Below, piece by piece: positions 1-64,000 of a DNA stretch of 64,000 nt (its first letter is position 1; each line of letters starts with the position of its first letter). Source of the DNA: Leptolyngbya sp. BL0902 (GTDB lineage: Bacteria > Cyanobacteriota > Cyanobacteriia > Phormidesmidales > Phormidesmidaceae). The position numbers were made by a program, and so were the translations under genes. The notes beneath the pieces were generated by a model. It saw nothing but the letters and a program-made list of their open reading frames with translations. It was not told the DNA's origin and made no database searches. The stretch is taken from positions 372,001 through 436,000 of the forward strand of contig NZ_CP046155.1 of assembly GCF_016403105.1 (NCBI RefSeq). The letters run 5' to 3'.

Positions 1-337
1 GGCGCACCTCAGAGGTCAACCACAAATCGAGCTGACTAGAACTAGCAAAATGAATGATGGAATAGTACTTCATCACGCCATCATCGCAGTCGAGGGGTGT
101 CCCTAAATCTGCTCTAAGAAAGCCACTATGGTACTGAGCCGCCTGCCGTAATCGCCCATACCAAGCCTCAAAAGCCTCTGCCTTGGGCCTTGGGACAATG
201 TACTCCATCACAGAGCTGGTGTAGAAATGTTTGTGGTGAGGTGCAGTCTCCTCAGCGGTTTTTAGCCGACCCAGCTCTCGGCGAGCGAATTGCTGAACGC
301 GGAATGGCTGAGACCGAGACTGATGAAAATAATCCAT
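1..337 (-). CDS. ABM-domain (antibiotic biosynthesis monooxygenase-like) protein, 3' end cut by window edge
   Basis: A minus-strand reading frame is open from an ATG at 335-337 to the window edge, giving at least 112 residues. After about 45 polar N-terminal residues comes a stretch (from about residue 46, SSVMEYIVP, through AFEAWYGRLRQAA and GFLRADLG to YYSIIHFASSSQLDLWL) with the strand-helix-strand pattern of ferredoxin-like ABM domains. Family members are small haem-degrading or quinone-modifying monooxygenases or, in many bacteria, uncharacterised stress proteins. The start overlaps the stop of the upstream membrane protein gene (TAATG), so the two are probably translationally coupled. 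The family call rests on pattern recognition of a partial protein; the enzymatic role is unknown. Confidence 0.6.
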   Translation of the reverse strand, partial: MDYFHQSRSQPFRVQQFARRELGRLKTAEETAPHHKHFYTSSVMEYIVPRPKAEAFEAWYGRLRQAAQYHSGFLRADLGTPLDCDDGVMKYYSIIHFASSSQLDLWLTSEVR

Positions 338-552
338 TAGTAGTGAAAAAAGAGGGCGCGGGTAGCGAAGAAGCCCGCGATCACAAGCACCCACAGAAGC
401 CGCTGCTTGATACTTTTTAGCTCCGCCAAAATTGCTTCAGCCTGTTCTTGGGTTATGGACGCCTGGGCTACCTCGGCCCGGTCTGGCCCAGGGCTTTCTG
501 CCGCCGCATCTGAGACTCTAGGGTCTGGCGGTTGCGGATTTGAAGCGGTCAT
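337..552 (-). CDS. Small single-pass membrane protein, coupled to ABM-domain gene
   Basis: Predicted product of 71 residues. The frame extends upstream to 591, but the ATG at 552 is preferred because it follows a GAGGAG ribosome-binding site 11 nt upstream. The N-terminal half is polar and Pro/Glu/Ala rich. A short helix (EQAEAILAELKSIKQRLL) leads into one C-terminal membrane segment (WVLVIAGFFATRALFF). The stop codon overlaps the ATG of the next gene, so it and the ABM-like protein probably work together, perhaps with this protein as a membrane tether. I do not recognise a named family. Confidence 0.6.
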   Translation of the reverse strand: MTASNPQPPDPRVSDAAAESPGPDRAEVAQASITQEQAEAILAELKSIKQRLLWVLVIAGFFATRALFFHY

Positions 553-674
553 TACCAGATTATCTCCTCTACAGGGCAGGGCTAGAGCCATTGTAGCGGG
601 TCAGAATTGTCCCCTTGAATTCTTAAAAATCTCTAGGGAATGTCAGAAGTTTTCATTAAAGTGCGTAACATTAT

Positions 675-1097
675 ATGTATGTAGGCGCAATATCCATCGC
701 AGTGACCTTGGCACCCGAAACCCTGAAAGATCAAGTTGACGACCTAGGCCCGCTGTTACGACGAGCTGCCCTGATCCTAGTCGCCCTGTTTGTGGCCATT
801 GGCCTGGGTCTGGGCCTGGTGCGCTATATCCAGGCCGCAGACCCCTATATTCATGAAGTCTTGAGTCTTGAGGGCAATATCAGTCAAGGCGAAGCTATCT
901 TCAAGATGAACTGCGCTGTCTGCCATGGCTTTGAAGCCACTGGAGAAGTGGGGCCAACCCTAGTCCGCGTCTCTGACCACCGCACCAAGGTCAGCCTCAT
1001 AAAACAGGTTATTAGTGGCCAAACCCCCCCCATGCCTCAGTTTCAGCCTGATCCCCAGGCCATGGCCGATCTTCTAGGCTACCTAGAAAGCCTGTAA
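675..1097 (+). CDS. cytM: Cytochrome cM, membrane-anchored c-type cytochrome
   Basis: Predicted 140 residues. One membrane anchor lies at about residues 31-49, followed by a single cytochrome c domain with the haem-binding motif CAVCH at 80-84. The likely axial methionine is M120 in the TPPMPQF loop. Length, the single anchor and the segments SGQTPPMP and MADLLGYLESL fit cyanobacterial cytochrome cM, a low-abundance cytochrome linked to stress and to switching between photosynthetic and respiratory electron flow. Soluble cytochrome c6 (petJ) would have a cleaved signal peptide and a shorter N-terminus. It stands alone just upstream of psbA on the same strand, with 354 bp between them. Confidence 0.85.
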   Translation: MYVGAISIAVTLAPETLKDQVDDLGPLLRRAALILVALFVAIGLGLGLVRYIQAADPYIHEVLSLEGNISQGEAIFKMNCAVCHGFEATGEVGPTLVRVSDHRTKVSLIKQVISGQTPPMPQFQPDPQAMADLLGYLESL

Positions 1098-1451
1098 GCG
1101 CTGCCTGCTTTTGGATCGGCAGCATCCCCCGTTGGCGGCATCGGTCAGTCCTATGAACCAGATCCATAACAGGGCAGATAGCCGCTGGCTATGGGTTTTC
1201 TCTGGGAATTTATGAGAGGTGGGGGGCTGGGTTATCCGCCCCAAAAGTTGAGACAACCTCAGCCCAACTCCTCTAAATAGGGGTATTTCAGCGATCCGAT
1301 GACCAGGGTTGGCATCAACACTTAAACTTTACAGAAAATTTTGTTTACAAAACTCTATGTTTCCGTTAAGGTAGAGCCATGCAGTTACACATCGCAACAC
1401 TGTGGTGAGTGCCTGCATACCTTGACAATAAATACCAAGGACTAATACATC
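1098..1451 (+). promoter_or_regulatory. Upstream region and promoter of psbA copy 1
   Basis: This 354-bp gap holds no gene. A candidate promoter is TTTACA (1344-1349), a 17-bp spacer, then TAAGGT (1367-1372), which would place transcription start near 1380 and leave a leader of about 70 nt. A second TTTACA lies at 1328-1333, 16 bp upstream of the first. An AAGGA element sits 11 nt before the ATG. The last 18 bases before the coding region (GGACTAATACATCATGAC) are shared with psbA copy 2, whereas the promoters differ. A weak stem (GCTGCC/GGCAGC) follows the cytM stop codon. The promoter call rests on hexamer similarity only. Confidence 0.45.
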
Positions 1452-2513
1452 ATGACGACGACTCTACAGCGGCGCGAGAGCGCCTCCCTGTGGGAGCAGT
1501 TCTGTCAGTGGGTGACCAGCACCGAAAACCGCCTGTACATTGGCTGGTTCGGCGTGCTGATGATCCCCACTCTGCTGGCTGCTACCGCTTGCTTCGTAAT
1601 CGCCTTCGTTGCTGCTCCCCCCGTGGACATCGACGGCATCCGTGAGCCCGTGGCTGGCTCCCTGATGTACGGCAACAACATCATCTCTGGTGCTGTTGTT
1701 CCTTCCTCCAACGCTATCGGTCTGCACTTCTACCCCATCTGGGAAGCGGCTTCCCTGGATGAGTGGCTGTACAACGGTGGCCCTTACCAGCTGGTAATTT
1801 TCCACTTCCTCATCGGCGTCTTCTGCTACATGGGTCGTGAGTGGGAACTGAGCTACCGTCTCGGTATGCGCCCCTGGATCTGCGTGGCTTACTCTGCCCC
1901 CGTGGCCGCTGCCACCGCCGTGTTCCTGATCTACCCCATCGGTCAAGGCTCCTTCTCGGATGGTATGCCCCTGGGTATTTCCGGTACCTTCAACTTCATG
2001 TTGGTGTTCCAAGCGGAGCACAACATTCTGATGCACCCCTTCCACATGATGGGCGTAGCGGCTGTGTTCGGTGGGTCTCTGTTCTCCGCCATGCACGGCT
2101 CTCTGGTGACCTCTTCTCTGGTGCGTGAGACCACTGAGACCGAGTCCCAGAACTACGGCTACAAGTTTGGCCAAGAAGAAGAGACCTACAACATCGTTGC
2201 AGCCCACGGCTACTTCGGTCGTCTCATTTTCCAATACGCCAGCTTCAACAACTCTCGTTCTCTGCACTTCTTCTTGGGTGCATGGCCCGTCATCGGCATC
2301 TGGTTCACCGCTCTGGGCATCAGCACCATGGCGTTCAACCTGAACGGGTTCAACTTCAACCAGTCCATCCTGGATTCTCAGGGTCGTGTGATTGGCACCT
2401 GGGCTGACGTGATCAACCGGGCCAACCTGGGTATGGAAGTGATGCACGAGCGCAATGCTCACAACTTCCCCCTCGACCTGGCTACCGCTGAGGCTCCTGA
2501 AATCATCGGCTAG
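1452..2513 (+). CDS. psbA: Photosystem II D1 protein, copy 1 (E130 type)
   Basis: Predicted 353 residues, the exact family length. D1 is the reaction-centre subunit carrying P680, pheophytin, the QB site and most ligands of the Mn4CaO5 cluster. Visible C-terminal ligands are H332, E333, H337, D342 and A344. The precursor continues nine residues past A344 (TAEAPEIIG), the tail removed by CtpA. Residue 130 is Glu (YMGREWE), the form associated with high-light D1 variants, where low-light forms carry Gln. The protein is identical to copy 2 at 34674, with scattered synonymous differences. A long antisense frame over this gene is a codon-bias shadow. Confidence 0.98.
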
Positions 2514-2532
2514 TCTTGATTGACGAGTCCAT

Positions 2533-2596
2533 GGGTCAGCTAGCGATAGCTGACTAGGGAAGAGAAAGCGCTCCTCGTAAGGGGGGCGCTTTTTCG
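2533..2596 (+). terminator. Twin-hairpin 3' region of psbA copy 1
   Basis: Just after the stop codon there is a perfect 8-bp hairpin (GTCAGCTA / TAGCTGAC with a GCGA loop) and then a second stem formed by AAAGCGCTCC and GGGGCGCTTT, ending in a run of T. The second has the form of an intrinsic terminator. Both hairpins recur after psbA copy 2, with small changes in the second stem. Confidence 0.8.
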
Positions 2597-3024
2597 TGCA
2601 ATCAGATGGAAAGCACCTCGCTCAATCAGTGCCAAAATCACAAGCTTGGCTGATGTTCCTGTCGATCCCTAGGCCGCATGCAGAGTAATATGCAGTCTGT
2701 TTAACAGCCATGCTACTTGGCTAGACTTCCTATGGATAAAGAGAACAGAGGCCAGTCAACACCAAAGGCTCCCTAAGCAAACCTCATGCTTTAGCCATGC
2801 TGCTGCTACTTATCTGTCTATCTGCCCATAGCTCGGGCTATCTACCCATAGCTCGGGATCGAACTGGGTAGCACTGGCCAGCTACGAACATACTTTATGG
2901 TTTTGCTGTAGCAGATCTGCTGCTTGTCAGGGAGATTCAGAAGCCTAGGGCCATCGATCTGAGCCTATCTAGGCTAGCGATAGACCGTTAGTGGGATTGA
3001 GTAGGGACGGGGAGACCGCAAGCC
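2597..3024. other. Non-coding interval with a short direct repeat
   Basis: No credible gene lies between the psbA terminator and the DUF177 gene. A 13-bp sequence, CCCATAGCTCGGG, occurs twice (2825-2837 and 2845-2857), 20 bp apart. Nothing else stands out. Confidence 0.5.
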
Positions 3025-3567
3025 CTAAACTCCTTCTTCAGAGGATGATTCTGGCTGTATCTGGCGTTGAAGTTGGGCCAGAATAGACCACCGTTGATCG
3101 AGGGGAGCGGCGCTCTGGCCAGCCGTGTTATCTTCAGGGGCGTCAATGCCGGGGCAATCTGAATCGCACAACTGGCGCTGGGGTAGAGCCAAGCAAATCT
3201 GCTCGTAGATCCAGGTGGCTGGATCAAAGTAGCCCGTTGGAGGCAGCGTCTCGGTCAAGTCCTCCATGGCCACCTCACGCTCTAGGGGCAGCGTAGCGGG
3301 ATCAGGATTGGCCTGGAGCCAAATCAGTTCTTCCGGGGCAATGGCAACCCGATGGTTGTAGTGCTTTAGGCAGCGGTGGCAGGTGAGGGTGACAATGGTT
3401 TCTGCCCACCCCTTCACTGTGAGAAAGGTGGACTGGTGGGTAATCTGAATTTCGGCCCGTACGGGAGTCAGGGTCTCTAGGTCAGGCAGATGATCCTCTA
3501 TTTCCAGGGTGAGGGTCTTTTCGGGCTGTTGCAGCAGTTGGGGAATGTATACCCTATCCGTATCCAT
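3025..3567 (-). CDS. DUF177 / YceD family protein
   Basis: Predicted 180 residues. The DUF177 signature is visible: a central strand-rich region, a CHRC motif at residues 63-66 and a second Cys pair near 133-137 (CDSDCPG), which probably form a metal or structural site. In E. coli and plants this family is needed for normal accumulation of 23S rRNA and for late large-subunit assembly. It is the last gene of a minus-strand run with jag and yidC, nine bases after the previous stop, so it is probably in the same operon. That fits a role in ribosome biogenesis. Confidence 0.8.
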   Translation of the reverse strand: MDTDRVYIPQLLQQPEKTLTLEIEDHLPDLETLTPVRAEIQITHQSTFLTVKGWAETIVTLTCHRCLKHYNHRVAIAPEELIWLQANPDPATLPLEREVAMEDLTETLPPTGYFDPATWIYEQICLALPQRQLCDSDCPGIDAPEDNTAGQSAAPLDQRWSILAQLQRQIQPESSSEEGV

Positions 3568-3576
3568 GGCGCTACC

Positions 3577-4083
3577 TTAAGCTTCGTTCGGCACCTCGGA
3601 GACCAGACACACCACCAGTCGCCGATCAGGCTCCTTCCCTCGACTGTAGGTAGAGAGACCGTCCTGAGCTTTCAGAAAGTGGTGGAGTTGTCGGCGCTCC
3701 GCAGAGGACAGTCCTTTTAACTCGTACTCTTGACCACTGGCAAGCACCTGCTCAGCTGCTGTCATGGCCATGGCTTTGAGTTCACCGAGGCGTTTGGCCC
3801 GGTAGCCAGCTAGTTCTAGGGTAAAGGCTTGCTGCTCGTCATGGCCCTTACCTAGGTTGAGGGTGGTATTGGCCAGGTACTGAAGGGAATCGAGCACCGA
3901 TCCCCCTTCCCCAATCAGAGTTTGCACCTGTTCGGGGGTGAGTCCTTCCTCAGAGATTGTGAGCCAGCAGCTATGGCCAGCTTCGTCTTCGACTAGTTCA
4001 GCCGTCACGGTGGCTGCTAAACCCTGGAGGGCCAACAGGTTGGTGAGCCACTCAATGCCAGCGTTATGTCCTGCGTCCTCCAT
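3577..4083 (-). CDS. Jag/KhpB-like KH-R3H RNA-binding protein
   Basis: Predicted 168 residues. A KH-type domain with its GxxG loop (GEGG, residues 58-61) is followed by an R3H domain (about 126-160) carrying the ERRQLHHFL and RGKEPDRR segments. This is the cyanobacterial form of the SpoIIIJ-associated protein Jag/KhpB, a single-strand RNA binder next to yidC in many bacteria. The N-terminal Jag domain of Firmicutes is missing, as expected for the short cyanobacterial version. It lies five bases downstream of yidC and is probably cotranscribed with it. Confidence 0.85.
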   Translation of the reverse strand: MEDAGHNAGIEWLTNLLALQGLAATVTAELVEDEAGHSCWLTISEEGLTPEQVQTLIGEGGSVLDSLQYLANTTLNLGKGHDEQQAFTLELAGYRAKRLGELKAMAMTAAEQVLASGQEYELKGLSSAERRQLHHFLKAQDGLSTYSRGKEPDRRLVVCLVSEVPNEA

Positions 4084-4088
4084 GGTGC

Positions 4089-5246
4089 CTATGCCTTTTT
4101 CTTCTTGGCCCGCCCCGGTTCAAAGGGCAGGGTTTTCCGATCATCAATGTCTGCCTTGCGGGTCTCGGCGTCCACAATTTTTTGCAGATTTTCCGGCAGG
4201 GGCTCGCGGGACAGAATGAAGGTTTGCAGGGTTTGGAAGATGTTGGCAATTACCATGTACATCAACACCCCAGCGGGCAAGGGAAAGAATAGGAACATCC
4301 CTGAAAAAATGACCGGGGTAAACTTGTTGACGGCATTCTGCTGAGGATTGTCGGAGGTAGCCCCTTGGCCAGATAGGACTTGGTTGAGATAGAGGCTAGC
4401 CCCGAAGGCCAGAATCATCGCCAGAATGTCCCAATGGATAGCGCCGTTGTCGCCCGTAACACCCACGCGGCCCAGGGCTTCAATGAAGAGGAAGCCTTTG
4501 TTGGAGGCGAGACCGGGCACGTAGACCTTGATGGAGGCTTCTCCGGGGGCAACTGCCGTCACATGACCGTCCTGATCCACTTCGATGATGCCTTCTCCCT
4601 TGGTGATTTCCCACCGGGGCTGAACATCCTCAGAAGCGTCTTGGTGGTACTCGGCGATTAGGGCATCAATGGGCTGACCTTCAGCGGTTTGGAGGCGAAC
4701 ATCGGTTTTTTCGCCCACCACCAGCTTGTTACCACCAGGAACCACCGCCGCAATAGGGAAGTGAGACCCATCGGAGACGTAGATGGCCTTGGGGGAAGTG
4801 CTAAAGATTTGGGGCTGGATTTGCTCGACTTTCTCCTGGGGGAAAACCTGGAAGTTGACGTCGTAGGCGATATCAGAGAACGGCGATCCCCGCAGGGTGG
4901 CAAACAGGGCAAAGAGGACGGGCATCTGCACCAGCACCGGGAAGCAGCCCGCTAGGGGGTTGCCAAACTCTTTGTAGACCTTGCCCATCTCCTCTTGGAG
5001 CTTGGCCGGATCGTCTTTATAACGGTCTTGGATTTCCTTCACCCGCTTTTGCATCAGCGGTTGAGCCACCCGCATTCGGCGCATATTGCGAATTGACCCA
5101 GCATTGAGGGGATAGAGGGCAAAGCGAATGACCAAGGTGAGGGCCACAATCGCAAGGCCGTAGCTGGGCACAATCCCGTAGAAAAAGTCCAGGATCGGCA
5201 ACATGATGTTGTTCGACAGAAATCCAATACCAAAATCCATGGGCAC
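4089..5246 (-). CDS. yidC: Membrane protein insertase YidC/Oxa1/Alb3
   Basis: Predicted 385 residues. YidC inserts proteins into the plasma and thylakoid membranes, alone or with Sec. The conserved core is visible: membrane segments near residues 14-45, the cytosolic hairpin rich in Arg/Lys ([10 protein letters not shown]), the [16 protein letters not shown] segment and two C-terminal membrane segments. The loop before the third segment is expanded by about 100 residues ([10 protein letters not shown] through [13 protein letters not shown]) and resembles a bacterial Ig-like Big_2 fold. The C-terminus is basic (RAKKKKA), suited to ribosome contact. It sits between the PH-domain/rnpA/rpmH genes and jag. 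Confidence 0.95.
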
Positions 5247-5366
5247 CTAACCCCGCTAGGGGAATACAACGTCAATGGGCTCAGTTACTTAATCTACCCT
5301 ACTTACTTGCCCCTGCCCCGATCTAAACGGTGCGGGGTACCGTAAGACCGAGGCAAAAAATATGGC

Positions 5367-5762
5367 CTAGTTGCTACCAACGGCTCCGCTGACGGCTTGG
5401 GCTTGGGGAGAGATCTTCTCGTTGATGTACTCGTAGATCTCACGGAAGCGAGGCATGGCCCGCAGTTCCAGGCGGCTACCGTCCTTGAGGGTAATCACCA
5501 TGTCGCCCCAGAGACCAATGCCCCGGGGAACGGTGACGATTTTGCGAATTTCGGAGTAAATAATGTCGGTGCGATCCTGCCCCTTCCAGCCCCCGGTGAC
5601 GGAAATGCGGCGGTTGGTAATGCGGTAACGCAGCCATAGGGCGCGGGTGATGGCTCCCACCGTTAGAGGAATGCAGATGATGGTAAAGGCAAGCAGGCCG
5701 TTGATGATCAGATCGCCAATGTGAGGGCCACCCTCGTAGAACACGTCTTCACGAATGCCCAT
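5367..5762 (-). CDS. PH-domain (bPH2/YdbS-like) membrane protein
   Basis: Predicted 131 residues. One or two membrane segments at about residues 16-42 precede a small PH-like domain with the typical pattern RYRITNRRI, a two-strand turn, and TLKDGSRLELRAMPRFREI. The gene overlaps the 3' end of rnpA by 14 bp, so translation is probably coupled. The same gene order (rpmH, rnpA, PH, yidC) is familiar in cyanobacteria. The function is unknown; position suggests a link to membrane protein biogenesis. Confidence 0.75.
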   Translation of the reverse strand: MGIREDVFYEGGPHIGDLIINGLLAFTIICIPLTVGAITRALWLRYRITNRRISVTGGWKGQDRTDIIYSEIRKIVTVPRGIGLWGDMVITLKDGSRLELRAMPRFREIYEYINEKISPQAQAVSGAVGSN

Positions 5763-6186
5763 AGAAAACCTCTAACTGGGTAAAGAGCTGTTTTAATTCT
5801 TGCAAAAAATCGCCATATTCGCACTGTTCTGCCCCCGGTCGCAGGTTGATGACCACCCACACCTGGGGCTGTAACTGCGGCAGTAATTGGGCCATGATGG
5901 CGCGAACCTGGCGCTTTAGGCGATTGCGGATTACCGCCCGCTTACTCACCTTTTGGCTGACCACAATGCCCACACGCCTAGACGATTTCTGCACGGACGC
6001 CTCTAGGCCAGTCTCAGCAGCTAGGGGCAAGGCCGCATCCTCCAGCGTCGCACTCTTCCAGACGCGGACAACCAGATGACGCGACACCGCCTTATCACCT
6101 AGGCGATAGACCTTAGAAATATCGCGGGAACGCCGGAGCCGCTGGTGTTTGGGAAGCACGTAGGAATGTAGGGAAGAGATTGACAA
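5749..6186 (-). CDS. rnpA: Ribonuclease P protein component
   Basis: Predicted 145 residues. RnpA is the protein subunit that helps the RNase P ribozyme cut the 5' leader from precursor tRNAs. The family hallmark is clear: RVGIVVSQKVSKRAVIRNRLKR, containing the RNR helix that contacts RNA. An N-terminal RRSRDISKVYR segment is also typical. An insertion between strands (LEDAALPLAAETGLE) makes it longer than the usual 115-130 residues. It follows rpmH and overlaps the PH-domain gene. Confidence 0.93.
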   Translation of the reverse strand: MSISSLHSYVLPKHQRLRRSRDISKVYRLGDKAVSRHLVVRVWKSATLEDAALPLAAETGLEASVQKSSRRVGIVVSQKVSKRAVIRNRLKRQVRAIMAQLLPQLQPQVWVVINLRPGAEQCEYGDFLQELKQLFTQLEVFYGHS

Positions 6187-6257
6187 TAAAGACGCGTCAA
6201 AACCTGCCCCTAAGTATCGGTAGAGGCAGGTTACTCAAGGCAGACACAGGGGTTAGC

Positions 6258-6395
6258 CTAGACAGCTAATTTGGCCCGACCCTTACGCCGACGGGCTTTG
6301 ATCACGTTTTGGCCAGTGTGGGAGCGCATCCGAGCCCGGAAGCCGGAGGTTCTCTTTTGTTTGCGGTTGGTTCCTTCTAGGGTGCGCTTGCTCAT
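6258..6395 (-). CDS. rpmH: 50S ribosomal protein L34
   Basis: A 45-residue, strongly basic protein beginning [19 protein letters not shown] and ending [13 protein letters not shown], read on the minus strand from an ATG at 6393-6395 to a TAG at 6258-6260. Length and the GFRARM...[13 protein letters not shown] pattern are diagnostic for L34, part of the 50S subunit near the base of domain I of 23S rRNA. It is the first gene of the rpmH-rnpA-PH-yidC-jag-DUF177 run. dnaA is not next to it. Confidence 0.95.
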
Positions 6396-6601
6396 CGGGC
6401 TACCTCAGTCTCGCTAGTCTAAAATGCTTCAAAAGTCACAGGTTTTTTATCATAGCATGGCTTACCCAGCCCCAAGATGTCCAATCCTAAGAACTGAATC
6501 ATAAAAATCACGCCATGGCCACGGCAATCGATCTTGCCCTCCCATTCAGGGCCGTGGTGAACGCTAGAATAGGGAAACTGTTGTCACCTGCCGGGTAGCC
6601 T

Positions 6602-7693
6602 ATGTCCGTTTTTGCTGCAATCGCCGTCATTGCTCTGTTGGTAGCCGTCCACGAAGCAGGACACTTTTTGGCGGCAAGGCTCCAGGGTATTCACGTCAAT
6701 CGTTTTGCCATCGGCTTTGGGCCAATTTTGTGGAAATTTCAGGGTGCCCAAACAGAATATTCCCTGCGGGCGATTCCCCTGGGCGGGTTTGTAGGCTTTC
6801 CCGATGATGACCCGGACAGCGAAATTCCGCCGAACGATCCTAACCTGCTCCGCAATCGGCCCATCCTCGACCGGGCCATTGTGATTAGTGCTGGGGTGAT
6901 TGCCAACCTGGTGTTCGCTTATCTGGTGTTTGTGGCTCAGTTCACCACGGTGGGCATTCCCGAAACCTTTGATCCTCAACCCGGCATTGTGGTGCCCCAG
7001 GTGGTTTCAGAAACCTCGCCCGCCGCCCAAGCGGGTCTCCGTTCTGGGGATATTCTGCTGTCCGCCAACGGTGAACCCCTCGGCAGCGGCGAAAACACGA
7101 TTCCAGAATTTATTCAACTGATTAAAGACAGCGCCAACCGCCCGGTCGATTTAACCGTGCAGCGGGGTAGCCGGGAACTGGATCTCACCGTCACCCCCGT
7201 CCCTGGCCCCGATGGCAACGCGGTGATTGGGGTGCAGCTCCAGCCCAATGGCGACTTTGGCTATCGTCGCCCCACCGGGCCGATTGAGGTCATTACCCTG
7301 GCGGCCAAGCAGTTCCAAGACATGCTGGTGCGGACGGTCAGCGGCTTTATGATGCTGGTGACAAACTTTGGCGAAATGGCCAACCAAGTGGCTGGCCCGG
7401 TCAAAATTGTGGAGCAAGGGGCGGGGCTGGCGGAATCCAATCTGGCCATGCTGTTTCCCTTTACGGCCATCATCAGCATTAACCTGGCCATTATCAACAT
7501 CCTGCCGCTGCCCGCTTTGGATGGTGGCCAACTGGCGTTTTTGCTGGTAGAAGCTCTGCGCGGCAAGCCCCTATCCGATCGTCTGCAAGAAAATGTGATG
7601 CAGACGGGGCTAGTGCTGCTGCTGGGGCTAGGGGTGTTTCTGATTGTGCGCGACACTACCCAGCTTGAGATTTTCCAAAACCTGCGTCAGTAA
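6602..7693 (+). CDS. rseP: Site-2 intramembrane metalloprotease (RseP family)
   Basis: Predicted 363 residues, the usual length for RseP/MmpA-type proteases, which cut membrane-bound regulators or remnant signal peptides within the membrane. The zinc-binding HEAGH is at residues 17-21 in the first membrane segment. The third ligand is in ILPLPALDGGQ near residue 306. A single PDZ domain lies at about 130-205 (SPAAQAGLRSGDILLSANGEP). In cyanobacteria the substrates are mostly unknown. It is 35 bp upstream of nth on the same strand. Confidence 0.93.
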   Translation: MSVFAAIAVIALLVAVHEAGHFLAARLQGIHVNRFAIGFGPILWKFQGAQTEYSLRAIPLGGFVGFPDDDPDSEIPPNDPNLLRNRPILDRAIVISAGVIANLVFAYLVFVAQFTTVGIPETFDPQPGIVVPQVVSETSPAAQAGLRSGDILLSANGEPLGSGENTIPEFIQLIKDSANRPVDLTVQRGSRELDLTVTPVPGPDGNAVIGVQLQPNGDFGYRRPTGPIEVITLAAKQFQDMLVRTVSGFMMLVTNFGEMANQVAGPVKIVEQGAGLAESNLAMLFPFTAIISINLAIINILPLPALDGGQLAFLLVEALRGKPLSDRLQENVMQTGLVLLLGLGVFLIVRDTTQLEIFQNLRQ

Positions 7694-7728
7694 AGTTGCG
7701 TTAGCCAGCTAGATCGTTCACTCCATCC

Positions 7729-8391
7729 GTGCCTACTACCCGCCGTCCTCCCAAAAAGCAGCGTGCCTTGGAGATTTTGAGTCGGCTCAAGGATCTCTAC
7801 CCCGAAGCCCCCTGCTCCCTTGATTTTGAGACCACCCTACAACTGATGGTGGCTACAATCCTTTCGGCCCAGTGTACGGATGCGCGGGTCAACCTGGTGA
7901 CGCCCGCCCTATTTGCCGCCTATCCCGATGTCTATGCCTTTGCCGAGGCCGATTTGGCCGAATTGGAAGCCCTGATTAAATCCACGGGCTTTTATCGCAA
8001 TAAGGCTAAGAATATTCGAGCCGCCTGCCAGCGGATTGTTACCGAGTACAACGGTGAAGTTCCTGCCACCATGGAAGACCTGCTGACCCTGCCTGGAGTA
8101 GCCCGCAAAACCGCCAACGTTGTTTTGGCCCATGGCTTTGGCATCAACGCCGGAGTGACGGTGGACACCCACGTTAAACGCATCACCAATCGCCTAGGGC
8201 TGACCAAACACAGTGACCCCATCCACATCGAGCGCGACTTGATGAAGCTGCTGCCCCAGCCCGACTGGGAAAACTGGTCGATTCGACTGGTCTACCACGG
8301 ACGAGCGGTGTGCATGGCCCGCAATCCCAACTGCAACGCCTGCACTCTGGCCGACCTATGCCTATCAGCCCCTAAGCTGCCGAGGTCGTAA
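7729..8391 (+). CDS. nth: Endonuclease III, bifunctional DNA glycosylase/AP lyase
   Basis: Predicted 220 residues from a GTG start. It removes oxidised pyrimidines and nicks the abasic site in base excision repair. The helix-hairpin-helix is LPGVARKTANVV, containing the catalytic lysine (RKTAN). The catalytic aspartate lies in VDTHVKR. The C-terminal 4Fe-4S cluster loop is complete (Cys-x6-Cys-x2-Cys-x5-Cys, CMARNPNC...C). The GTG start gives the normal N-terminal length. It may share a transcript with the protease gene upstream. Confidence 0.95.
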   Translation: MPTTRRPPKKQRALEILSRLKDLYPEAPCSLDFETTLQLMVATILSAQCTDARVNLVTPALFAAYPDVYAFAEADLAELEALIKSTGFYRNKAKNIRAACQRIVTEYNGEVPATMEDLLTLPGVARKTANVVLAHGFGINAGVTVDTHVKRITNRLGLTKHSDPIHIERDLMKLLPQPDWENWSIRLVYHGRAVCMARNPNCNACTLADLCLSAPKLPRS

Positions 8392-8407
8392 AAAAGCAAC
8401 AAAAAAG

Positions 8408-8537
8408 CTAGTTGACTGACAAAACTTGCCATAACCCAGATTCGTCAAAGGGTCAGGAGACTTGACCCCTCCATGATTCCAATACTGTAGGGGCGCGGTT
8501 TTCGCGCCTGGTTCAGAATCTTTTGTCAGTCAACCAG
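8408..8537. mobile_element. MITE of 130 bp with 17-bp terminal inverted repeats and 9-bp target duplication
   Basis: The left end reads CTAGTTGACTGACAAAA (8408-8424) and the right end TTTTGTCAGTCAACCAG (8521-8537); they are inverted repeats matching at 16 of 17 positions. The element is flanked by a perfect 9-bp direct repeat, ACAAAAAAG, at 8399-8407 and 8538-8546. There is no coding capacity inside. The interior has a GC-rich palindrome (GGCGCGGTTTTCGCGCC) near 8492-8508. These are the marks of a non-autonomous transposable element mobilised by a transposase with 9-bp target duplication. No transposase with matching ends is in this window. Confidence 0.85.
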
Positions 8538-8539
8538 AC

Positions 8540-8568
8540 AAAAAAGAGCAACGGTGAACCCGTTGCTC
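8540..8568 (-). terminator. Intrinsic terminator of tsf
   Basis: On the minus strand, downstream of the tsf stop, the stem GAGCAACGG (8546-8554) pairs with CCGTTGCTC (8560-8568) across a 5-nt loop and is followed by six T (8540-8545). The T-run is part of the 9-bp target duplication of the neighbouring MITE, so the element landed in the terminator and left its T-tract intact. Confidence 0.8.
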
Positions 8569-8647
8569 CTTAATTTAAGTTGCCGATAAATGCCCCACTC
8601 TTTGCTCTATCTAGCGATCAAGGCGTGGGGTGGGCTACCTTCTAGCG

Positions 8648-9391
8648 CTACTTCTTCTTCTTTTTCTTGGCGGTGCCAGCAGCGGCTTCTGACTTTGCTT
8701 CAGTCTTTTCTTCGACGGGGGCGGGTGCTTCCTTCTTCAGGCCAGCTTGAGCTGCCACTTCAGCCGCGAAATCGACCTCTTCCTTCTCAATGCCTTCGCC
8801 CAACACAAAGCGCTGAAAGCGGCGCACCTGGATATTTTCACCCAGTTGAGCGATGGTTTGCTTGATCAGCTCTTCAATCGAAATGTTTTGGTCTTTGATG
8901 TAGGGCTGATCCATCAGGGCCAATTCCTTCAGGCGCTTTTGAATGCGGCCTTCCACAATTTTCTCGCGCATGGCTTCGGGCTTGTTCGCGAGGTCATCGC
9001 GGCCCATTTCGATGGATTTTTCTTTGGCAATGGTATCTGCCGGAATCTCATCGACCTTCACATATTCCACGTTGGGGCAGGCCGCGATCTGCATGGCGAT
9101 GTCGCGGGCCAGGCTTTTGAATTCTTCCCGGCGAGATACGAAGTCGGTTTCGCAGTTTACTTCTACCAGTACACCCACCCGGCTCCCGGTGTGGATGTAG
9201 CTCTCGACCAAGCCTTCAGCGGCTACCCGGCCCTCTTTTTTGGAGGCGGAGGCGATACCCTTTTGTCGCAGCCACTCAATGGATTTTTCGATGTCGCCAT
9301 CGTTTTCCTTCAGGGCTTTTTTGCAGTCCATCATGCCTGCGCCTGTCTGGTCGCGCAGCTCTTTAACCAGCTTTGCAGAAATGTCTGCCAT
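8648..9391 (-). CDS. tsf: Elongation factor Ts
   Basis: Predicted 247 residues. EF-Ts is the nucleotide exchange factor for EF-Tu. The N-terminal UBA-like helices ([20 protein letters not shown]) and the EF-Tu contact segment ([10 protein letters not shown]) are clear. The core is the short type common in cyanobacteria and chloroplasts. A C-terminal tail of about 35 residues is rich in Lys, Glu and Ala and ends KKKKKK. It lies downstream of rpsB in the usual rpsB-tsf order. Confidence 0.96.
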
Positions 9392-9557
9392 GGTACTTTA
9401 ACGTCCTAACGCGCTCGTCAACTATACGTAAAAACCCTGGGCGTTGCCCTTATTCAGCTTAAACCCCAGGGGATGGTTCTTCGCAATTTCCCTGTATCCC
9501 ACGAGCTGAGCCCTATTCCAACCGAGGAACGCCTCAGCCCGTGGAGCATGGATGGAT

Positions 9558-10334
9558 TTAGTTATCGTCGTCGGCAGCGGGAGCATCGTAGCCGTATTCG
9601 TCGTCCTCAGCACCGTCGTAGTCTTCGTCATCGTAGTCGCTGACGGACTGACCACCGTGGGAGCCTTCGTAGATGGCATCGGCCAGTTTGCCGAGGATCA
9701 GCTTGATGGAACGAATGGCGTCGTCGTTACCGGGGATGGGCACATCCACTAGGTCGGGATCGCAGTTGGTGTCTAGCAGGGAGATGATGGGAATCCCCAG
9801 CTTGTGGCACTCGGAAACGGCGTTGTATTCCCGCTTGATGTCTACGATGATGGCCACATCAGGCACCCGGCGCATGGTTTTGATGCCGCCCAGGTACTTT
9901 TGCAGTTTTTCTAGCTCGCGCCGCAGTACGGCAGCTTCTTTTTTGGGACGCAGTTCAATGGCCCCGGTTTCTTCCATGCGCTCCAGTTCTTTCAAACGGT
10001 CGGCGCGGGATTTGATGGTGGCCCAGTTGGTGAGCATCCCACCCAGCCAGCGCTGGTTCACGTAGTGGGAACCGCAACGAGCCGCCTCTTGGGCAACGAT
10101 GCCAGCGGCTTGGCGCTTGGTGCCGATGAACAGGAATTTTTGGCCTTTTTCAGCGGCAGAACGGGTGAAGGCGTAGGCTTCTTCGATGAGTTGGGCGGTT
10201 TGCACCAGGTCAATGATGTGAACGCCGTTGCGGGAGGTGAAGATGTACTGATCCATCTTCGGGTTCCATCGGCGGGTCTGGTGTCCAAAGTGGACGCCAG
10301 ATTCTAGTAGCTCAGGGAGCGTAATCACGGGCAT
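9558..10334 (-). CDS. rpsB: 30S ribosomal protein S2
   Basis: Predicted 258 residues. The S2 signatures are visible: [29 protein letters not shown] and [13 protein letters not shown]. The last 30 or so residues are very acidic with Tyr and Asp repeats ([16 protein letters not shown]), unlike the compact E. coli protein but seen in cyanobacterial S2 to varying degrees. An AAGGAG site lies a few bases upstream of the ATG. It is first in the rpsB-tsf operon; 166 bp separate it from tsf. Confidence 0.97.
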
Positions 10335-10560
10335 TGGGTTTTCTCCTTTCGGGTTTAGCCACCATCCGAATCTGCCCCCAAACTTGGGGAACCCGAAATT
10401 TCGGATGTGCGATTTTTACAGCTTTACTAGGGTAGCACAGTGCAAAGCCCAGAAACGAAAGACCCCAGCGTCCTTGGTTCAGGGCATGAGCCTAGCCTCA
10501 CACCACCTGATAGAACCCTGGGATCTGCGATTGCCTGAGATCAGCGGATCTCGCTGCGAT

Positions 10561-13176
10561 TTAGGCGGTGACGAGTTCGATAGGCAGGCGCTTGAAGGAC
10601 AGCCGTTCGTTTTCCACATCCACGAAGATGGTGTCACCTTCGCCAAATTCGCCCCGCAGGATAGACTTGGCGATCTGGGTTTCTAGCTCCCGCTGGATGG
10701 CCCGCTTTAGGGGACGGGCACCGTAGACGGGGTCGTAGCCCACTTCGGCCAAGAAGTCGAGGGCGGCTTCCGAGAGTTTGACGGCCATCTTGCGGTCGGC
10801 CAAGCGCTGCTCTAGCCGCACCACTTGCAGCTTGACGATCTCCCGCAGTTGCGACTTCCGCAGCCCGTGGAAGATGATCATCTCATCCACCCGGTTGAGG
10901 AATTCGGGCCGGAAGTTGCCGCGCAGGGCTTCCATCACGCGGGCCTTCATTTCATCGTACTGCTCATCTTCACCCGCCAGATCCAGGATGTACTGGGAAC
11001 CGATGTTGCTGGTCATGATGATGATGGTGTTTTTGAAGTCCACCGTGCGGCCCTGGGCATCGGTGACACGGCCATCATCGAGGATTTGCAGCATGACGTT
11101 GAACACGTCGGGGTGCGCTTTTTCGATTTCGTCAAACAGAATCACCGCAAAGGGACGGCGGCGGATGGCCTCGGTGAGTTGGCCCCCTTCGTCGTAGCCC
11201 ACGTAGCCGGGAGGAGCCCCAATCAGCCGCGAAACGGCGTGCTTCTCCATGTACTCGGACATGTCGATACGCACCATCGCCTCTTCAGTGTCGAACAGGT
11301 AGGCAGCGAGGGCTTTGGCCAGCTCGGTTTTGCCGACCCCGGTGGGGCCAAGGAAAATGAAGCTAGCGATGGGACGGTTCGGGTCAGCCAAGCCCGCCCG
11401 CGAACGCTGGATGGCGTCGGCCACAGCGGTAACGGCCTCCTCTTGGCCCACCACCCGCTGATGGAGTTCATCCTCCAGTAGCAAAAGTTTTTGCATTTCC
11501 GACTGCACCAGCTTGCTCACGGGAATCCCCGTCCACTTGGAAATAATCTCGGCAATGTCGGCCTCAATGACTTCTTCACGGGTGAGGGAGCGGCCAGACT
11601 CCTGCATTTCCGCCATTTTTTCCTCGGCGGATTCAAGCTGGCGTTGCAGTTCCGTTAATTTGCCATACTTCAGTTCAGCGGCTTTGTTGAGGTCGTAGGC
11701 GCGTTCCGCCTGCTGAATTTCCACCTCGACCTGATCGATTTTACTCTTGACCGCCTTACGCTCTTCTAGCATGTCCTTTTCCGACTGCCAGAGGGCATTG
11801 AGGGTGGTTTGCTGTTCCTTCAGGTCGGCCAGTTCTCGATCTAGGCGTTCCAGCCGTTCCTTGGAAGCACTGTCGCTTTCCTTTTGCAGAGACAACCGCT
11901 CCATTTCTAATTGCAGAATCTTACGGTCTACCTCATCCAATTCTTCAGGCTTAGAGGTCACTTCCATCTTGAGTTTGGCAGCAGCTTCATCGACCAAATC
12001 GATGGCTTTATCCGGCAAAAAACGGTCGGAAATATAGCGAGTTGAAAGGGTTGCCGCCGCCACCAGGGCACTGTCAGAAATCTTGACGTTGTGGTGAGTT
12101 TCGTAGCGATCCTTCAACCCCCGCAGAATAGAAATCGTGTCCTCGACGCTGGGCTGATCCACATACACCTGCTGGAAGCGGCGTTCTAGGGCGGCATCCT
12201 TTTCGATGTATTTGCGGTACTCATCTAGAGTAGTGGCACCGATACAGCGTAATTCGCCCCGTGCCAGCATGGGCTTGAGCAGGTTGCCCGCATCCATTGC
12301 CCCTTGGGTTGCCCCCGCACCAACGACGGTATGGATTTCATCGATGAATAGAATAATTGTTCCAGCGGAATCGGTGACTTCTTTAAGTACTGCTTTCAGT
12401 CGTTCTTCAAATTCGCCGCGATATTTGGCCCCGGCAATCAGCGATCCCATATCGAGGGTAATCAGCTTGCGGTTTTGCAGGGATTCTGGTACATCACCCT
12501 TCACAATCCGCTGGGCTAGTCCTTCCGCAATCGCTGTTTTACCTACGCCAGGTTCCCCAATTAGCACCGGGTTATTTTTGGTGCGGCGGGAGAGAATCTG
12601 AATGGTGCGGCGAATTTCATCATCCCGGCCAATCACCGGATCGAGTTTGCCTTGGCTGGCGGCTTCGGTGAGGTCGCGCCCGTATTTTTCGAGAGATTGG
12701 TACTTGCCTTCAGGGTTTTGATCGGTCACTTTTTGGGTGCCTCGAATAGATTGAATTGCTTGTTTTAGAGTGGCTTCAGTAATGCCGAGGTCTTGGAATA
12801 GGCCCTTGCCCAGACGAGCATCTTGGGCGTAGGCCAACACCAGGTGCTCGATGGAAATAAAGTCGTCGCCGTAGTCTTTTTTGTAAGTATCGGCCCGATC
12901 CAGCAGGGTGTCTAGGGATTTCCCTAAATACACCGAGGTGCCGCTTCCAGACACTTTGGGCTGGCTGTTGATAAAGGCTTCGGTACGTTCCCGCAGCCGC
13001 GACAGATCGGCCCCTAGCTTGGTAAAGATACTGGAGGCGAGGCCATCTTGATTTAGCAGGGCTAGCAGTAAATGTTCACTCTCAATCTGCTGGTGCTGGG
13101 ATTGTTTGGTCAGATCCTGGGATTGTACAATCGCCTCCCAGGCTTTTTCGGTAAATTGACCTTGGGTAGGTTGCAT
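10561..13176 (-). CDS. clpB: ATP-dependent disaggregase ClpB
   Basis: Predicted 871 residues, typical for ClpB, which rescues aggregated proteins together with DnaK. In order: N-terminal Clp_N repeats (about 1-150), AAA1 with Walker [10 protein letters not shown], the coiled-coil M-domain (about 400-530, [15 protein letters not shown]), AAA2 with Walker [10 protein letters not shown] and pore loop GYVGYDEGG, and the C-terminal small domain. There is no ClpP-binding IGF loop and no ClpC-type UVR motif, so ClpB is favoured over ClpC. The upstream region carries a 9-bp inverted repeat. Confidence 0.96.
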
Positions 13177-13199
13177 AGGTTTTGCTCCGGCTAGTTATT

Positions 13200-13234
13200 T
13201 TTCTACAAAGTTCACTATGGTTGCATTGTAGAAA
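13200..13234 (-). promoter_or_regulatory. Inverted repeat upstream of clpB, candidate operator
   Basis: TTTCTACAA (13200-13208) and TTGTAGAAA (13226-13234) form perfect 9-bp arms around a 17-bp spacer, 23-58 bases upstream of the clpB start. It does not match the CIRCE consensus (TTAGCACTC-N9-GAGTGCTAA). It may be a repressor site or a leader hairpin; the sequence alone cannot decide. Confidence 0.5.
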
Positions 13235-13297
13235 GCTAGGGCTTCCTAATAGGATCGGTGTTCCCCCCGCTCCCCATGCGGGTTGCCGTCTGTTGGA

Positions 13298-14566
13298 CTA
13301 GGTGGAATGGCTTTCGCTGAAGCCATGGATGAGGGCGGCAGCAATGGCGCGTCCGGCCCCGGCTTGGCCCATGCGGGCGCGGCCATTGTCGGCAATGTGC
13401 TGAAGGCGATCCCCGTCTTGCAGGCAGTCGGCTAGGGCAGAACCCACGTCTGTGGGGTTTTCCACCACCATAATGGACGGCCCCAGCAGGCGAGACTGGG
13501 CCTCGGCAAAGGCGGCGGTGAACTGTGGCCCAGGGCCGGGAATGGTGAAGACGGGCTTACCGAGGCCCACGGCCTGTTCGGTGGCGGTGCCTGCGGTGGC
13601 GAGGGCGGCATCGGCCAGGTGCAGGCATTCGGCAAAGGCATCGGTGGTGATGACCAGGCGGCAGTTATGGCGGCTGAAGGTGAGTAGGGTTCCGGGTTCC
13701 GGCTGCCATTGGGCATCAATCAGGGCATCTTTAAGAACGGCGACATTCAGGGATGGGGCGATGGCCCCCAGGGCACGAATCTGCCGAGTATGGAAAGCTT
13801 GGGCCACGCTATCGAGGGCGATGACGAGGCGCTGCCAGTTGTCAAAGGCTTCGGGGGCGCGGGAACCGGGAATCAGGGCCAGCGTGAGGACGGCCTTGGC
13901 GGGGGGAAAGGCGGCGGTGAGGCGGGCCAGTTTATCCGTAGCGGCACCGAGGCCGTCCATCATCGGATTACCGGGGTAGCTGGCCTTGATGCCACAGCGT
14001 TGCAGCGCATCGGCGGTGAGTTGATCGCGCACAAAGACCCCTCGGCAGCGGCGATGCCCCATCAGCCAGCGCTCCCAGGGCAGGTAGATTGATCCACTGC
14101 GGCCCTCCAGCCAAGGGCGGTTCGGCAAACGGCCCGCTTCGTCACGCACGTAGTATTCTGACTTGGCGGTGCCGATGAAGGCATAGTCTGCGCCGCTGGC
14201 CCAGGCCATGGCTAAGGGCACGATGTCGCCCACCGCCAGCACCTTGCCCCCGGTTTTGCCCCAGGCCCGTAGGGTTTTGAGTTGGGCCAGGGTCAGCCCA
14301 ACCAACCCACCCTGAACATCGCGAAATACTTGGCGCGTGTCCATATAAATGAAGCCACCGGAGGGCATAGTTTGGGTTGGCCCCACAATGGGAAAGCCCG
14401 CTTTTTGGTAGGCTCCCCCTTCGCCGACAATGGGCAGGGTGGAAATTGTTGGGGCGTTTGGCAACCGCCGTAATTCCTTCAAAACTCGCACCGCAATGAT
14501 GTCTTCGCCGTGGCCATTGCTGATGCAGAGAAGGGTCATACCTGAAATGTGCGACTGTCTTCCCAA
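13298..14566 (-). CDS. Lipid-A-disaccharide synthase-related protein
   Basis: Predicted 422 residues. The sequence has the GT-B layout of LpxB-like and MurG-like glycosyltransferases: an N-terminal SNGHGEDIIAVRVL motif, LIPGSRAPEAFDNW in the second half, and a donor-site-like ATAGTATEQAVGLGKPVFTIPGPGPQF. This cyanobacterial family is annotated as lipid-A-disaccharide-synthase-related but is not true LpxB. The substrate is unknown. It is a single gene, minus strand, 121 bp upstream of the clpB start region, and may have its own promoter. Confidence 0.8.
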   Translation of the reverse strand: MGRQSHISGMTLLCISNGHGEDIIAVRVLKELRRLPNAPTISTLPIVGEGGAYQKAGFPIVGPTQTMPSGGFIYMDTRQVFRDVQGGLVGLTLAQLKTLRAWGKTGGKVLAVGDIVPLAMAWASGADYAFIGTAKSEYYVRDEAGRLPNRPWLEGRSGSIYLPWERWLMGHRRCRGVFVRDQLTADALQRCGIKASYPGNPMMDGLGAATDKLARLTAAFPPAKAVLTLALIPGSRAPEAFDNWQRLVIALDSVAQAFHTRQIRALGAIAPSLNVAVLKDALIDAQWQPEPGTLLTFSRHNCRLVITTDAFAECLHLADAALATAGTATEQAVGLGKPVFTIPGPGPQFTAAFAEAQSRLLGPSIMVVENPTDVGSALADCLQDGDRLQHIADNGRARMGQAGAGRAIAAALIHGFSESHST

Positions 14567-14731
14567 CGGTAGCAGATCTTGATAGCGGCGATTCTACCCC
14601 AGGGCAACGGCGTGTTTTAGGAAGATCGTTGGTCTAGGCAACATTGGTCTGCCTCGATCAACACCATGATGGCGGGCAATCTGGTTTATGGTGGGCAGAG
14701 GCGAACGAAGATTTGTTAGGCGGGTTGCCCT

Positions 14732-16066
14732 ATGAATTCCCACGATCCCCACCATGGCCACGGTTTGCACGATTCTGATTGTCCCCAGGATCCTCCAGCT
14801 ATCCCAGATGCGGCTCCTGCGTCGGAGCCTTCCCTGGGGGAGATGGCGGTGGGCGGGGTGGACGAAGCCGATGCCCTCCAGGAATTGTCGGTGATTGACG
14901 CTGGCATGGATGCCGTGGTGGAGGCAAATTCAACGCCAACTGAGGCCACGGACGCGATAGATCCCCTCAATTCTGCACCATCGACGAATGCGGCCTGGGC
15001 GGTAGACCCGCTAGCGCCAGAATCGCCAAGGCCAGAATCAGTCATGCCAGAATCGGTGACGCCAGAGTTATCAAATCCCGATTTGGCCGACCCAGGCTTG
15101 CCAGTGCCGGGATTGTCAGTTCCAGAGCCCTCGCCTAGGCCCAATGCCTCAGGGGTTCCGGCAGCGGAGGTGTGGACAGAACTAGACGAAGCCGAGCCCA
15201 CCGCCCTGGCAGAAGTAACCGCCACAGACCCCAGATCGATGTCTGCGGCGGCAGGGGAGACAAGGGGGGATGAGCCAGATCCCTCGGTTTTGGATGCTGG
15301 CTCTGGGCCGCGCCGGGAAGCGGAAAAACCCGGTCGCACAGGTCTTCCCTACGACGACTGGGAGCCCAGCGAGGTTCCTTTTCAACCCAAGGAATTGGGC
15401 ATCCTTGATCAACTCATGATTGTGCTGGCGGAGGGGACAGCCCTTTGGCGTCGCCTACTGCGCCAAGTGCGGTCTTGGCTGCCCCGAACCTGGCAGCGCA
15501 ACCTCAGTGATGAACTGATGACGGCCATTGCCCTGGGGCTGCTGATTCTCTGGCTGGTGTTGTGGAATCCTCTCGGTGGACAGAATCCGGCCCTGGAGAA
15601 GGTCGTTGAGGAACCCGCTATTTCTAGCCCAGCGCTGTCCCAAGGCCGTGATCAGGGCGGGGATGCCGTTGATCTGGCGGGAGAGCGCGAATCCCTGGGC
15701 ACCTCTGCCACCGAACCGACAACGGAGGCCCTAGAGCCGTCCCCCGACCAAAGCCTGATTGCTGACATTCAAGATCGAGTGAGCACCCTCAGCCGTTCCT
15801 ATGCTGTGGGGCTGATTCAGTCGGTGGAGGTGAATTGGCCTCAGCAGGTGTTGGCGGTGAATGTTAGCCAGGATTGGTATGGCCTAGGAGCCGAGACCCA
15901 GGACAGGATTGCCCAGGATATCTATGGCCAAACCCAGGGACTAGCCCTGGCCATCCTGCAACTGCGGGATCCTGATGGTGTGGTGGTCGCCCGCAATCCC
16001 GTTGTGGGGCCATCTATGGTGATTCTCAAGCGCCATCGCCCCGCTGAAGGGGATCCCCTGGCTTAG
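14732..16066 (+). CDS. Proline/acidic-rich membrane protein, unknown function
   Basis: Predicted 444 residues. The first 230 are low-complexity, rich in Pro, Glu, Ala and Ser, with imperfect repeats around PES and PEL (SPRPESVMPESVTPEL). A membrane segment follows at about 265-285 (AIALGLLILWLVLW). The last 110 residues look globular and conserved-like (VSTLSRSYAVGLIQSVEVNWPQQVL, then VVGPSMVILKR). This fits a cytoplasmic disordered region, one transmembrane pass and an exported C-terminal domain. I do not recognise a named family. It precedes a cell-wall amidase gene on the same strand. Confidence 0.7.
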   Translation: MNSHDPHHGHGLHDSDCPQDPPAIPDAAPASEPSLGEMAVGGVDEADALQELSVIDAGMDAVVEANSTPTEATDAIDPLNSAPSTNAAWAVDPLAPESPRPESVMPESVTPELSNPDLADPGLPVPGLSVPEPSPRPNASGVPAAEVWTELDEAEPTALAEVTATDPRSMSAAAGETRGDEPDPSVLDAGSGPRREAEKPGRTGLPYDDWEPSEVPFQPKELGILDQLMIVLAEGTALWRRLLRQVRSWLPRTWQRNLSDELMTAIALGLLILWLVLWNPLGGQNPALEKVVEEPAISSPALSQGRDQGGDAVDLAGERESLGTSATEPTTEALEPSPDQSLIADIQDRVSTLSRSYAVGLIQSVEVNWPQQVLAVNVSQDWYGLGAETQDRIAQDIYGQTQGLALAILQLRDPDGVVVARNPVVGPSMVILKRHRPAEGDPLA

Positions 16067-16199
16067 GGAGTTGGGAGTTGGGATTCGTAGATTGCAGAAG
16101 GCTAAATCGTGGGGTTCATAGCACCCAAACGAGGCTGTGCTAATTCAGGCGGGCGTCAACTAGCGCTTACACTAGCAACGTAGCGATGGGGAAGCAGGT

Positions 16200-17975
16200 A
16201 TGGCAGTGTCTTGGGGATGGGCAGCAGCGCTGGGCATGGTATCGGGGATCGGCCTTGCAGAGGTGGCCGTGGCGCAATCGGCCCTTCAGGTAGTGTATCC
16301 CCCGGCCAATCACCAAACCACGGCGGCACAGATTTTTTTCATTGGCACCGCCGACCCGGGCCAGCCCGTTGTGATCAACGGTGTACCCATTGCCGACCGC
16401 AGCCCTGCCGGACATTTTGCCCCCAGTCTGCCCCTGGAGCTTGGCCCCAACCGCTTCACCCTGGCCCAAGGGAGCCAAACCGTAGAATTCACCATTACTC
16501 GCTTGCCCAGCGGCCCCACCTTGCCCGATCCACCGGGGTTTGTGGCCGATGCCCTCTGGCCCCAGGTCAACGTGGCCCGTCAGCCCGACGAGTTGATCTG
16601 TCTCTCCGCCATTGGCCCCGCCTCGGCGACGGTGACGGCCCAACTGGCGAACCAGCCCATTACCCTGCTGCCCCAGGCCACCAGTCAACTGCCCAGCAAT
16701 GCGGCGGTGCTGGTGGATCAAAATGATCCCGTTGCTTTGGATGGCCCCACGGTCTATCAGGGCTGCATAACAACGGATCGGACGGGTAATCTAGGCCAGC
16801 CCACCTATCGCATGGTCTACCAAGGGCGTACCGAAACCGTCAGCGCTCCCGGCCAGGTCAGCCTGATTGCGCCCAGTCAAATTGAAGTGGCCGAAGTCAC
16901 TGCCGAAGCCGGAGTAGCCCGCACTGGCCCCAGCACCAGCTATTCCCGCCTGACGCCCCTGCCCCGAGGCACCCGTGCCCAAATCACCGGACGAGAGGGC
17001 GACTGGCTGCGGCTGGACTATGGCGGCTGGATTCGCGCCAGTGAAACCCAACTCGTCCCCAGTGGTGCCCCGCCCCAATCCCGCATTCGCGGTGTTACTT
17101 CCCGCCGCGTGGGCGACTGGACGGAGGTATCCTTCCCGTTGCAGGTGCCCGTCCCGGTCAGCGTTCACCAAACCGGAGATACCTTCACCCTTACCCTGCA
17201 CAACACCATCCCCCAAACCGACACGATCTTCGTCGGCAACGATGGCCTGATTGAACGGCTGGATTGGCGACCGATCTTGCCCAACCAGGCGGAATACACC
17301 TTCCACTTTGCCACCAGCCAGCAGTGGGGCTACCGCTTGCGCTACGAGGGCACCACGCTGGTTCTGGCCCTCAGACATCCCCCTCGCCTGGGTCGCCTTC
17401 CACTCCAGGGCACCCGGATTCTTGTGGATCCCGGCCACGGTGGCGACGAACTGGGGGCACGCGGCCCCGACGGCACCCCCGAAAAAACGGTGAACTTAGA
17501 CGTCTCCCTGCTGCTGCAAGCGGCCCTAGAACGACGGGGAGCCACCGTGATCATGACCCGCACCGACGACACCGCCAGCGGCCCCAACGACCGTGCCGCC
17601 CAAATCAACCGTGACCAGCCCACCCTGGCCCTCAGCATCCACTACAACGCTCTACCCGACAGCGGCGATGCGCTCAACACTGCTGGCATCGGTATGTTTT
17701 GGTTCCATGCCCAGGCCCACGATCTGGCCCAGTTTTTGCACGACTACCTCGTCACTGAGCTAGATCGCCCCTCCTACGGCGTGTTTTGGAACAACCTGGC
17801 CCTCACCCGCCCCCATGTCTCCCCCTCGGTGCTGCTAGAACTGGGCTTTATGATCAACCCCACCGAGTTTGAGTGGATCACCGACCCCCAATCCCAACAA
17901 CAACTGGCGGAAACCCTAGCCGATGGCGTGGCCGAGTGGGTGCAGCAACGGGCGGGAGAGGGAGCACAACGCTAA
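16200..17975 (+). CDS. N-acetylmuramoyl-L-alanine amidase with AMIN and SH3b domains
   Basis: Predicted 591 residues. An N-terminal hydrophobic segment ending VAVAQS is a likely signal peptide. A region with a Big-like fold (about 25-210) is followed by a bacterial SH3 domain (about 225-280, RTGPSTSYSRLTPLPRG), an AMIN-like beta domain (about 290-390) and an Amidase_3 catalytic domain (about 400-585). The zinc and catalytic residues are in DPGHGGDE, SIHYNA and LLELGFM. It acts in the periplasm, cutting stem peptides from peptidoglycan, probably during septation or cell-cell channel formation. The domain order is typical of cyanobacteria. Confidence 0.9.
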   Translation: MAVSWGWAAALGMVSGIGLAEVAVAQSALQVVYPPANHQTTAAQIFFIGTADPGQPVVINGVPIADRSPAGHFAPSLPLELGPNRFTLAQGSQTVEFTITRLPSGPTLPDPPGFVADALWPQVNVARQPDELICLSAIGPASATVTAQLANQPITLLPQATSQLPSNAAVLVDQNDPVALDGPTVYQGCITTDRTGNLGQPTYRMVYQGRTETVSAPGQVSLIAPSQIEVAEVTAEAGVARTGPSTSYSRLTPLPRGTRAQITGREGDWLRLDYGGWIRASETQLVPSGAPPQSRIRGVTSRRVGDWTEVSFPLQVPVPVSVHQTGDTFTLTLHNTIPQTDTIFVGNDGLIERLDWRPILPNQAEYTFHFATSQQWGYRLRYEGTTLVLALRHPPRLGRLPLQGTRILVDPGHGGDELGARGPDGTPEKTVNLDVSLLLQAALERRGATVIMTRTDDTASGPNDRAAQINRDQPTLALSIHYNALPDSGDALNTAGIGMFWFHAQAHDLAQFLHDYLVTELDRPSYGVFWNNLALTRPHVSPSVLLELGFMINPTEFEWITDPQSQQQLAETLADGVAEWVQQRAGEGAQR

Positions 17976-18007
17976 AATTTAGCCAGTGCTCAGCCTGAGG
18001 GAAAGCC

Positions 18008-18583
18008 ATGTCTGTTGTCGTAAAACCCATGACCCTAAAAGACTACCTCGCCTATGACGACGGCACCGACACCCGCTACGAACTGGTGAATGGAGAACTC
18101 GTCCCTATGCCGCCAGAAAGCCGCCTAAACCACCGAATTGTGTCTTTTTTATTCGCGTACTTCTTGAAAACGGGTGTTCCCTCGGATCGGCTCAGCATTG
18201 GTACCCAAATTGCCGTTAGCGGAGCCAGAGCCACCGCCCGCCAGCCGGATTTCGTGGTGCTTTCGGAAGCCGCCGCCGCAGCCTTGGAGGGAGCCAGCAG
18301 TGACCTCCTCACCTACGATATGCCGCCGCCGCTGCTGGTGGTGGAGGTGGTGAGCCCTGGCCAGGGAGATCGGGACTATCGCCACAAACGCAGCGAATAT
18401 GCCGCCCGCTGCATTCCTGAGTATTGGATTATAGACCCCACGGCCCAGAAAGTGACCGTGCTGGCGTGGGTCGATGGCCTGTATGAGGAGCAGGTTTACG
18501 TTGGCGATCAGGCTATTCAGTCGCCGCACTGGTCTCCCCTCACCTTGGAGGCGGCAATGGTCTTGACCGCAGGGCGAGGTTGA
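18008..18583 (+). CDS. Uma2-family putative endonuclease (DUF820)
   Basis: Predicted 191 residues. It has the PD-(D/E)XK-like core of the cyanobacterial Uma2 family: ARQPDFVVLSE, LLVVEVVSPGQGDRDYRHKRSEY and the closing ECIPEYWIID-type strand (here CIPEYWIID). The catalytic Asp, Glu and Lys are in the usual places. The family is greatly expanded in cyanobacteria and its biological substrate is unknown. It is 32 bp after the amidase and preceded by GAGGGAAAG. It is one of four Uma2 genes in this window. Confidence 0.85.
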   Translation: MSVVVKPMTLKDYLAYDDGTDTRYELVNGELVPMPPESRLNHRIVSFLFAYFLKTGVPSDRLSIGTQIAVSGARATARQPDFVVLSEAAAAALEGASSDLLTYDMPPPLLVVEVVSPGQGDRDYRHKRSEYAARCIPEYWIIDPTAQKVTVLAWVDGLYEEQVYVGDQAIQSPHWSPLTLEAAMVLTAGRG

Positions 18584-18664
18584 TCGCTGCGGCCCTCTTC
18601 TCCTAGGAGATGGGGTTAGCCATTGGGTGAGGTGGGGCTGTGCTTGGCGTCAAGATCAAGAACC

Positions 18665-20977
18665 TTAACCTTGGCCCCCGGTGTTGGAGAGGGCCGGGTT
18701 GAGCCAGGGTTCTAGGGCTTCGGCAGGGAGGGGCTTGGCAAACCAGTAGCCCTGGCCGTATTGACAGCGGAGTTGTTTGAGGTAGTCAATATGGGCCTGG
18801 GTTTCAATGCCTTCGGCCACCACATCGAGGTTGAGGCTAGCCGCCATGGCTACGATGGCTCCCACAATTTGGCCGCCTTCGGGGTGCTGGTGCAGATTAA
18901 TGATGAAGGAACGGTCAATTTTGAGGGTGCGCATGGGGTATTGATGCAGGTAGCTGAGGGAGGAGTAGCCCGTACCAAAGTCGTCTAGGCTGAGGCTAAA
19001 CCCCATCTGGCTGAGGGTTTGCAGGGTGTGTTGGGTGATGTCGCTCTTGTCCATCAGGGCCGATTCTGTCACCTCCAGTTTGATTTGGTGCGGCTGAAGA
19101 CCGTTGGCCTCCAAGACCTGGGTGAGGTAGGCCACCAGGTCGGGCCGGGTGAAATGGCGGGTCGAGAGGTTGAGACTAAGAAAGATCGGCGGCATGGTAG
19201 GCCAGCGGCGCTGCCATTGGGCTAAATGTTGGCAGGCTAGGGCAATCACCCGATCATCAATGGCGAGGATCAGCCCCATTTCCTCGGCCACAGGAATGAA
19301 GTAATCTGGCGAGACTAGGCCCCGGGTGGGATGCTGCCAGCGTACCAGGGCCTCAAACCCAGCGAGGGCGTTGGTTTCGAGGTGAACAATGGGCTGATAG
19401 TAGACGACAAACTCATCCCGACTACAGGCATTGCGGAGGGCGGTTTCCATCTCCAGCCGTGCCATGGCCCGCTGGTGCATACTGGTGTCGTAAAGGGCAA
19501 ACTGGGCGCGGCCCTGCTGTTTGGCCCGATACATGGCAATTTCCGCATCCCGCAGCATGTCCTGGGCTTGGTCGTAGATTACCATTGCGCCCTGGCCCTG
19601 GAGAGCAATGCCAATGCTGACCGATAGCGTCAAGCTCAGATCTCCCACCAGCAGGGGCGGATCCATCGCCTGCCGAATCCGCTCGGCCAGTTGGGTGATT
19701 TCCATCAGCCCCGCCGGGGCACTCACCTGCACCACAAACTCATCGCCGCCTAGCCGCGCCAAAAAGTCCTCTGGATGCAGGCAACCATATAGCCGACTAG
19801 CCACCTCAATCAACAGTTGATCCCCCACGCTGTGGCCGATGCAGTCATTCACCTGCTTGAAGTTATCAATGTCCAACATCAGCACCGCCAGCGCTGGGTA
19901 GGGGCCACCACCGGGCTGGAGAGCCCGATCTAAATGGTTGAAAAACAAGGCACGATTGGGCAATCCCGTGAGCGTATCGTGGCAGGTGCGGTAGGCCAAC
20001 TGAGCCTCGGTGGTTTTGAGGTCGGTGATGTCGATCAAGATGCCGTCAAGGTATGGCTGCAGCCCATCCCAGTGAACCTGACCTTGATCTAATACCCAGC
20101 GATCCTGTCCGTCCCGTGCCAAGCAGCGGTAGGTAAGCCGAAAGGGCACCCGTTCATCTAGGGCCTTTTCCATTGCCCGCCGCACCCGGTCTTGATCCTC
20201 TGGGTGAATTAGGTGAGCAAAGTCTAGGCCGTTGGGCAGCGTAAAGGTGGAGGCCGAAAAGCCTAAAATATCGGCAATTCCATCGCTGATAAAGGCTAGC
20301 TCCCAGGGAGCGTCGGGGGCATCGTCGGGGGCATCTTGATCACCCTCCAAAGCCTTGCCTCTAGCCTGCATACGGTATACCGCCCCAGGCAAGTGATTCA
20401 TCAGGGTATGGTATTGGCCCTCGGTCGCGGGCTGGGTCGCGGGCTGGGTCGCGGACTGGGGCTGGAGATCTTCCTCCAGGATGGCCAGCACTAGGGGGAT
20501 CAGGCTGGCCGCGCCCGGTCCCTGCCCGGAGAAATTGGCGGTGTTGGGATAATCCACAAGGGGGACAAGAACGAGATGAACCTGAATGGGGTGCCTAGAC
20601 TGAGTCCGACAGCGTTGTTCTAGAACAGCGCCCATGGGCAGCGGGGGGTGGTGATCGTCCATGAAGAGATCGAAGAGCGTCCGCTGCGCCAGTTCGGTGG
20701 CCTCGTACCCCAGCAGACGGCCTAGGGCAGGGTTGGCCGTTATCATGCGATAGGTACCTGGGTCGCAGATTGCCATCCCAACTGGCGCAGCGACAAACAC
20801 CTGGCGAAAGAGGGCCGCCTCAGCATCCTCCACGAAGGAAAGCTCCTCCTCGCTTCCTGGGGTTGCCCTGCCCTGGTCTGCCCCTAGCTTCCCCAGGCCA
20901 ATCTCCGCCGCTAGCCACTGTTGTATGAGGCGAGAAAACGTCTGCTCAGCAGCAATCAGAGGTAATGGCTTAACCAT
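18665..20977 (-). CDS. PAS-PAS-GGDEF-EAL cyclic-di-GMP signalling protein
   Basis: The open frame reaches 21121, but the ATG at 20977 (MVKPLPLIAAEQTF) is the sensible start because upstream lies a tandem-repeat leader. The product is about 770 residues. A PAS domain (FRQVFVAAPVGMAICDPG) is followed by a second PAS with PAC (ISDGIADILGFSAS), then GGDEF with intact GGDEF active site, then EAL with intact EALVRW and DDFGTGYSSL motifs. Both cyclase and phosphodiesterase activities are possible. It has no membrane segment and is probably a cytoplasmic sensor. A short in-frame repeat (ATQPATQPATE) links the PAS domains. Confidence 0.92.
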   Translation of the reverse strand: MVKPLPLIAAEQTFSRLIQQWLAAEIGLGKLGADQGRATPGSEEELSFVEDAEAALFRQVFVAAPVGMAICDPGTYRMITANPALGRLLGYEATELAQRTLFDLFMDDHHPPLPMGAVLEQRCRTQSRHPIQVHLVLVPLVDYPNTANFSGQGPGAASLIPLVLAILEEDLQPQSATQPATQPATEGQYHTLMNHLPGAVYRMQARGKALEGDQDAPDDAPDAPWELAFISDGIADILGFSASTFTLPNGLDFAHLIHPEDQDRVRRAMEKALDERVPFRLTYRCLARDGQDRWVLDQGQVHWDGLQPYLDGILIDITDLKTTEAQLAYRTCHDTLTGLPNRALFFNHLDRALQPGGGPYPALAVLMLDIDNFKQVNDCIGHSVGDQLLIEVASRLYGCLHPEDFLARLGGDEFVVQVSAPAGLMEITQLAERIRQAMDPPLLVGDLSLTLSVSIGIALQGQGAMVIYDQAQDMLRDAEIAMYRAKQQGRAQFALYDTSMHQRAMARLEMETALRNACSRDEFVVYYQPIVHLETNALAGFEALVRWQHPTRGLVSPDYFIPVAEEMGLILAIDDRVIALACQHLAQWQRRWPTMPPIFLSLNLSTRHFTRPDLVAYLTQVLEANGLQPHQIKLEVTESALMDKSDITQHTLQTLSQMGFSLSLDDFGTGYSSLSYLHQYPMRTLKIDRSFIINLHQHPEGGQIVGAIVAMAASLNLDVVAEGIETQAHIDYLKQLRCQYGQGYWFAKPLPAEALEPWLNPALSNTGGQG

Positions 20978-21010
20978 GGGTATTTGGCGCGGCGGGGTCG
21001 GTGGGGCGGA

Positions 21011-21050
21011 TGTGGAGGATCGTGTTTGGAGGATCGTGTTTGGAGGATCA
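21011..21050. repeat. 14-bp tandem repeat upstream of the GGDEF-EAL gene
   Basis: The unit TGTTTGGAGGATCG occurs at 21023-21036 and 21037-21050 (last base changed), preceded by a 12-bp version at 21011-21022. It sits 34 bases upstream of the chosen start codon, in the leader or promoter of the gene. Confidence 0.75.
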
Positions 21051-21180
21051 CCCAAGGGACTGATGCTCCTCCAAACGCCCCCTATTAGGGCTATCCGTAA
21101 CGTACCCACTTCTTGGCCCAATCAGGAAAACTGGTATAACTGTTTACACCTTGCAACGCTTCGTTACCCAAGGGGCGGGC

Positions 21181-21843
21181 CTAATAGCCATGTTCCGCCA
21201 AAAAAGCCAGGGACAAGTCTTCTCCATCGGCAGCACCATGGTTGGGGCGACCCTGGAGCAGTTTTTCCACATACTTACCGAGAATGTCGCCCTCTAGGTT
21301 CACCGCCTGACCGGGCTGGAGGTATGGCAGGGTGGTTTCTTGGTAGGTAACGGGGATAACCGCCACCGAAAACCAGTCGCCGCTGGGGCTGCATTCCGCC
21401 ACTGTCAGGCTGATGCCGTTGATGGCGATGCTGCCCTTGGGCACGATGTAGCGGGCCACACGGGCATCGGGCACGGTGAAGCTAATCATCCAGGCGTTGT
21501 CGGTTTGGGTGGCGGCTTCCAGATGCCCCCGTCCATCCACGTGCCCGGTGACGAAATGCCCGCCAATTTTGCCTCCCACCCGCAGAGAGGATTCGAGGTT
21601 TACCCAGCTTCCTTCGGGCAGTTGTCCGAGGGTGGTGCGGGCCAGGGTTTCGGGGGAGACTGCCGCCACAAAGCCTTGGGGCAGCAAGGTTTCTACGGTC
21701 AAACAAATGCCATCTACGGCGATGCTGTCCCCCAGGGCCACATCCCTCAGCAGGGGATGGGTGGGGGTGGAATAGTGGAGGGTGAGTTGGCCACTCCCGC
21801 TGTGGGACAGGCGACCCATGGCCTGAATGAGTCCGGTGAACAT
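21181..21843 (-). CDS. ribE: Riboflavin synthase alpha chain
   Basis: Predicted 220 residues from the ATG at 21843, which gives the conserved N-terminus MFTGLIQAMG; the open frame extends further upstream without homology. The enzyme joins two 6,7-dimethyl-8-ribityllumazines to make riboflavin. The two lumazine-binding repeats are visible, each with its own ICLTV or ISLTV motif (DSIAVDGICLTV and GSIAINGISLTV) and the TGHVDG segment between. No other rib genes are nearby. The last few residues (SLAFLAEHGY) are normal for cyanobacterial members. Confidence 0.93.
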   Translation of the reverse strand: MFTGLIQAMGRLSHSGSGQLTLHYSTPTHPLLRDVALGDSIAVDGICLTVETLLPQGFVAAVSPETLARTTLGQLPEGSWVNLESSLRVGGKIGGHFVTGHVDGRGHLEAATQTDNAWMISFTVPDARVARYIVPKGSIAINGISLTVAECSPSGDWFSVAVIPVTYQETTLPYLQPGQAVNLEGDILGKYVEKLLQGRPNHGAADGEDLSLAFLAEHGY

Positions 21844-22178
21844 GGTGATGTATAAAATAGAACGATAGGTCAAGGAAATGTGGAGCCCTCGTAAAATCTC
21901 AGATCCAGGATCGCCCAGGGAGGTTAGGATCAGGGCATACTGAGTTAGCAAGCGTTTGATTCCAGGCTACCCTATGTCGATGGGGGCTACCTGAGGGGCT
22001 GGTCCCAGGGATAGACACCTCCCAAGGCGGCATCACCGTGGGGCCGCCGAACCCGATGACGGATCAAAACCGAATAAAAACCGTCCTATACCCCCAGCCC
22101 ATTTCCCAGACATACTACTTTAATACCCTGAGGCAGGGGGTCTATCCTGTCCATCCCTGGAGCCAAGAGGCTAAGCCA
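21844..22178. other. Divergent promoter interval between ribE and the DUF151 gene
   Basis: This stretch of about 335 bp separates divergent genes. The open frames that cross it are upstream extensions without family similarity. I see no repeats or structured element and no RFN-type riboswitch. Confidence 0.4.
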
Positions 22179-22697
22179 ATGATTGAAATGAAAGTTGCCG
22201 GGATTGCCCTTGATGCGGTGTCGCGTAGCCCTGTGATCCTGCTGCGGGACACGACGGAGCGGCGGCAGCTTCCGATCTACATTAGCCGTGAGCAGGCTGG
22301 ATCCATTATCGGAGCGCTCGAAAATCAGGTGTCGCCCCGCCCCCTCACCCACGACCTGTTTGTGAACCTAATCGAAGATTGGGACATGACCCTAGAGCGG
22401 GTGGTCATCCACGCCCTGCGAGACAATACCTTCTATGCCCTGCTCACCCTGGTGAAGGGCGAAACCCGCCGCGAACTGGATGCCCGTCCCAGCGATGCCA
22501 TCGCCATTGCCCTACGGTTGGATGCGCCGATTTGGGTGATGGAAGAAGTCGTGGCCGAAGCCTCCATGCCCGTAGATCGAGATGCGGATGAGGCGGAGAA
22601 AGAAGCCTTCCAAGCCTTCTTGGCCAACCTCAGCCCGTCGGATTTCATTCAGCGGGGAGGCCGTTCCTCCACCAGCAACGACGCCTTTGATAGCTAA
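22179..22697 (+). CDS. Bifunctional nuclease family protein (DUF151)
   Basis: Predicted 172 residues from the ATG at 22179 (MIEMKVAGIALD), which has AGAGG upstream and gives the usual family start; a longer frame begins at 22038. Conserved segments are LPIYISREQAGSI, RPLTHDL and DARPSDAIAIALR. DUF151 members include a plant bifunctional nuclease and a mycobacterial protein; the role in cyanobacteria is not established. It ends seven bases before the aldo/keto reductase gene and is probably cotranscribed with it. Confidence 0.85.
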   Translation: MIEMKVAGIALDAVSRSPVILLRDTTERRQLPIYISREQAGSIIGALENQVSPRPLTHDLFVNLIEDWDMTLERVVIHALRDNTFYALLTLVKGETRRELDARPSDAIAIALRLDAPIWVMEEVVAEASMPVDRDADEAEKEAFQAFLANLSPSDFIQRGGRSSTSNDAFDS

Positions 22698-22704
22698 GCC
22701 TTCG

Positions 22705-23877
22705 ATGGATTCGTCCGTGATAGCGAATGATGCCCCTGCCGCGATGCCCATGCAATATCGGCGGTTTGGCAAAACAGATCTGCGCCTGTCGGTGTTTTCT
22801 TTGGGCACCATGCGCGGGTTAGATAGCCCCGACACCTTTGAAGCCATCCTAGAACGGACGCTGGGTTTGGGCCTTAACCACATCGAAACCGCACGGGGCT
22901 ATGGGCCAAGCGAACGCTGGCTAGGGAACTGGCTCCACCGTCGCGGCAAGCCCGAAAACCTGGTGCTGACGACCAAAATTCCGCCCCAGCCCAGCCGAGC
23001 GGCCATGGCCCAGTTATTGGCCGACTCCCTAGAGCGGCTGCGGGTGGATCGGGTAGACTGCCTCGCGATCCACGGCCTCAACACCCCAGAGCATTTGGCC
23101 TGGGTGCAGAACCCCGACGGCTGCATGGCGGCGGTGGCCGAAGCCCAGTCCCAGGGCAAGATTGGCCATGTGGGCTTTTCTACCCACGGCCCCCGCGAGG
23201 TAATTCAGGCCGCCATGGAAACGGGGCTGTTTAGCTTTGTGCTGCTGCATTACTACTACTTTTTTCAGCGCCATGCCCCGCTGATCGCCCTCGCCCAGGC
23301 CCTAGACCTGGGGGTTTTCATCATCTCCCCCGGCGACAAAGGCGGAATGCTCTACACCCCACCAGACACCCTGCGGCAGGTGTGCCATCCCTTCGAGCCG
23401 CTGTTTCTCACCTATCGCTGGCTGCTGAGCCAACCGGGCATTACCACCCTCAGCACCGGGCCTGCCTGCCCTGAAGAACTAGATTTTCTAACGGAATTAG
23501 CCCACCGCACCGATCCCCTTACCCCTGAAGAAATTGCTGCCCTAGAGCGATTAGATCAGCGCCCCGCCACTGTCCTAGGGACTGACCTCTGCCGCCAGTG
23601 CTACGAGTGCCTGCCCTGCCCAGAGGAGATTCACATCCCCGAAGTGCTGCGCTTGCGAAACCTGGCCCTGGCCTACGCCATGCAGCCCTTTGGCGAATAC
23701 CGCTACCGCATGTTTGAAAACGCGGGCCACTGGTTTCCTGGTCGCAAGGCCAACCGCTGCACCGACTGCGGCGACTGTCTGCCCCGCTGCCCTGAGAACC
23801 TGAACATTCCCGCCCTGCTGCGCGACACCCACGACCGCCTCAAAGGCCCAGACCGCCGCCGCCTGTGGGATGACTAG
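22705..23877 (+). CDS. Aldo/keto reductase with C-terminal ferredoxin-like domain
   Basis: Predicted about 390 residues from an ATG at 22705; a start at 22750 (MQYRRFGKTD) is equally possible and matches the usual family N-terminus. The first 290 residues are a TIM-barrel aldo/keto reductase (FGKTDLRLSVFSLGTM, TKIPPQ, GVFIISPGDKGG). The last 90 carry a Cys-rich ferredoxin-like region (CRQCYECLPCP and CTDCGDCLPRCP) that can hold iron-sulfur clusters. This fusion is widespread in bacteria and archaea, and its substrate is unknown. It sits seven bases after the DUF151 gene. Confidence 0.9.
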   Translation: MDSSVIANDAPAAMPMQYRRFGKTDLRLSVFSLGTMRGLDSPDTFEAILERTLGLGLNHIETARGYGPSERWLGNWLHRRGKPENLVLTTKIPPQPSRAAMAQLLADSLERLRVDRVDCLAIHGLNTPEHLAWVQNPDGCMAAVAEAQSQGKIGHVGFSTHGPREVIQAAMETGLFSFVLLHYYYFFQRHAPLIALAQALDLGVFIISPGDKGGMLYTPPDTLRQVCHPFEPLFLTYRWLLSQPGITTLSTGPACPEELDFLTELAHRTDPLTPEEIAALERLDQRPATVLGTDLCRQCYECLPCPEEIHIPEVLRLRNLALAYAMQPFGEYRYRMFENAGHWFPGRKANRCTDCGDCLPRCPENLNIPALLRDTHDRLKGPDRRRLWDD

Positions 23878-23911
23878 CCCCGCTGATCTGCCGCTGTGGA
23901 GGTCGGCAACG

Positions 23912-25267
23912 TTAGGCCGTGTGCCCCGTCTGAACCCGCTGGCCAAGGACATAGGTCGCAGCCACGGCCCGATCATCCCCCATCATCAGGAGGGAAAAGA
24001 GGGTATCGGCGAGGGTGGCCATGTCATCCCCTAGGGTGGCTTGGTTGCGAAGGGCCAGCAAAGGAGTGGCCTGGGGGTTGAGAACCACACAGTCGGCCTC
24101 GTTGCCGGGGTTAAAGCTGCCGATTGTGTCCTCCAAACAGAGGGCTTGGGCACCGCCTAGGGTGGCCAGAAACAGCGCCTTGAAGGCCGAGAGTTTTTGC
24201 CCCCGCAGTTGGGCCACTTTGTAAGCTTCGTTGGTGGTTTGCAGCATCGAAAAACTTGTCCCTGCACCCACGTCTGTCCCCAACCCCACTTTCACTGGAT
24301 GATCAGCGGACTTGGCCTGCTCAATGCGAAACAATCCGCTGCCTAAAAATAGGTTAGAAGTGGGACAAAAAGAAATCGTTGCCTTGGCCTGAGCTAGACG
24401 GCGGAACTCCTCATCCGTGAGCTGTACCCCGTGGGCAAACACCGACCGCTCCCGCACGAGGCCCGTTTGATCGTAAACATCTAAATAGCCGTCGTATTGG
24501 GGAAACAATTCCCGAATCCAGGCCACTTCGTTGATGTTTTCCGAAAGGTGGGTGTGCAAATACACGTCCGGGAATTCGTCTAGCAGTTTTGCGGCAGCTT
24601 TCAGTTGGGCCTCGGTAGACGTTCCGGCAAACCGGGGAGTGACCGCATAGCGCAGCCGCCCTTTGCCGTGCCATTTTTCGATCAGTGCCTTGGACTGGTC
24701 GTAGCCCGTCTGGGCCGTATCCCGCAAGTAGTCCGGCGCGTTGCAATCCATCAGCACCTTGCCGCTAATCATGCGGAGATTGCGGGCGAGGGCCGCTTCA
24801 AACAAGGCATCCACCGATTCGGGAAACACCGCCGCAAATACCAGGGCCGTGGTGGTGCCGTTTTTCAGCAGTTCATCCAAAAATACATCGGCCACTTGGC
24901 GGGCGTGGGTTGGGTCTTGGAACTGGCGCTCGGTGGGAAAGGTGTATTGGTTCAGCCATTCCAATAACTGCTCCCCGTAGGCGGCCATCATCCCGGTTTG
25001 GGGATAGTGGATGTGGGTATCAATGAAGCCGGGGGTAATCAGGTGGCCGGAATAATCGACCAGGGGCAGGTGGACATAGGTAGAATGCAGATCGGCAAAG
25101 TGCCCTAGGGCGGCAATGTGGCCGTTTTCGATGACGAGCAACCCATCGGCGAAGTAGCGCACGGCCTCGGCTTCGGGCACAAAAAATGGATCAGCCACAC
25201 AGTCAATCAGGGTTCCCCGCAGGGCAAGGCTGGCAACGGAAACGGGGGAAGCAGCGGGTTGGCCCAT
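23912..25267 (-). CDS. guaD: Guanine deaminase
   Basis: Predicted 451 residues from the ATG at 25267 (MGQPAASPVSV), preceded by AGGA; the open frame extends to 25348. It hydrolyses guanine to xanthine and ammonia, the entry to purine salvage for nitrogen. Amidohydrolase metal and substrate residues are visible: FIDTHIHYPQTGM, LHTHLSE, FAHGVQLTDEE and GLGTDVGAGTSFSM. The hallmark order matches bacterial and animal guanine deaminases. It is a single gene; xanthine dehydrogenase and uricase genes are not in the window. Confidence 0.93.
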   Translation of the reverse strand: MGQPAASPVSVASLALRGTLIDCVADPFFVPEAEAVRYFADGLLVIENGHIAALGHFADLHSTYVHLPLVDYSGHLITPGFIDTHIHYPQTGMMAAYGEQLLEWLNQYTFPTERQFQDPTHARQVADVFLDELLKNGTTTALVFAAVFPESVDALFEAALARNLRMISGKVLMDCNAPDYLRDTAQTGYDQSKALIEKWHGKGRLRYAVTPRFAGTSTEAQLKAAAKLLDEFPDVYLHTHLSENINEVAWIRELFPQYDGYLDVYDQTGLVRERSVFAHGVQLTDEEFRRLAQAKATISFCPTSNLFLGSGLFRIEQAKSADHPVKVGLGTDVGAGTSFSMLQTTNEAYKVAQLRGQKLSAFKALFLATLGGAQALCLEDTIGSFNPGNEADCVVLNPQATPLLALRNQATLGDDMATLADTLFSLLMMGDDRAVAATYVLGQRVQTGHTA

Positions 25268-25383
25268 GGGGATATCCTGAGGATGCTGGCAAGTAAGATT
25301 CGTGAGATGCACTCCCAGAATTTTCCCACTAGGGCCAGGGGATGACAACGGTAGGCGATTATCGTTCCCATCTATGGATTAAT

Positions 25384-26043
25384 CTACGGAAGTTCTGTGG
25401 CGAGTTGGCGGCGCAGGTCGCGGAGCATGGCGCTGGTTCCGGTGGACAGGGCTTGCTGCACCAAGGTTGGAATCCAGGTGGTGATCGGCAGATTGGGGAA
25501 CACCGAGCTGGTGGTGCTGGGCTGGTAGCCGTCCCCTTGCAGCCGATAAATCGTGAGCCGCCCATCCTCGTAAATCCAGACCTCCGGCACTTGTACCAGG
25601 GCGTAGGCATCTAGGGTGGTTTTGGAGGTGACGTCGGCTTCAATGGCTAAATCCGGCGGCGGATCCTTCGTCATATCCATCCGCATCACCCCTTGCACCC
25701 GTGCCGCATTTTGGATGTAAAAGCAGGTATCCGGCTCCAGTCCTGCCCGTTTCGGTCGCTTGAAGGTGGTGGAACCAAAGTCTTCCCAATCGCGGCCTTG
25801 GGCATCCAGCAGGGCTTTCACAATGTCGGTAATAATGCGGTTGGGACGCTCGTGGGCGGGCAAGGGCGACATAATTTCTAGGGTACCGTCGCAGTAGTTA
25901 ATGCGGGGAATCAGCCGTTCTTCCCCCAAATCGGCCAACAGCGTTTCGTATTGCTCCCAGGTGACATCGCCAATCAACAGATGACTGCCGGGGGACACAT
26001 CCAGGGTAGTAATGGGCAGTTTGGCCAGGTTCAACAGGGGCAT
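25384..26043 (-). CDS. Uma2-family putative endonuclease
   Basis: Predicted 219 residues. The core pattern of the family is visible: NYCDGTLEIMSP, RAGLEPDTCFYI, DLAIEADVTSKTTLDAY and VPEVWIYEDGRL. The usual glutamate is in the IEADV strand, and the lysine of the motif is displaced compared with the 18 kb copy. The sequence is a different subgroup from the other three Uma2 proteins here, so these are not recent duplicates. It is alone on the minus strand, 116 bp from the guaD start. Confidence 0.82.
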   Translation of the reverse strand: MPLLNLAKLPITTLDVSPGSHLLIGDVTWEQYETLLADLGEERLIPRINYCDGTLEIMSPLPAHERPNRIITDIVKALLDAQGRDWEDFGSTTFKRPKRAGLEPDTCFYIQNAARVQGVMRMDMTKDPPPDLAIEADVTSKTTLDAYALVQVPEVWIYEDGRLTIYRLQGDGYQPSTTSSVFPNLPITTWIPTLVQQALSTGTSAMLRDLRRQLATELP

Positions 26044-26171
26044 GATCAGCCTCCCAAAGAGGGCAAGTAGCCAGGGTCAGATTATTCTGATGTTAGCCTA
26101 GGGCGACGATGTGGGATGGCGAAAATCCCGGTTGTGTCCTAGGACAGCGCGAACGTTGCGGATGGGACTCC

Positions 26172-27971
26172 TCACGGCACAGCGGCGTAGGCCACCAGTT
26201 GCAGCAACCGTTGGCGCAGGGTATCCAACCCCAGGCGTTCGGTGGCGGAGATAAACAGGGCGTGGGGGTATTCCTCCCTGGCTTTGATCAGGACATCGCT
26301 GCTGATTTCGTCGGATTTGTTGAACACCAGCAGCATTGGCCCCGGTGCGATGGGCATTTGGTTGAGAATTCGCATCACCCAATGGATTTGGTCGGCCCAG
26401 GCAGGGTGGGAAATATCCACCACATGGAGCAGGGCGTCGGCCTCGGTGACTTCCTCTAGGGTGGCCCGGAAGGCGTCCATCAGGGAGGCGGGCAGTTCTT
26501 CGATAAAGCCCACCGTATCCGTCAGCACCAGGTGGGTGGTGGTGTGGGTGTCGGGGTCGGTGATGGCGAGGCGGCGGGTGGTGGGGTCTAGGGTGGCGAA
26601 AAGTTGGTCGGCGGCGTAGACCTCGGAGTTGGTGAGGGTGTTGACCAGGGTGGATTTTCCGGCGTTGGTGTAGCCCACCACGGCAATGGAGGGCAGGCTG
26701 TCATCCTGGCGACGCTGGCGCAAACGAGCCCGGTGGGCCTGGAGTTGGTTCACCTCCTGCTGAAGTTTGTTGATCCGTCGCTGGATCGCCCGTCGCTCGG
26801 TTTCTAGCTTGGTTTCCCCAGGGCCACGGGTGCCGATGCCGCCCCCCAATCGAGACATGGCCTTGCCCCGTCCGGTTAGCCTCGGCATTTGGTATTCCAA
26901 CTGGGCCAGTTCCACCTGGAGTTTTCCCGCCCCAGTTTTGGCTCGCTGGGCAAAGATATCCAGGATCAACTCCGTACGATCCACCACCCGCAGGCCGACT
27001 TGCGCTTCTAAATTCCGCACCTGCACCGGGGAGAGATCCCGGTCGAACACCACCAAATTCGCCCCCACGGTCTGGGCCGCTAGGGCCACCTCATGCACCT
27101 TCCCAGACCCCAGCACCGTTTGGGGATGGGGCCGAGGCCGTCGCTGCACCAGGGTATCCAGCACTTCGCCCCCGGCACTGTCCACTAGGCGCTTGAGTTC
27201 TTCCAGGCGTTGCTGGAAATGGTCGGCGTTTTGATCGTGGGTGTGCAGCCCCACCACCAGCACCCGATCCTGGTCAGAATCCACCTGACGGGCGGTGAAG
27301 GCACGGCGGAAGTCTTCCTCCAGTTCCTCCACCCGTTCTAGAAAATGCTGACTGGCCAGATCCTCCACATCCAGCGGTTCTGACACTAGCCAGCGCTGTT
27401 CGGGATGTGGCACCAGATGGGCCAGGTAGGCGGATTGAATATAGCCCGTGGATTGTCCGCCCCGGCGCTTAAACCCGCTGCCCGTCAACACCAGGGAGGC
27501 CAGCATATCCAGCCGTTGCAGGGCCATGGTGGTGAGGATGACATCCCCCGGTGGCTCAGCCTCGGTTTGGGTGGCAATGCAGCGAATGCCGCAGAGGCGA
27601 TCATCCCCGTAGCGGGGCAGTTCTGTCAGGGGAATTTGGGTTTGCCGCAGGGTGCCCACGCCCACGCGGATCACCTGTCCGCGACGATTAACGTAGGCAC
27701 ACACCGGGTTGCCCACCTCTGTACTCGCTGCCGCCAACCGCTGGGCAAACTCCGGCGTAACGATGCAATCCCCCGGCAACCGCTGGTGATACAACCGCTG
27801 CAACTGTTTGAGCTGACTGGGCTTCAGACCCTTGAGATTTCCGTAAACCGTTTCGATGGTGCTTTTCCCTCTACAACGCAGCCAAAAAGCCAACGGCTTG
27901 GCCCCGGAGGTCTCTCCCGCACCAAGCTCAGCGGCTTGCTTTTCATTATAGGAACCCAAGGAGGGGAGCAA
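26172..27971 (-). CDS. hflX: Ribosome-associated GTPase HflX
   Basis: Up to 599 residues from the ATG at 27971. HflX splits stalled 70S ribosomes under stress. The N-terminal glycine-rich region (SGAGKLQVELAQL-type: TGAGKLQVELAQLEYQMPRL), the GTPase G1 motif (GYTNAGKSTLVN), G3 (DTVGFIEELP) and G4 (VFNKSDE) are clear. An extra N-terminal domain of about 170 residues is typical of cyanobacterial HflX. Conserved similarity appears to begin at IETVYGNLKGLKPSQ (codon at 27857), where relatives start with Met; here that codon is ATC, so the true start is uncertain. Confidence 0.9.
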   Translation of the reverse strand: MLPSLGSYNEKQAAELGAGETSGAKPLAFWLRCRGKSTIETVYGNLKGLKPSQLKQLQRLYHQRLPGDCIVTPEFAQRLAAASTEVGNPVCAYVNRRGQVIRVGVGTLRQTQIPLTELPRYGDDRLCGIRCIATQTEAEPPGDVILTTMALQRLDMLASLVLTGSGFKRRGGQSTGYIQSAYLAHLVPHPEQRWLVSEPLDVEDLASQHFLERVEELEEDFRRAFTARQVDSDQDRVLVVGLHTHDQNADHFQQRLEELKRLVDSAGGEVLDTLVQRRPRPHPQTVLGSGKVHEVALAAQTVGANLVVFDRDLSPVQVRNLEAQVGLRVVDRTELILDIFAQRAKTGAGKLQVELAQLEYQMPRLTGRGKAMSRLGGGIGTRGPGETKLETERRAIQRRINKLQQEVNQLQAHRARLRQRRQDDSLPSIAVVGYTNAGKSTLVNTLTNSEVYAADQLFATLDPTTRRLAITDPDTHTTTHLVLTDTVGFIEELPASLMDAFRATLEEVTEADALLHVVDISHPAWADQIHWVMRILNQMPIAPGPMLLVFNKSDEISSDVLIKAREEYPHALFISATERLGLDTLRQRLLQLVAYAAVP

Positions 27972-28021
27972 CCGTTTAGCGTTGTGGTTTAGATCCGAGG
28001 GTTAGATCAACCGCCAACAAA

Positions 28022-28042
28022 CAAGGGGCCTAAGCCCCCTTG
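28022..28042 (-). terminator. Intrinsic terminator after the EF-hand-like gene
   Basis: On the minus strand CAAGGGG and CCCCTTG (28036-28042 and 28022-28028) form a GC-rich stem, followed by a T-rich TTTGTTGG. It lies 46 bases after the stop of the secreted protein gene and upstream of hflX. Confidence 0.6.
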
Positions 28043-28087
28043 CTTGTATTACGTTGTCTCGAAAGCAGCTAGGCCAAGGGTTTAGCC

Positions 28088-28369
28088 TTAGTTTACTTCA
28101 GCGCAAGCGTCGGCGTAGTCTGGGTAGGCTTCCAGCCACTCGGCGGCGTCAATATAACCATCCTCGTCTAGCTCACCATCCTCTATCAGCGCCGCGAAGA
28201 AGCAGGCACAGGCTGGCTCGTTTAGGCCATAGTCATCACAGATGTCTAGAACATCCTCTGACAGGGTGATATCTTCCACAAAGTCTTGGGCAATGGCCAT
28301 AAAGGCGGTGGCACCGCTTACACCAAAGGCCGTCGCTAAAGCCAGGGAGAACTTGATGACGTGGGACAT
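28088..28369 (-). CDS. Secreted acidic small protein with EF-hand-like loop
   Basis: Predicted 93 residues from the ATG at 28369 (MSHVIKFSLALATAF); the open frame reaches 28405. A signal peptide of about 27 residues ends AMAIAQ-type (FMAIAQD). The mature part is acidic with four Cys. ELDEDGYIDAAE has the 12-residue EF-hand loop spacing, with ligands at positions 3, 5 and 12, Gly at 6 and Ile at 8; position 1 is Glu instead of Asp. Helical residues flank it. A periplasmic or extracellular calcium-binding role is an inference. I do not recognise a named family. Confidence 0.7.
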   Translation of the reverse strand: MSHVIKFSLALATAFGVSGATAFMAIAQDFVEDITLSEDVLDICDDYGLNEPACACFFAALIEDGELDEDGYIDAAEWLEAYPDYADACAEVN

Positions 28370-28485
28370 GCCTGAAGCTCCACAAAAGAATGGGATAGCT
28401 TCCACAGTAGGGTATACGTATTTAAAAAGCTAGATTGGGTTATGAAGTTTACTAAGAGTTCATAACCTTTGGGTGATCTCTGGAC

Positions 28486-29382
28486 TTACCGAGCCCAGAC
28501 TCGGGAGACAACCGCCGGACGTTCCAGATAGTGGGGCCGCAACACCTGCCAAACCGCCACAAACCAATGGCGGGCCGCTTCACTGGAGGGGCCACGATAG
28601 CGACAGAGAACGCCCCTTTGTAATCGAGACACGCCGATATCCCCTGGTTGATCGCTGGGCCAGAGTTCCCGGAGGATAGCGACCTGCTCAGGATTGGGCA
28701 TCCAGCCTACTAGGGCTAGGGTTCCGACAACGGCGTGCCCCGCTAACCCGTTGGGGCTATCCAAAGCCAAGCTTCCCCCGGTTATCTGTTGCCGATCTAC
28801 CCACAGCGGTACATCCCCTTGCCACACCTCCAGGTCAGATCGCCAGTGGCCTTGGGTAAATCGTTCTCCCCCGGCACTGCGGCCAAACCGGGTGACATCC
28901 CAGCCGCACCACAGCGCCCCCTCGGCGAGGTTGACCCGCACCCGCTGACGATATTGGGCACCGCTAAAAATAATGGTGTCCTGGGGAAACCACTCTAGGG
29001 AACTACCCGGAGTCAGCGTCAACGTGACGGTTTGCTGGGTCAGGTCAATGGTTTTGGTGGTATCCACCGACGCCCCCAGTCCGCCCCCGGTGCCGTAGAT
29101 TTTGTTGGCCGCTGCGGTGGTGATCAGCGCGTGGCTGTGGGGATGGGTTTGGGTGTTGATGGTGAGCTCATCGCCGCCCACCATGCCCCCCGCTGTGTGG
29201 ACAAGGACGCTATGGCAGACCTCTGGCCCCTCTGGATACAAGGGTCGCTGCACCTTCAGGGGCGCTTGGGTAAAGCTGCGGGTGGGGACGGTTTTATCAC
29301 CCCGCTGGTCGTAGATGAAGTCGGCTTTGCCGTGCCAGCCCTGGCGTACCGCTGGTTCTGTCGTCTTAATCTGTATCACCAT
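28486..29382 (-). CDS. ureD: Urease accessory protein UreD
   Basis: Predicted 298 residues from the ATG at 29382 (MVIQIKTTEP), with AAGGA just upstream; an alternative GTG lies at 29430. UreD (UreH) is the first chaperone to bind apo-urease and recruits UreF and UreG for nickel insertion. The family pattern is visible: PTRSFTQAPLKVQRPLYPEG, HTAGGMVGGDEL, TTAAANKIYGT and GWDVTRFGRSAGGE. The other urease genes (ureABC, ureEFG) are not in this window, so it is a detached single gene. Confidence 0.93.
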   Translation of the reverse strand: MVIQIKTTEPAVRQGWHGKADFIYDQRGDKTVPTRSFTQAPLKVQRPLYPEGPEVCHSVLVHTAGGMVGGDELTINTQTHPHSHALITTAAANKIYGTGGGLGASVDTTKTIDLTQQTVTLTLTPGSSLEWFPQDTIIFSGAQYRQRVRVNLAEGALWCGWDVTRFGRSAGGERFTQGHWRSDLEVWQGDVPLWVDRQQITGGSLALDSPNGLAGHAVVGTLALVGWMPNPEQVAILRELWPSDQPGDIGVSRLQRGVLCRYRGPSSEAARHWFVAVWQVLRPHYLERPAVVSRVWAR

Positions 29383-29439
29383 TTTTCCTTGCCCCCGTTG
29401 TACTGCATCACCGTCACCTAAGCTAGACACCGCCCTAGG

Positions 29440-30003
29440 CTAGGTGAGGAGCCAATCAAAGAGGGTTTGCAGGGTTAGCCGAAACTCCTCTGCAAAGGTG
29501 GGTCGAGGCAGCAGAGCGTCCGGCTCATCCACCGCCACCGGAAGTTGATGGGGGCGGTAGACAAACACGGTTTGCTCCTCCGGATCAATCAGCCAACCCA
29601 TTTCAGCCCCCGCCTGAAGGCCGTGAAGGATATTTTTTGTGACTTTGGTTTGGCTTTGGTCGGGGGAGAGGATTTCAATCGTCCAATCTGGGGCGACTAA
29701 GAAGCTATTGGCCACGGCCCCTGTGCTTTCGCGGGGAATCCGTTCCCACTGAAAAACGGCGATGTCCGGTACGGTAGAACGTCCGCCAAAGGTGCAGCGC
29801 AGTTCAGGAAACGCACGGGCCACACGACTGGGCTTCACCACGGCATTGATGGCCGCAACCAAGTCTCCCTGAATCAGGCTGTGTCTCCCTTGGGGCATAG
29901 GTTTTTGCAAAATACGGCCATCCAGGTATTCGCTGGCGGGTTTGGTTTCTGGCAACTGCAAAAACTCTGCCAAGGTTAGGATTTTTGGCGGCGTTTGCAC
30001 CAT
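29440..30003 (-). CDS. Uma2-family putative endonuclease
   Basis: Predicted 187 residues. Family segments are TLAEFLQLPETKPASEY, PDIAVFQWERIP, WTIEILSPDQSQTKVTKNI and EMGWLIDPEEQTVFVY. The Asp and Glu of the nuclease core are present, with Lys in TKVTKN. This is the single-domain type common in filamentous cyanobacteria. It lies 57 bp upstream of the ureD frame on the same strand, with no sign of coupling. Confidence 0.85.
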   Translation of the reverse strand: MVQTPPKILTLAEFLQLPETKPASEYLDGRILQKPMPQGRHSLIQGDLVAAINAVVKPSRVARAFPELRCTFGGRSTVPDIAVFQWERIPRESTGAVANSFLVAPDWTIEILSPDQSQTKVTKNILHGLQAGAEMGWLIDPEEQTVFVYRPHQLPVAVDEPDALLPRPTFAEEFRLTLQTLFDWLLT

Positions 30004-30072
30004 GGTCGATCAAGCCTCTCTCATCCGGCGTTGGCGTTGGCGGCGTTAGCCTTGGCAGTGCCCCAGGCTTCC

Positions 30073-30687
30073 CTAGCGGGGCGGCGAACCTGTTGGCACC
30101 GAGGAAAATTCCGTCAGCCGGGTTTGGGTACGGAGGTTTTGGCAGCGCATCAGTTCCGTTTGGGTGGGCACCCGGCGACCCTCCAGGGCAGGCACCGCTT
30201 CGATGGCGCGAATCAGGGCATTGGCCGCATCGGCTTGGCTATAGCCCCGGCGTTGGGCCACCTGCACCGCCCGATCATCGGCGACAATTTCCGTTTGGGG
30301 GCCATTCACGCCGCGCCACAGTTGCCAACCCGCCAAGGCCGTTACGCCCCCCGCCGCCAAGAGGCCCACGGCGTCTCCCTTCATCAGTTCCAGCACGCCG
30401 CCCGCCACCCCAGCCCCGGCCAGCAGTTGGTAGCCGTTGGGCTTCAGCAGGTTGGCCAGCATCACCCAGCTAATGGTGCGGAGAAACAGCAAATCCCGCT
30501 CGGCCACGCTGAGGTGTTGCCACAGATCCATATTGAGGGTGACGGGGTGGCTGGGCTGCCAGGGGCGCGGAAATTTGGCCTTAATCACCGGAATTTGGCG
30601 ATCATTGAGGATGATCTTAATTTTCATCCGGGCTGAGGCTGGCATGAGTTCCTTCAGCCGCGCGATTTCAACATTAGGGTTGACCAC
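30073..30687 (-). CDS. DUF3318 family protein
   Basis: Predicted 204 residues. The N-terminal ARLKELMPASARM and DLWQHLSVAERDLLFLRTISW, followed by two hydrophobic segments (about 75-130), match the cyanobacterium-specific DUF3318 family. The C-terminus has a helical, Tyr/Arg-rich region (RRGYSQADAANALIRAI). No function is known. It could be a peripheral membrane protein. It lies between a Uma2 gene and gltX. Confidence 0.75.
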   Translation of the reverse strand: MVNPNVEIARLKELMPASARMKIKIILNDRQIPVIKAKFPRPWQPSHPVTLNMDLWQHLSVAERDLLFLRTISWVMLANLLKPNGYQLLAGAGVAGGVLELMKGDAVGLLAAGGVTALAGWQLWRGVNGPQTEIVADDRAVQVAQRRGYSQADAANALIRAIEAVPALEGRRVPTQTELMRCQNLRTQTRLTEFSSVPTGSPPR

Positions 30688-30761
30688 AGCAAGGACTATC
30701 CCAACGAGGTATCTGAATGCCCCTAGCCTACCATAGCCGCCTCAGCCCCTAGGGCCATGAC

Positions 30762-32204
30762 CTAAACCAGCGCCAGAGCTTCCTTCAGCCGTGCCATATC
30801 AAACCCACGCTGACGCAGAATTGCCCAGGATTCCATCAAGTCCGGGCCTTGCAGCGCTCCCATCAGCGCTGCCCGCATGGACTTCATCACCAAGCCTTTT
30901 TTCACGCCCTGGGCCTTGGTGACGTCGTTCACCAAAGCTTTCAGGTCGTCTAGGCTGGTGGGATTTTGGCTCGTCAGACCGTCCACAATGGCCTGAATGA
31001 CGGCAGCTACGCCCTCAAGCTGCAACTGAGCCTTGGCGTCGTCGGCAAAGGGTAGGGTTTCGGAAAAGAAGAAGCGGCTTTGCTCCACGGCATCGGTGAG
31101 CCGGGTCAGGCTGGGAGCCATCATCGCCATCAGGGGCAGCAGCCAGTCCCGATCCGCCTCGGCGTCTACCGTATATCCGGCTTCTTGGAAGTGGGGCAGC
31201 ACCAGATCCAAAAGGGCGGCGGGCTCCATTTCGTGTAGGTATTGGCTGTTCAGCCAGTCTAGTTTGTCCCAGTCGAATTTGGCCCCGGCCTTGTTGACCC
31301 GATCAAAGCTGAATAGCTTGGCGGCGTCTTCGAGGGTAAACCGCTCGTTGGCATCGGGGGCCGACCAACCCAGCAGCGTCATATAGTTGGCCAAAGCAGG
31401 GGCGACAAAGCCCATCTTTTGGAAGTCGGAAATGGACGTCACGCCATCTCGCTTGGAGAGTTTCTGCCCAGTTTGGTTCAAAATCAGCGGCGTATGGGCA
31501 AATTCAGGACTCTTTGCGCCCAGAGCTTCGTAGAGCAAAATCTGCTTCGCCGTATTGGCAATGTGGTCTTCCCCCCGGATGACGTGGGTGATGGCCATAT
31601 CGACGTCATCCACCACCACAGCGAGGTTATAGAGCGGTTGGCCGATGGTCGTTGCCGAGGAAGCCCGCGCCACCACCATATCGCCGCCCAGGTCGCTGGC
31701 CTGCCAGGTCACGGGGCCGCGCACCATGTCGTTCCAGGTAATCGTGCGGCTGTCGTCAATTTTGAAGCGAATCACCGCCGGACGCCCCTCAGCTTCAAAG
31801 GCGGCCTGCTGTTCTGGAGTCAAATCCCGGTGGCGGTTGTCGTAGCGGGGAGCCTGTCCCTTGGCCTTTTGGGCTTCCCGCATGGCGTCGAGTTCTTCCG
31901 GCGTGTCGTAGGCACGATAGGCCAAGCCCTTGTCCAGCAGGGTTTGAATGGCCTGCCGATACAGATCCAACCGCTGAGACTGGAAAAATGGCCCCTCGTC
32001 CCACGCCATGCCCAGCCAGCGCAGCCCCGACAGAATATTCTCAGTAAACTCCGGCTTCGAGCGTTCCTCGTCGGTGTCTTCCACCCGCAAAATGAACTGG
32101 CCCCCTTCGTGGCGGGCAAACAGCCAGTTAAACACAGCGGTGCGGGCCGTACCAATGTGCAGATTCCCGGTGGGGCTGGGGGCAATGCGAACACGGACAG
32201 TCAT
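30762..32204 (-). CDS. gltX: Glutamyl-tRNA synthetase
   Basis: Predicted 480 residues from the ATG at 32204 ([13 protein letters not shown]); a TTG at 32234 would add ten residues without homology. It charges tRNA-Glu, and in cyanobacteria, which lack GlnRS, probably also tRNA-Gln for later amidation. It also supplies Glu-tRNA for chlorophyll and haem synthesis. The HIGH motif is in [10 protein letters not shown] and the KMSKS equivalent is KLSKRDG. C-terminal anticodon-binding helices are complete. Confidence 0.96.
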
Positions 32205-32668
32205 GGGAATACCTGCACTCTCAACAAGGGACAAACCCTTATTTTAAGGGGCAACGCGGCCTTAAATCCCAAGAAATCCCAGGCTTTCAATGAGATTCCA
32301 GGGTTCTTCAACGCTTTGACGACACCCCTGCCTTTCAAGGCCAGAACCCTGGGATCTAAAGGCGCGACACAGCAAGAGAGCCTAGGGTTCTTCAAGACTT
32401 CGACCATCGGTCTTCATTCCCAAACCAAAATCCTGAAATTGTAGCCCCGTAATTTTCCGTAATAAAGGGCGAAAAGCCGATCCACTGGCCCTAGACATCC
32501 GTACCTTTGCCGATAGCTGATGACGTTTGCTTATCATTACAATAAGTGAAGATTATTTTCAGGGCGCTCAATCATTGCCCTAGCGCAATCGTCACCCAGC
32601 GGAGCGAACGGATACGGAATCCCTAAGCCGTCAGCCCTCGCCCTACCCCAGATGGATCGGAGGATGTC
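32205..32668. other. Non-coding interval with inverted and dispersed repeats
   Basis: CCAGGGTTCT (32298-32307) and AGAACCCTGG (32343-32352) are perfect inverted repeats, 13/14 when extended. The right arm, AGAACCCTGGGATCT (32343-32357), is identical to 10512-10526. A further variant (CCTAGGGTTCTTCAAG) lies near 32380. This looks like a dispersed REP-type element. No gene is seen. Confidence 0.55.
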
Positions 32669-32872
32669 ATGCAAACCCTACTCAGCCGTAGCCTGATGTG
32701 GCTCTTTGCCGAAATCGTCCTCACCGTATTGAACCTAGACGATCTGGCCGACTACGGCGAATTTATCTTCCGCGTTCAGGACGATCTGGCGTTGCAACGG
32801 GAACGCATTGAACTGATCTCCCCAAGCCGTCAGGTCTATCTGTCGATGGAATGCTGTACTTCGTGGGCCTAA
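32669..32872 (+). CDS. Small hydrophobic cyanobacterial protein, possibly truncated
   Basis: Predicted 67 residues with a strong GGAGGATGTC ribosome-binding site before the ATG. The N-terminal half (SLMWLFAEIVLTVLNLDDLADYGEFIF) is a hydrophobic helix followed by a short acidic segment that I recognise from small uncharacterised cyanobacterial proteins. The last 15 residues (SRQVYLSMECCTSWA) look out of place, so a frameshift near the 3' end is possible. It is probably a membrane-associated protein. Function unknown. Confidence 0.55.
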   Translation: MQTLLSRSLMWLFAEIVLTVLNLDDLADYGEFIFRVQDDLALQRERIELISPSRQVYLSMECCTSWA

Positions 32873-33200
32873 GCTCATCAATCAGGCTCTCCAGAATATG
32901 ACCCTCCAGGCAAAGATACGTTGCCCTAGCCCTTGGGCTGTGCCTTCATTGTGGAAGGTGATTGAGATTTAAGGTTATCCCCAGCGACAGAATCACCGCC
33001 ACGCACAGCACCCGAGCGGGACACCCACAGAAATGTATTTTTTCATTAAGGAATTGCAATGCCTGATTTTCCCAGGATTGATGTTCATACATCTTCGGAT
33101 TGATTCTCAATAAGGGAAAACTATTGCAAATCCCCCCCGCCGTTCGTTACTATTCTCATTAAGCAGATGTTAATGAAATTCTCTGGGGAGGGGCTAAGCG
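32873..33200 (+). promoter_or_regulatory. Upstream region of fur with repeated operator-like motifs
   Basis: ATTCTCAATAAG (33104-33115) and ATTCTCATTAAG (33152-33163) are near-identical direct repeats, 48 bp apart. The second overlaps a perfect palindrome TCATTAA-N7-TTAATGA (33156-33176). The AT-rich, dyad character and place right before a Fur gene suggest autoregulation. They are not exact matches to the E. coli Fur box. Confidence 0.5.
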
Positions 33201-33656
33201 ATGGCGGCATACACTCCATCGGCACTGAAGGCCGAACTGAACGAGCGAGGCTGGCGCATGACTCCCCAGCGGGAAACCATGCTCAAAACCTTCCAAAATC
33301 TGCCAGAGGGCACCCACCTCAGTGCGGAGGATCTCTGCGACCTGCTGGATAAGGCTGGGGAGCCCATTAGCTTGTCCACCATCTACCGCAATCTGAAACT
33401 GATGGCGCGGATGGGAATTTTGCGAGAGCTGGAGCTAGCGGAAGGGCAAAAACGCTACGAAATCAACCAACCCGCCCCCCACCATCACCATCACCTTATT
33501 TGTGTTCGCTGCAACAAGACCATCGAGTTCAAAAATGACTCAGTCCTGAAAGTAGGGGCCAAAACAGCGGATCGCTCTGGCTATCACCTGTTAGATTGCC
33601 AACTGCTGATCCACGGTATTTGCCCGCCCTGTCAGCGGTCTATCGTGCCGATTTAG
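33201..33656 (+). CDS. fur: Fur-family transcriptional regulator, probably Fur itself
   Basis: Predicted 151 residues, with GGGGAGGGG upstream of the ATG. The N-terminal winged helix has ERGWRMTPQRETML and SLSTIYRNLKLMARMGILREL. The dimerisation domain has a run of five His (PHHHHHLICVRCNKTIEF), the regulatory metal site of iron-type Fur, and a C-terminal CPPC pair (CPPCQR) together with CVRC for structural zinc. In cyanobacteria this sequence type corresponds to FurA, the global iron regulator. PerR or Zur cannot be excluded by sequence alone. Confidence 0.85.
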   Translation: MAAYTPSALKAELNERGWRMTPQRETMLKTFQNLPEGTHLSAEDLCDLLDKAGEPISLSTIYRNLKLMARMGILRELELAEGQKRYEINQPAPHHHHHLICVRCNKTIEFKNDSVLKVGAKTADRSGYHLLDCQLLIHGICPPCQRSIVPI

Positions 33657-33829
33657 GCTAGGCTTAGTCCGGTCGGCGCTGCTGAAGATGTGATCACTTC
33701 AGCGCCTAGCGCTCCTGCTCTAAAACTGAGCACATACGAGGTCAAAGAATGGCAGGGAATGCGCGGATGGGGGCCTTGAAATCCAACAGTCCCGGGGGCA
33801 ATCCGCTACATTAACCATCAACCGATGCG

Positions 33830-34006
33830 CTAATCGACAACCCGCAGTCGCCCCTGGCTCAGCGCTTCGTAGACGCGATTAATTAAGGCCGAGTCCGTCG
33901 GGCTTAGGTCGCGCTTCGTCAGCATAGCCATGATCATTTGTTGATCGCGGCGGGTTAGACGTCGTGCAGCGAACATTTCTTCGATGGCTCTTTCCAGGGT
34001 AGACAT
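33830..34006 (-). CDS. Small helical protein, conserved-looking
   Basis: Predicted 58 residues from the ATG at 34006 (MSTLERAIEEMFAARRLTRRDQQ); the open frame extends to 34042. It is predicted to be all-helical with the pattern LTRRDQQMIMAMLTKRDLSPTDSALINRVYEALSQGRLRVVD. I recall such short proteins in cyanobacteria without assigned function. It lies between fur (convergent) and the psbA copy 2 promoter region (divergent). Confidence 0.6.
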   Translation of the reverse strand: MSTLERAIEEMFAARRLTRRDQQMIMAMLTKRDLSPTDSALINRVYEALSQGRLRVVD

Positions 34007-34673
34007 AGCTTGCACTCTGATTGCTATCAACGGACAGACCAAACGCTGATCAAGAACACGTCAGCCTAGGTGGGTTGATGTTTACCGTAGTGGCCTCATC
34101 CTACGGGAGTTCCTTCCGCAGGACATCGGCAGGATAACCCAAGTCCTCCCTAAAATCCGTTCACCTCCATTGGCCTAGTCCGTAGTTTCACGGAATCAGC
34201 ACAGCCTATCTAAATCAGCCGCTCAACATCCTGCCAAGCCCTAATAAACCAAGCCTGCCGCCCGGTTCAGAGATCTTGTCTGAGATAAACCGCTAGCCCA
34301 AAGCTTAAGAACTGTAAAGATGCCCTGCCTGTCCCCTTACCCATCGAACTGTCCCGGAGGCTGTCTTGTAACCCTCGATTCCCTTGGCCAGCCTTGCTGT
34401 CTAGCCAGACGTACACTCCTAAAGGGGTTACGGTAGTCCCAGGCAGAGTAGATCAGTATTTATCGGTAGGCAAATCGGTTGAATAGCATCGGTCACTCTG
34501 TAGTTTCCCGGAGGTTGCATCAAGTCTCCATGCCCATCCGCTGCGGCGGCCTGAAGTTGACTTTCTTAATTTCGCTCCATGTTGAAATTAAGTTTTGTGT
34601 GCTATTGTGGAGACACCTAACCAAAAGCTCTTTGCGTTAGGGATACATTTTCTAACCTACGGACTAATACATC
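34007..34673 (+). promoter_or_regulatory. Upstream region and promoter of psbA copy 2
   Basis: There is no gene in this stretch. A candidate promoter has TTGAAA (34582-34587) and TATTGT (34603-34608) with a short 15-bp spacer, giving a leader of about 60 nt. A perfect 9-bp inverted repeat CTTAATTTC (34565-34573) / GAAATTAAG (34584-34592) overlaps the -35 hexamer. The sequence differs from the psbA copy 1 promoter until the last 18 bases. The promoter is inferred from hexamers only. Confidence 0.45.
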
Positions 34674-35735
34674 ATGACAACGACTCTACAGCGGCGCGAG
34701 AGCGCCTCCCTGTGGGAGCAGTTCTGTCAGTGGGTAACGAGCACCGAAAACCGCCTGTACATTGGCTGGTTCGGCGTGCTGATGATCCCCACCCTGCTAG
34801 CTGCTACCGCCTGTTTCGTAATCGCCTTCGTTGCTGCTCCCCCCGTGGACATCGACGGCATCCGTGAGCCCGTGGCTGGCTCCCTGATGTACGGCAACAA
34901 CATCATCTCTGGTGCTGTTGTTCCTTCCTCCAACGCTATCGGTCTGCACTTCTACCCCATCTGGGAAGCCGCTTCCCTGGATGAGTGGCTGTACAACGGT
35001 GGCCCCTACCAGTTGGTGATTTTCCACTTCCTCATTGGCGTCTTCTGCTACATGGGTCGTGAGTGGGAACTGAGCTACCGCCTCGGTATGCGCCCCTGGA
35101 TCTGCGTGGCTTACTCTGCCCCCGTGGCCGCTGCCACCGCCGTGTTCCTGATCTACCCCATCGGCCAAGGCTCCTTCTCTGACGGGATGCCCCTGGGTAT
35201 CTCTGGTACCTTCAACTTCATGTTGGTGTTCCAGGCTGAGCACAACATTCTGATGCACCCCTTCCACATGATGGGTGTGGCCGCTGTGTTCGGTGGGTCT
35301 CTGTTCTCCGCCATGCACGGTTCTCTGGTGACCTCTTCTCTGGTGCGTGAGACCACCGAGACCGAGTCTCAGAACTACGGCTACAAGTTTGGCCAAGAAG
35401 AAGAGACCTACAACATCGTGGCTGCCCACGGCTACTTCGGTCGTCTCATTTTCCAATACGCTTCCTTCAACAACAGCCGCAGCCTGCACTTCTTCCTGGG
35501 TGCGTGGCCCGTCATCGGCATCTGGTTCACCGCTCTGGGCATCAGCACCATGGCGTTCAACCTGAACGGGTTCAACTTCAACCAGTCCATCCTGGATTCT
35601 CAGGGTCGTGTGATTGGCACCTGGGCTGACGTGATCAACCGGGCCAACCTGGGTATGGAAGTGATGCACGAGCGCAATGCTCACAACTTCCCCCTCGACC
35701 TGGCCACCGCCGAGGCTCCTGAAATCATCGGCTAG
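34674..35735 (+). CDS. psbA: Photosystem II D1 protein, copy 2 (E130 type)
   Basis: Predicted 353 residues, identical in protein sequence to copy 1 at 1452, including E130, the Mn-cluster ligands (H332, E333, H337, D342, A344) and the nine-residue CtpA-cleaved tail. Nucleotide differences are synonymous and come in patches, for example around 34800 and 35470, while long blocks are identical. The 3' hairpins after the stop are also conserved, but the promoter is not. This arrangement suggests two genes for one D1 form under different control, kept alike by gene conversion. Confidence 0.98.
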
Positions 35736-35754
35736 TCTTGATTGACGAGTCCAT

Positions 35755-35816
35755 GGGTCAGCTAGCGATAGCTGACTAGGGAAGAGAAAGCGCTCCTCGT
35801 AAGGGGAGCGTTTTTT
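35755..35816 (+). terminator. Twin-hairpin 3' region of psbA copy 2
   Basis: The same two stems as copy 1: the 8-bp hairpin GTCAGCTA/TAGCTGAC, then CGCTCC/GGAGCG closed by a T-run of six. The first 75 bases after the stop codon are nearly identical to copy 1, so the conserved unit runs through the terminator. Confidence 0.8.
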
Positions 35817-35870
35817 CGTGGGGATTATTCTACTGCCGTTTGGCTGATGGAGTTCCCGGCAGGAGCTTAC

Positions 35871-37613
35871 CTAAAAATTGGCTCGATCTAGCTCCTCCTT
35901 GAGGGCGCGCAGAGTTTTGTTTTGGTCGCGCAGGGTCTGCACATATTGATTGAAATCCACCTTTTGCCCAGTGGCCTGGGACAGTCGCTTAACAGCCTTG
36001 AGGTATTCCACAGCCTTGCGGTAATTTTCGCGGCCTCTGTCGGCGATCGCGTCTTCAATCATTTCGCGATATAGCTTCATGGCTGTCTTGGGTTGGTCGG
36101 TCTCCAGGGCTTGGGCCACCAAGATGGCATACTTGGGGTGGTCAAAACAGTTCAGTTTTTTCAGATAACCCAGCGCCGTTTTCCAGTCCTGTTCCAGCAG
36201 GGCAATGTCCATCAGCGATGGGATACGGTTCTTTTCCTTGAGATGAGCGATAATCTGCAATCGCAGGCTGTCCCACTGGCCGAGGGTTTGGGCTTTGGCA
36301 CGCAGTTCGCGATAGCTGTCTAGGGTGAACCGTAGCTTGAGGCTGCTGAACTGGGCGGCCACCATCTGTTCTGGTGAGCCGTGCTGGGCCAAAAAATCCA
36401 CCAGCCATTCACCATAGCCGTAATAGTCCCGCTGCTGTTGGCAGGATTGGATGAAGTCGAGGGCCAGGTCGGGTTGGTCGGCCTCTAGCAGGGCATTGGC
36501 AAATTGAACCGCAAGCCCCGGCATTTCCATAAAATGCGACCGTGCCAGGGACAGAGCCGCATCAAAGTTCCCCTGCCGCAGGTGATAAAAGGTTTTTTGC
36601 TGGGGTGTGCCTATTTCTAGCACTACAGCATTGGCATCGGTGGCCTGACCCCGCTTTTCAGCCCGCTTCACCAGCAGATCGACCAGAGACTCTCGCCCCC
36701 ACTCGCCAAGTTTGCGTCCCCCTGCCCCCCGGAGCAACTGGTGAATTTGCCTTTCCACCCAGGCCCAGTCTTCATCAGTGCTGTGCTCCAGCAGAGCCTC
36801 ACTTGCAGGATAGGCGTAGTCCATGCCGCCTAGTTCGATATCCTTCAACACTGCCTGGAAAAAAGTTCCAATCCACAGGCGATGGCGACCCATATCAAGG
36901 TTTTGAGCCTGTTCCAGGCTGTCTTTTAGCCCTTCGGCAATGTTTTGAATCTCCACACCTACGGCTCCGTTGTAGTCCACCTCTAGAACGGTGTAGTCGT
37001 AATGGTCGTTGGCCGCCTCTAGGAGCAGTTGATAGATATCGCCTGCCTTAACCCAGTCCCTGCGATCCGCGAAGCTGTGGCCCTGTTCAGCCAAGGCGGC
37101 TAGGGCGGCGGCCATCGTATTCATGTCGCTGCCGCGAAACAACCGCTCTACTGCTCGACGGTAGTTATCCAAATTCGGCCCATCGCCGTCTGTGGTGGTC
37201 GGGCTATCTACCCAGTCCAGCAAATCAGGATGGCGCTGCACCATGCGCTCAACCAGCGCCACCAAATCCTCTCGGCTGTGCTGGGCCAACAGGTCTGGGA
37301 CGGGGGGCACTGGGCGAATGCGATCGCATTTGTGAATATAGGTCAGCAGCAGCGCCACTCGATGCTTGCACAGCCCGCCCCAGTCGTAGGGACAGGTGCA
37401 GTCGCTGTCCTCCACCCCCTCTGGCCCCAGGGTGATACGAGGCTGGTAAACCACCGTGCCCTCACAATCGGCCCATAGGGTTTGCCCCTGGAGCACCGGG
37501 TTGAAAATAGCCCCGTTGCGATAGTAGCGCTGACCGCGCTCAAAGCTCTGATCGGTGGCCAACGCCTTGATTTGGGACTCTGTTAGGGGTGTAGGTGATG
37601 GGCACATGGCCAT
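35871..37613 (-). CDS. SWIM zinc finger protein with TPR-like repeats
   Basis: Predicted 580 residues. A SWIM zinc finger lies near residues 72-86 (CTCPYDWGGLCKH, pattern CxCx7CxH). Behind it the protein is helical with repeated acidic and aromatic segments that resemble tetratricopeptide-like arrays. SWIM domains bind DNA or proteins; in bacteria they are often near SWI2/SNF2 helicases, but none is here. The two HIP1 octamers I noticed in the window (36043-36050 and 37320-37327) are both in this gene. The function is not established. Confidence 0.85.
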   Translation of the reverse strand: MAMCPSPTPLTESQIKALATDQSFERGQRYYRNGAIFNPVLQGQTLWADCEGTVVYQPRITLGPEGVEDSDCTCPYDWGGLCKHRVALLLTYIHKCDRIRPVPPVPDLLAQHSREDLVALVERMVQRHPDLLDWVDSPTTTDGDGPNLDNYRRAVERLFRGSDMNTMAAALAALAEQGHSFADRRDWVKAGDIYQLLLEAANDHYDYTVLEVDYNGAVGVEIQNIAEGLKDSLEQAQNLDMGRHRLWIGTFFQAVLKDIELGGMDYAYPASEALLEHSTDEDWAWVERQIHQLLRGAGGRKLGEWGRESLVDLLVKRAEKRGQATDANAVVLEIGTPQQKTFYHLRQGNFDAALSLARSHFMEMPGLAVQFANALLEADQPDLALDFIQSCQQQRDYYGYGEWLVDFLAQHGSPEQMVAAQFSSLKLRFTLDSYRELRAKAQTLGQWDSLRLQIIAHLKEKNRIPSLMDIALLEQDWKTALGYLKKLNCFDHPKYAILVAQALETDQPKTAMKLYREMIEDAIADRGRENYRKAVEYLKAVKRLSQATGQKVDFNQYVQTLRDQNKTLRALKEELDRANF

Positions 37614-38650
37614 AGCGCGCTCTCATTAATCCGCTATACCCAGCGTAACGGATGGGTGAACGCCCGTAATCAGAACCTATAACTGAATGCCATCCCCTGT
37701 ACCTAGATACCCAATACAGCCCGATGCAACGTAACAAGAATGAGTCCTGATTTTGCGACTAAATTCGTTATCGAGTTCCATGCCCAATAAAATTTAGGTT
37801 GACAGTTGTTAGATTCACTTGTTAGGATTTCTAAGGTCTGTGGGCTTAAGTTATACAAAACCGCAACCCACATACATTGTCCTTCTAAAGGCTCTTAAAC
37901 CAATGGAGATTCCGAGTAGTAGTCCTTGGACTGCTTTAAACGAATCTAGCGTTACAGACGATAGCCCTGAACACAGTTGTGGCCAAGGCTTGCAGTCGAT
38001 TGGTTTGATGAACATTCCTAACCTAGCCCTGCGCTAGGATTTGATGGTTCATCTCCGGTCGCTGCAAAGGTGGCGACTGCGGGGAAAGGAGGTGAACCCT
38101 GGACGGTAGTTATTTAGCTTATTACAGCTATGCGATCAGGGCTGGCTTGTCATAGCTGACCTGAATCGTGGGATGAATAGGCCATGGAAGACCATGGCGT
38201 GAGTGGTGGAAGCTGATCCATCTATGTTCTGGGCCAGTGCGGTCATTGACCTCAGCGGTCATGGCTTGTTGCTAGGCCTGCTGTGTTGGGCAGGCTTGCT
38301 ACGGCCTTAGCCAGTGGGATAGATCGGCGGTGAGATCAACCGCAGAGTGGGTTAATGATATGTGACCCATGCTATTGATTGGCCTTTGGGTCACTAAGAC
38401 GACTATCTATTGAGATTGTAATTGGGCAATCTGCGTTCAGAAAGGCAATCTTTCAGGACGTTATTTCGCATGTTTTGTCTGAGTTATTACGGCTCAGGCA
38501 TCAATTTTGCAGCCAGTTTTTGGCTAATAGCTACTACACCTGACTGCCACTGTTCGGCATCAGTGCTGGGCTGATTTGCGCTGGAATTTTGCGTTGGAAT
38601 AATTTGCGACAAATTTGCTAAGTAGGATTTTCTAAATAGGACGATAGGTC
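37614..38650. other. 1-kb interval upstream of mgtE
   Basis: No certain gene. A 44-codon frame with no clear ribosome-binding site runs from 37903 to 38037 and may be chance. A two-level stem-loop lies at 38046-38098. Further small dyads occur near 38183-38198 (CCATGG repeated around AAGA) and 38240-38260 (GGTCAT/ATGACC). The rest of the DNA shows no coding signal. Confidence 0.5.
38046..38098 (+). ncRNA. Candidate structured RNA element upstream of mgtE
   Basis: GGTTCATCTCC (38046-38056) can pair with GGAGGTGAACC (38088-38098), an 11-bp stem with one G-U pair. It encloses a second stem, GGTCGC (38057-38062) with GCGACT (38073-38078). The element is about 550 bases upstream of the mgtE start. 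It does not match the M-box consensus or other riboswitches I know. It may be a leader RNA, a small RNA or chance. Confidence 0.35.
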
Positions 38651-40030
38651 ATGGGTCAAAATGTTTTGCACGATCTGCTTCAGCCCTTTGCCCTAGAGGC
38701 GGCGAAAAAAGAAGCCAACCGTATTGCTCCGGCGGAGTTGGTACAGCTATTAATGGACATTCCCCCCGGCAAGCGGGTGCTAGCTTTTCGGCTGTTGGAT
38801 AAAGATAAGGCCCTGCGGGTCTTTGAGTACCTGCGTCCCGATGATCAGGCAGAGCTGATTCAGGCCATGGAAAGCCCGGAGGTGACGGCCCTGCTGGAGG
38901 AGTTGGATGTGGATGACCGGGTGCGGCTGTTTGAGGAACTGCCCGCCAAGGTTGCCAAGCGGCTGATGGCCAACCTTAGCCCGGAGGCCCGCAATGCCGC
39001 CAATGTGTTGATGGGCTATCCCGAAGGCAGCGCTGGGCGGTTGATGAACCTGCGGCTTCTCACCATTCGCAGCACAGCGACGGTGGCGGCGGCCCTGGCG
39101 ACGGTGCGGGAATCGAGTCTGGAAGCCAGCGAACTGTCGGTGGTGTTTGTAATTGACGAAAACCGCTACTACCAGGGCTGGGTACGGCCTGTGCAACTGC
39201 TGAAGGCGGATCCAGCTCGGCGGGTGGCAGACTTGCTGGCGGCCATGGACGAGGCTCCGGTGGCGGTGCGGGCGGTAGATGACGAGCTGAAGGCGGCGCA
39301 ACGGCTGAAGACCTATGACCTGCCTGCGATTCCGGTGGTGGATAGCGAAGGTCGGCTAATTGGCGATATCACCTTCGACGACGTGATTGACCTGGTGGAG
39401 GAGGAAGCCACGGAAACCATCCTGGAACAGGCCGGGGTTGGGGGGCTGCTGACCCGAGATCGTGGCTGGAGCGAAAAGCTGGTGCGGGGGCCATCGATCT
39501 ACGCCATTCGCCTGCGGATTGTGTTCCTGGTGGTAACGCTGATTGGCGGCTTTCTGGTGGGTGGCGTGATTGAGCGGTTTGAAGAAACCCTGGAGGCAGT
39601 GGTTGCTGCTGCCGTGTTTATCCCCCTAGTGATGGACATGGGCGGCAATGTCGGCACCCAATCCAGCACCATCTTTGCGCGGGGGCTGGCCTGGAGCCAA
39701 ATTACCCCCTCTCAGTTTTCGGCCTACCTGTTTCGGGAAATTCGCATTGGTTTTGTCATGGGCATCATTTTGGGCACCGTTGCCGGGGTAGTGGCCTATG
39801 TGTGGCAGGGAGTTCCCAACGGCATTCCCCAACTGGGCTTGGCGGTGGGGCTGTCGCTAACCGTCGTGATTACCCTGGGGGCGATTTTGGGTGCATCGTT
39901 GCCCATGGTGATGCTGCGGGCGGGCTTTGACCACGGGCCAGGGGCCGATCCCTTCATCACCACGATCAAGGATTTCCTGGGACTGTGGGTTTACTTTTCC
40001 CTGGTGGGCTGGCTAGTGGGGGTAGCCTAA
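38651..40030 (+). CDS. mgtE: Magnesium transporter MgtE
   Basis: Predicted 459 residues, the family length. MgtE is a gated Mg2+ channel in the plasma membrane. In order: an N-terminal superhelical MgtE_N domain (about 1-130), two CBS domains (about 140-265, ending DITFDDVIDLVEEEATE), and five membrane helices. The selectivity region PLVMDMGGNVGTQSSTI is intact. It is followed, 205 bp on, by an MgtC-family gene on the same strand, so a magnesium-related pairing is plausible. Confidence 0.95.
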   Translation: MGQNVLHDLLQPFALEAAKKEANRIAPAELVQLLMDIPPGKRVLAFRLLDKDKALRVFEYLRPDDQAELIQAMESPEVTALLEELDVDDRVRLFEELPAKVAKRLMANLSPEARNAANVLMGYPEGSAGRLMNLRLLTIRSTATVAAALATVRESSLEASELSVVFVIDENRYYQGWVRPVQLLKADPARRVADLLAAMDEAPVAVRAVDDELKAAQRLKTYDLPAIPVVDSEGRLIGDITFDDVIDLVEEEATETILEQAGVGGLLTRDRGWSEKLVRGPSIYAIRLRIVFLVVTLIGGFLVGGVIERFEETLEAVVAAAVFIPLVMDMGGNVGTQSSTIFARGLAWSQITPSQFSAYLFREIRIGFVMGIILGTVAGVVAYVWQGVPNGIPQLGLAVGLSLTVVITLGAILGASLPMVMLRAGFDHGPGADPFITTIKDFLGLWVYFSLVGWLVGVA

Positions 40031-40160
40031 CCCCAGACGGCGGCCTGGGCGACCTGAATCTTAACCTGCGCTTTAGGGGTGGGTGATAGGCTCCATGCCA
40101 TCTGATACCCAATCGTCCCTAGCAACACCTGAGTGCCTAGGGGTGCATTTCAAATCTGGG

Positions 40161-40219
40161 CTAACACAGACCTGGATTAACACAGATCTGGATTAACACA
40201 GATCTGAACTAACACAGCA
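40161..40219. repeat. 16-bp tandem repeat before the MgtC-family gene
   Basis: The unit YTAACACAGAYCTGGA occurs about 3.6 times (40161-40176, 40177-40192, 40193-40208 and a degraded fourth), ending 16 bases before the ATG. Each unit contains the palindrome AGATCT or a one-base variant. It may provide repeated regulatory sites or be a simple expansion. Confidence 0.85.
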
Positions 40220-40235
40220 ATGGGGTGAGCAACCG

Positions 40236-40937
40236 ATGGATTGGACAGAATTTGCCGTGCGGCTGGCGGTGGCGTTTTTGCTGGGTTCGGCCTTGGGGCT
40301 AGAACGGCAGTGGCGGCAGCGGATGGCAGGGCTGCGGACGAGTACCCTCGTGGCTACCGGGGCGGCATTGTTTGTCATGCTCTCGGTGCTCACCCCCGAT
40401 GATGCCAGCCCCACCCGGATTGCGGCCCAGGTGGTCTCTGGGATTGGCTTTTTGGCCGGGGGGGTGATCCTGCGCGAAGGGCTGACGGTGCGGGGACTGA
40501 ACACCGCCGCCACGATTTGGTGTGCGGCGGCCATTGGCAGTCTGGCGGGGGCTGGGTTTTTCGCCCCGGCCACCCTGGGGGCCATTGCAGTACTCATTGC
40601 CAATACCGTACTGCGCCCCATCAGCCATCGCATTAACCAGCAACCCCTCCAGGGCACTGAGCTGGAACTGTGCTACCAATGCTCCCTCATTTGCCATAGC
40701 CAGGACGAAGCCCATGTGCGGGCGCTGCTGCTGCAAGCCCTTGGCCCCAGCAAAATGCGGCTGCGCTCCCTGTGCAGCGAAGACCTGAAAGACGAAAAAA
40801 ATCGGGTGGAGGTGGAAGCCGAAATGGTGACTCAAACCCGCAATGACCAACTGCTAGAGCAAATCATTAGCCGCCTCAGCCTGGAACCGGGCGTCACCGC
40901 TGCAAGCTGGCGCATCATCGAGCAAGAGTTTGGTTAG
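40236..40937 (+). CDS. MgtC/SapB family membrane protein
   Basis: Predicted 233 residues. The N-terminal half has the family pattern LAVAFLLGSALGLERQ, RTSTLVATGAALFVML and GIGFLAGGVILREGLTVRGLNTAATIWCAAAIG with four to five membrane helices. The C-terminal 90 residues form a soluble ACT-like domain. MgtC proteins help bacteria in low magnesium and modulate F-ATPase in pathogens; cyanobacterial roles are less known. It follows mgtE. The stop codon TAG overlaps the 3-bp insertion site of an IS, and the codon is kept after insertion. Confidence 0.88.
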   Translation: MDWTEFAVRLAVAFLLGSALGLERQWRQRMAGLRTSTLVATGAALFVMLSVLTPDDASPTRIAAQVVSGIGFLAGGVILREGLTVRGLNTAATIWCAAAIGSLAGAGFFAPATLGAIAVLIANTVLRPISHRINQQPLQGTELELCYQCSLICHSQDEAHVRALLLQALGPSKMRLRSLCSEDLKDEKNRVEVEAEMVTQTRNDQLLEQIISRLSLEPGVTAASWRIIEQEFG

Positions 40938-41872
40938 AGGATATTTGAAAAGTATCAATTAGCACACAGCGACCCGAATCGCAGAAAAGGCTTCCTCGGT
41001 ATTAGGCTCAGAGTAACAAGCACTGTAGCCCCTTGGAAGCCATGTCATCACATTATGCTAGCCACCTGACCCGTGACCAGTGGGACCTGCTCTTTCCGTT
41101 GCTCCCTGGCCCGAAATCCACAGGGCGACCGCGCACAGTTGACCTGTATGCGGTGGTCAATGCCATTCTTTATGTCCTAGCAACGGGGTGTGCCTGGTCG
41201 CTGTTACCCCAGGACTTTCCACCCTATTCCACGGTCTACTACTATTTTCGGCAATGGAAACACGACGGCACCTGGAAGCGGGTGCATGACCATTTGGTGG
41301 ACTGGGTGCGGGTGTCCGAAGACCGATTTCCCACCCCCAGTGCCGGAGCCCTAGACTCTCAGACGGTGCCCAGTGCGGTGATGGTGAGCCAATCGGTGGG
41401 CTATGACGGGGGCAAGAGAATCAAGGGTCGCAAGCGTTTTACCCTAGTCGATACGATGGGGCTTTTGATATCGGTGAAGGTGGTCGCCGCCAGTGTCCCG
41501 GAGCGAGAAGGAGCTAAACAACTCCTTCAAACCGTCCAAGATGAGCGGCAACGTCTGCCTCGTCTGAGCCTAATCTGGGTCGATAGCGGATTTTCGGGCA
41601 AACACTTCTTCAAAACCGTGATTGACTGGATGGCTATCGTGTTGGAGGTGGTGCTACGCCCCAAAAAGGCCAAGGGCTTTGTCCTGTTACCCCGACAGTG
41701 GGTGGTGGAGCGCACCTATGGGTGGCTCCATTGATGTCGCCGCCTCAATGTCGATTACGAGCGTTTGCCCGAATCCTCGGAGGCGTTCATTCACATCGCC
41801 ATGATTCGTATCATGCTACGGAGACTCGCCTGAAGCGTTGCATACCCCGTCTCCGGGTTTCCAAATATCCTC
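40937..41872 (+). mobile_element. IS5-family insertion sequence (IS1031-like), 936 bp
   Basis: The ends GAGGATATTTGAAAA (from 40937) and, reversed, GAGGATATTTGGAAA (to 41872) are inverted repeats, matching at 14 of 15 positions. A 3-bp duplication, TTA, flanks them (40934-40936 and 41873-41875). The TNA target and one-gene layout fit the IS1031 group of IS5. The transposase has a premature stop, so the copy is probably not autonomous. Confidence 0.85.
41033..41833 (+). pseudogene. IS5-family transposase with premature stop
   Basis: The frame starts at 41033 (the family start may be MSSHYASHL at 41042) and reads to a TGA at 41732-41734. The same frame continues after it with typical family sequence (CRRLNVDYERLPESSEAFIHIAMIRIMLRRLA) to a second TGA at 41831-41833. 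The first TGA stands where relatives have Arg (CGA), so a single C-to-T change explains it. The DDE residues (LDSQT, WVDSG, VERTYGW) precede or abut the stop, and the C-terminal 32 residues would be lost unless read through. Confidence 0.85.
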
Positions 41873-41875
41873 TTA

Positions 41876-43311
41876 GCTCGACTTTATCCAATTGATCCAA
41901 AAAGGAAAGCAGCAAGCAGAATTCAGATAAGGGTCTGAGGAGCTTGCTGCGATGGAATTTATGTCGATGATGATAGCGTTTGCGCCGCTGTTTTCCCAGC
42001 GGGTGTGGCCCCAGGCTCTAACCCTGGTGATGGGGGCGCTGTTGGCCCCAGGGAAACGCACGGTGAGCCAGATTTTACGGGTGATGGGGTTAGCCGACGA
42101 GCCTCAATTTCAGCGTTATCACCGCGTGCTGAACCGGGCGGTCTGGTCGTCTCGGCAGGCGAGTCGAAGCTTACTAAACCTTTTGGTGGCCACCTTTGCC
42201 GCTGACGGGGTCATCGTGATGGGTCTCGATGACACGATCGAACGACGGTGGGGCAAGCGGATTGGAGCGCGGGGCATCTACCGTGACCCGGTGCGTTCGA
42301 GCCACGAGCATGTCGTCAAAACCAGTGGATTGCGCTGGCTCAGTCTCATGCTGCTGGTGCCGATTCCCTGGGCACAGGGCGTCTGGGCCTTGCCGTTTTT
42401 GACCGTACTCGCCCCGTCCGAGCGCTACCACCAAACCCACGGGCAACGGCACAAAGCGTTAACCGACTGGGCAAGACAAATGCTGCTTCAAGTCCGACGT
42501 TGGCTAGGAAATTGGCCCATGGTGGTGGTGGCGGATAGTAGCTTCGCCGCCCTAGACTTTCTGGCGTCGGTGAGCCATCGGCCCAATCCGGTTCACGTCG
42601 TCACTCGACTGCGCTTAGATGCCGCCCTGTATGAGCCCGCTCCGCCTCGCGACGCCCACACCATCGGTCGGCCTCGTAAAGTTGGGCCCCGCTTACCCAC
42701 CCTAAAAACCCGATTGGAGGAGTCCTCCACCCCTTGGCAATCCCTGACCCTAGAGGGCTGGTATGGTCAGCAAACTTATACCTTGGAGTGGGTTTCGCAA
42801 ACTGCCGTGTGGTACCACACCGGACTTCCCCCGGTTCCCATGCGTTGGGTCTTGGTGCGTGACCCGCTAGGCCAGTTGGAGCCTCAGGCCTTTCTCTGCA
42901 CTGATCTGAAGGCTACACCTACCCAAATCTTGCTCTGGTTTCGCCAACGCTGGCAAGTCGAAGTCACCTTCCAGGAGATTCGGGCTCATTTAGGGGTCGA
43001 ATCTCAGCGACAGTGGGCGGATTTAGCCATCCTACGCACCACACCTGCCTTACTCGCCCTGTTCTCTCTCGTCGTCCTCCTTACCCAGCGGCTGCATCCG
43101 CAGTTTACGTTCCCTCTCCCTCAAACCGCCTGGTACACGAAGCAACGCCCGACCTTCGCCGATGCCTTGGCCTTGGTTCGCCGCTATTTATGGGCGTCCC
43201 GGCTTTTTCAGACATCACGGGATGACCCTGAGTACGTTAAAGTCCCTCGCCCTATCTTCGACACCTGGACGGAGCTACTCTGCCATGCTGCCTGATTGGA
43301 TAAAGTCGAGC
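41876..43311 (+). mobile_element. IS701-family-like insertion sequence, about 1436 bp
   Basis: Both ends carry GCTCGACTTTATCCAAT as 17-bp inverted repeats (41876-41892 and 43295-43311). The right flank is TTAG (43312-43315). The left boundary can be read as TTA then G, or as TTAG, depending on whether the duplication is 3 or 4 bp; TTAG fits the YTAR target reported for IS701 elements. One intact transposase gene fills it. Its left flank is the right flank of the IS5-family element. Confidence 0.8.
41952..43295 (+). CDS. IS701-family-like DDE transposase
   Basis: Predicted 447 residues, intact. The catalytic triad is visible as GLDDTIERRWGKRI, VVVADSSFAALDF and the C-terminal RQRWQVEVTFQEIRAHLGVESQ (E in the YREK-like region). 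The basic N-terminal part (LAPGKRTVSQILRVMG) is typical of the IS701/IS4-like group. Codon use resembles the host. With both inverted repeats complete, the element could still be mobile. Family placement within IS701 versus ISAs1-like groups is from pattern recognition. Confidence 0.85.
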   Translation: MEFMSMMIAFAPLFSQRVWPQALTLVMGALLAPGKRTVSQILRVMGLADEPQFQRYHRVLNRAVWSSRQASRSLLNLLVATFAADGVIVMGLDDTIERRWGKRIGARGIYRDPVRSSHEHVVKTSGLRWLSLMLLVPIPWAQGVWALPFLTVLAPSERYHQTHGQRHKALTDWARQMLLQVRRWLGNWPMVVVADSSFAALDFLASVSHRPNPVHVVTRLRLDAALYEPAPPRDAHTIGRPRKVGPRLPTLKTRLEESSTPWQSLTLEGWYGQQTYTLEWVSQTAVWYHTGLPPVPMRWVLVRDPLGQLEPQAFLCTDLKATPTQILLWFRQRWQVEVTFQEIRAHLGVESQRQWADLAILRTTPALLALFSLVVLLTQRLHPQFTFPLPQTAWYTKQRPTFADALALVRRYLWASRLFQTSRDDPEYVKVPRPIFDTWTELLCHAA

Positions 43312-43430
43312 TTAGATGTATATTGGCTTAGCTTTTGCCGTAAAGCACCAAAGTCTCGGTCATCATGCGGCATTCGCCTATGGTGTCCGAGATCTCAAAA
43401 TGGCGAATTCATTTTATCTGTCCCATCGTC

Positions 43431-43661
43431 CTAGTCTAGATGGGGCAGTACGCCAATTTGGGGATGACAATCTGAAAATGTCAGAGAATCAGGGTCTAGA
43501 AAATCGGCCAAGGCCATCTCTAGGACCAATTCAATAGAGTAGTCAATTTGTTTGGCATGGTTCACGTAAGCCTCTCGAATATGAGCAGGTAGCACAGCCA
43601 GCAACATCAGTGCAGCGTCATGGCTGAGATGGTGATGTTGGGTCTGAGGAACAGTTTGCAT
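43431..43661 (-). CDS. Small partner protein of the GIY-YIG nuclease
   Basis: Predicted 76 residues from the ATG at 43661 (MQTVPQTQHHHLSHD), preceded by GGAGG at the very end of the upstream gene. The central helices are amphipathic (ALMLLAVLPAHIREAYVNHAKQIDYSIELVLEMALADFLD) with an acidic C-terminus. The size, acidity and coupling recall antitoxin-like or immunity-type partners, but I know no matching family. The translation start lies only five bases from the nuclease stop, so expression is probably linked. Confidence 0.6.
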   Translation of the reverse strand: MQTVPQTQHHHLSHDAALMLLAVLPAHIREAYVNHAKQIDYSIELVLEMALADFLDPDSLTFSDCHPQIGVLPHLD

Positions 43662-43666
43662 TGTAG

Positions 43667-44047
43667 CTACCTCCAATCTCTGGTAGGGTACCTCGCATTA
43701 TAGGGTGGTTTTGTGGCTTGGATTAAGATGTCTTCCAGCTCTTCTCCCAATTTGATCACATCAATCATGGAGAGAAGTGCGAACGAGATTCTAATCTCCC
43801 GATGATCATAATCATCGAGCCATGACCATGTGAGCGCTTTATGACCACCCTTGAAACGCTCCCGTAGCTTTTTCGTCTTTCCTAAATAGAGCAACTGGTG
43901 CTCCCGATGCCGAACGGCGTACAGACCAGGTGAGGGCGGCAGATGCTGAAATTCCCGCGTGATCAGGGCACAGGATTCAAACGGTGTTGACAGGAGCTCA
44001 TTGAGCAATCGCTGTGCGTATTCTTGAGTATTGTTCAGCATCAGCAC
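43667..44047 (-). CDS. GIY-YIG nuclease-domain protein
   Basis: Predicted 126 residues. The GIY-YIG fold is visible: PGLYAVRHREHQLLYLGKTKKLRERFKGGHKAL, with the two tyrosine strands replaced by GLYAV and LLYLG, the catalytic Arg (RERF), and a Glu near the C-terminus (EELEDILIQATKPPYN). It is a stand-alone domain and not UvrC or an intron endonuclease. The stop codon region carries the ribosome-binding site of a small downstream gene. Its biological target is unknown. Confidence 0.8.
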   Translation of the reverse strand: MLMLNNTQEYAQRLLNELLSTPFESCALITREFQHLPPSPGLYAVRHREHQLLYLGKTKKLRERFKGGHKALTWSWLDDYDHREIRISFALLSMIDVIKLGEELEDILIQATKPPYNARYPTRDWR

Positions 44048-44069
44048 CCAGGTTATGAACCATAAACGA

Positions 44070-46025
44070 TTAAATCTTCAGCACCCCCTCTGGGTTGACG
44101 GTGAGGATGGGGCGACGTTTGGCCCCTTCGCGCTGGAGGATGGTGTTGGCGGCGAGGAGGCCACTGCTGACGGCCCGCTCCATCAGGCCGCAGGGGAAGG
44201 GCATCCGCACCCAGTCACCCGCAAACAGGAGGTTGTCGGTGGTGGTGGCGGTTTGGGGACGGTTGGCGAAACTGCCCGGCGGGAATCCGGCGAAGTTCTT
44301 TTGGTTCACCAGTTGCCGATGGAGGATGGTGGCCCCCTTCAATTCGGGCACAATCTCGTAGAGTTCGGTCTCGAAGGTGTCGAGAATATCGGCCTGGGTG
44401 GGGAATTCCTTTTCCTTGTAGCAGTAGGCATGAAGCTCGACCACGCTGCCCCCGGTGCGTTCGGCCCAGTCAATGTAGTCTTCCTGGATGCGGTGGTAGA
44501 GGGTGATGCTATCGGTGAGGCGGTAGCCGGAGAGGGAGGTGAACCAGCTATGCTCCCAGTCAAAGTCGCGATCCAGCCAGAAGCGGCCCACCGCAAAGGG
44601 ATCGGCCACCTGGAGTTCGTCTACTTGTTGAGCCAAGATGGGTTCCACGGTGCCCTCGGCTAGGGCAAAGAGGGACTTAATGCCGGGGATATCCGCCGCC
44701 ATGATGTAGTAGTCGGCGGTGAGATCGTGGCTGGGGTTGCCGCCAGACTCGACGTTGGCGGCGATCAACTGCACCCGATCTCCATCCCGTTGCAGCACCT
44801 TGAAGGCGGTCAGATTGTCTTGGGCGGGGCCAGCCAGCACTTGGCCATCGCTGGCGTAGGCGGCACCGTGGCAGGGGCAGAGGTAGCCGTCGGCGGTGGT
44901 ATCCACTTGGCGCTGCACGCTACAGCCCTGGTGGGTACAGGTGAGGGAGAGGGCGGTTTTGGCTCCGGGGGCGAGGGAATAGACCTGATCGCCTGCGCCG
45001 AAATATTCCAGGGTGTCGTTACTCAGCAGGGGGTTGCGCTCCACCCAGAAGGGCACGGGGTTGGTAGCCACGCTGCCCTTTTGGTAGGAAATCCCGGTGA
45101 TTTTGCCCTCGTCCCAGCGCACCTGGCTGACGGTGGTTCCGGTCAGCACCTCGCCGCCGTTGGCCTTGATGGCTTCCACCATGGGATCAACCAGGGATCG
45201 TCCCATGTCTTGACAGGTGCCGTTGAAGGCCAGCCCTTCCGGGTTGCCAAAGAAATAGAAGTGGAAGAACTGCATCAGTTCCCCGGCGCTGAGCACGTCC
45301 GGCGCATTCAGGCTGGACTTGGCAAAGGGCAGGAAATACAGGTCGTACAGCCCCTTGGGGAAGTCATCGCCAACCCATTCCGCCATGGAAAGATGATCGA
45401 GGCGGTTGTAGCTCTGGGGGTTGCGGAAGCCCGTGATTTCCCGAAATACCTCCAGGTGCTTCATGTGGGTGAGGTTGATGCCCCACTTGAGGCGATTGGA
45501 GGAGGAAATGGCCAAATCCACGATATTCCATGGAAAAGCCGAGTTGCTGGGCCGGAATACCTCCGGCGCATAGCCCTCTTTATAGACCAGGGAATAGTAG
45601 TCCAGGGACTTGAAATTCTGGCGAATCTCCAGTTCGTTAATCAGGCTAAACAGGTTGTAATACTGCGGGAAAAAGCCGTGGAAGCCGTGCTCCATCATGA
45701 AGTGGTCGTCGCCCACTTGGATCGGCCAACTGGCGATTTTGCCGCCCAACTGGGGGGATCGCTCAATCAGCGTCACCGCCACGCCGCGCTGGCTGAGTTC
45801 GTAGGCGGTGGCTAACCCGGCCAAGCCACCGCCAATTACCACCGCCTTGAGGTCGCGCCCCACCTGAAGCGGCAATTCCAGCCGATCCTGCTGGAACACG
45901 ATGGGCTGAGGCTTGCTCAGGCGAGAATAGCTCAACAGCGCCGCAATGCCCCCCACTCCAAAGAGTTTGAGAACGTTACGACGGGCGAGGGTTTGGGCAA
46001 ACAGCCCCTCAAGGGATTCACTCAT
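44070..46025 (-). CDS. FAD-dependent oxidoreductase with inserted Rieske domain, CrtU/CruE-like
   Basis: Predicted 651 residues from the ATG at 46025 (MSESLEGLFAQ); an upstream frame reaches 46190 without homology. A twin-arginine-like motif (ARRNVLKLFG) precedes an FAD-binding amine-oxidase fold (VVIGGGLAGLATAYELSQRG, LIERSPQLGGKIAS). A Rieske 2Fe-2S site (CTHQGC and CPCHGAAY) is inserted near residue 385. The pattern resembles carotenoid desaturase/methyltransferase-type CrtU/CruE proteins of cyanobacteria and green sulfur bacteria. The exact reaction is not proven. A long palindrome lies in the divergent promoter region. Confidence 0.75.
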   Translation of the reverse strand: MSESLEGLFAQTLARRNVLKLFGVGGIAALLSYSRLSKPQPIVFQQDRLELPLQVGRDLKAVVIGGGLAGLATAYELSQRGVAVTLIERSPQLGGKIASWPIQVGDDHFMMEHGFHGFFPQYYNLFSLINELEIRQNFKSLDYYSLVYKEGYAPEVFRPSNSAFPWNIVDLAISSSNRLKWGINLTHMKHLEVFREITGFRNPQSYNRLDHLSMAEWVGDDFPKGLYDLYFLPFAKSSLNAPDVLSAGELMQFFHFYFFGNPEGLAFNGTCQDMGRSLVDPMVEAIKANGGEVLTGTTVSQVRWDEGKITGISYQKGSVATNPVPFWVERNPLLSNDTLEYFGAGDQVYSLAPGAKTALSLTCTHQGCSVQRQVDTTADGYLCPCHGAAYASDGQVLAGPAQDNLTAFKVLQRDGDRVQLIAANVESGGNPSHDLTADYYIMAADIPGIKSLFALAEGTVEPILAQQVDELQVADPFAVGRFWLDRDFDWEHSWFTSLSGYRLTDSITLYHRIQEDYIDWAERTGGSVVELHAYCYKEKEFPTQADILDTFETELYEIVPELKGATILHRQLVNQKNFAGFPPGSFANRPQTATTTDNLLFAGDWVRMPFPCGLMERAVSSGLLAANTILQREGAKRRPILTVNPEGVLKI

Positions 46026-46224
46026 TAGACGTGTGCTTTGGCTTACATCAAATTCAGCCCCCAGGAGAGACCCCTGCGAGGTGTGCGGAGAGCGTAGTGC
46101 TGACAGGTGTGGGCAGACGGTATCACAACCCTCCCGGCCAGAGGAGGGGGAGTGGACAGTTTCGGCAAAAATGGCCTCAGACTCAGCCAATTCGGACGAT
46201 GCAGCCCGACCCCGATGAAACCTC

Positions 46225-46261
46225 TATAGACTGTAATATTAAGTTGCCTTTACAGTCTATA
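46225..46261. promoter_or_regulatory. 12-bp palindrome between divergent genes
   Basis: TATAGACTGTAA (46225-46236) and TTACAGTCTATA (46250-46261) are perfect 12-bp arms around a 13-bp spacer. It ends seven bases before the ABC permease ATG and lies about 200 bp from the oxidoreductase start, so it could control either gene. The core ACTGTAA...TTACAGT resembles dyads bound by CRP/FNR-type or TGT-N-ACA regulators. Which protein binds is unknown. Confidence 0.65.
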
Positions 46262-46268
46262 AGAATCC

Positions 46269-47042
46269 ATGAAATACCTGCGAGAGACCATCGCCGTCGC
46301 CCAGCGGATTTTGGCGGAGCTATGGTGCCGCAAGCGCAGCCTGATTTTTTGGGCGATTTTCCCGGTGCTGCTGCTGATCCTCAACAGCCTCATTTTGCAG
46401 GAACGGCTGCAAATTCCCCTGGAAGATGCCTATACCCTGGCGGCTCCCTCAACCCTGGTGGGGGCGGCGTTATTTTTTAGCGGGCTGGGGGGCAGCTTGG
46501 CCACGGTGGTTTCCGAGCGGGAGCAGCACACCCTGAAGCGGCTGTTTCTGTCGCCCCTCGGCGGCGTGTCGTACTTTTTAGGGATTTGCTTGGCCTACGT
46601 GGTGATTGGCCTGGGGCAAACGGTGCTGATGTACAGCCTTGCCTTTGCCCAGGGGGCCACCTTTGAGGGGTCTATCGCGGCTGGGTTGCTGATTGTGCTG
46701 CTGAGCATGGCCGCCTACGTGGGGGTGGGCTTTGTGCTGGGCACCCAACTGGCCCGCCGCACCGAGGATGTGAACTCCCTAGTAGCCGCCTTTGGCATTC
46801 CGCTGATGATTTTGGGTGGAGCCTTCATGCCCACGGATTTTTTCCCCGAATCCCTGATCAACCTCACCCGGTTTAACCCGATTTTTCACATGATTGAAGC
46901 CATGGTGGGCATTGCCGCCGAAGGGAACACCCTGGCCGAAGTGGGCGAACACGTTTGGTTTCTGGGCATTTTTGCCGTGGCCATGGTGGGTACGGGCTGG
47001 CTCTCCTACCAGCGCATGGTGCAGGTGGAGCGGCAGCTCTAG
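46269..47042 (+). CDS. ABC-2 type transporter permease
   Basis: Predicted 257 residues with six hydrophobic segments. The pattern FWAIFPVLLLILNSLILQERL, VSEREQHTLKRLFLSPLGG (the conserved cytoplasmic coupling helix) and NSLVAAFGIPLMILGGAFMPTDFFP is typical of ABC-2 permeases used in drug, polysaccharide and nodulation-type export. The partner ATPase is not adjacent, so it must be encoded elsewhere. A long palindrome lies just upstream. Confidence 0.88.
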   Translation: MKYLRETIAVAQRILAELWCRKRSLIFWAIFPVLLLILNSLILQERLQIPLEDAYTLAAPSTLVGAALFFSGLGGSLATVVSEREQHTLKRLFLSPLGGVSYFLGICLAYVVIGLGQTVLMYSLAFAQGATFEGSIAAGLLIVLLSMAAYVGVGFVLGTQLARRTEDVNSLVAAFGIPLMILGGAFMPTDFFPESLINLTRFNPIFHMIEAMVGIAAEGNTLAEVGEHVWFLGIFAVAMVGTGWLSYQRMVQVERQL

Positions 47043-47220
47043 GGCAAGCAAACCCATCGATCAGGGCAGGTGCGGATCGAGTGCGGATCGGGTACATCAG
47101 GCAGGCTGCGATGCGGGAACACGATAACGAATGCCGCGATGGAGGCCGTCTTTCGGTATATTGGCTAGCAAGCATTTTCCGTTGCCCCGCGCCTAGCCCA
47201 CTCCCCTTCAGCGAGACCCC

Positions 47221-48297
47221 TTGGCGACAGACCCCGCCCCAGATGTGGCCCCAGACCTGGCCCCTACGCTGCTCCCCGATTCGGAATGCCCGCCCCGTCG
47301 GCCCCGAAGAACATCGGCCCGTGCGACCGCTGCCTCAGAGCCCTGCCTACCACTGGTGGTGGGTGGCCAAACCATTCCCCCAGGCCGACGGGTGCGGCTA
47401 GATTTGCCTGTGGCGCGGCTAACCACAGGCACGATGATGTCCCTTCCGGTGACGGTGATTAACGGCAAATATCCCGGCCCCCGACTGTGGCTCAGTGCCG
47501 CCATCCACGGCGATGAACTCAACGGCGTCGATATTATTCGCCGCCTAGTTCGGGCGCTGAGGCCCACCCGGCTGCGGGGGGCGGTGATTGCGGTGCCTGT
47601 GGTGAATATTTTTGGCTTACTGGAGCAGTCGCGCTACCTGCCAGATCGCCGGGATTTGAACCGTTCCTTTCCCGGTTCCCCGCGAGGCTCCTTGGCTAGT
47701 CGGCTGGCGTTTTTGTTTATGAGCGAAGTGGTGAACCAGTGCACCCACGGCATCGACCTGCACACCGCCGCCATCCACCGCACCAACCTACCCCAGGTGC
47801 GGGCCGACCTCTCCGACCCCGACACCTACGCCTTTGCCCAAGCCTTTGGCGCACCGATTATCCTCCATGCAGCCCACCGGGATGGATCTCTGCGCCAAGC
47901 CGCTGCCAAGCGCCATATCCCCACCCTACTCTACGAAGGCGGTGAAGCCCTGCGGTTTGATGAAGCGGCGATCCAGGGCGGTGTAGACGGCATCTATCGA
48001 GCCATGGCTCACCTGGGGATGTATGCGCCCCCCAGTTCTCTACCCGCCGCAACCAGCCTCGAAGCCCGCGAAACTCGCTGGGTACGGGCCTCCCGTGGGG
48101 GCATTTGGCGCTGCACCACCCGCCTGGGCGAAACGGTGAAAGCCCGCCAATCCCTAGGATTCATCAGCGATACCTTTGGCGATAAACCCGTCCAAGTCCG
48201 CAGCCCCATGGCCGGAATCGTCATCGGCCACGGCCAAAATCCCCTGGTGAACCAAGGCGATGCCCTCGTTCATGTGGCCCGGTTAGAAGCGCCGTAG
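47221..48297 (+). CDS. Succinylglutamate desuccinylase/aspartoacylase family protein
   Basis: Up to 358 residues from a TTG at 47221; the first 40 or so are Pro/Ala-rich without homology, and the family-like part begins near GGQTIPPGRRVRLDL (GTG at 47356 is an alternative start). Zinc ligands are AAIHGDELNG (His and Glu) and GIDLHTA (His), with the catalytic Glu in LLYEGGEALRF. Similar M14-like proteins are N-acyl amino-acid deacylases or desuccinylases. The substrate is unknown. The last 100 residues form a beta-rich domain typical of the family. Confidence 0.82.
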   Translation: MATDPAPDVAPDLAPTLLPDSECPPRRPRRTSARATAASEPCLPLVVGGQTIPPGRRVRLDLPVARLTTGTMMSLPVTVINGKYPGPRLWLSAAIHGDELNGVDIIRRLVRALRPTRLRGAVIAVPVVNIFGLLEQSRYLPDRRDLNRSFPGSPRGSLASRLAFLFMSEVVNQCTHGIDLHTAAIHRTNLPQVRADLSDPDTYAFAQAFGAPIILHAAHRDGSLRQAAAKRHIPTLLYEGGEALRFDEAAIQGGVDGIYRAMAHLGMYAPPSSLPAATSLEARETRWVRASRGGIWRCTTRLGETVKARQSLGFISDTFGDKPVQVRSPMAGIVIGHGQNPLVNQGDALVHVARLEAP

Positions 48298-48307
48298 GAC
48301 AGATTGG

Positions 48308-48400
48308 CCCTCACCCTAAATCCCTCTCCCTCCAGGAGAGGGACTTTGAAGGATTTTCCGGCTCCCCTCTCCCTCCTGGGAGAGGGGCTGGGGGTGAGGG
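48308..48400. repeat. REP-like palindromic cluster between convergent genes
   Basis: CCCTCACCC (48308-48316) and GGGTGAGGG (48392-48400) bracket two more hairpins built from CCCTCTCC/GGAGAGGG and CCCCTCTCCC/GGGAGAGGGG. This type of cluster is common in cyanobacterial intergenic DNA. Placed between two convergent genes, it may end both transcripts. Confidence 0.8.
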
Positions 48401-48428
48401 CAACCAAGGACGTTATGGTGGCAGAAGA

Positions 48429-49805
48429 CTAAGCAATACTTCCCCGTTTTCGGGCTTCTTTGGCGGAAATGCCGATGTTTTTCAGGCCCGCCCGCACCAT
48501 TTCTCGCTCCAGGAGGGCAAAAAATCGCTGGCGATCTCCCCCTCGCACCACCGCCTGGTTGTGGGCCTCCGCCAGGGCCACCGGATAGCCATAGCCCTTT
48601 TGCACCTGGGCCAGCACCAGCCGCAGGGCCATATCGCATTGGGCTGCATCGGCCACCACCCACTCCGGCATCTCCACCCGCGCCACCTCTACCCCCACAT
48701 GGAGGTAGCAGAAGTAAATCCGCTGATCGCCGTAGAGCTCCAGAATGCTGGCGGAACTCCGCCAAAAGGGACTGCGCTGCCCCGGTTCCAGTTCTGTGGC
48801 CCAAAACACCGCATCTCGCAGGGGCATGAACCCACCACAGGGCGCTTTTTCCGATTGGCCGTTGCAGTGCTGGCCGCAGTGGGGTTGAGGAAAGGGGCAG
48901 GCGGGCAGGCGCAAAAAGTTCAGGCCCTCGCTGCTGCGGGTGGCGCTGAGGTAGCTGACGATGGGAATGCCCAGCCGTCGGAGCCGATCCCAGGCCGCCA
49001 AAATGGGGGTAAGGATGTGGTCGCGGGCCTCGGCGGGCAGTCCGTCTAGGAACCAGTAAATCAAGGAGCCATCGGCCATGGCCAAAACTGGGGACGGCAG
49101 ATCCGTAACCGGGGATGGCAGATCCACCGGGGCTGAGTTTTTCGAGATTTCTGGGGATGCCGTCATGCTCAAGGTTGGCATTTCTGAGGATGTATCGAGT
49201 TCTTCTGAGGGTGTGCCCGGTTGTGGAGAAATTCCCCCGTCACCCTCGGCTAGCATCGCCCCCAGTTCCGCCAGGGCCACTGCCTCCGCCACGGTGCGTC
49301 GATGGCCCATCCATTCCTCGGTGCCAATGCCCCAGGGGCGCGACTGATACAGATCCTCAGGCCGATAGATCACCTCCGGCAGGCTATCCAGGAGCGGAAA
49401 CCGCCCCTGTCCATAGTGCAGCACCACCCGACCCACGTTGATCAAGTAGCAGTAGGCGATTTCGTGGTGGCTGGGGGAAATCTGCGATCCATCGGTGGCC
49501 AGCACCGTGTGGGCCGCAGGGGCCGCATCCAGGCTGACGCGAGTGGTCAACGGCTCTACGGGCAACGCCGCCGTAAAGGCTAGGTGATCGGCAAAGTCTC
49601 GCTGGTGGGCCACCCAAGTTTCTTGATTCTGGGCGGCGGTGGTCAGCCATCGCCGCGCCAACCGCACCCGCCCTTGAGCCGCTTCCGCCTCCTGGGCCAA
49701 ATGCTGACTAATGCCCTGCATCTGCTGGGCCAACCGCGCCAAATCCAGCATGGAATCCTGCCTATCGCCCTTTTTCCCTAGCTTAGGCGACTTCGACCCC
49801 GACAT
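48429..49805 (-). CDS. NurA-domain DNA repair nuclease-like protein
   Basis: Predicted 458 residues from 49805; an ATG at 49751 (MLDLARLAQQ) is also possible. The NurA pattern is present: VLATDGSQISPSHHEIAYCYLINVG holds the first catalytic Asp, VLAMADGSLIYWFLDGLP a second Asp, and YLSATRS with WVVADAAQCDMALRLVLAQVQKGYGYPVALAEAHNQAVV the C-terminal core. NurA works with the HerA helicase in DNA end processing in archaea. No herA is adjacent here. A linker of about 60 residues (DLPSPVTDLPSPVL) is low complexity. Confidence 0.85.
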   Translation of the reverse strand: MSGSKSPKLGKKGDRQDSMLDLARLAQQMQGISQHLAQEAEAAQGRVRLARRWLTTAAQNQETWVAHQRDFADHLAFTAALPVEPLTTRVSLDAAPAAHTVLATDGSQISPSHHEIAYCYLINVGRVVLHYGQGRFPLLDSLPEVIYRPEDLYQSRPWGIGTEEWMGHRRTVAEAVALAELGAMLAEGDGGISPQPGTPSEELDTSSEMPTLSMTASPEISKNSAPVDLPSPVTDLPSPVLAMADGSLIYWFLDGLPAEARDHILTPILAAWDRLRRLGIPIVSYLSATRSSEGLNFLRLPACPFPQPHCGQHCNGQSEKAPCGGFMPLRDAVFWATELEPGQRSPFWRSSASILELYGDQRIYFCYLHVGVEVARVEMPEWVVADAAQCDMALRLVLAQVQKGYGYPVALAEAHNQAVVRGGDRQRFFALLEREMVRAGLKNIGISAKEARKRGSIA

Positions 49806-49856
49806 CCCGTGGACAAAGCCATGACCTGCGCCCTCGATCTAGCGCCAGAACGTGCC

Positions 49857-50681
49857 TCACACCACCTGATCCGGATCAATCCCCTGGGCTCTGAGGAGTT
49901 CGGCCAACCGTTCGGCTCGGAAGCGTTCCCGTTCGGCCCTAAGACCCTCTTGATCGGCCCGTTCCCGTTCTCTTTCCACAGGCGTCAAGATCCACTGGCC
50001 ATTGGCATCAAAAAAACGAATCCATTGCCGCGTACAGTCCTGAAATTCCCCATGCCATAGCCCCAGGCCAATGTTGAGTTCTGGGATCATAAAACGCCCA
50101 TCCGTGATCGGGATTGGAGCGTACCCGAACTCCGTGAGGCGAAAAGCTTGCAAGGCTCCCGTGTAGCGGTTGAACACCACGTAGTAGGGGATCCGAAGGA
50201 TTTGCTCGTAAACCTGCCACTTGGGCGGTGGGGTATTGGGGTTCGTGGACTGGATGAGGCCCAAATCTTCATCGGCGGTGCCGGGAGACAGGAGTTCTAC
50301 CACAATGTAGGGGTTGACCTGTTCCTGCCAGGTGACGTAGCTGAGCCGGAGGTCGTCGTCGTCACGAAATCGGGGAACACCCACTACGGCAAACCAGTCG
50401 GGCCGCTTGTACCAGCGGGGATGGGTGAGGTCGTAGTACAGATTTAGGTCGGCAGCGGTGAAAATACGATCTGCCGCCACATCGGCAAGGCGAAAGGTGG
50501 CGCTGAGTAGCTGGGGCTGAAAATCATGAAATTCGTCTGGCAACCCAGGTTCCTCCGGGTCTTCGCTGGGCAAATCATACATCGTCGGCCATTGCTCCCG
50601 TGGCAGGGACACATCCGCTGGAACGATGTAGGGATTTTGGGGAATTTGGGTAGGGGATGGGGAGACAGACCGAGGAGACAT
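49857..50681 (-). CDS. Uma2-family putative endonuclease with coiled-coil tail
   Basis: Predicted 274 residues, longer than the other three Uma2 proteins here. The core has KRPDWFAVVGVPRF, YIVVELLSPGTADEDLG and PPKWQVYEQILRIPYYVVFNR with the usual Asp and Glu. The last 45 residues (ERERERADQEGLRAERERFRAERLAELLRAQG) form a predicted coiled coil typical of this larger subgroup. It lies downstream of the response regulator on the same strand. Confidence 0.85.
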   Translation of the reverse strand: MSPRSVSPSPTQIPQNPYIVPADVSLPREQWPTMYDLPSEDPEEPGLPDEFHDFQPQLLSATFRLADVAADRIFTAADLNLYYDLTHPRWYKRPDWFAVVGVPRFRDDDDLRLSYVTWQEQVNPYIVVELLSPGTADEDLGLIQSTNPNTPPPKWQVYEQILRIPYYVVFNRYTGALQAFRLTEFGYAPIPITDGRFMIPELNIGLGLWHGEFQDCTRQWIRFFDANGQWILTPVERERERADQEGLRAERERFRAERLAELLRAQGIDPDQVV

Positions 50682-50805
50682 GGGCCGGGGGTGCTCCTGG
50701 AAGGTGGTGGGTTGATCTTAGCGAATCCTGCCAATGGGCTGAGGGGGGCTTGATCCTGGTGTGGACTCCCCTTGCACAAAGGGAAGTTTTATAGTACAAA
50801 TGTAT

Positions 50806-51213
50806 TTATTCGTTTATGGAGTTGCCCATGGCGGCCTTGACTTGATCCACAAATTCCTGATGATCAATCACGGGCTTGGTAATGTAGCCATCGGCCCCGC
50901 TTTGGCTGAGGAAATTTTCCCGGTCGCCTTCCATGGCGTGGGCCGTGACGAGAATGATCGGCAAATTCGCAGTTTGGGGGTCAGATTTAAGCAGCTGGGT
51001 AATTTTGATGCCATCCATGGGTTTGCCCTCATACATGCTGTGGGCTAGCGAGACATCCATCAAAATGACGCTAATGTCGCCACTGCGGGCTAGGGAAACC
51101 ACCTCTTCCACATCCTCGGTGTGTTTGACGGTTAATCCGCCCCGTTTCGTCAAAATTTTGGAGAATACCCGTGCATTGACCACATCATCTTCAACAATTA
51201 GGACGGTTTTCAT
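50806..51213 (-). CDS. Single-domain response regulator (receiver only)
   Basis: Predicted 135 residues, one REC domain. The acidic pocket is in LIVEDDVVNARVF, the phosphoacceptor Asp in VILMDVSLAH, the switch Thr/Ser and Lys in ILVTAHAM and YITKPV. There is no output domain, so it acts by protein contact (DivK/CheY-like or PatA-like roles). It has an insertion after the phosphorylation site (SMYEGKPMDG). No kinase gene is next to it. Confidence 0.92.
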   Translation of the reverse strand: MKTVLIVEDDVVNARVFSKILTKRGGLTVKHTEDVEEVVSLARSGDISVILMDVSLAHSMYEGKPMDGIKITQLLKSDPQTANLPIILVTAHAMEGDRENFLSQSGADGYITKPVIDHQEFVDQVKAAMGNSINE

Positions 51214-51467
51214 GGTGTTTATATCCCCTTCTCACCGCCCAATATGCCACAAAACCCTGAGGAAACTGTAGGCTAACCCATGCCGCTAGGGCGGTATTGC
51301 GGTTTGTGACGCAGGGGATTGCTGTCCCTGGTCTTCCTACTCTGTCAGGACAATGACGGGTTCTCCGGCGGTGCCCAGGGAACGTCAGCCCTTGCCATGC
51401 CCCGCCCCTTGCGATTAAGTTACAGCATTGTTAACCTTCCCCATTTCCCATCCAGGAATCCTCACCC

Positions 51468-54002
51468 ATGTCCGACCAACTGAACCTGCTTGCTTCGGGT
51501 CAAATTGTGCCTACCTCGCTCCACACCGAGGTGCAGCGGTCGTACCTGGAATACGCCATGAGCGTGATTGTGGGGCGGGCCTTGCCCGATGTGCGCGATG
51601 GCCTCAAACCCGTGCATCGCCGCATTCTCTACGCCATGCACGAGTTGGGCTTGACTCCCGACCGACCCTACCGCAAATGCGCCCGCGTGGTGGGGGATGT
51701 GCTGGGCAAATACCATCCCCACGGCGATCAGGCGGTCTACGATGCCCTGGTGCGGATGGTTCAGACCTTTTCGAGCCGCTACCCGCTGCTGGATGGCCAC
51801 GGCAACTTTGGCTCGGTGGATAACGACCCCCCGGCGGCGATGCGCTACACCGAAACCCGCCTCTCGCCCGTCAGTCATGGAGCCATGCTGGGCGACATCA
51901 GCGAAGCCCTGGTGGATTTCATCGACAACTTCGATAGCTCCCAGCAGGAGCCTGTGGTGCTGCCCACCCAGTTGCCCAACCTGTTGCTGAATGGCTGTTC
52001 CGGCATTGCCGTGGGCATGGCGACGAACATTCCCCCCCACAACTTGGGGGAGGTGGTGGACGGGCTGATTGCCATGATTGATCGGCCCCAGATGACCGAT
52101 GAGGATCTGTTTCGGCTGATTCCTGGCCCGGACTTTCCTACGGGTGGGGAAATCATCGGCACCGAGGGCATTTTGGATGCCTACCGCACCGGACGGGGCA
52201 GCATTCCCGTGCGCGGTATCTGCCAGTTTGAGGAGGTTCGACCGGGCAAGGGGCGTCAGCGGCGCAATGCGATTGTGGTGACGGAACTGCCCTACCAGGT
52301 GAACAAGGCGGGCTGGATTGAGAAAATTGCCCAACTCGTTAACGCGGGCAAGCTGGAGGGCATCGCCGACATCCGCGACGAAAGCGACCGCGACGGCATG
52401 CGGGTGGTGATCGAACTGAAGCGCGACACCCCCGCCCAAAAGGTGCTGCAAGACCTCTACCGCATGACCCCCCTGCAAAGCAATTTCGGCGTGATCATGC
52501 TGGCCTTGGACAATGGCCAACCCCGCCAAATGCCCCTGCGCGAGGTGATGCAGGCATTTCTGGACTTCCGAGAAACCACCCTCACCCGCCACTACCAGCA
52601 CCAGCTCGAAAAAACCGAAGCCAAGCTCCACATCACCGAGGGGCTACTCACCGCCCTAAGCAACATTGATGCCATCATCGACATCCTTCGCAACGCTCCC
52701 GACGGCACCACCGCCAAACAGGAATTTCAGCGGCGGTTTGACCTCAGCGAACGCCAATCCGACGCCATTTTGGCTATGCCCCTGCGCAAATTGACGGGGA
52801 TGGAACGCCAGGGTCTCGAATCCGAATTTGAAGAACTCACCCAGCGGCGGGACGAATTACAGCGTCTATTATCCGACCGCAAGGAACTCCTCAAAGCCCT
52901 AAAAAAAGAACTCAAAGCCCTGCGTAAAAAGTTTAACGATCCCCGCCGCACCCGCATCCAAAGCGACGCAGAACGGGCCGAAGAAACCCAGCAAGTAGAA
53001 GAAATTATTGCTGAAGTGGAAGACGAAGAAGCGGTGGTAGAATTCACCCAAAAAGGCTACGTGCGCCGCTATTCCCAGCGTTCTTACCAACGGCGGCAGG
53101 CGCGGTTAGAAACCGACACCGACCCCAAACTGCACCCCACCGAAGACGACCCCATCGTCCAAGTGGAACCCGCCCTCACGGCCCAAGAGGTGCTTACCCT
53201 CACCCGCGATGGCCGTGCCTTCACCGTTGCCGTGGGGGATATTCCGCCGCCGCCCCGCCAGGGCAAGGGCGTGCCCTTGGTGAACCTGCTACCCGATTCC
53301 GTCCCCGCCGAGGCCGATGCCATTGTGGCCCAGTTCGTTTTGCGCGAAGACCTGATGGAACACGACCTCATCCTCGTCACCCAGAAGGGCAAAATCAAAC
53401 GCGCCCCCCTCAAAGAATTCACCAACCTCACTGGACGCGGCCTCACCGCCATGAAGGTGAAAGACGACGACGAGCTCGCCTACGTCTCCCTCGCCCAACT
53501 GGGGGATGATCTGGTGCTGGCCTGCTCCGGTGGTCGGGTGTTGCGCTTCCCCATCGACGACGACAACCTGCCCCTGATGGGCCGCACCGCCCAAGGCCCC
53601 CAAGGGATGCGCCTCGGCAAATACGAACGCCTGGTGGGCTGCGTCACCGTGAAATCCGGCTACGACGAGGTGATTCTGATTTCAGCGGCAGGCTTTGGCA
53701 AGCGCCTCCCGGTGGAAGATCTCCGCACCACCAGGCGCGGCGACCTGGGCAGCCAAGCGTTCCAGTTCAGCCTCAAAACCGACAAACTGCTGGCCCTGCT
53801 GCCCGCCCCTGTCCACAGCACCCTCACCCTCTTCAGCAACACCGACCGAGTGGCTGTCCTCCCCACCGCCACCGTGCCCCGCCTAGGCCGCACCGGAGAA
53901 TGCCCCCGGTTGGTGAAACCCAATAAGGAGGAAACCCTCATCCGCGTGACTCAGGTGGTGCCTATCAGCAATTCAGAAACTGCGGCTATCGAGGGAGACT
54001 AG
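51468..54002 (+). CDS. Type II DNA topoisomerase subunit A (GyrA/ParC family)
   Basis: Predicted 844 residues. The winged helix and tower domains are present, with the catalytic Tyr in [10 protein letters not shown]. The quinolone-determining region reads [16 protein letters not shown], so the position of E. coli S83 is Gln. The C-terminal six-blade beta-pinwheel is present, but the canonical GyrA box (QRRGGKG) is not: the site reads QRRQARL. This points to a ParC-like or second GyrA-type paralogue, so I leave the symbol empty. It decatenates or supercoils DNA together with a GyrB/ParE subunit encoded elsewhere. Confidence 0.9.
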
Positions 54003-54165
54003 CAGAGAGATTTACTCAAACCAAGGGAAGAACCCTCTCCTGATGCTGTGGTGGTTGGATAACTCAACAGCGGTAGTCTCAGATAGCCATTGCTGTTAGC
54101 GCTATGATGGGTCGCTAATTCGTGAAATACCTGCGATGATGCCCGTGGTTATGGAGGAATGAGCC

Positions 54166-55368
54166 ATGCTGAGTTGGGAGCAAACCCCCAGTTTGGGGCC
54201 AATGCGCTGCTGTCGGGCTTGGGTAGAGATTGATTTAGAAGCCCTGCGCCACAATGTGCAGCAGTTCAAACAACATCTAGGCCATCGCGCCCAGTTGATG
54301 GCCGTGGTAAAGGCCGATGCCTATGGTCATGGGGCTGTGATGATAGCCCAGGCCGCGCTGAAGGCCGGGGCCAACTGGCTAGGGGTAGCGACGGTGCCGG
54401 AGGGGATCGAGCTACGCACCGCCGGGGTGCAGGCTCCCATTTTAGTCATGGGGGCGGTGAATAGCCCTGAAGAAATGCAGGCTATCGCCCGGTGGCAGTT
54501 GCAGCCCACCCTGGTAACGCCCAAGCAAGCTCTCATGTTTTCAGACATCCTGTCGCGGTTGGCCCCCGCCCGCCCGGTGGAGGTGCATCTGAAGCTAGAC
54601 ACAGGCATGTCTCGGCTGGGCTTCCCTGCTGCTGAGGCTGTGGAGTTTGTGCGATTTGTGCGTCCGTTGCCCCATCTCACCATTGGCGGGCTCTACTCCC
54701 ACTTTGCCACCGCCGACAGCCCCGACCCCACTACGATGATCCAGCAGCATCAGCGGTTTCAGGCGGCGGTAGCCCAGTTAACGGCTGAAAACCTGCTGCC
54801 TCCTCGGCTGCACCTGGCTAACACTGCGGCCACCCTAGCCGATCCCGCTCTGCACTACGATATGGTGCGCGTGGGCCTAGGTCTCTATGGGCTGTATCCT
54901 GCGCCCCACCTGCAATCGGTGCTAGATCTCAAACCTGTGATGCAGGTTAAGGCCCGAATTACGCTGCTGAAAGACCTGCCCGCCGGAACTGGAGTCAGCT
55001 ACGGCCATTCCTACATAGCCGAGCACCCCCTGCGGATGGCGGTGGTGGGCATTGGCTATGCCGATGGGGTGCCGCGCATTTTGTCTAACCGCATTCAGGG
55101 GATGATTAAGGGCCAACTCGCCCCTCAAATCGGCACCATTACGATGGATCAACTCATGGTCGATGTGACTCACATTCCCGACCTGCAAGAGGGCGATGTC
55201 GTCACGCTGCTGGGGCAAGATGGCCCCCACTGCACCACCGCCGACGATTGGGCCGACCTAACCCAATCCATCTCCTGGGAAATTCTCTGCGGGTTCAAGC
55301 ACCGCCTCCCCCGCGTTGCTATCGAAAAACCAATTTCTTCGATTCAAGGGGCTCGGCAAGGAGGTTAG
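54166..55368 (+). CDS. alr: Alanine racemase
   Basis: Predicted 400 residues, preceded by GGAGGAATGAGCC. It makes D-alanine for peptidoglycan with PLP. The PLP lysine is K49 in MAVVKADAYGHGA, and the C-terminal catalytic Tyr lies in GTGVSYGHSYIAEHP. GIGYADGVPR, TITMDQLMVDVTH and VTLLGQDG are conserved in the family. It starts 164 bp after the topoisomerase gene. Confidence 0.95.
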   Translation: MLSWEQTPSLGPMRCCRAWVEIDLEALRHNVQQFKQHLGHRAQLMAVVKADAYGHGAVMIAQAALKAGANWLGVATVPEGIELRTAGVQAPILVMGAVNSPEEMQAIARWQLQPTLVTPKQALMFSDILSRLAPARPVEVHLKLDTGMSRLGFPAAEAVEFVRFVRPLPHLTIGGLYSHFATADSPDPTTMIQQHQRFQAAVAQLTAENLLPPRLHLANTAATLADPALHYDMVRVGLGLYGLYPAPHLQSVLDLKPVMQVKARITLLKDLPAGTGVSYGHSYIAEHPLRMAVVGIGYADGVPRILSNRIQGMIKGQLAPQIGTITMDQLMVDVTHIPDLQEGDVVTLLGQDGPHCTTADDWADLTQSISWEILCGFKHRLPRVAIEKPISSIQGARQGG

Positions 55369-55375
55369 CGGCCCG

Positions 55376-55924
55376 TCACAGTGCCTCCACGGCGGCTAAC
55401 AGCGCCTCAGGGTCGGCATTGTGGTGCAAAAAGGAAAACCAGTGGCCGTAGCGCAGTTGACCCTGGGCATCTAGCACAAACTGGGCGGGGAGGGGTGCCC
55501 CCAGGGCTTGGCCTGTATGGTAGTTTTGGAAGCTTTGGCCCACCGGGTCACACAGCAGCGGCAGGGGCAGGTGCAGGTCTTCCACCACGGCCCTGCCCTG
55601 GCGAGGGTTGAGACTTGTTATCATCAAAACCTCCGTGCCCGTATCCCGAAACCGTTGGTAGGCGGCATTCATGGCCATAATGTGGGGATAGCAAAAGGGG
55701 CAGTACACCCCCTCGGCAAAGATGCGGGTAAAGGCCAGCACCACGGGCTGTTTGCCGCGCCAGTTGGCCAGCCGCACCGTGCGCCCATGGGTGACATCGA
55801 CTAGGGCAAAATCGGGAACACCCACGCCTAGGGCCAACCCCAGTCGGGCGGGGCGGGGCAGCAGGTACTTGCGCCAAATCTGCCAGGGGGCAAGGGACGG
55901 TGCAGCGGTCATGGCTAGAATCAA
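55376..55924 (-). CDS. Thioredoxin-like peroxiredoxin-type protein (AhpC/TSA family)
   Basis: Predicted 182 residues. A short hydrophobic N-terminus precedes a thioredoxin fold. The peroxidatic-type site is GVYCPFCYPHI, a CxxC arrangement; PVVLAFTRIFAEGVYC is the beta strand before it. CPFC suggests a redox-active CxxC pair, and so a thioredoxin-like rather than a typical two-Cys peroxiredoxin mechanism. It is convergent with alr, eight bases apart. The 2-Cys peroxiredoxin gene lies 65 bp upstream on the same strand. Confidence 0.8.
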   Translation of the reverse strand: MILAMTAAPSLAPWQIWRKYLLPRPARLGLALGVGVPDFALVDVTHGRTVRLANWRGKQPVVLAFTRIFAEGVYCPFCYPHIMAMNAAYQRFRDTGTEVLMITSLNPRQGRAVVEDLHLPLPLLCDPVGQSFQNYHTGQALGAPLPAQFVLDAQGQLRYGHWFSFLHHNADPEALLAAVEAL

Positions 55925-55989
55925 GGGGACATCAACGGGGCAGCTAGGATCAAGGCCATCGGGGGAAGCGACCGCCTAGGGCATCGTGC

Positions 55990-56601
55990 TTACCCTGGGG
56001 TGTCGGCAAAGAAATCTTTGGATTTCACGGGGTCGGGCACCATGGTTTTATCCCCCGGTTGCCAATCAACCGGACACACTTCGTTGGGGTTGCTCTGCAC
56101 ATGCTGAATCGCCTGGAGCACCCGCAGGGTTTCGTCTACATTGCGGCCAAAGGCAAGATTGTTGATGGTGGCGTGTTGAACAATGCCCTCGCGGTCGATG
56201 ATAAACAGCCCCCGCAAGGCCACGCCTGCTTCAGGATCTAGCACATTGTAGGCAGCGCTAACCTCCTTTTTGAGGTCGGAAATGAGGGGATAGTTCAAGT
56301 CCCCCACGCCGCCCGCCTTGCGCTCGGTTTGAACCCAGGCAAGGTGGGCGAATTCACTGTCCACCGACACTGCCAAGATTTGGGCATGGAGCGCCTTAAA
56401 TTCCTCACAGCGGTCGCTAAAGGCGGCAATTTCTGTAGGGCAAACGAAGGTGAAATCGAGGGGATAGAAAAACAGCACCACGTACTGCCCTCGATAGTCC
56501 GACAGCTTAATGACCTTAAAGGCTTGATCGACCACTGCCGTCGCCGAAAAATCTGGGGCCAGTTGCCCAACCCGCAAACATCCCTCCGCGTGCTCTGTCA
56601 T
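55990..56601 (-). CDS. 2-Cys peroxiredoxin
   Basis: Predicted 203 residues, the family length. It reduces H2O2 and organic peroxides using thioredoxin. The peroxidatic Cys is in [11 protein letters not shown] and the resolving Cys in [11 protein letters not shown], both intact. The [20 protein letters not shown] segment is typical of chloroplast-like cyanobacterial enzymes. It is probably cotranscribed with the downstream thioredoxin-like gene. Confidence 0.96.
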
Positions 56602-56847
56602 GGTTGCGATTCCTAACCAACGGTTGCTCCTATAAGGGTAAACCCTATTCTTGGGATTTCAACCGCAGCGAGGCTCTAGCCAGCGGGCTGGGGTAGCGCG
56701 ACCGTCGCGGCATGGCGGCTATCTACCAGGACGTTATCGCGCCCTCTGCACGATTTCGTCTATCCCGAACACTTTAGTCACACATTTTTTAATAGTCTGA
56801 CCGAAAGGTTATATTAAGTTAAGCAAGCGCATTGAGCGAAATAATTC

Positions 56848-57591
56848 ATGGTTGTCGCGTCAGACCTCACCTCTTTGAATCAGCGTGGGTTGACAGGCGA
56901 TGCTCAAATCCTGAGGCAAGTTTTTGACTCTGTTGATGCGGCCAGTTGCCCACACACCTACAACTTCCACATGCATACGGTGTGCTCAGATGGTAAGCTC
57001 ACCCCCACCGCCCTCATGGAGCAAGTCATTGACATTGGCCTACAAGCCTTTGCCATTACCGACCACCACAGCCTGCGCGGCTACTACCAAGCCCAAGCCT
57101 GGCTAGAAGACTGGCGCTGGCGGCACCCCACCCCCCTAGGGCAGCGGCGAGCCCACCGTCACTTAGGCGGAACTGCACCTCGTTTATTTACTGGGGTAGA
57201 AATTAACGCCCTCCTCGCTGAGACCGAAGTTCACCTGCTGGGCTATGGCTTTGCCCCCCGGCATCCGGCCATCGTGCCCTATCTGCAAGGGTCGGCTCCC
57301 CGTGGCCCCATGAAGGCGGCTGAAGCCGTGATTACGGCTATCCAGACGGCGGGGGGGCTGGCGGTGTTGGCCCACCCCGCTCGCTATCGCACCGCCGCCG
57401 AAGTCCTGATTGCCCACGCCGTCGCTCTGGGGATTGACGGTGTGGAAGCCTACTACGCCTACAACAACCCCGATCAGTGGCATCCCTGCCCCCGCCACAC
57501 GCCGCTGATGGAAACCCTAGCCCGCCGCCACCGCCTGCTGACCACCTGTGGCACCGATACCCACGGGTCTAATTTGCTGCGCCGCCTGTAG
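56848..57591 (+). CDS. PHP-domain metal-dependent phosphoesterase
   Basis: Predicted 247 residues. The PHP metal ligands are in NFHMHTVCSDG, AITDHHSLRGY, GVEINAL, LAHPAR and CGTDTHGSN. The family includes polymerase-linked PHP phosphatases and YciV-type RNA/DNA 5'-3' exonucleases; members of this stand-alone type cleave nucleoside 3',5'-bisphosphates or short oligonucleotides in other bacteria. A weak promoter-like GTTATATTAAG lies about 30 bases upstream. It stands alone between divergent and same-strand neighbours. Confidence 0.88.
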   Translation: MVVASDLTSLNQRGLTGDAQILRQVFDSVDAASCPHTYNFHMHTVCSDGKLTPTALMEQVIDIGLQAFAITDHHSLRGYYQAQAWLEDWRWRHPTPLGQRRAHRHLGGTAPRLFTGVEINALLAETEVHLLGYGFAPRHPAIVPYLQGSAPRGPMKAAEAVITAIQTAGGLAVLAHPARYRTAAEVLIAHAVALGIDGVEAYYAYNNPDQWHPCPRHTPLMETLARRHRLLTTCGTDTHGSNLLRRL

Positions 57592-58038
57592 CTGAAGACC
57601 CACCGGAGCGGTAACGATGACCCTCGGTCTCGGCTGAAGACAGCTTTAGGCCAAGCTTTGCCCCATTCATCCCGCATCATCCAGGATTCATTGCGGGTCA
57701 TTCGTGACGGGGATCACAGCGCTAAGCCCCGGCTAGCCCTCCAGATCAAGCGACGATCCCAGCCTAGGGCAATGGGGCAATAAAACTGAGAACGGCCATG
57801 GTAGGTTGATCCCAGCCTTTGGATAGAGGCTTTAGAAGACCATCATCTAGTGAAATGAAGACAGATTCTGCCCCAGCCACAACAAGGATGGCTGGGAGAG
57901 TTTGTGGTGAGATTCAGGTTTTTTGTGTTCTCCGCTACATTTACTACCCATCACTACGCCTAATATCCACTCTGGAGGTTGGGTGAGTGATTGGATGGCC
58001 TAACTGTCCTTCTTTGTGTGAGTCAGGAGCGAGGTTGA
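57592..58038 (+). promoter_or_regulatory. Upstream region of urtA with a leader hairpin
   Basis: No gene is present. A hairpin, CCCAGCCA (57872-57879) with TGGCTGGG (57889-57896) around nine bases, lies about 140 bases before the urtA start. I did not find an NtcA-type GTA-N8-TAC site in this interval. A GGAGGTTGGGTG purine run occurs near 57975. Confidence 0.45.
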
Positions 58039-59331
58039 ATGGTCGCACGATTTAATCGACGGAAATTTTTGGTGTATGGGTCTGCCACCCTGGGCACCTC
58101 GATGCTGTTAAAAGCCTGTGGCAATACGACAACGACTACCGGGGATACAACAGGCGGCACCGCTGCCGGGGGCGAAACGGTAAAAGTAGGGATTCTCCAT
58201 TCCCTTAGCGGCACCATGGCTATCAGTGAAACCACCGTGGTTGATGCTGAGAAACTGGCGATTAAGGAAATCAACGCCGCTGGTGGCGTCCTGGGTCGGC
58301 AGATTGAAGCCGTAGTGGAAGACGGCGCTTCCGATTGGCCCACCTTTGCCGAAAAAGCAGAGAAGCTGATTGACCAAGACCAGGTATCGGTGGTGTTCGG
58401 CTGCTGGACATCCGCTAGCCGCAAGGCCGTGCTGCCCGTGTTTGAGTCGAAGGATCACATGCTGTGGTACCCGGTGCAGTATGAAGGCCAGGAATGTTCT
58501 AAGAACATTTTCTACACCGGAGCCGCGCCCAACCAGCAAATTGAGCCCGCCGTAGATTGGCTGCTAGAAAACAAAGGCCGGGACTTCTTCCTGGTGGGGT
58601 CAGACTATGTCTTCCCCCGCACCGCCAACACCATCATCAAAGAGCAGCTAGCCGCTAAGGGTGGCAACACCGTCGGCGAAGACTACCTGCCCCTGGGCAA
58701 CACCGAGGTAACGCCGATCATCACCAAGATTCGGGCGGCGCTGCCCAACGGCGGGGTGATCTTCAACAGCCTCAACGGCGACAGCAACGTGGCCTTCTTC
58801 AAGCAGTTGCAGGGCGCAGGCATGGGGCCAGATCTCTACCCCGTGATGTCAGTGAGTGTAGCCGAGGAAGAAGTGCGTCAGATTGGGCCTGAGTTCTTGG
58901 TGGGCCACCTGGCTTCCTGGAACTACTTCATGACCGTGGAAACCCCCGAAAACGCCAAGTGGGTAGCCGACTTCAAGGCCGAATTTGGCGATGACCGGGT
59001 GACGAACGACCCCATGGAAGCCGCCTATATCATGGTGTATCTGTGGAAGCAGGCAGTGGAAGCTGCGGGCACCTTCGATATTCCTGAGGTTCGCGCCGCT
59101 GCTTACGGCCAGAGTATGGCTGCGCCCGAAGGCCCCGTAACCATGAATGTTAACCACCACCTCTCCAAAACGGTGCGGATTGGGGAAGTGATGGATGATG
59201 GTATGTTTGACATCCTGTGGGCCACCGATGGCCCAGTGGATCCTCTGCCCTGGAACCAGTTTGTGCCCGATACCCAGGGCTTTGCCTGCGACTGGTCTGA
59301 CCCCGCTAAGGGCGAGAAGTTCCAAATCTGA
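58039..59331 (+). CDS. urtA: Urea ABC transporter substrate-binding protein
   Basis: Predicted 430 residues. UrtA is the lipoprotein that captures urea for the UrtBCDE importer. A twin-arginine-like [14 protein letters not shown] precedes the lipobox LLKAC, with Cys27 the lipid attachment site. The mature protein is a type I periplasmic binding fold ([46 protein letters not shown]). Conserved urea-family residues are in [11 protein letters not shown] and [15 protein letters not shown]. The usual downstream urtBCDE genes are absent here; a terminator follows. Confidence 0.95.
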
Positions 59332-59355
59332 TCGAAGGATCGGGTCTAAAACTGA

Positions 59356-59385
59356 GCCACCCTGCCCCTTGAAGGGTGGGGTGGC
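59356..59385 (+). terminator. Terminator after urtA
   Basis: GCCACC (59356 onward) pairs with GGTGGC (ending 59385), extended by an imperfect GC-rich inner stem, followed by TTCATTG. The strong outer stem lies 25 bases after the urtA stop and supports a single-gene transcript. Confidence 0.6.
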
Positions 59386-59461
59386 TTCATTGATGTCAGG
59401 CCAGCCGCTAGATGCTTGCAGCCCTGGGTAGCTGTGTCGCTAACCGAGGATGGGCGATACC

Positions 59462-60022
59462 CTACAGGCGGGCGCACTGGTCTTCTTTGTTGCCGCGTAC
59501 CACGTTGCCCCGTCCGGTGGGGGCAGGGCGATTTTCCTTGCACTGCAAGTTGCCGCCGATGCGATTGCTGTTAACCCGCAGACCGCCCCGGTTTTTGAAG
59601 CCTTGCAGGTTTCCACCGATGGTATTGCGTGCCGCTTGCAGCAGGCTGGTGTTCTCTTCAAATTGCAGATCGCCGTTGATCCGGGTGTCGGTAATGGTAG
59701 CCGCCTGAGACTCTTCAATTTGAATGTTGCCACCCACCACAGACTGGCTGCGAACCGTCACCCGTGTCGCATTTTCAGCCTGGATGTTGCCATTGACCCG
59801 TACCCCGGTAGCCGTCAGGGTGGCCCGCGACTGAACCCGAATGTTCCCCCGAACCCGAGTGCCGTTGAGGGTACAAGCAGCACCACTGGGAACTCGCAAA
59901 TTAGTGACCTGTGCCGTCCTCAGGGTGCCTCTACAAACGACTTCATCGGCATAGCTAGGGGTAGCTATAGCCAGGGATCCAGTCAAACCCAGCAAACCAA
60001 CCGCCAAAATCATCTTCTTCAT
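59462..60022 (-). CDS. Secreted beta-solenoid-like repeat protein
   Basis: Predicted 186 residues. A signal peptide of about 25 residues (MKKMILAVGLLGLTGSLAIATPSYA) precedes repeats of about 20-22 residues built on GTRVRGNIRV, GVRVNGNIQA, SVVGGNIQI, TRINGDLQF, NTIGGNLQ and NRIGGNLQC. Alternating strands and the regular GN/GD turns indicate a right-handed beta-helix. Cys residues near each end may staple it. The product is probably a periplasmic, surface or sheath protein; no enzyme motif is seen. I know no precise family. Confidence 0.75.
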   Translation of the reverse strand: MKKMILAVGLLGLTGSLAIATPSYADEVVCRGTLRTAQVTNLRVPSGAACTLNGTRVRGNIRVQSRATLTATGVRVNGNIQAENATRVTVRSQSVVGGNIQIEESQAATITDTRINGDLQFEENTSLLQAARNTIGGNLQGFKNRGGLRVNSNRIGGNLQCKENRPAPTGRGNVVRGNKEDQCARL

Positions 60023-60220
60023 GATCGTTCTCTCCTAAGTAAATGGCATTTGCCTTACTCCAAAACGCAGCCCTGGCGGCAAAGTTCCTAACCTAAGAGG
60101 GTTCTCATAATTCCATCAGTGGATTCCCTGAACCCTCTGGCCCAAAGCAAGGGATTCCCTTCCTGGCTAGTCTCGCCCAGGTATTGGGGATCGCAGGGCA
60201 GCCTCAGTGCCCAGGGGCTT

Positions 60221-63139
60221 CTATTTAGCTGCCATCCAGTTGGGGCCTGCGTGGGCCTCTACTTTGAGGGGCACCTTCAGGGAAACAGCGGATTCCATCG
60301 CAGCGATGATTTTGGGTTGCAGATCGTCCCATTCATCGGAGGGAATTTCAAACACCAATTCGTCATGGACTTGCAGGATCAGGTTGGCCTGGTAGTCCTT
60401 TAGCAGTTCGTGCAGGCGAATCATGGCCACTTTGATGATGTCGGCACTGCTGCCCTGAATGGGGGCGTTAGCGGCGGCCCGGAGCAGTCCGGCTTCGTAG
60501 CCGTTGGTGCGGAGCTGGTCGAGGTCGATGGTAGTGGGATCGGTGCCGTAGAGGGAACGCAGTTTACCATCGGTGAAATTAAAGTAGCGCCGCCGCCCAA
60601 AAATGGTTTGCACATAGCCCTTGGCGATGGCCTCCTGCTGCATTTGTTGCAGGTATTCAAACACCTGAGGATAGCGTTCGTAGTAGCGGTCGATGAAGGT
60701 TTTGGCCTCGGTGCGGCTGACTCCGGCCTCGCGGGCAAAGCGGGAAGCACCCATGCCGTAGATCACGCCAAAATTGATGATTTTGCCAAGGCGGCGTTCC
60801 TCAGGGGAAATGTCATCTTTTTCTAGCAACAATTTGGCGGTAAGGGCATGGACATCATCGTTGTTGTTGTAGGCTTCCACCAGCACGGGCTCGCCACTGA
60901 GGTGGGCGAGGATGCGTAGCTCAATTTGGGAATAATCTGCTGCTGCCAGTTGCCAGCCCTCAGTAGGGATAAACGCCGCCCGAATTTGCCGACTAAAGGC
61001 GGTGCGAATGGGAATATTTTGCAGATTTGGATTCGACGACGACAGCCGCCCTGTGGCCGTTACCGCCTGGTTAAAGTCGGTATGTACCCGCTGGGTATCG
61101 GGACGAATTAGGGCAGGCAAAGCGTCCACATAGGTTGATTTAAGCTTTGACAGGGTGCGGTGCTCCACGACTAAATCGACCACGGCATGGTCGCCCTGGA
61201 GTTTTTCCAGCGTTGCGGCATCGGTGGAGTAGCCGCCGGACTTGTTGCGGCGAGACTTTTTCTTGTCTAGCCCCAGCTTTTCAAAGAATAGCTCGCTGAG
61301 TTGTTTAGGAGAGGCGAGGTTAAAGGTTTCTCCTGCGGCTTCATAGGCATCTTTCTCGATCTGTGCTAGATCGGTTTCCAGGGTTTTAGAAAATTTTGAC
61401 AAATAGTTGGCATCGACCCGCACGCCGATGGTTTCCATTTCGGCCAGGACGGGCTCTAGGGGGAGTTCAATGCCTGAAAATAGGCCGTAAAGCTGGGGAT
61501 TTTCTGCGAGTTCTGCCCGCAGTTTAGGCACGAGCAAATAGGTCGTGTGGACATCGGCTCCGCAATACTCTGCCACGGCAGAAATTGCAATATCCGCAAT
61601 TGTTTTACCCTTCGGCACTAGGTCGGTAAAGCTTTGGGCCACAAGGTTGAGATAGCGCAGGCTAAGGTCGGTTAAATTATGGCTCGATTCTGGATTGAGC
61701 ACATAGCTGGCCAGCATCGTATCAAACTCAACTCCTGCCAGTTGGATGCCCTGATTTCTTAGCACTAAACGGTCATACTTCGCATTTTGCAGTGCTTTAG
61801 GAAACTCCGCACTTTCCAATATTGGACGCAGCGCCTCTAAGACCGTTTCTAGCGGTAGCTGATCGCCTTCAGAATGCCCCACGGGAATGTAGGCCATGGC
61901 ATCCCGTTCGCGGCCCCAACAGCAGCCGATGCCGACCAACTGGGCATCTCTGGGTTCTAATGAGGTTGTTTCAGTGTCCCAGGCAACTGGGTGCTCAGGA
62001 TTTTTTTGGGCCGAAAGAATATCTAGCAGGTCGTAAAGCTGGGCTTCGGTGGTGATAATTTGAGGCCGAATGGCTACCGCCTGCACGGTCTGGGCCTCGT
62101 CCGTTTCTTCGGCAGAAAAGAACGCCACATCTGCCCCCAGCGCATCCCCTGACGTCCGACGTCCGACGTCCGACTCCCGACTTTCAACTCCCGCTTCTCC
62201 TCCAAAAGCCACCTGTAACTTACCCAGGCGGTTAATGAAGTTCTGAAACTCCAGCTTTTTTAACGCCGGAACCACGACATCAGGGTCGAAGCCGTCGAGT
62301 TTGCAGGTGGCTAAATCGGCCCCCAAATCCACGGTGGTGACAATGGTGGCCATAAACCGCGAGTGGTAGGCAGAATCCTTGCCCTCCATGAGCTTTTTCT
62401 GGGTTGCGCCCTTGATGGTGTCGATATTGGCGTAAATCGTATCTAAATCGCCAAATTCTGCCAGCAGCTTCGCCGCTGTTTTAGCCCCAATGCCTTTCAC
62501 GCCAGGGATGTTGTCCGATGAGTCGCCGCACAGCGCTTTGTAATCCACCACCTGGGAGGGCAAAATATCCAGCTTTGCCTTCACCTCGTTGGTTTTGAAC
62601 TCCTGGGCCAGTCCGTTTTTTGCCCCCTTGGCAAAGGCGTTGCCCAGGTGCAGCACGGTAATTTGCTCCTCTGGGTCGATGAGCTGAAATAGATCCTGGT
62701 CGCCACTGAGAATCTTCACTCGCAGGCCCGCCGCCTTACCCTGATGGGCCAGGGTGCCAATCACATCGTCGGCCTCAAAGCCCGGTGCGGTGTAGATATT
62801 CAGGCCAAAATCCCGCAGCAGTTCTTGCAGGTTGTTGACATCCTCAATGAAGCCCTCCGGCGTTTCGGGACGGCCATCCTTGTAGCCCTCGTCGGCCTGG
62901 TGGCGAAAGGTGGGCTGGGCCAAATCGAAGGCGACGGCGGCATACTGGGGCTTTTCCACCTCCATCATGTCCAATAGCGATTTGAGGAAGCCGTAGCAGA
63001 CGCTGGTGGGCACGCCCGTGGAGGTTCGCAGGCCACCCTCGGCACTTTTGGCAAAGGCATAGAAGGCGCGAAAGGCCAGGGAATGGCCATCGATCAGCAG
63101 CAGGGTGGGCGTTTCAGCAGGGGAATCGGGGGCAGCCAC
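60221..63139 (-). CDS. polA: DNA polymerase I
   Basis: Predicted 972 residues from the GTG at 63139, which follows GAGGA; an upstream ATG frame begins at 63217. It fills gaps in repair and removes RNA primers. The 5'-3' exonuclease is first (LLLIDGHSLAFRAFYAF, GDSSDNIPGVKGIGAKTA). The 3'-5' proofreading domain keeps its DTETTSLEPRD motif. The polymerase has DYSQIELRILAHLSG, RRLGKIINFGVIYGM and QVHDELVFEIP. A short tandem DNA repeat encodes the linker near residue 330. Confidence 0.95.
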   Translation of the reverse strand: MAAPDSPAETPTLLLIDGHSLAFRAFYAFAKSAEGGLRTSTGVPTSVCYGFLKSLLDMMEVEKPQYAAVAFDLAQPTFRHQADEGYKDGRPETPEGFIEDVNNLQELLRDFGLNIYTAPGFEADDVIGTLAHQGKAAGLRVKILSGDQDLFQLIDPEEQITVLHLGNAFAKGAKNGLAQEFKTNEVKAKLDILPSQVVDYKALCGDSSDNIPGVKGIGAKTAAKLLAEFGDLDTIYANIDTIKGATQKKLMEGKDSAYHSRFMATIVTTVDLGADLATCKLDGFDPDVVVPALKKLEFQNFINRLGKLQVAFGGEAGVESRESDVGRRTSGDALGADVAFFSAEETDEAQTVQAVAIRPQIITTEAQLYDLLDILSAQKNPEHPVAWDTETTSLEPRDAQLVGIGCCWGRERDAMAYIPVGHSEGDQLPLETVLEALRPILESAEFPKALQNAKYDRLVLRNQGIQLAGVEFDTMLASYVLNPESSHNLTDLSLRYLNLVAQSFTDLVPKGKTIADIAISAVAEYCGADVHTTYLLVPKLRAELAENPQLYGLFSGIELPLEPVLAEMETIGVRVDANYLSKFSKTLETDLAQIEKDAYEAAGETFNLASPKQLSELFFEKLGLDKKKSRRNKSGGYSTDAATLEKLQGDHAVVDLVVEHRTLSKLKSTYVDALPALIRPDTQRVHTDFNQAVTATGRLSSSNPNLQNIPIRTAFSRQIRAAFIPTEGWQLAAADYSQIELRILAHLSGEPVLVEAYNNNDDVHALTAKLLLEKDDISPEERRLGKIINFGVIYGMGASRFAREAGVSRTEAKTFIDRYYERYPQVFEYLQQMQQEAIAKGYVQTIFGRRRYFNFTDGKLRSLYGTDPTTIDLDQLRTNGYEAGLLRAAANAPIQGSSADIIKVAMIRLHELLKDYQANLILQVHDELVFEIPSDEWDDLQPKIIAAMESAVSLKVPLKVEAHAGPNWMAAK
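62151..62182. repeat. GACGTCC tandem repeat inside polA
   Basis: Three copies of GACGTCC (62151-62171) and a related GACTCCC run lie in the coding sequence between the 5'-3' and 3'-5' exonuclease domains of DNA polymerase I. They encode SESDVGRRTSGDALG-type linker residues and keep the frame. Confidence 0.75.
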
Positions 63140-63263
63140 GGCAATCCTCAGTCTCAGAATGGGAGACTCTATTGTAAGGGGTGGTTGCAGGCCGGATGGG
63201 TCAGCTTTAGCCCCCATTCACCGACCTCGCTGGGGTTCATCCGGGGGAGGGGAAGGGCTACCC

Positions 63264-64000
63264 CTAGGGACGAATAATGGAAACGCCGTAGGCTTGGGCG
63301 GAAAGAAGTTGCTGGGCGGCCCGCTGCACATCGGCCACGGTGAGGCGCTGGATGTGGTGGGGATAGTGAAGCCCGTCGGCAATGTCTCCGGTGAGGGTGT
63401 GATAGAAGCCGTAGAGTCCGGCCCGGTCGCTGGGGGTTTCGTTGGCAAAGATAAAGCGGTTGGCCACCTGGGTTTGCACCCGCCGCAGCTCTGCCAGACT
63501 GACGGGAGTTTCGATGACGGCTTGGATGTGATCGGCAATGGCCTGCTCTACGGTATCCAGGTGTTCGGGATCGAGCTTGGCGGAGACCATAAATGCGCCC
63601 TGGTAGGCCAGGGTCATATTGCTACAGCCGATGCTGCTCACCAGTTTGCGGTCTTCTCGCAGGTCGCTGACGAGGCGGGAGGTACGCCCCCGGCCCAGCA
63701 CCGAGGCCAGCACATCCAGGGCGTAGGTGTCATCCACATCCATCAGGCCAGGAACCCGCCAGGTTAGCGTGAGACGGGCTTGGGTGAGGGTGGGATCGTC
63801 GTGAACGACGCGCTGCACCGTGGTGAAGGGATCTTCCAGGTCGTAGTCAAGGAGGGGCTTGAATTGGTCGGTGGCGGGATAGCGCTGCCGCCCGCGCAGG
63901 GCCATGGCTTGATCAAACCCTTCGGCTACGGTGGCGATGAGATCCTCCACGGGCAGATTGCCCACGGCCACAGCGGTCATACTCTGGGGCTGGTACCAGG
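63264..64000 (-). CDS. M16-family (insulinase-like) peptidase, C-terminal part; 5' end beyond window
   Basis: The reading frame is open to the window edge and upstream (WYQPQS precedes MTAVAVGN), so the start lies outside. The visible 245 residues are the C-terminal half of an M16 processing-protease fold: MTAVAVGNLPVEDLIATV, YALDVLASVLGRGRTSRLVSDLRE and the helix ending RAAQQLLSAQAYGVSIIRP. The N-terminal HxxEH zinc site is not in view, so catalytic status is unknown. Cyanobacteria usually carry M16 proteins as tandem pairs. Confidence 0.85.
   Translation of the reverse strand, partial: WYQPQSMTAVAVGNLPVEDLIATVAEGFDQAMALRGRQRYPATDQFKPLLDYDLEDPFTTVQRVVHDDPTLTQARLTLTWRVPGLMDVDDTYALDVLASVLGRGRTSRLVSDLREDRKLVSSIGCSNMTLAYQGAFMVSAKLDPEHLDTVEQAIADHIQAVIETPVSLAELRRVQTQVANRFIFANETPSDRAGLYGFYHTLTGDIADGLHYPHHIQRLTVADVQRAAQQLLSAQAYGVSIIRP

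Follow-up and report, generated by a model that had tools for sequence, protein, structure and literature searches.

A short segment bounded by inverted repeats lies between two convergent genes of the window, by which we mean the whole 64-kb stretch of DNA that was analysed, and it raises the question of whether it is a genuine mobile element and, if so, which transposase would move it. The upstream gene (7729..8391, plus strand) encodes an endonuclease III-like protein and we take it to be nth, and the downstream gene (8648..9391, minus strand) is presumably tsf, which encodes an elongation factor Ts-like protein. Our preferred reading, to which we assign a probability of about 0.93, is that the segment is a non-autonomous MITE of an IS4-family insertion sequence (IS) and is moved by the transposase of that IS.

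Structure of the element

A sequence-only reading had proposed a 130-bp MITE with 17-bp ends and a perfect 9-bp duplication on either side, and this description is exact at positions 8399-8546. The features are as follows.

8399..8407, no strand: left target-site duplication ACAAAAAAG (from the sequence and from comparison of family flanks)
8408..8537, plus strand: MITE, 130 bp (from its ends, genome copies and flank comparison)
8408..8424, plus strand: left terminal inverted repeat CTAGTTGACTGACAAAA; base 3 is A here and G in most copies
8450..8472, minus strand: left core palindrome, family form GGGTCAGG-AGA-CCTGACCC, with an inward tag
8487..8509, plus strand: right core palindrome with GTAG tag, GTAG-GGGCGCG-GTTTT-CGCGCCT
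8521..8537, minus strand: right terminal inverted repeat, CTGGTTGACTGACAAAA on the minus strand (from the sequence)
8538..8546, no strand: right target-site duplication ACAAAAAAG (from the sequence and from comparison of family flanks)
8543..8571, minus strand: probable intrinsic terminator of the minus-strand gene, a strong hairpin whose T-run is the duplicated target

The terminal inverted repeats, CTAGTTGACTGACAAAA and TTTTGTCAGTCAACCAG, are complementary at 16 of 17 positions. There are only two places in the window that match the 14-base core of the ends with no more than two mismatches, where 0.19 would be expected, and these are the two ends of the element. It was described earlier as geneless, and indeed no ORF of 60 or more amino acids overlaps it.

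The element folds far better than shuffled sequences (z of -5.5 as RNA and -6.0 as DNA), and the fold is composed of the paired ends and two inner hairpins. A reading of the MITE as a conserved RNA was considered and dropped. A search of positions 8200-8800 against Rfam returns four matches, all far under the cut-off and with no family at it, and compensatory changes in 31 aligned copies show no excess over shuffles. Because covariation does not exceed that of shuffles, we claim no function for the MITE fold.

Copies and target-site duplications

With the 130 bp as query, 24 MITE places are detected in the window's own genome, which spans 4.71 Mb in six contigs; the window copy is one of them. 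They are distributed over contig 1 (22 places) and contig 4 (two places) at 72-100% identity, and several are partial. Perfect 9/9 duplications are present at eight of the 24 places when the flanks are taken strictly at the element ends, and L007 provides a ninth if its right end is set 4 bp shorter. Eight places (L003, L006, L009, L010, L011, L012, L018 and L021) carry matches at 6-8 of nine positions, located at the same or a 4-bp-shifted position, and a clear duplication is absent in seven (L013, L014, L016, L017, L019, L022 and L024).

As a control, the left flank of one copy was paired with the right flank of another. None of the 552 pairs matches at 9/9, whether the flanks are taken strictly or loosely, and the best strict pair reaches 8/9. 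Matches of at least 6/9 do arise in these pairs (14 strict and 89 loose, n = 552), and therefore the partial duplications weigh less. Perfect strict duplications of 6, 7, 8, 10, 11 or 12 bp are not found among the 24 places. Thus, nine perfect duplications in 24 places, against none in 552 controls, indicate that the MITE family transposed with a 9-bp stagger and that the duplications are not due to chance.

MITE matches are found in eight of 56 genomes of relatives. Many copies are carried by G002 and G021, which belong to the same genus, and by G041, which belongs to another family; G032 holds only part of the core. No MITE copy is found in plasmid records. The own genome also holds two lone MITE-type ends (C1:762038 and C1:2169996) with no partner end nearby.

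Parent insertion sequences

A pattern scan of public genome contigs for the 17-base end CTGRTTGACTGACAAAA, in which one base is degenerate, returns at least 112 stretches. Some tens of chance matches are expected in 257 billion bases, and single-end matches are therefore not counted as evidence. Both ends are present 1322-1323 bp apart around an ORF of 381-382 amino acids in L100 (Nodosilinea nodulosa PCC 7104), L104 and L122, and L100 is flanked by a perfect 9-bp duplication. A protein search for the transposase in 26 genomes of the genus, the own genome included, finds intact relatives with 78-81% identity in four congeners (G009, G016, G022 and G025). In the congener IS copies L194, L195, L196 and L197, 16-17 of the 17 end bases are those of the MITE, and perfect 9-bp duplications surround these copies. 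L197, from G009 of the same genus, is the same insertion as L100, with the same IS and the same flanking duplication, which suggests that the genus is probably that of Nodosilinea. In the congeners and in L100, L104 and L122 the parent IS is 1321-1323 bp long.

Eleven distinct IS with paired ends were examined. A perfect 9-bp duplication is found for four of them (L100 = L197, L194, L195 and L196) and a 10-bp duplication for two (Moorena L161 and Acaryochloris L316), and none is seen for the other five (L104, L122, L091, L151 and the pSYSM copy L315). The earlier expectations that a search with the terminal repeats would reveal further copies and a full-length IS with the same ends and 9-bp duplications, and that ends and duplication length would be enough to recognise the parent family, are thus borne out. 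From these sequences we identify the parent type of the MITE as an IS of about 1.32 kb that shares its ends, is flanked by 9-bp duplications and encodes a predicted 381-382-aa IS4-type DDE transposase. The window element is a genuine MITE: it is short and non-coding, it has inverted ends, dispersed copies and a duplication of fixed length, and there is an autonomous partner with the same ends.

When the MITE consensus is compared by BLAST with nine full-length IS, the shared sequence is limited to the outer 17-26 bp and matches of no more than 15 bp. This indicates that the core of the MITE is not IS sequence and that the MITE did not arise by simple deletion from any of these nine IS. Six small elements of 141-297 bp in other cyanobacteria (L076, L096, L120, L125, L142 and L144) have the same 17-bp ends around other cores, and perfect 9-bp duplications flank L076, L125, L142 and L144 but not L096 and L120. 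Only pieces of the exact-end transposase are seen in the MITE-bearing congeners G002 and G021, whose assemblies are fragmented.

Several additional arrangements of these ends were observed. L208 (G021:C639) is 683 bp long, retains the two exact ends together with pieces of transposase, and might be a step between IS and MITEs. L217 (G025) has four exact ends in a single stretch with an intact transposase within, and its outermost pair is flanked by a perfect 9-bp duplication, CCGCGATCG; the arrangement is either nested or recombined. One Anaerolineae MAG (JALXCB01, Chloroflexi) includes several matches to the 17-bp end, beyond chance for one genome (L099, L130, L139, L152, L153, L158, L168 and L177), with no related transposase in the stretches read.

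The transposase and its family

The Pfam model DDE_Tnp_1 is matched above its cut-off by all three transposases searched. The NCBIfam IS4 model NF033591 gives 112 and 128 bits against a cut-off of 152 (E values of 2.5e-32 and 5.6e-37). In an alignment of eight transposases, D92, D155 and the Y-2-R residues are invariant. The signature E is present in seven of the eight, L196 being the exception with K. At the last position of YREK, the six exact-end proteins have Q and the two cousins have K. No relative was found among solved structures by sequence or profile search.

The fit to known systems is best for the IS10 subgroup of the IS4 family as characterised in PMC2266710. The 1321-1323 bp of the parent IS fall within the 1200-1350 given for this subgroup in Table 1, and also like the IS10 row are ends that begin with CT, a 9-bp duplication, a DDE transposase encoded in one frame and a Y-2-R-3-E motif. 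In contrast with the IS4 family as described there, the six exact-end proteins have glutamine in place of the YREK lysine, the duplications of two IS measure 10 bp and the NCBIfam score lies below its cut-off. On sequence grounds, the parent IS probably fits within the IS4 family and appears IS10-like by size, ends and duplication.

Two IS on cyanobacterial plasmids carry the same 17-bp ends. The one on plasmid pSYSM of Synechocystis PCC 6803 (NC_005229.1, 65331-66480) is 1321 bp long, differs by one base at one end and lacks a visible duplication; its annotation gives it two ORFs. The other, on plasmid pREC4 of Acaryochloris marina, is 1361 bp long and has a 10-bp duplication. Their transposases are 75% and 67% identical, respectively, to that of L104.

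A cousin IS in the own genome

Transposase and end searches of the own genome detected no intact IS with the exact MITE ends. The claim that the transposase would be supplied from elsewhere is supported by same-end IS in congeners and other cyanobacteria, and the donor enzyme is deduced from these relatives. What the own genome does contain is a cousin IS of about 1313 bp, with ends CTGACTGCCTGACAGAA or near and a transposase that is 40% identical. There are ten copies (L181-L190) on contigs 1, 3 and 5, of which seven are 99.9-100% identical to one another, one is 99.5%, one is 88% and one, which is shortened, is 87%. Perfect 9-bp duplications flank eight of the ten. The near identity of the seven copies indicates that the cousin IS was recently active in this genome. 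Its ends differ from those of the MITE at 3-4 of 17 bases, and it is, judging by sequence, the only candidate helper found in this genome. Since the source IS was not found there, the MITE family is probably immobile in the genome now, unless the cousin IS still moves it.

Also present in the own genome is a second MITE-like element of 147 bp (L275, C1:1138807-1138953) with cousin-like ends and a long inner palindrome, GTAGGTTGGG...CCCAACCTAC. A clear duplication is not seen in its flanks.

GTAG palindromes in the core

The family core has the form GGGTCAGG-AGA-CCTGACCC-CTAC, a spacer, and GTAG-GGGCGCG-GTTTT-CGCGCCC. It is therefore composed of two palindromes with their GTAG tags pointing toward one another, and the left tag is altered in the window copy, where the minus strand reads GGAG in place of the GTAG of the family consensus. 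The consensus palindromes have the form of GTAG REPs, with an unpaired GTAG tag, a stem of 5-13 bp and a short loop, and the MITE core may thus be described as resembling GTAG-tagged REPs. With up to three mismatches allowed, the right palindrome has 29 matches in the own genome; 18 are located in MITE copies and 11 outside them, and all 11 have two or three mismatches. In G032, which is from the same family and another genus, the right half occurs without MITE ends in the five loci read, and is in tandem in one.

One protein of the own genome resembles REP-associated tyrosine transposases, with a score of 65.3 bits against a cut-off of 80. The protein has 256 aa (L314, C1:3431278), and two GTAG palindromes that stand alone are located about 5.6 kb away from it.

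According to PMC3733652, GTAG-tagged REPs of cyanobacteria are often dimers located downstream of genes, and sometimes lie within other palindromes. The paired GTAG palindromes of these dimers, with stems of 7-8 bp and positions mostly at gene 3' ends, are like the MITE core. PMC10969869 mentions a MITE with a GTAG REP for Coxiella, and QMITE2 with its GTAG REP indicates that REPs within MITE-like or palindromic sequence have already been reported. Unlike in these REP dimers and QMITE2, the REP-like pair is here enclosed by IS4-type ends. Nezha, a cyanobacterial MITE cited in both papers, is small and non-coding with inverted ends, as here, and the likeness is one of description only. Among the papers listed by searches of the open-access literature there is no description of the element or of a REP pair within IS4-type ends, and the element may already have an ISfinder name.

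Genomic placement

The window MITE sits in the T-run of the hairpin at 8543-8571, between the convergent genes. This hairpin is the probable terminator of tsf. Because the duplicated 9 bp are the T-run itself, the anatomy indicates that the tsf terminator would stay whole after insertion.

Genes were called with a simple codon-usage caller that allows overlaps of up to 20 bp, and none of the 24 MITE places lies inside a called gene. For the 23 copies with both neighbours called, the arrangement is convergent in 10, divergent in five and tandem in eight, counts that carry error because two looks at the gene calls disagree on some neighbours. Convergent spacers account for 4678 of the 52176 intergenic bases in the stretches read, a background made up of the stretches around the MITE and cousin-IS places plus the window rather than a random sample. 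On this basis the convergent excess has a binomial probability of 1.3e-5 by bases, or 0.0024 with each intergenic region counted once. The simplest cause of this placement would be selection against insertion in genes and promoters.

Two other ideas about placement were rejected. In a cruder look at 18 copies, gene disruption was considered for L009, whose empty site would be spanned by a 104-aa minus-strand ORF, and this ORF is not called by the later caller. As for targeting of terminators, a terminator-like hairpin is close to two of the 17 copies whose duplication is recognisable, compared with 13 of 400 random intergenic window positions; two copies are too few for a claim of targeting.

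Age of the insertion and the search for an empty site

The precise junction had been taken as a sign of recent movement, a claim that finds no support here. A perfect 9-bp duplication alone dates an insertion little. The window copy has diverged from the family consensus by 11.5%, and the nearest of the 30 other aligned copies belongs to another species (G002, 10.8% apart), with the nearest own-genome copy at 12.6%. Among the 18 near-full copies of the own genome, the closest pair is 7.7% apart and the median pair 24%. With the nearest copy in another species and the copies so diverged, the diversity within the family appears to predate the species, and the data do not support recent movement. 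When all 31 copies are placed in a tree, support at the window copy is weak (0.27), and the tree was left unused. The 14 copies fetched from relatives, which are part of all those present, include no perfect duplication, and the best matches at 7/9. The nine perfect duplications of 24 in the own genome, against none of these 14, suggest later MITE activity in the own lineage.

There are 25 congeners to compare at this position. Both nth and tsf are matched in 24 of them, and neither is matched in G021. The two genes are on different contigs in 23 of the 24, a split that by itself leaves adjacency possible in draft assemblies, and they are 1.7 Mb apart in G012. Conservation of the segment at this position in relatives, or a lack of other copies and of same-end IS, had been named as outcomes that speak against a MITE. 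Other copies and same-end IS exist, and there is no MITE match on the nth or tsf contigs of the 24 congeners with both genes. The flanks of 19 nth and nine tsf congener loci hold other sequence, and the element is absent. Because nth and tsf are never found side by side in the congeners, an orthologous empty site could not be demonstrated. For two other MITE copies, L259 and L258, no joined site was found either. The genes nth and tsf are neighbours at 7729-9391 of the window and were not seen next to each other in the 24 congeners with both, and the same is true of the neighbours of L259 and L258.

Mechanism and competing explanations

To the observed ends, duplications, matching IS and DDE residues of its transposase, the IS4 family adds by analogy cut-and-paste movement and action in trans. 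The transposase, made from a full-length element, would bind the 17-20-bp ends of the MITE, cut it out and insert it with a 9-bp staggered cut, which would yield the 9-bp duplication. The two inward-tagged GTAG palindromes would travel as cargo. At this locus, the insertion would have struck the T-run of the terminator that probably serves tsf, in the spacer between convergent genes.

A different source of the moves in the own genome might be the resident cousin IS, acting by cross-mobilisation. It is the sole intact relative found there, and its seven nearly identical copies and eight duplications of 9 bp speak for it as a helper. However, 3-4 of its 17 end bases differ from those of the MITE whereas congener IS match at 16-17 of 17, and MITE copies are far more diverged than cousin copies, which makes us regard this source as rather unlikely. 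Somewhat less probable still is a composite of two mobile systems, in which an IS4-type MITE carries a GTAG REP pair and the IS transposase spreads such pairs to convergent gene ends, where they would terminate transcripts in both directions or stabilise them.

The unit might alternatively be a selected 3'-end element, such as a terminator, mRNA stabiliser or small RNA, that is merely MITE-like. The fold that surpasses shuffles and the location of 10 of 23 copies between convergent genes count in its favour. Weighing against it, compensatory changes are not in excess in the 31 copies, no Rfam family reaches its cut-off, the insertion is not seen at nth or tsf in congeners, and selection against insertion in genes and promoters would explain the placement; we judge it very improbable. 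We give even less credence to the view that the unit is a REP/REPIN-type repeat whose outer ends are mere passengers and which is moved by a REP-associated tyrosine transposase. The two GTAG-tagged palindromes of the core, the 11 of 29 right-palindrome matches outside MITEs and the REP-transposase-like protein of the own genome are all compatible with such movement, and copies favour convergent gene ends, as PMC3733652 reports for REPs. Nevertheless, the mobile unit has 17-bp inverted ends in common with DDE-type IS, the match of that protein to the REP transposase model is below cut-off, and duplications at the outer ends speak against REP-type movement of the whole unit. HUH transposases are not known to make 9-bp duplications.

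On our preferred reading, a MITE moved by the transposase of its parent IS, the element is thus ordinary in kind. Its family is an old one in this genome, its parent is clear, and its REP-like core is mildly unusual. It provides a clean pairing of a MITE with its parent for an IS4-type element in cyanobacteria, wherein the duplications reveal the geometry of the cut. The REP-like core offers a modest test case for the dispersal of REP units. These findings also suggest that a MITE family can persist in a genome after its transposase has been lost there, with sister species still retaining an intact source IS.
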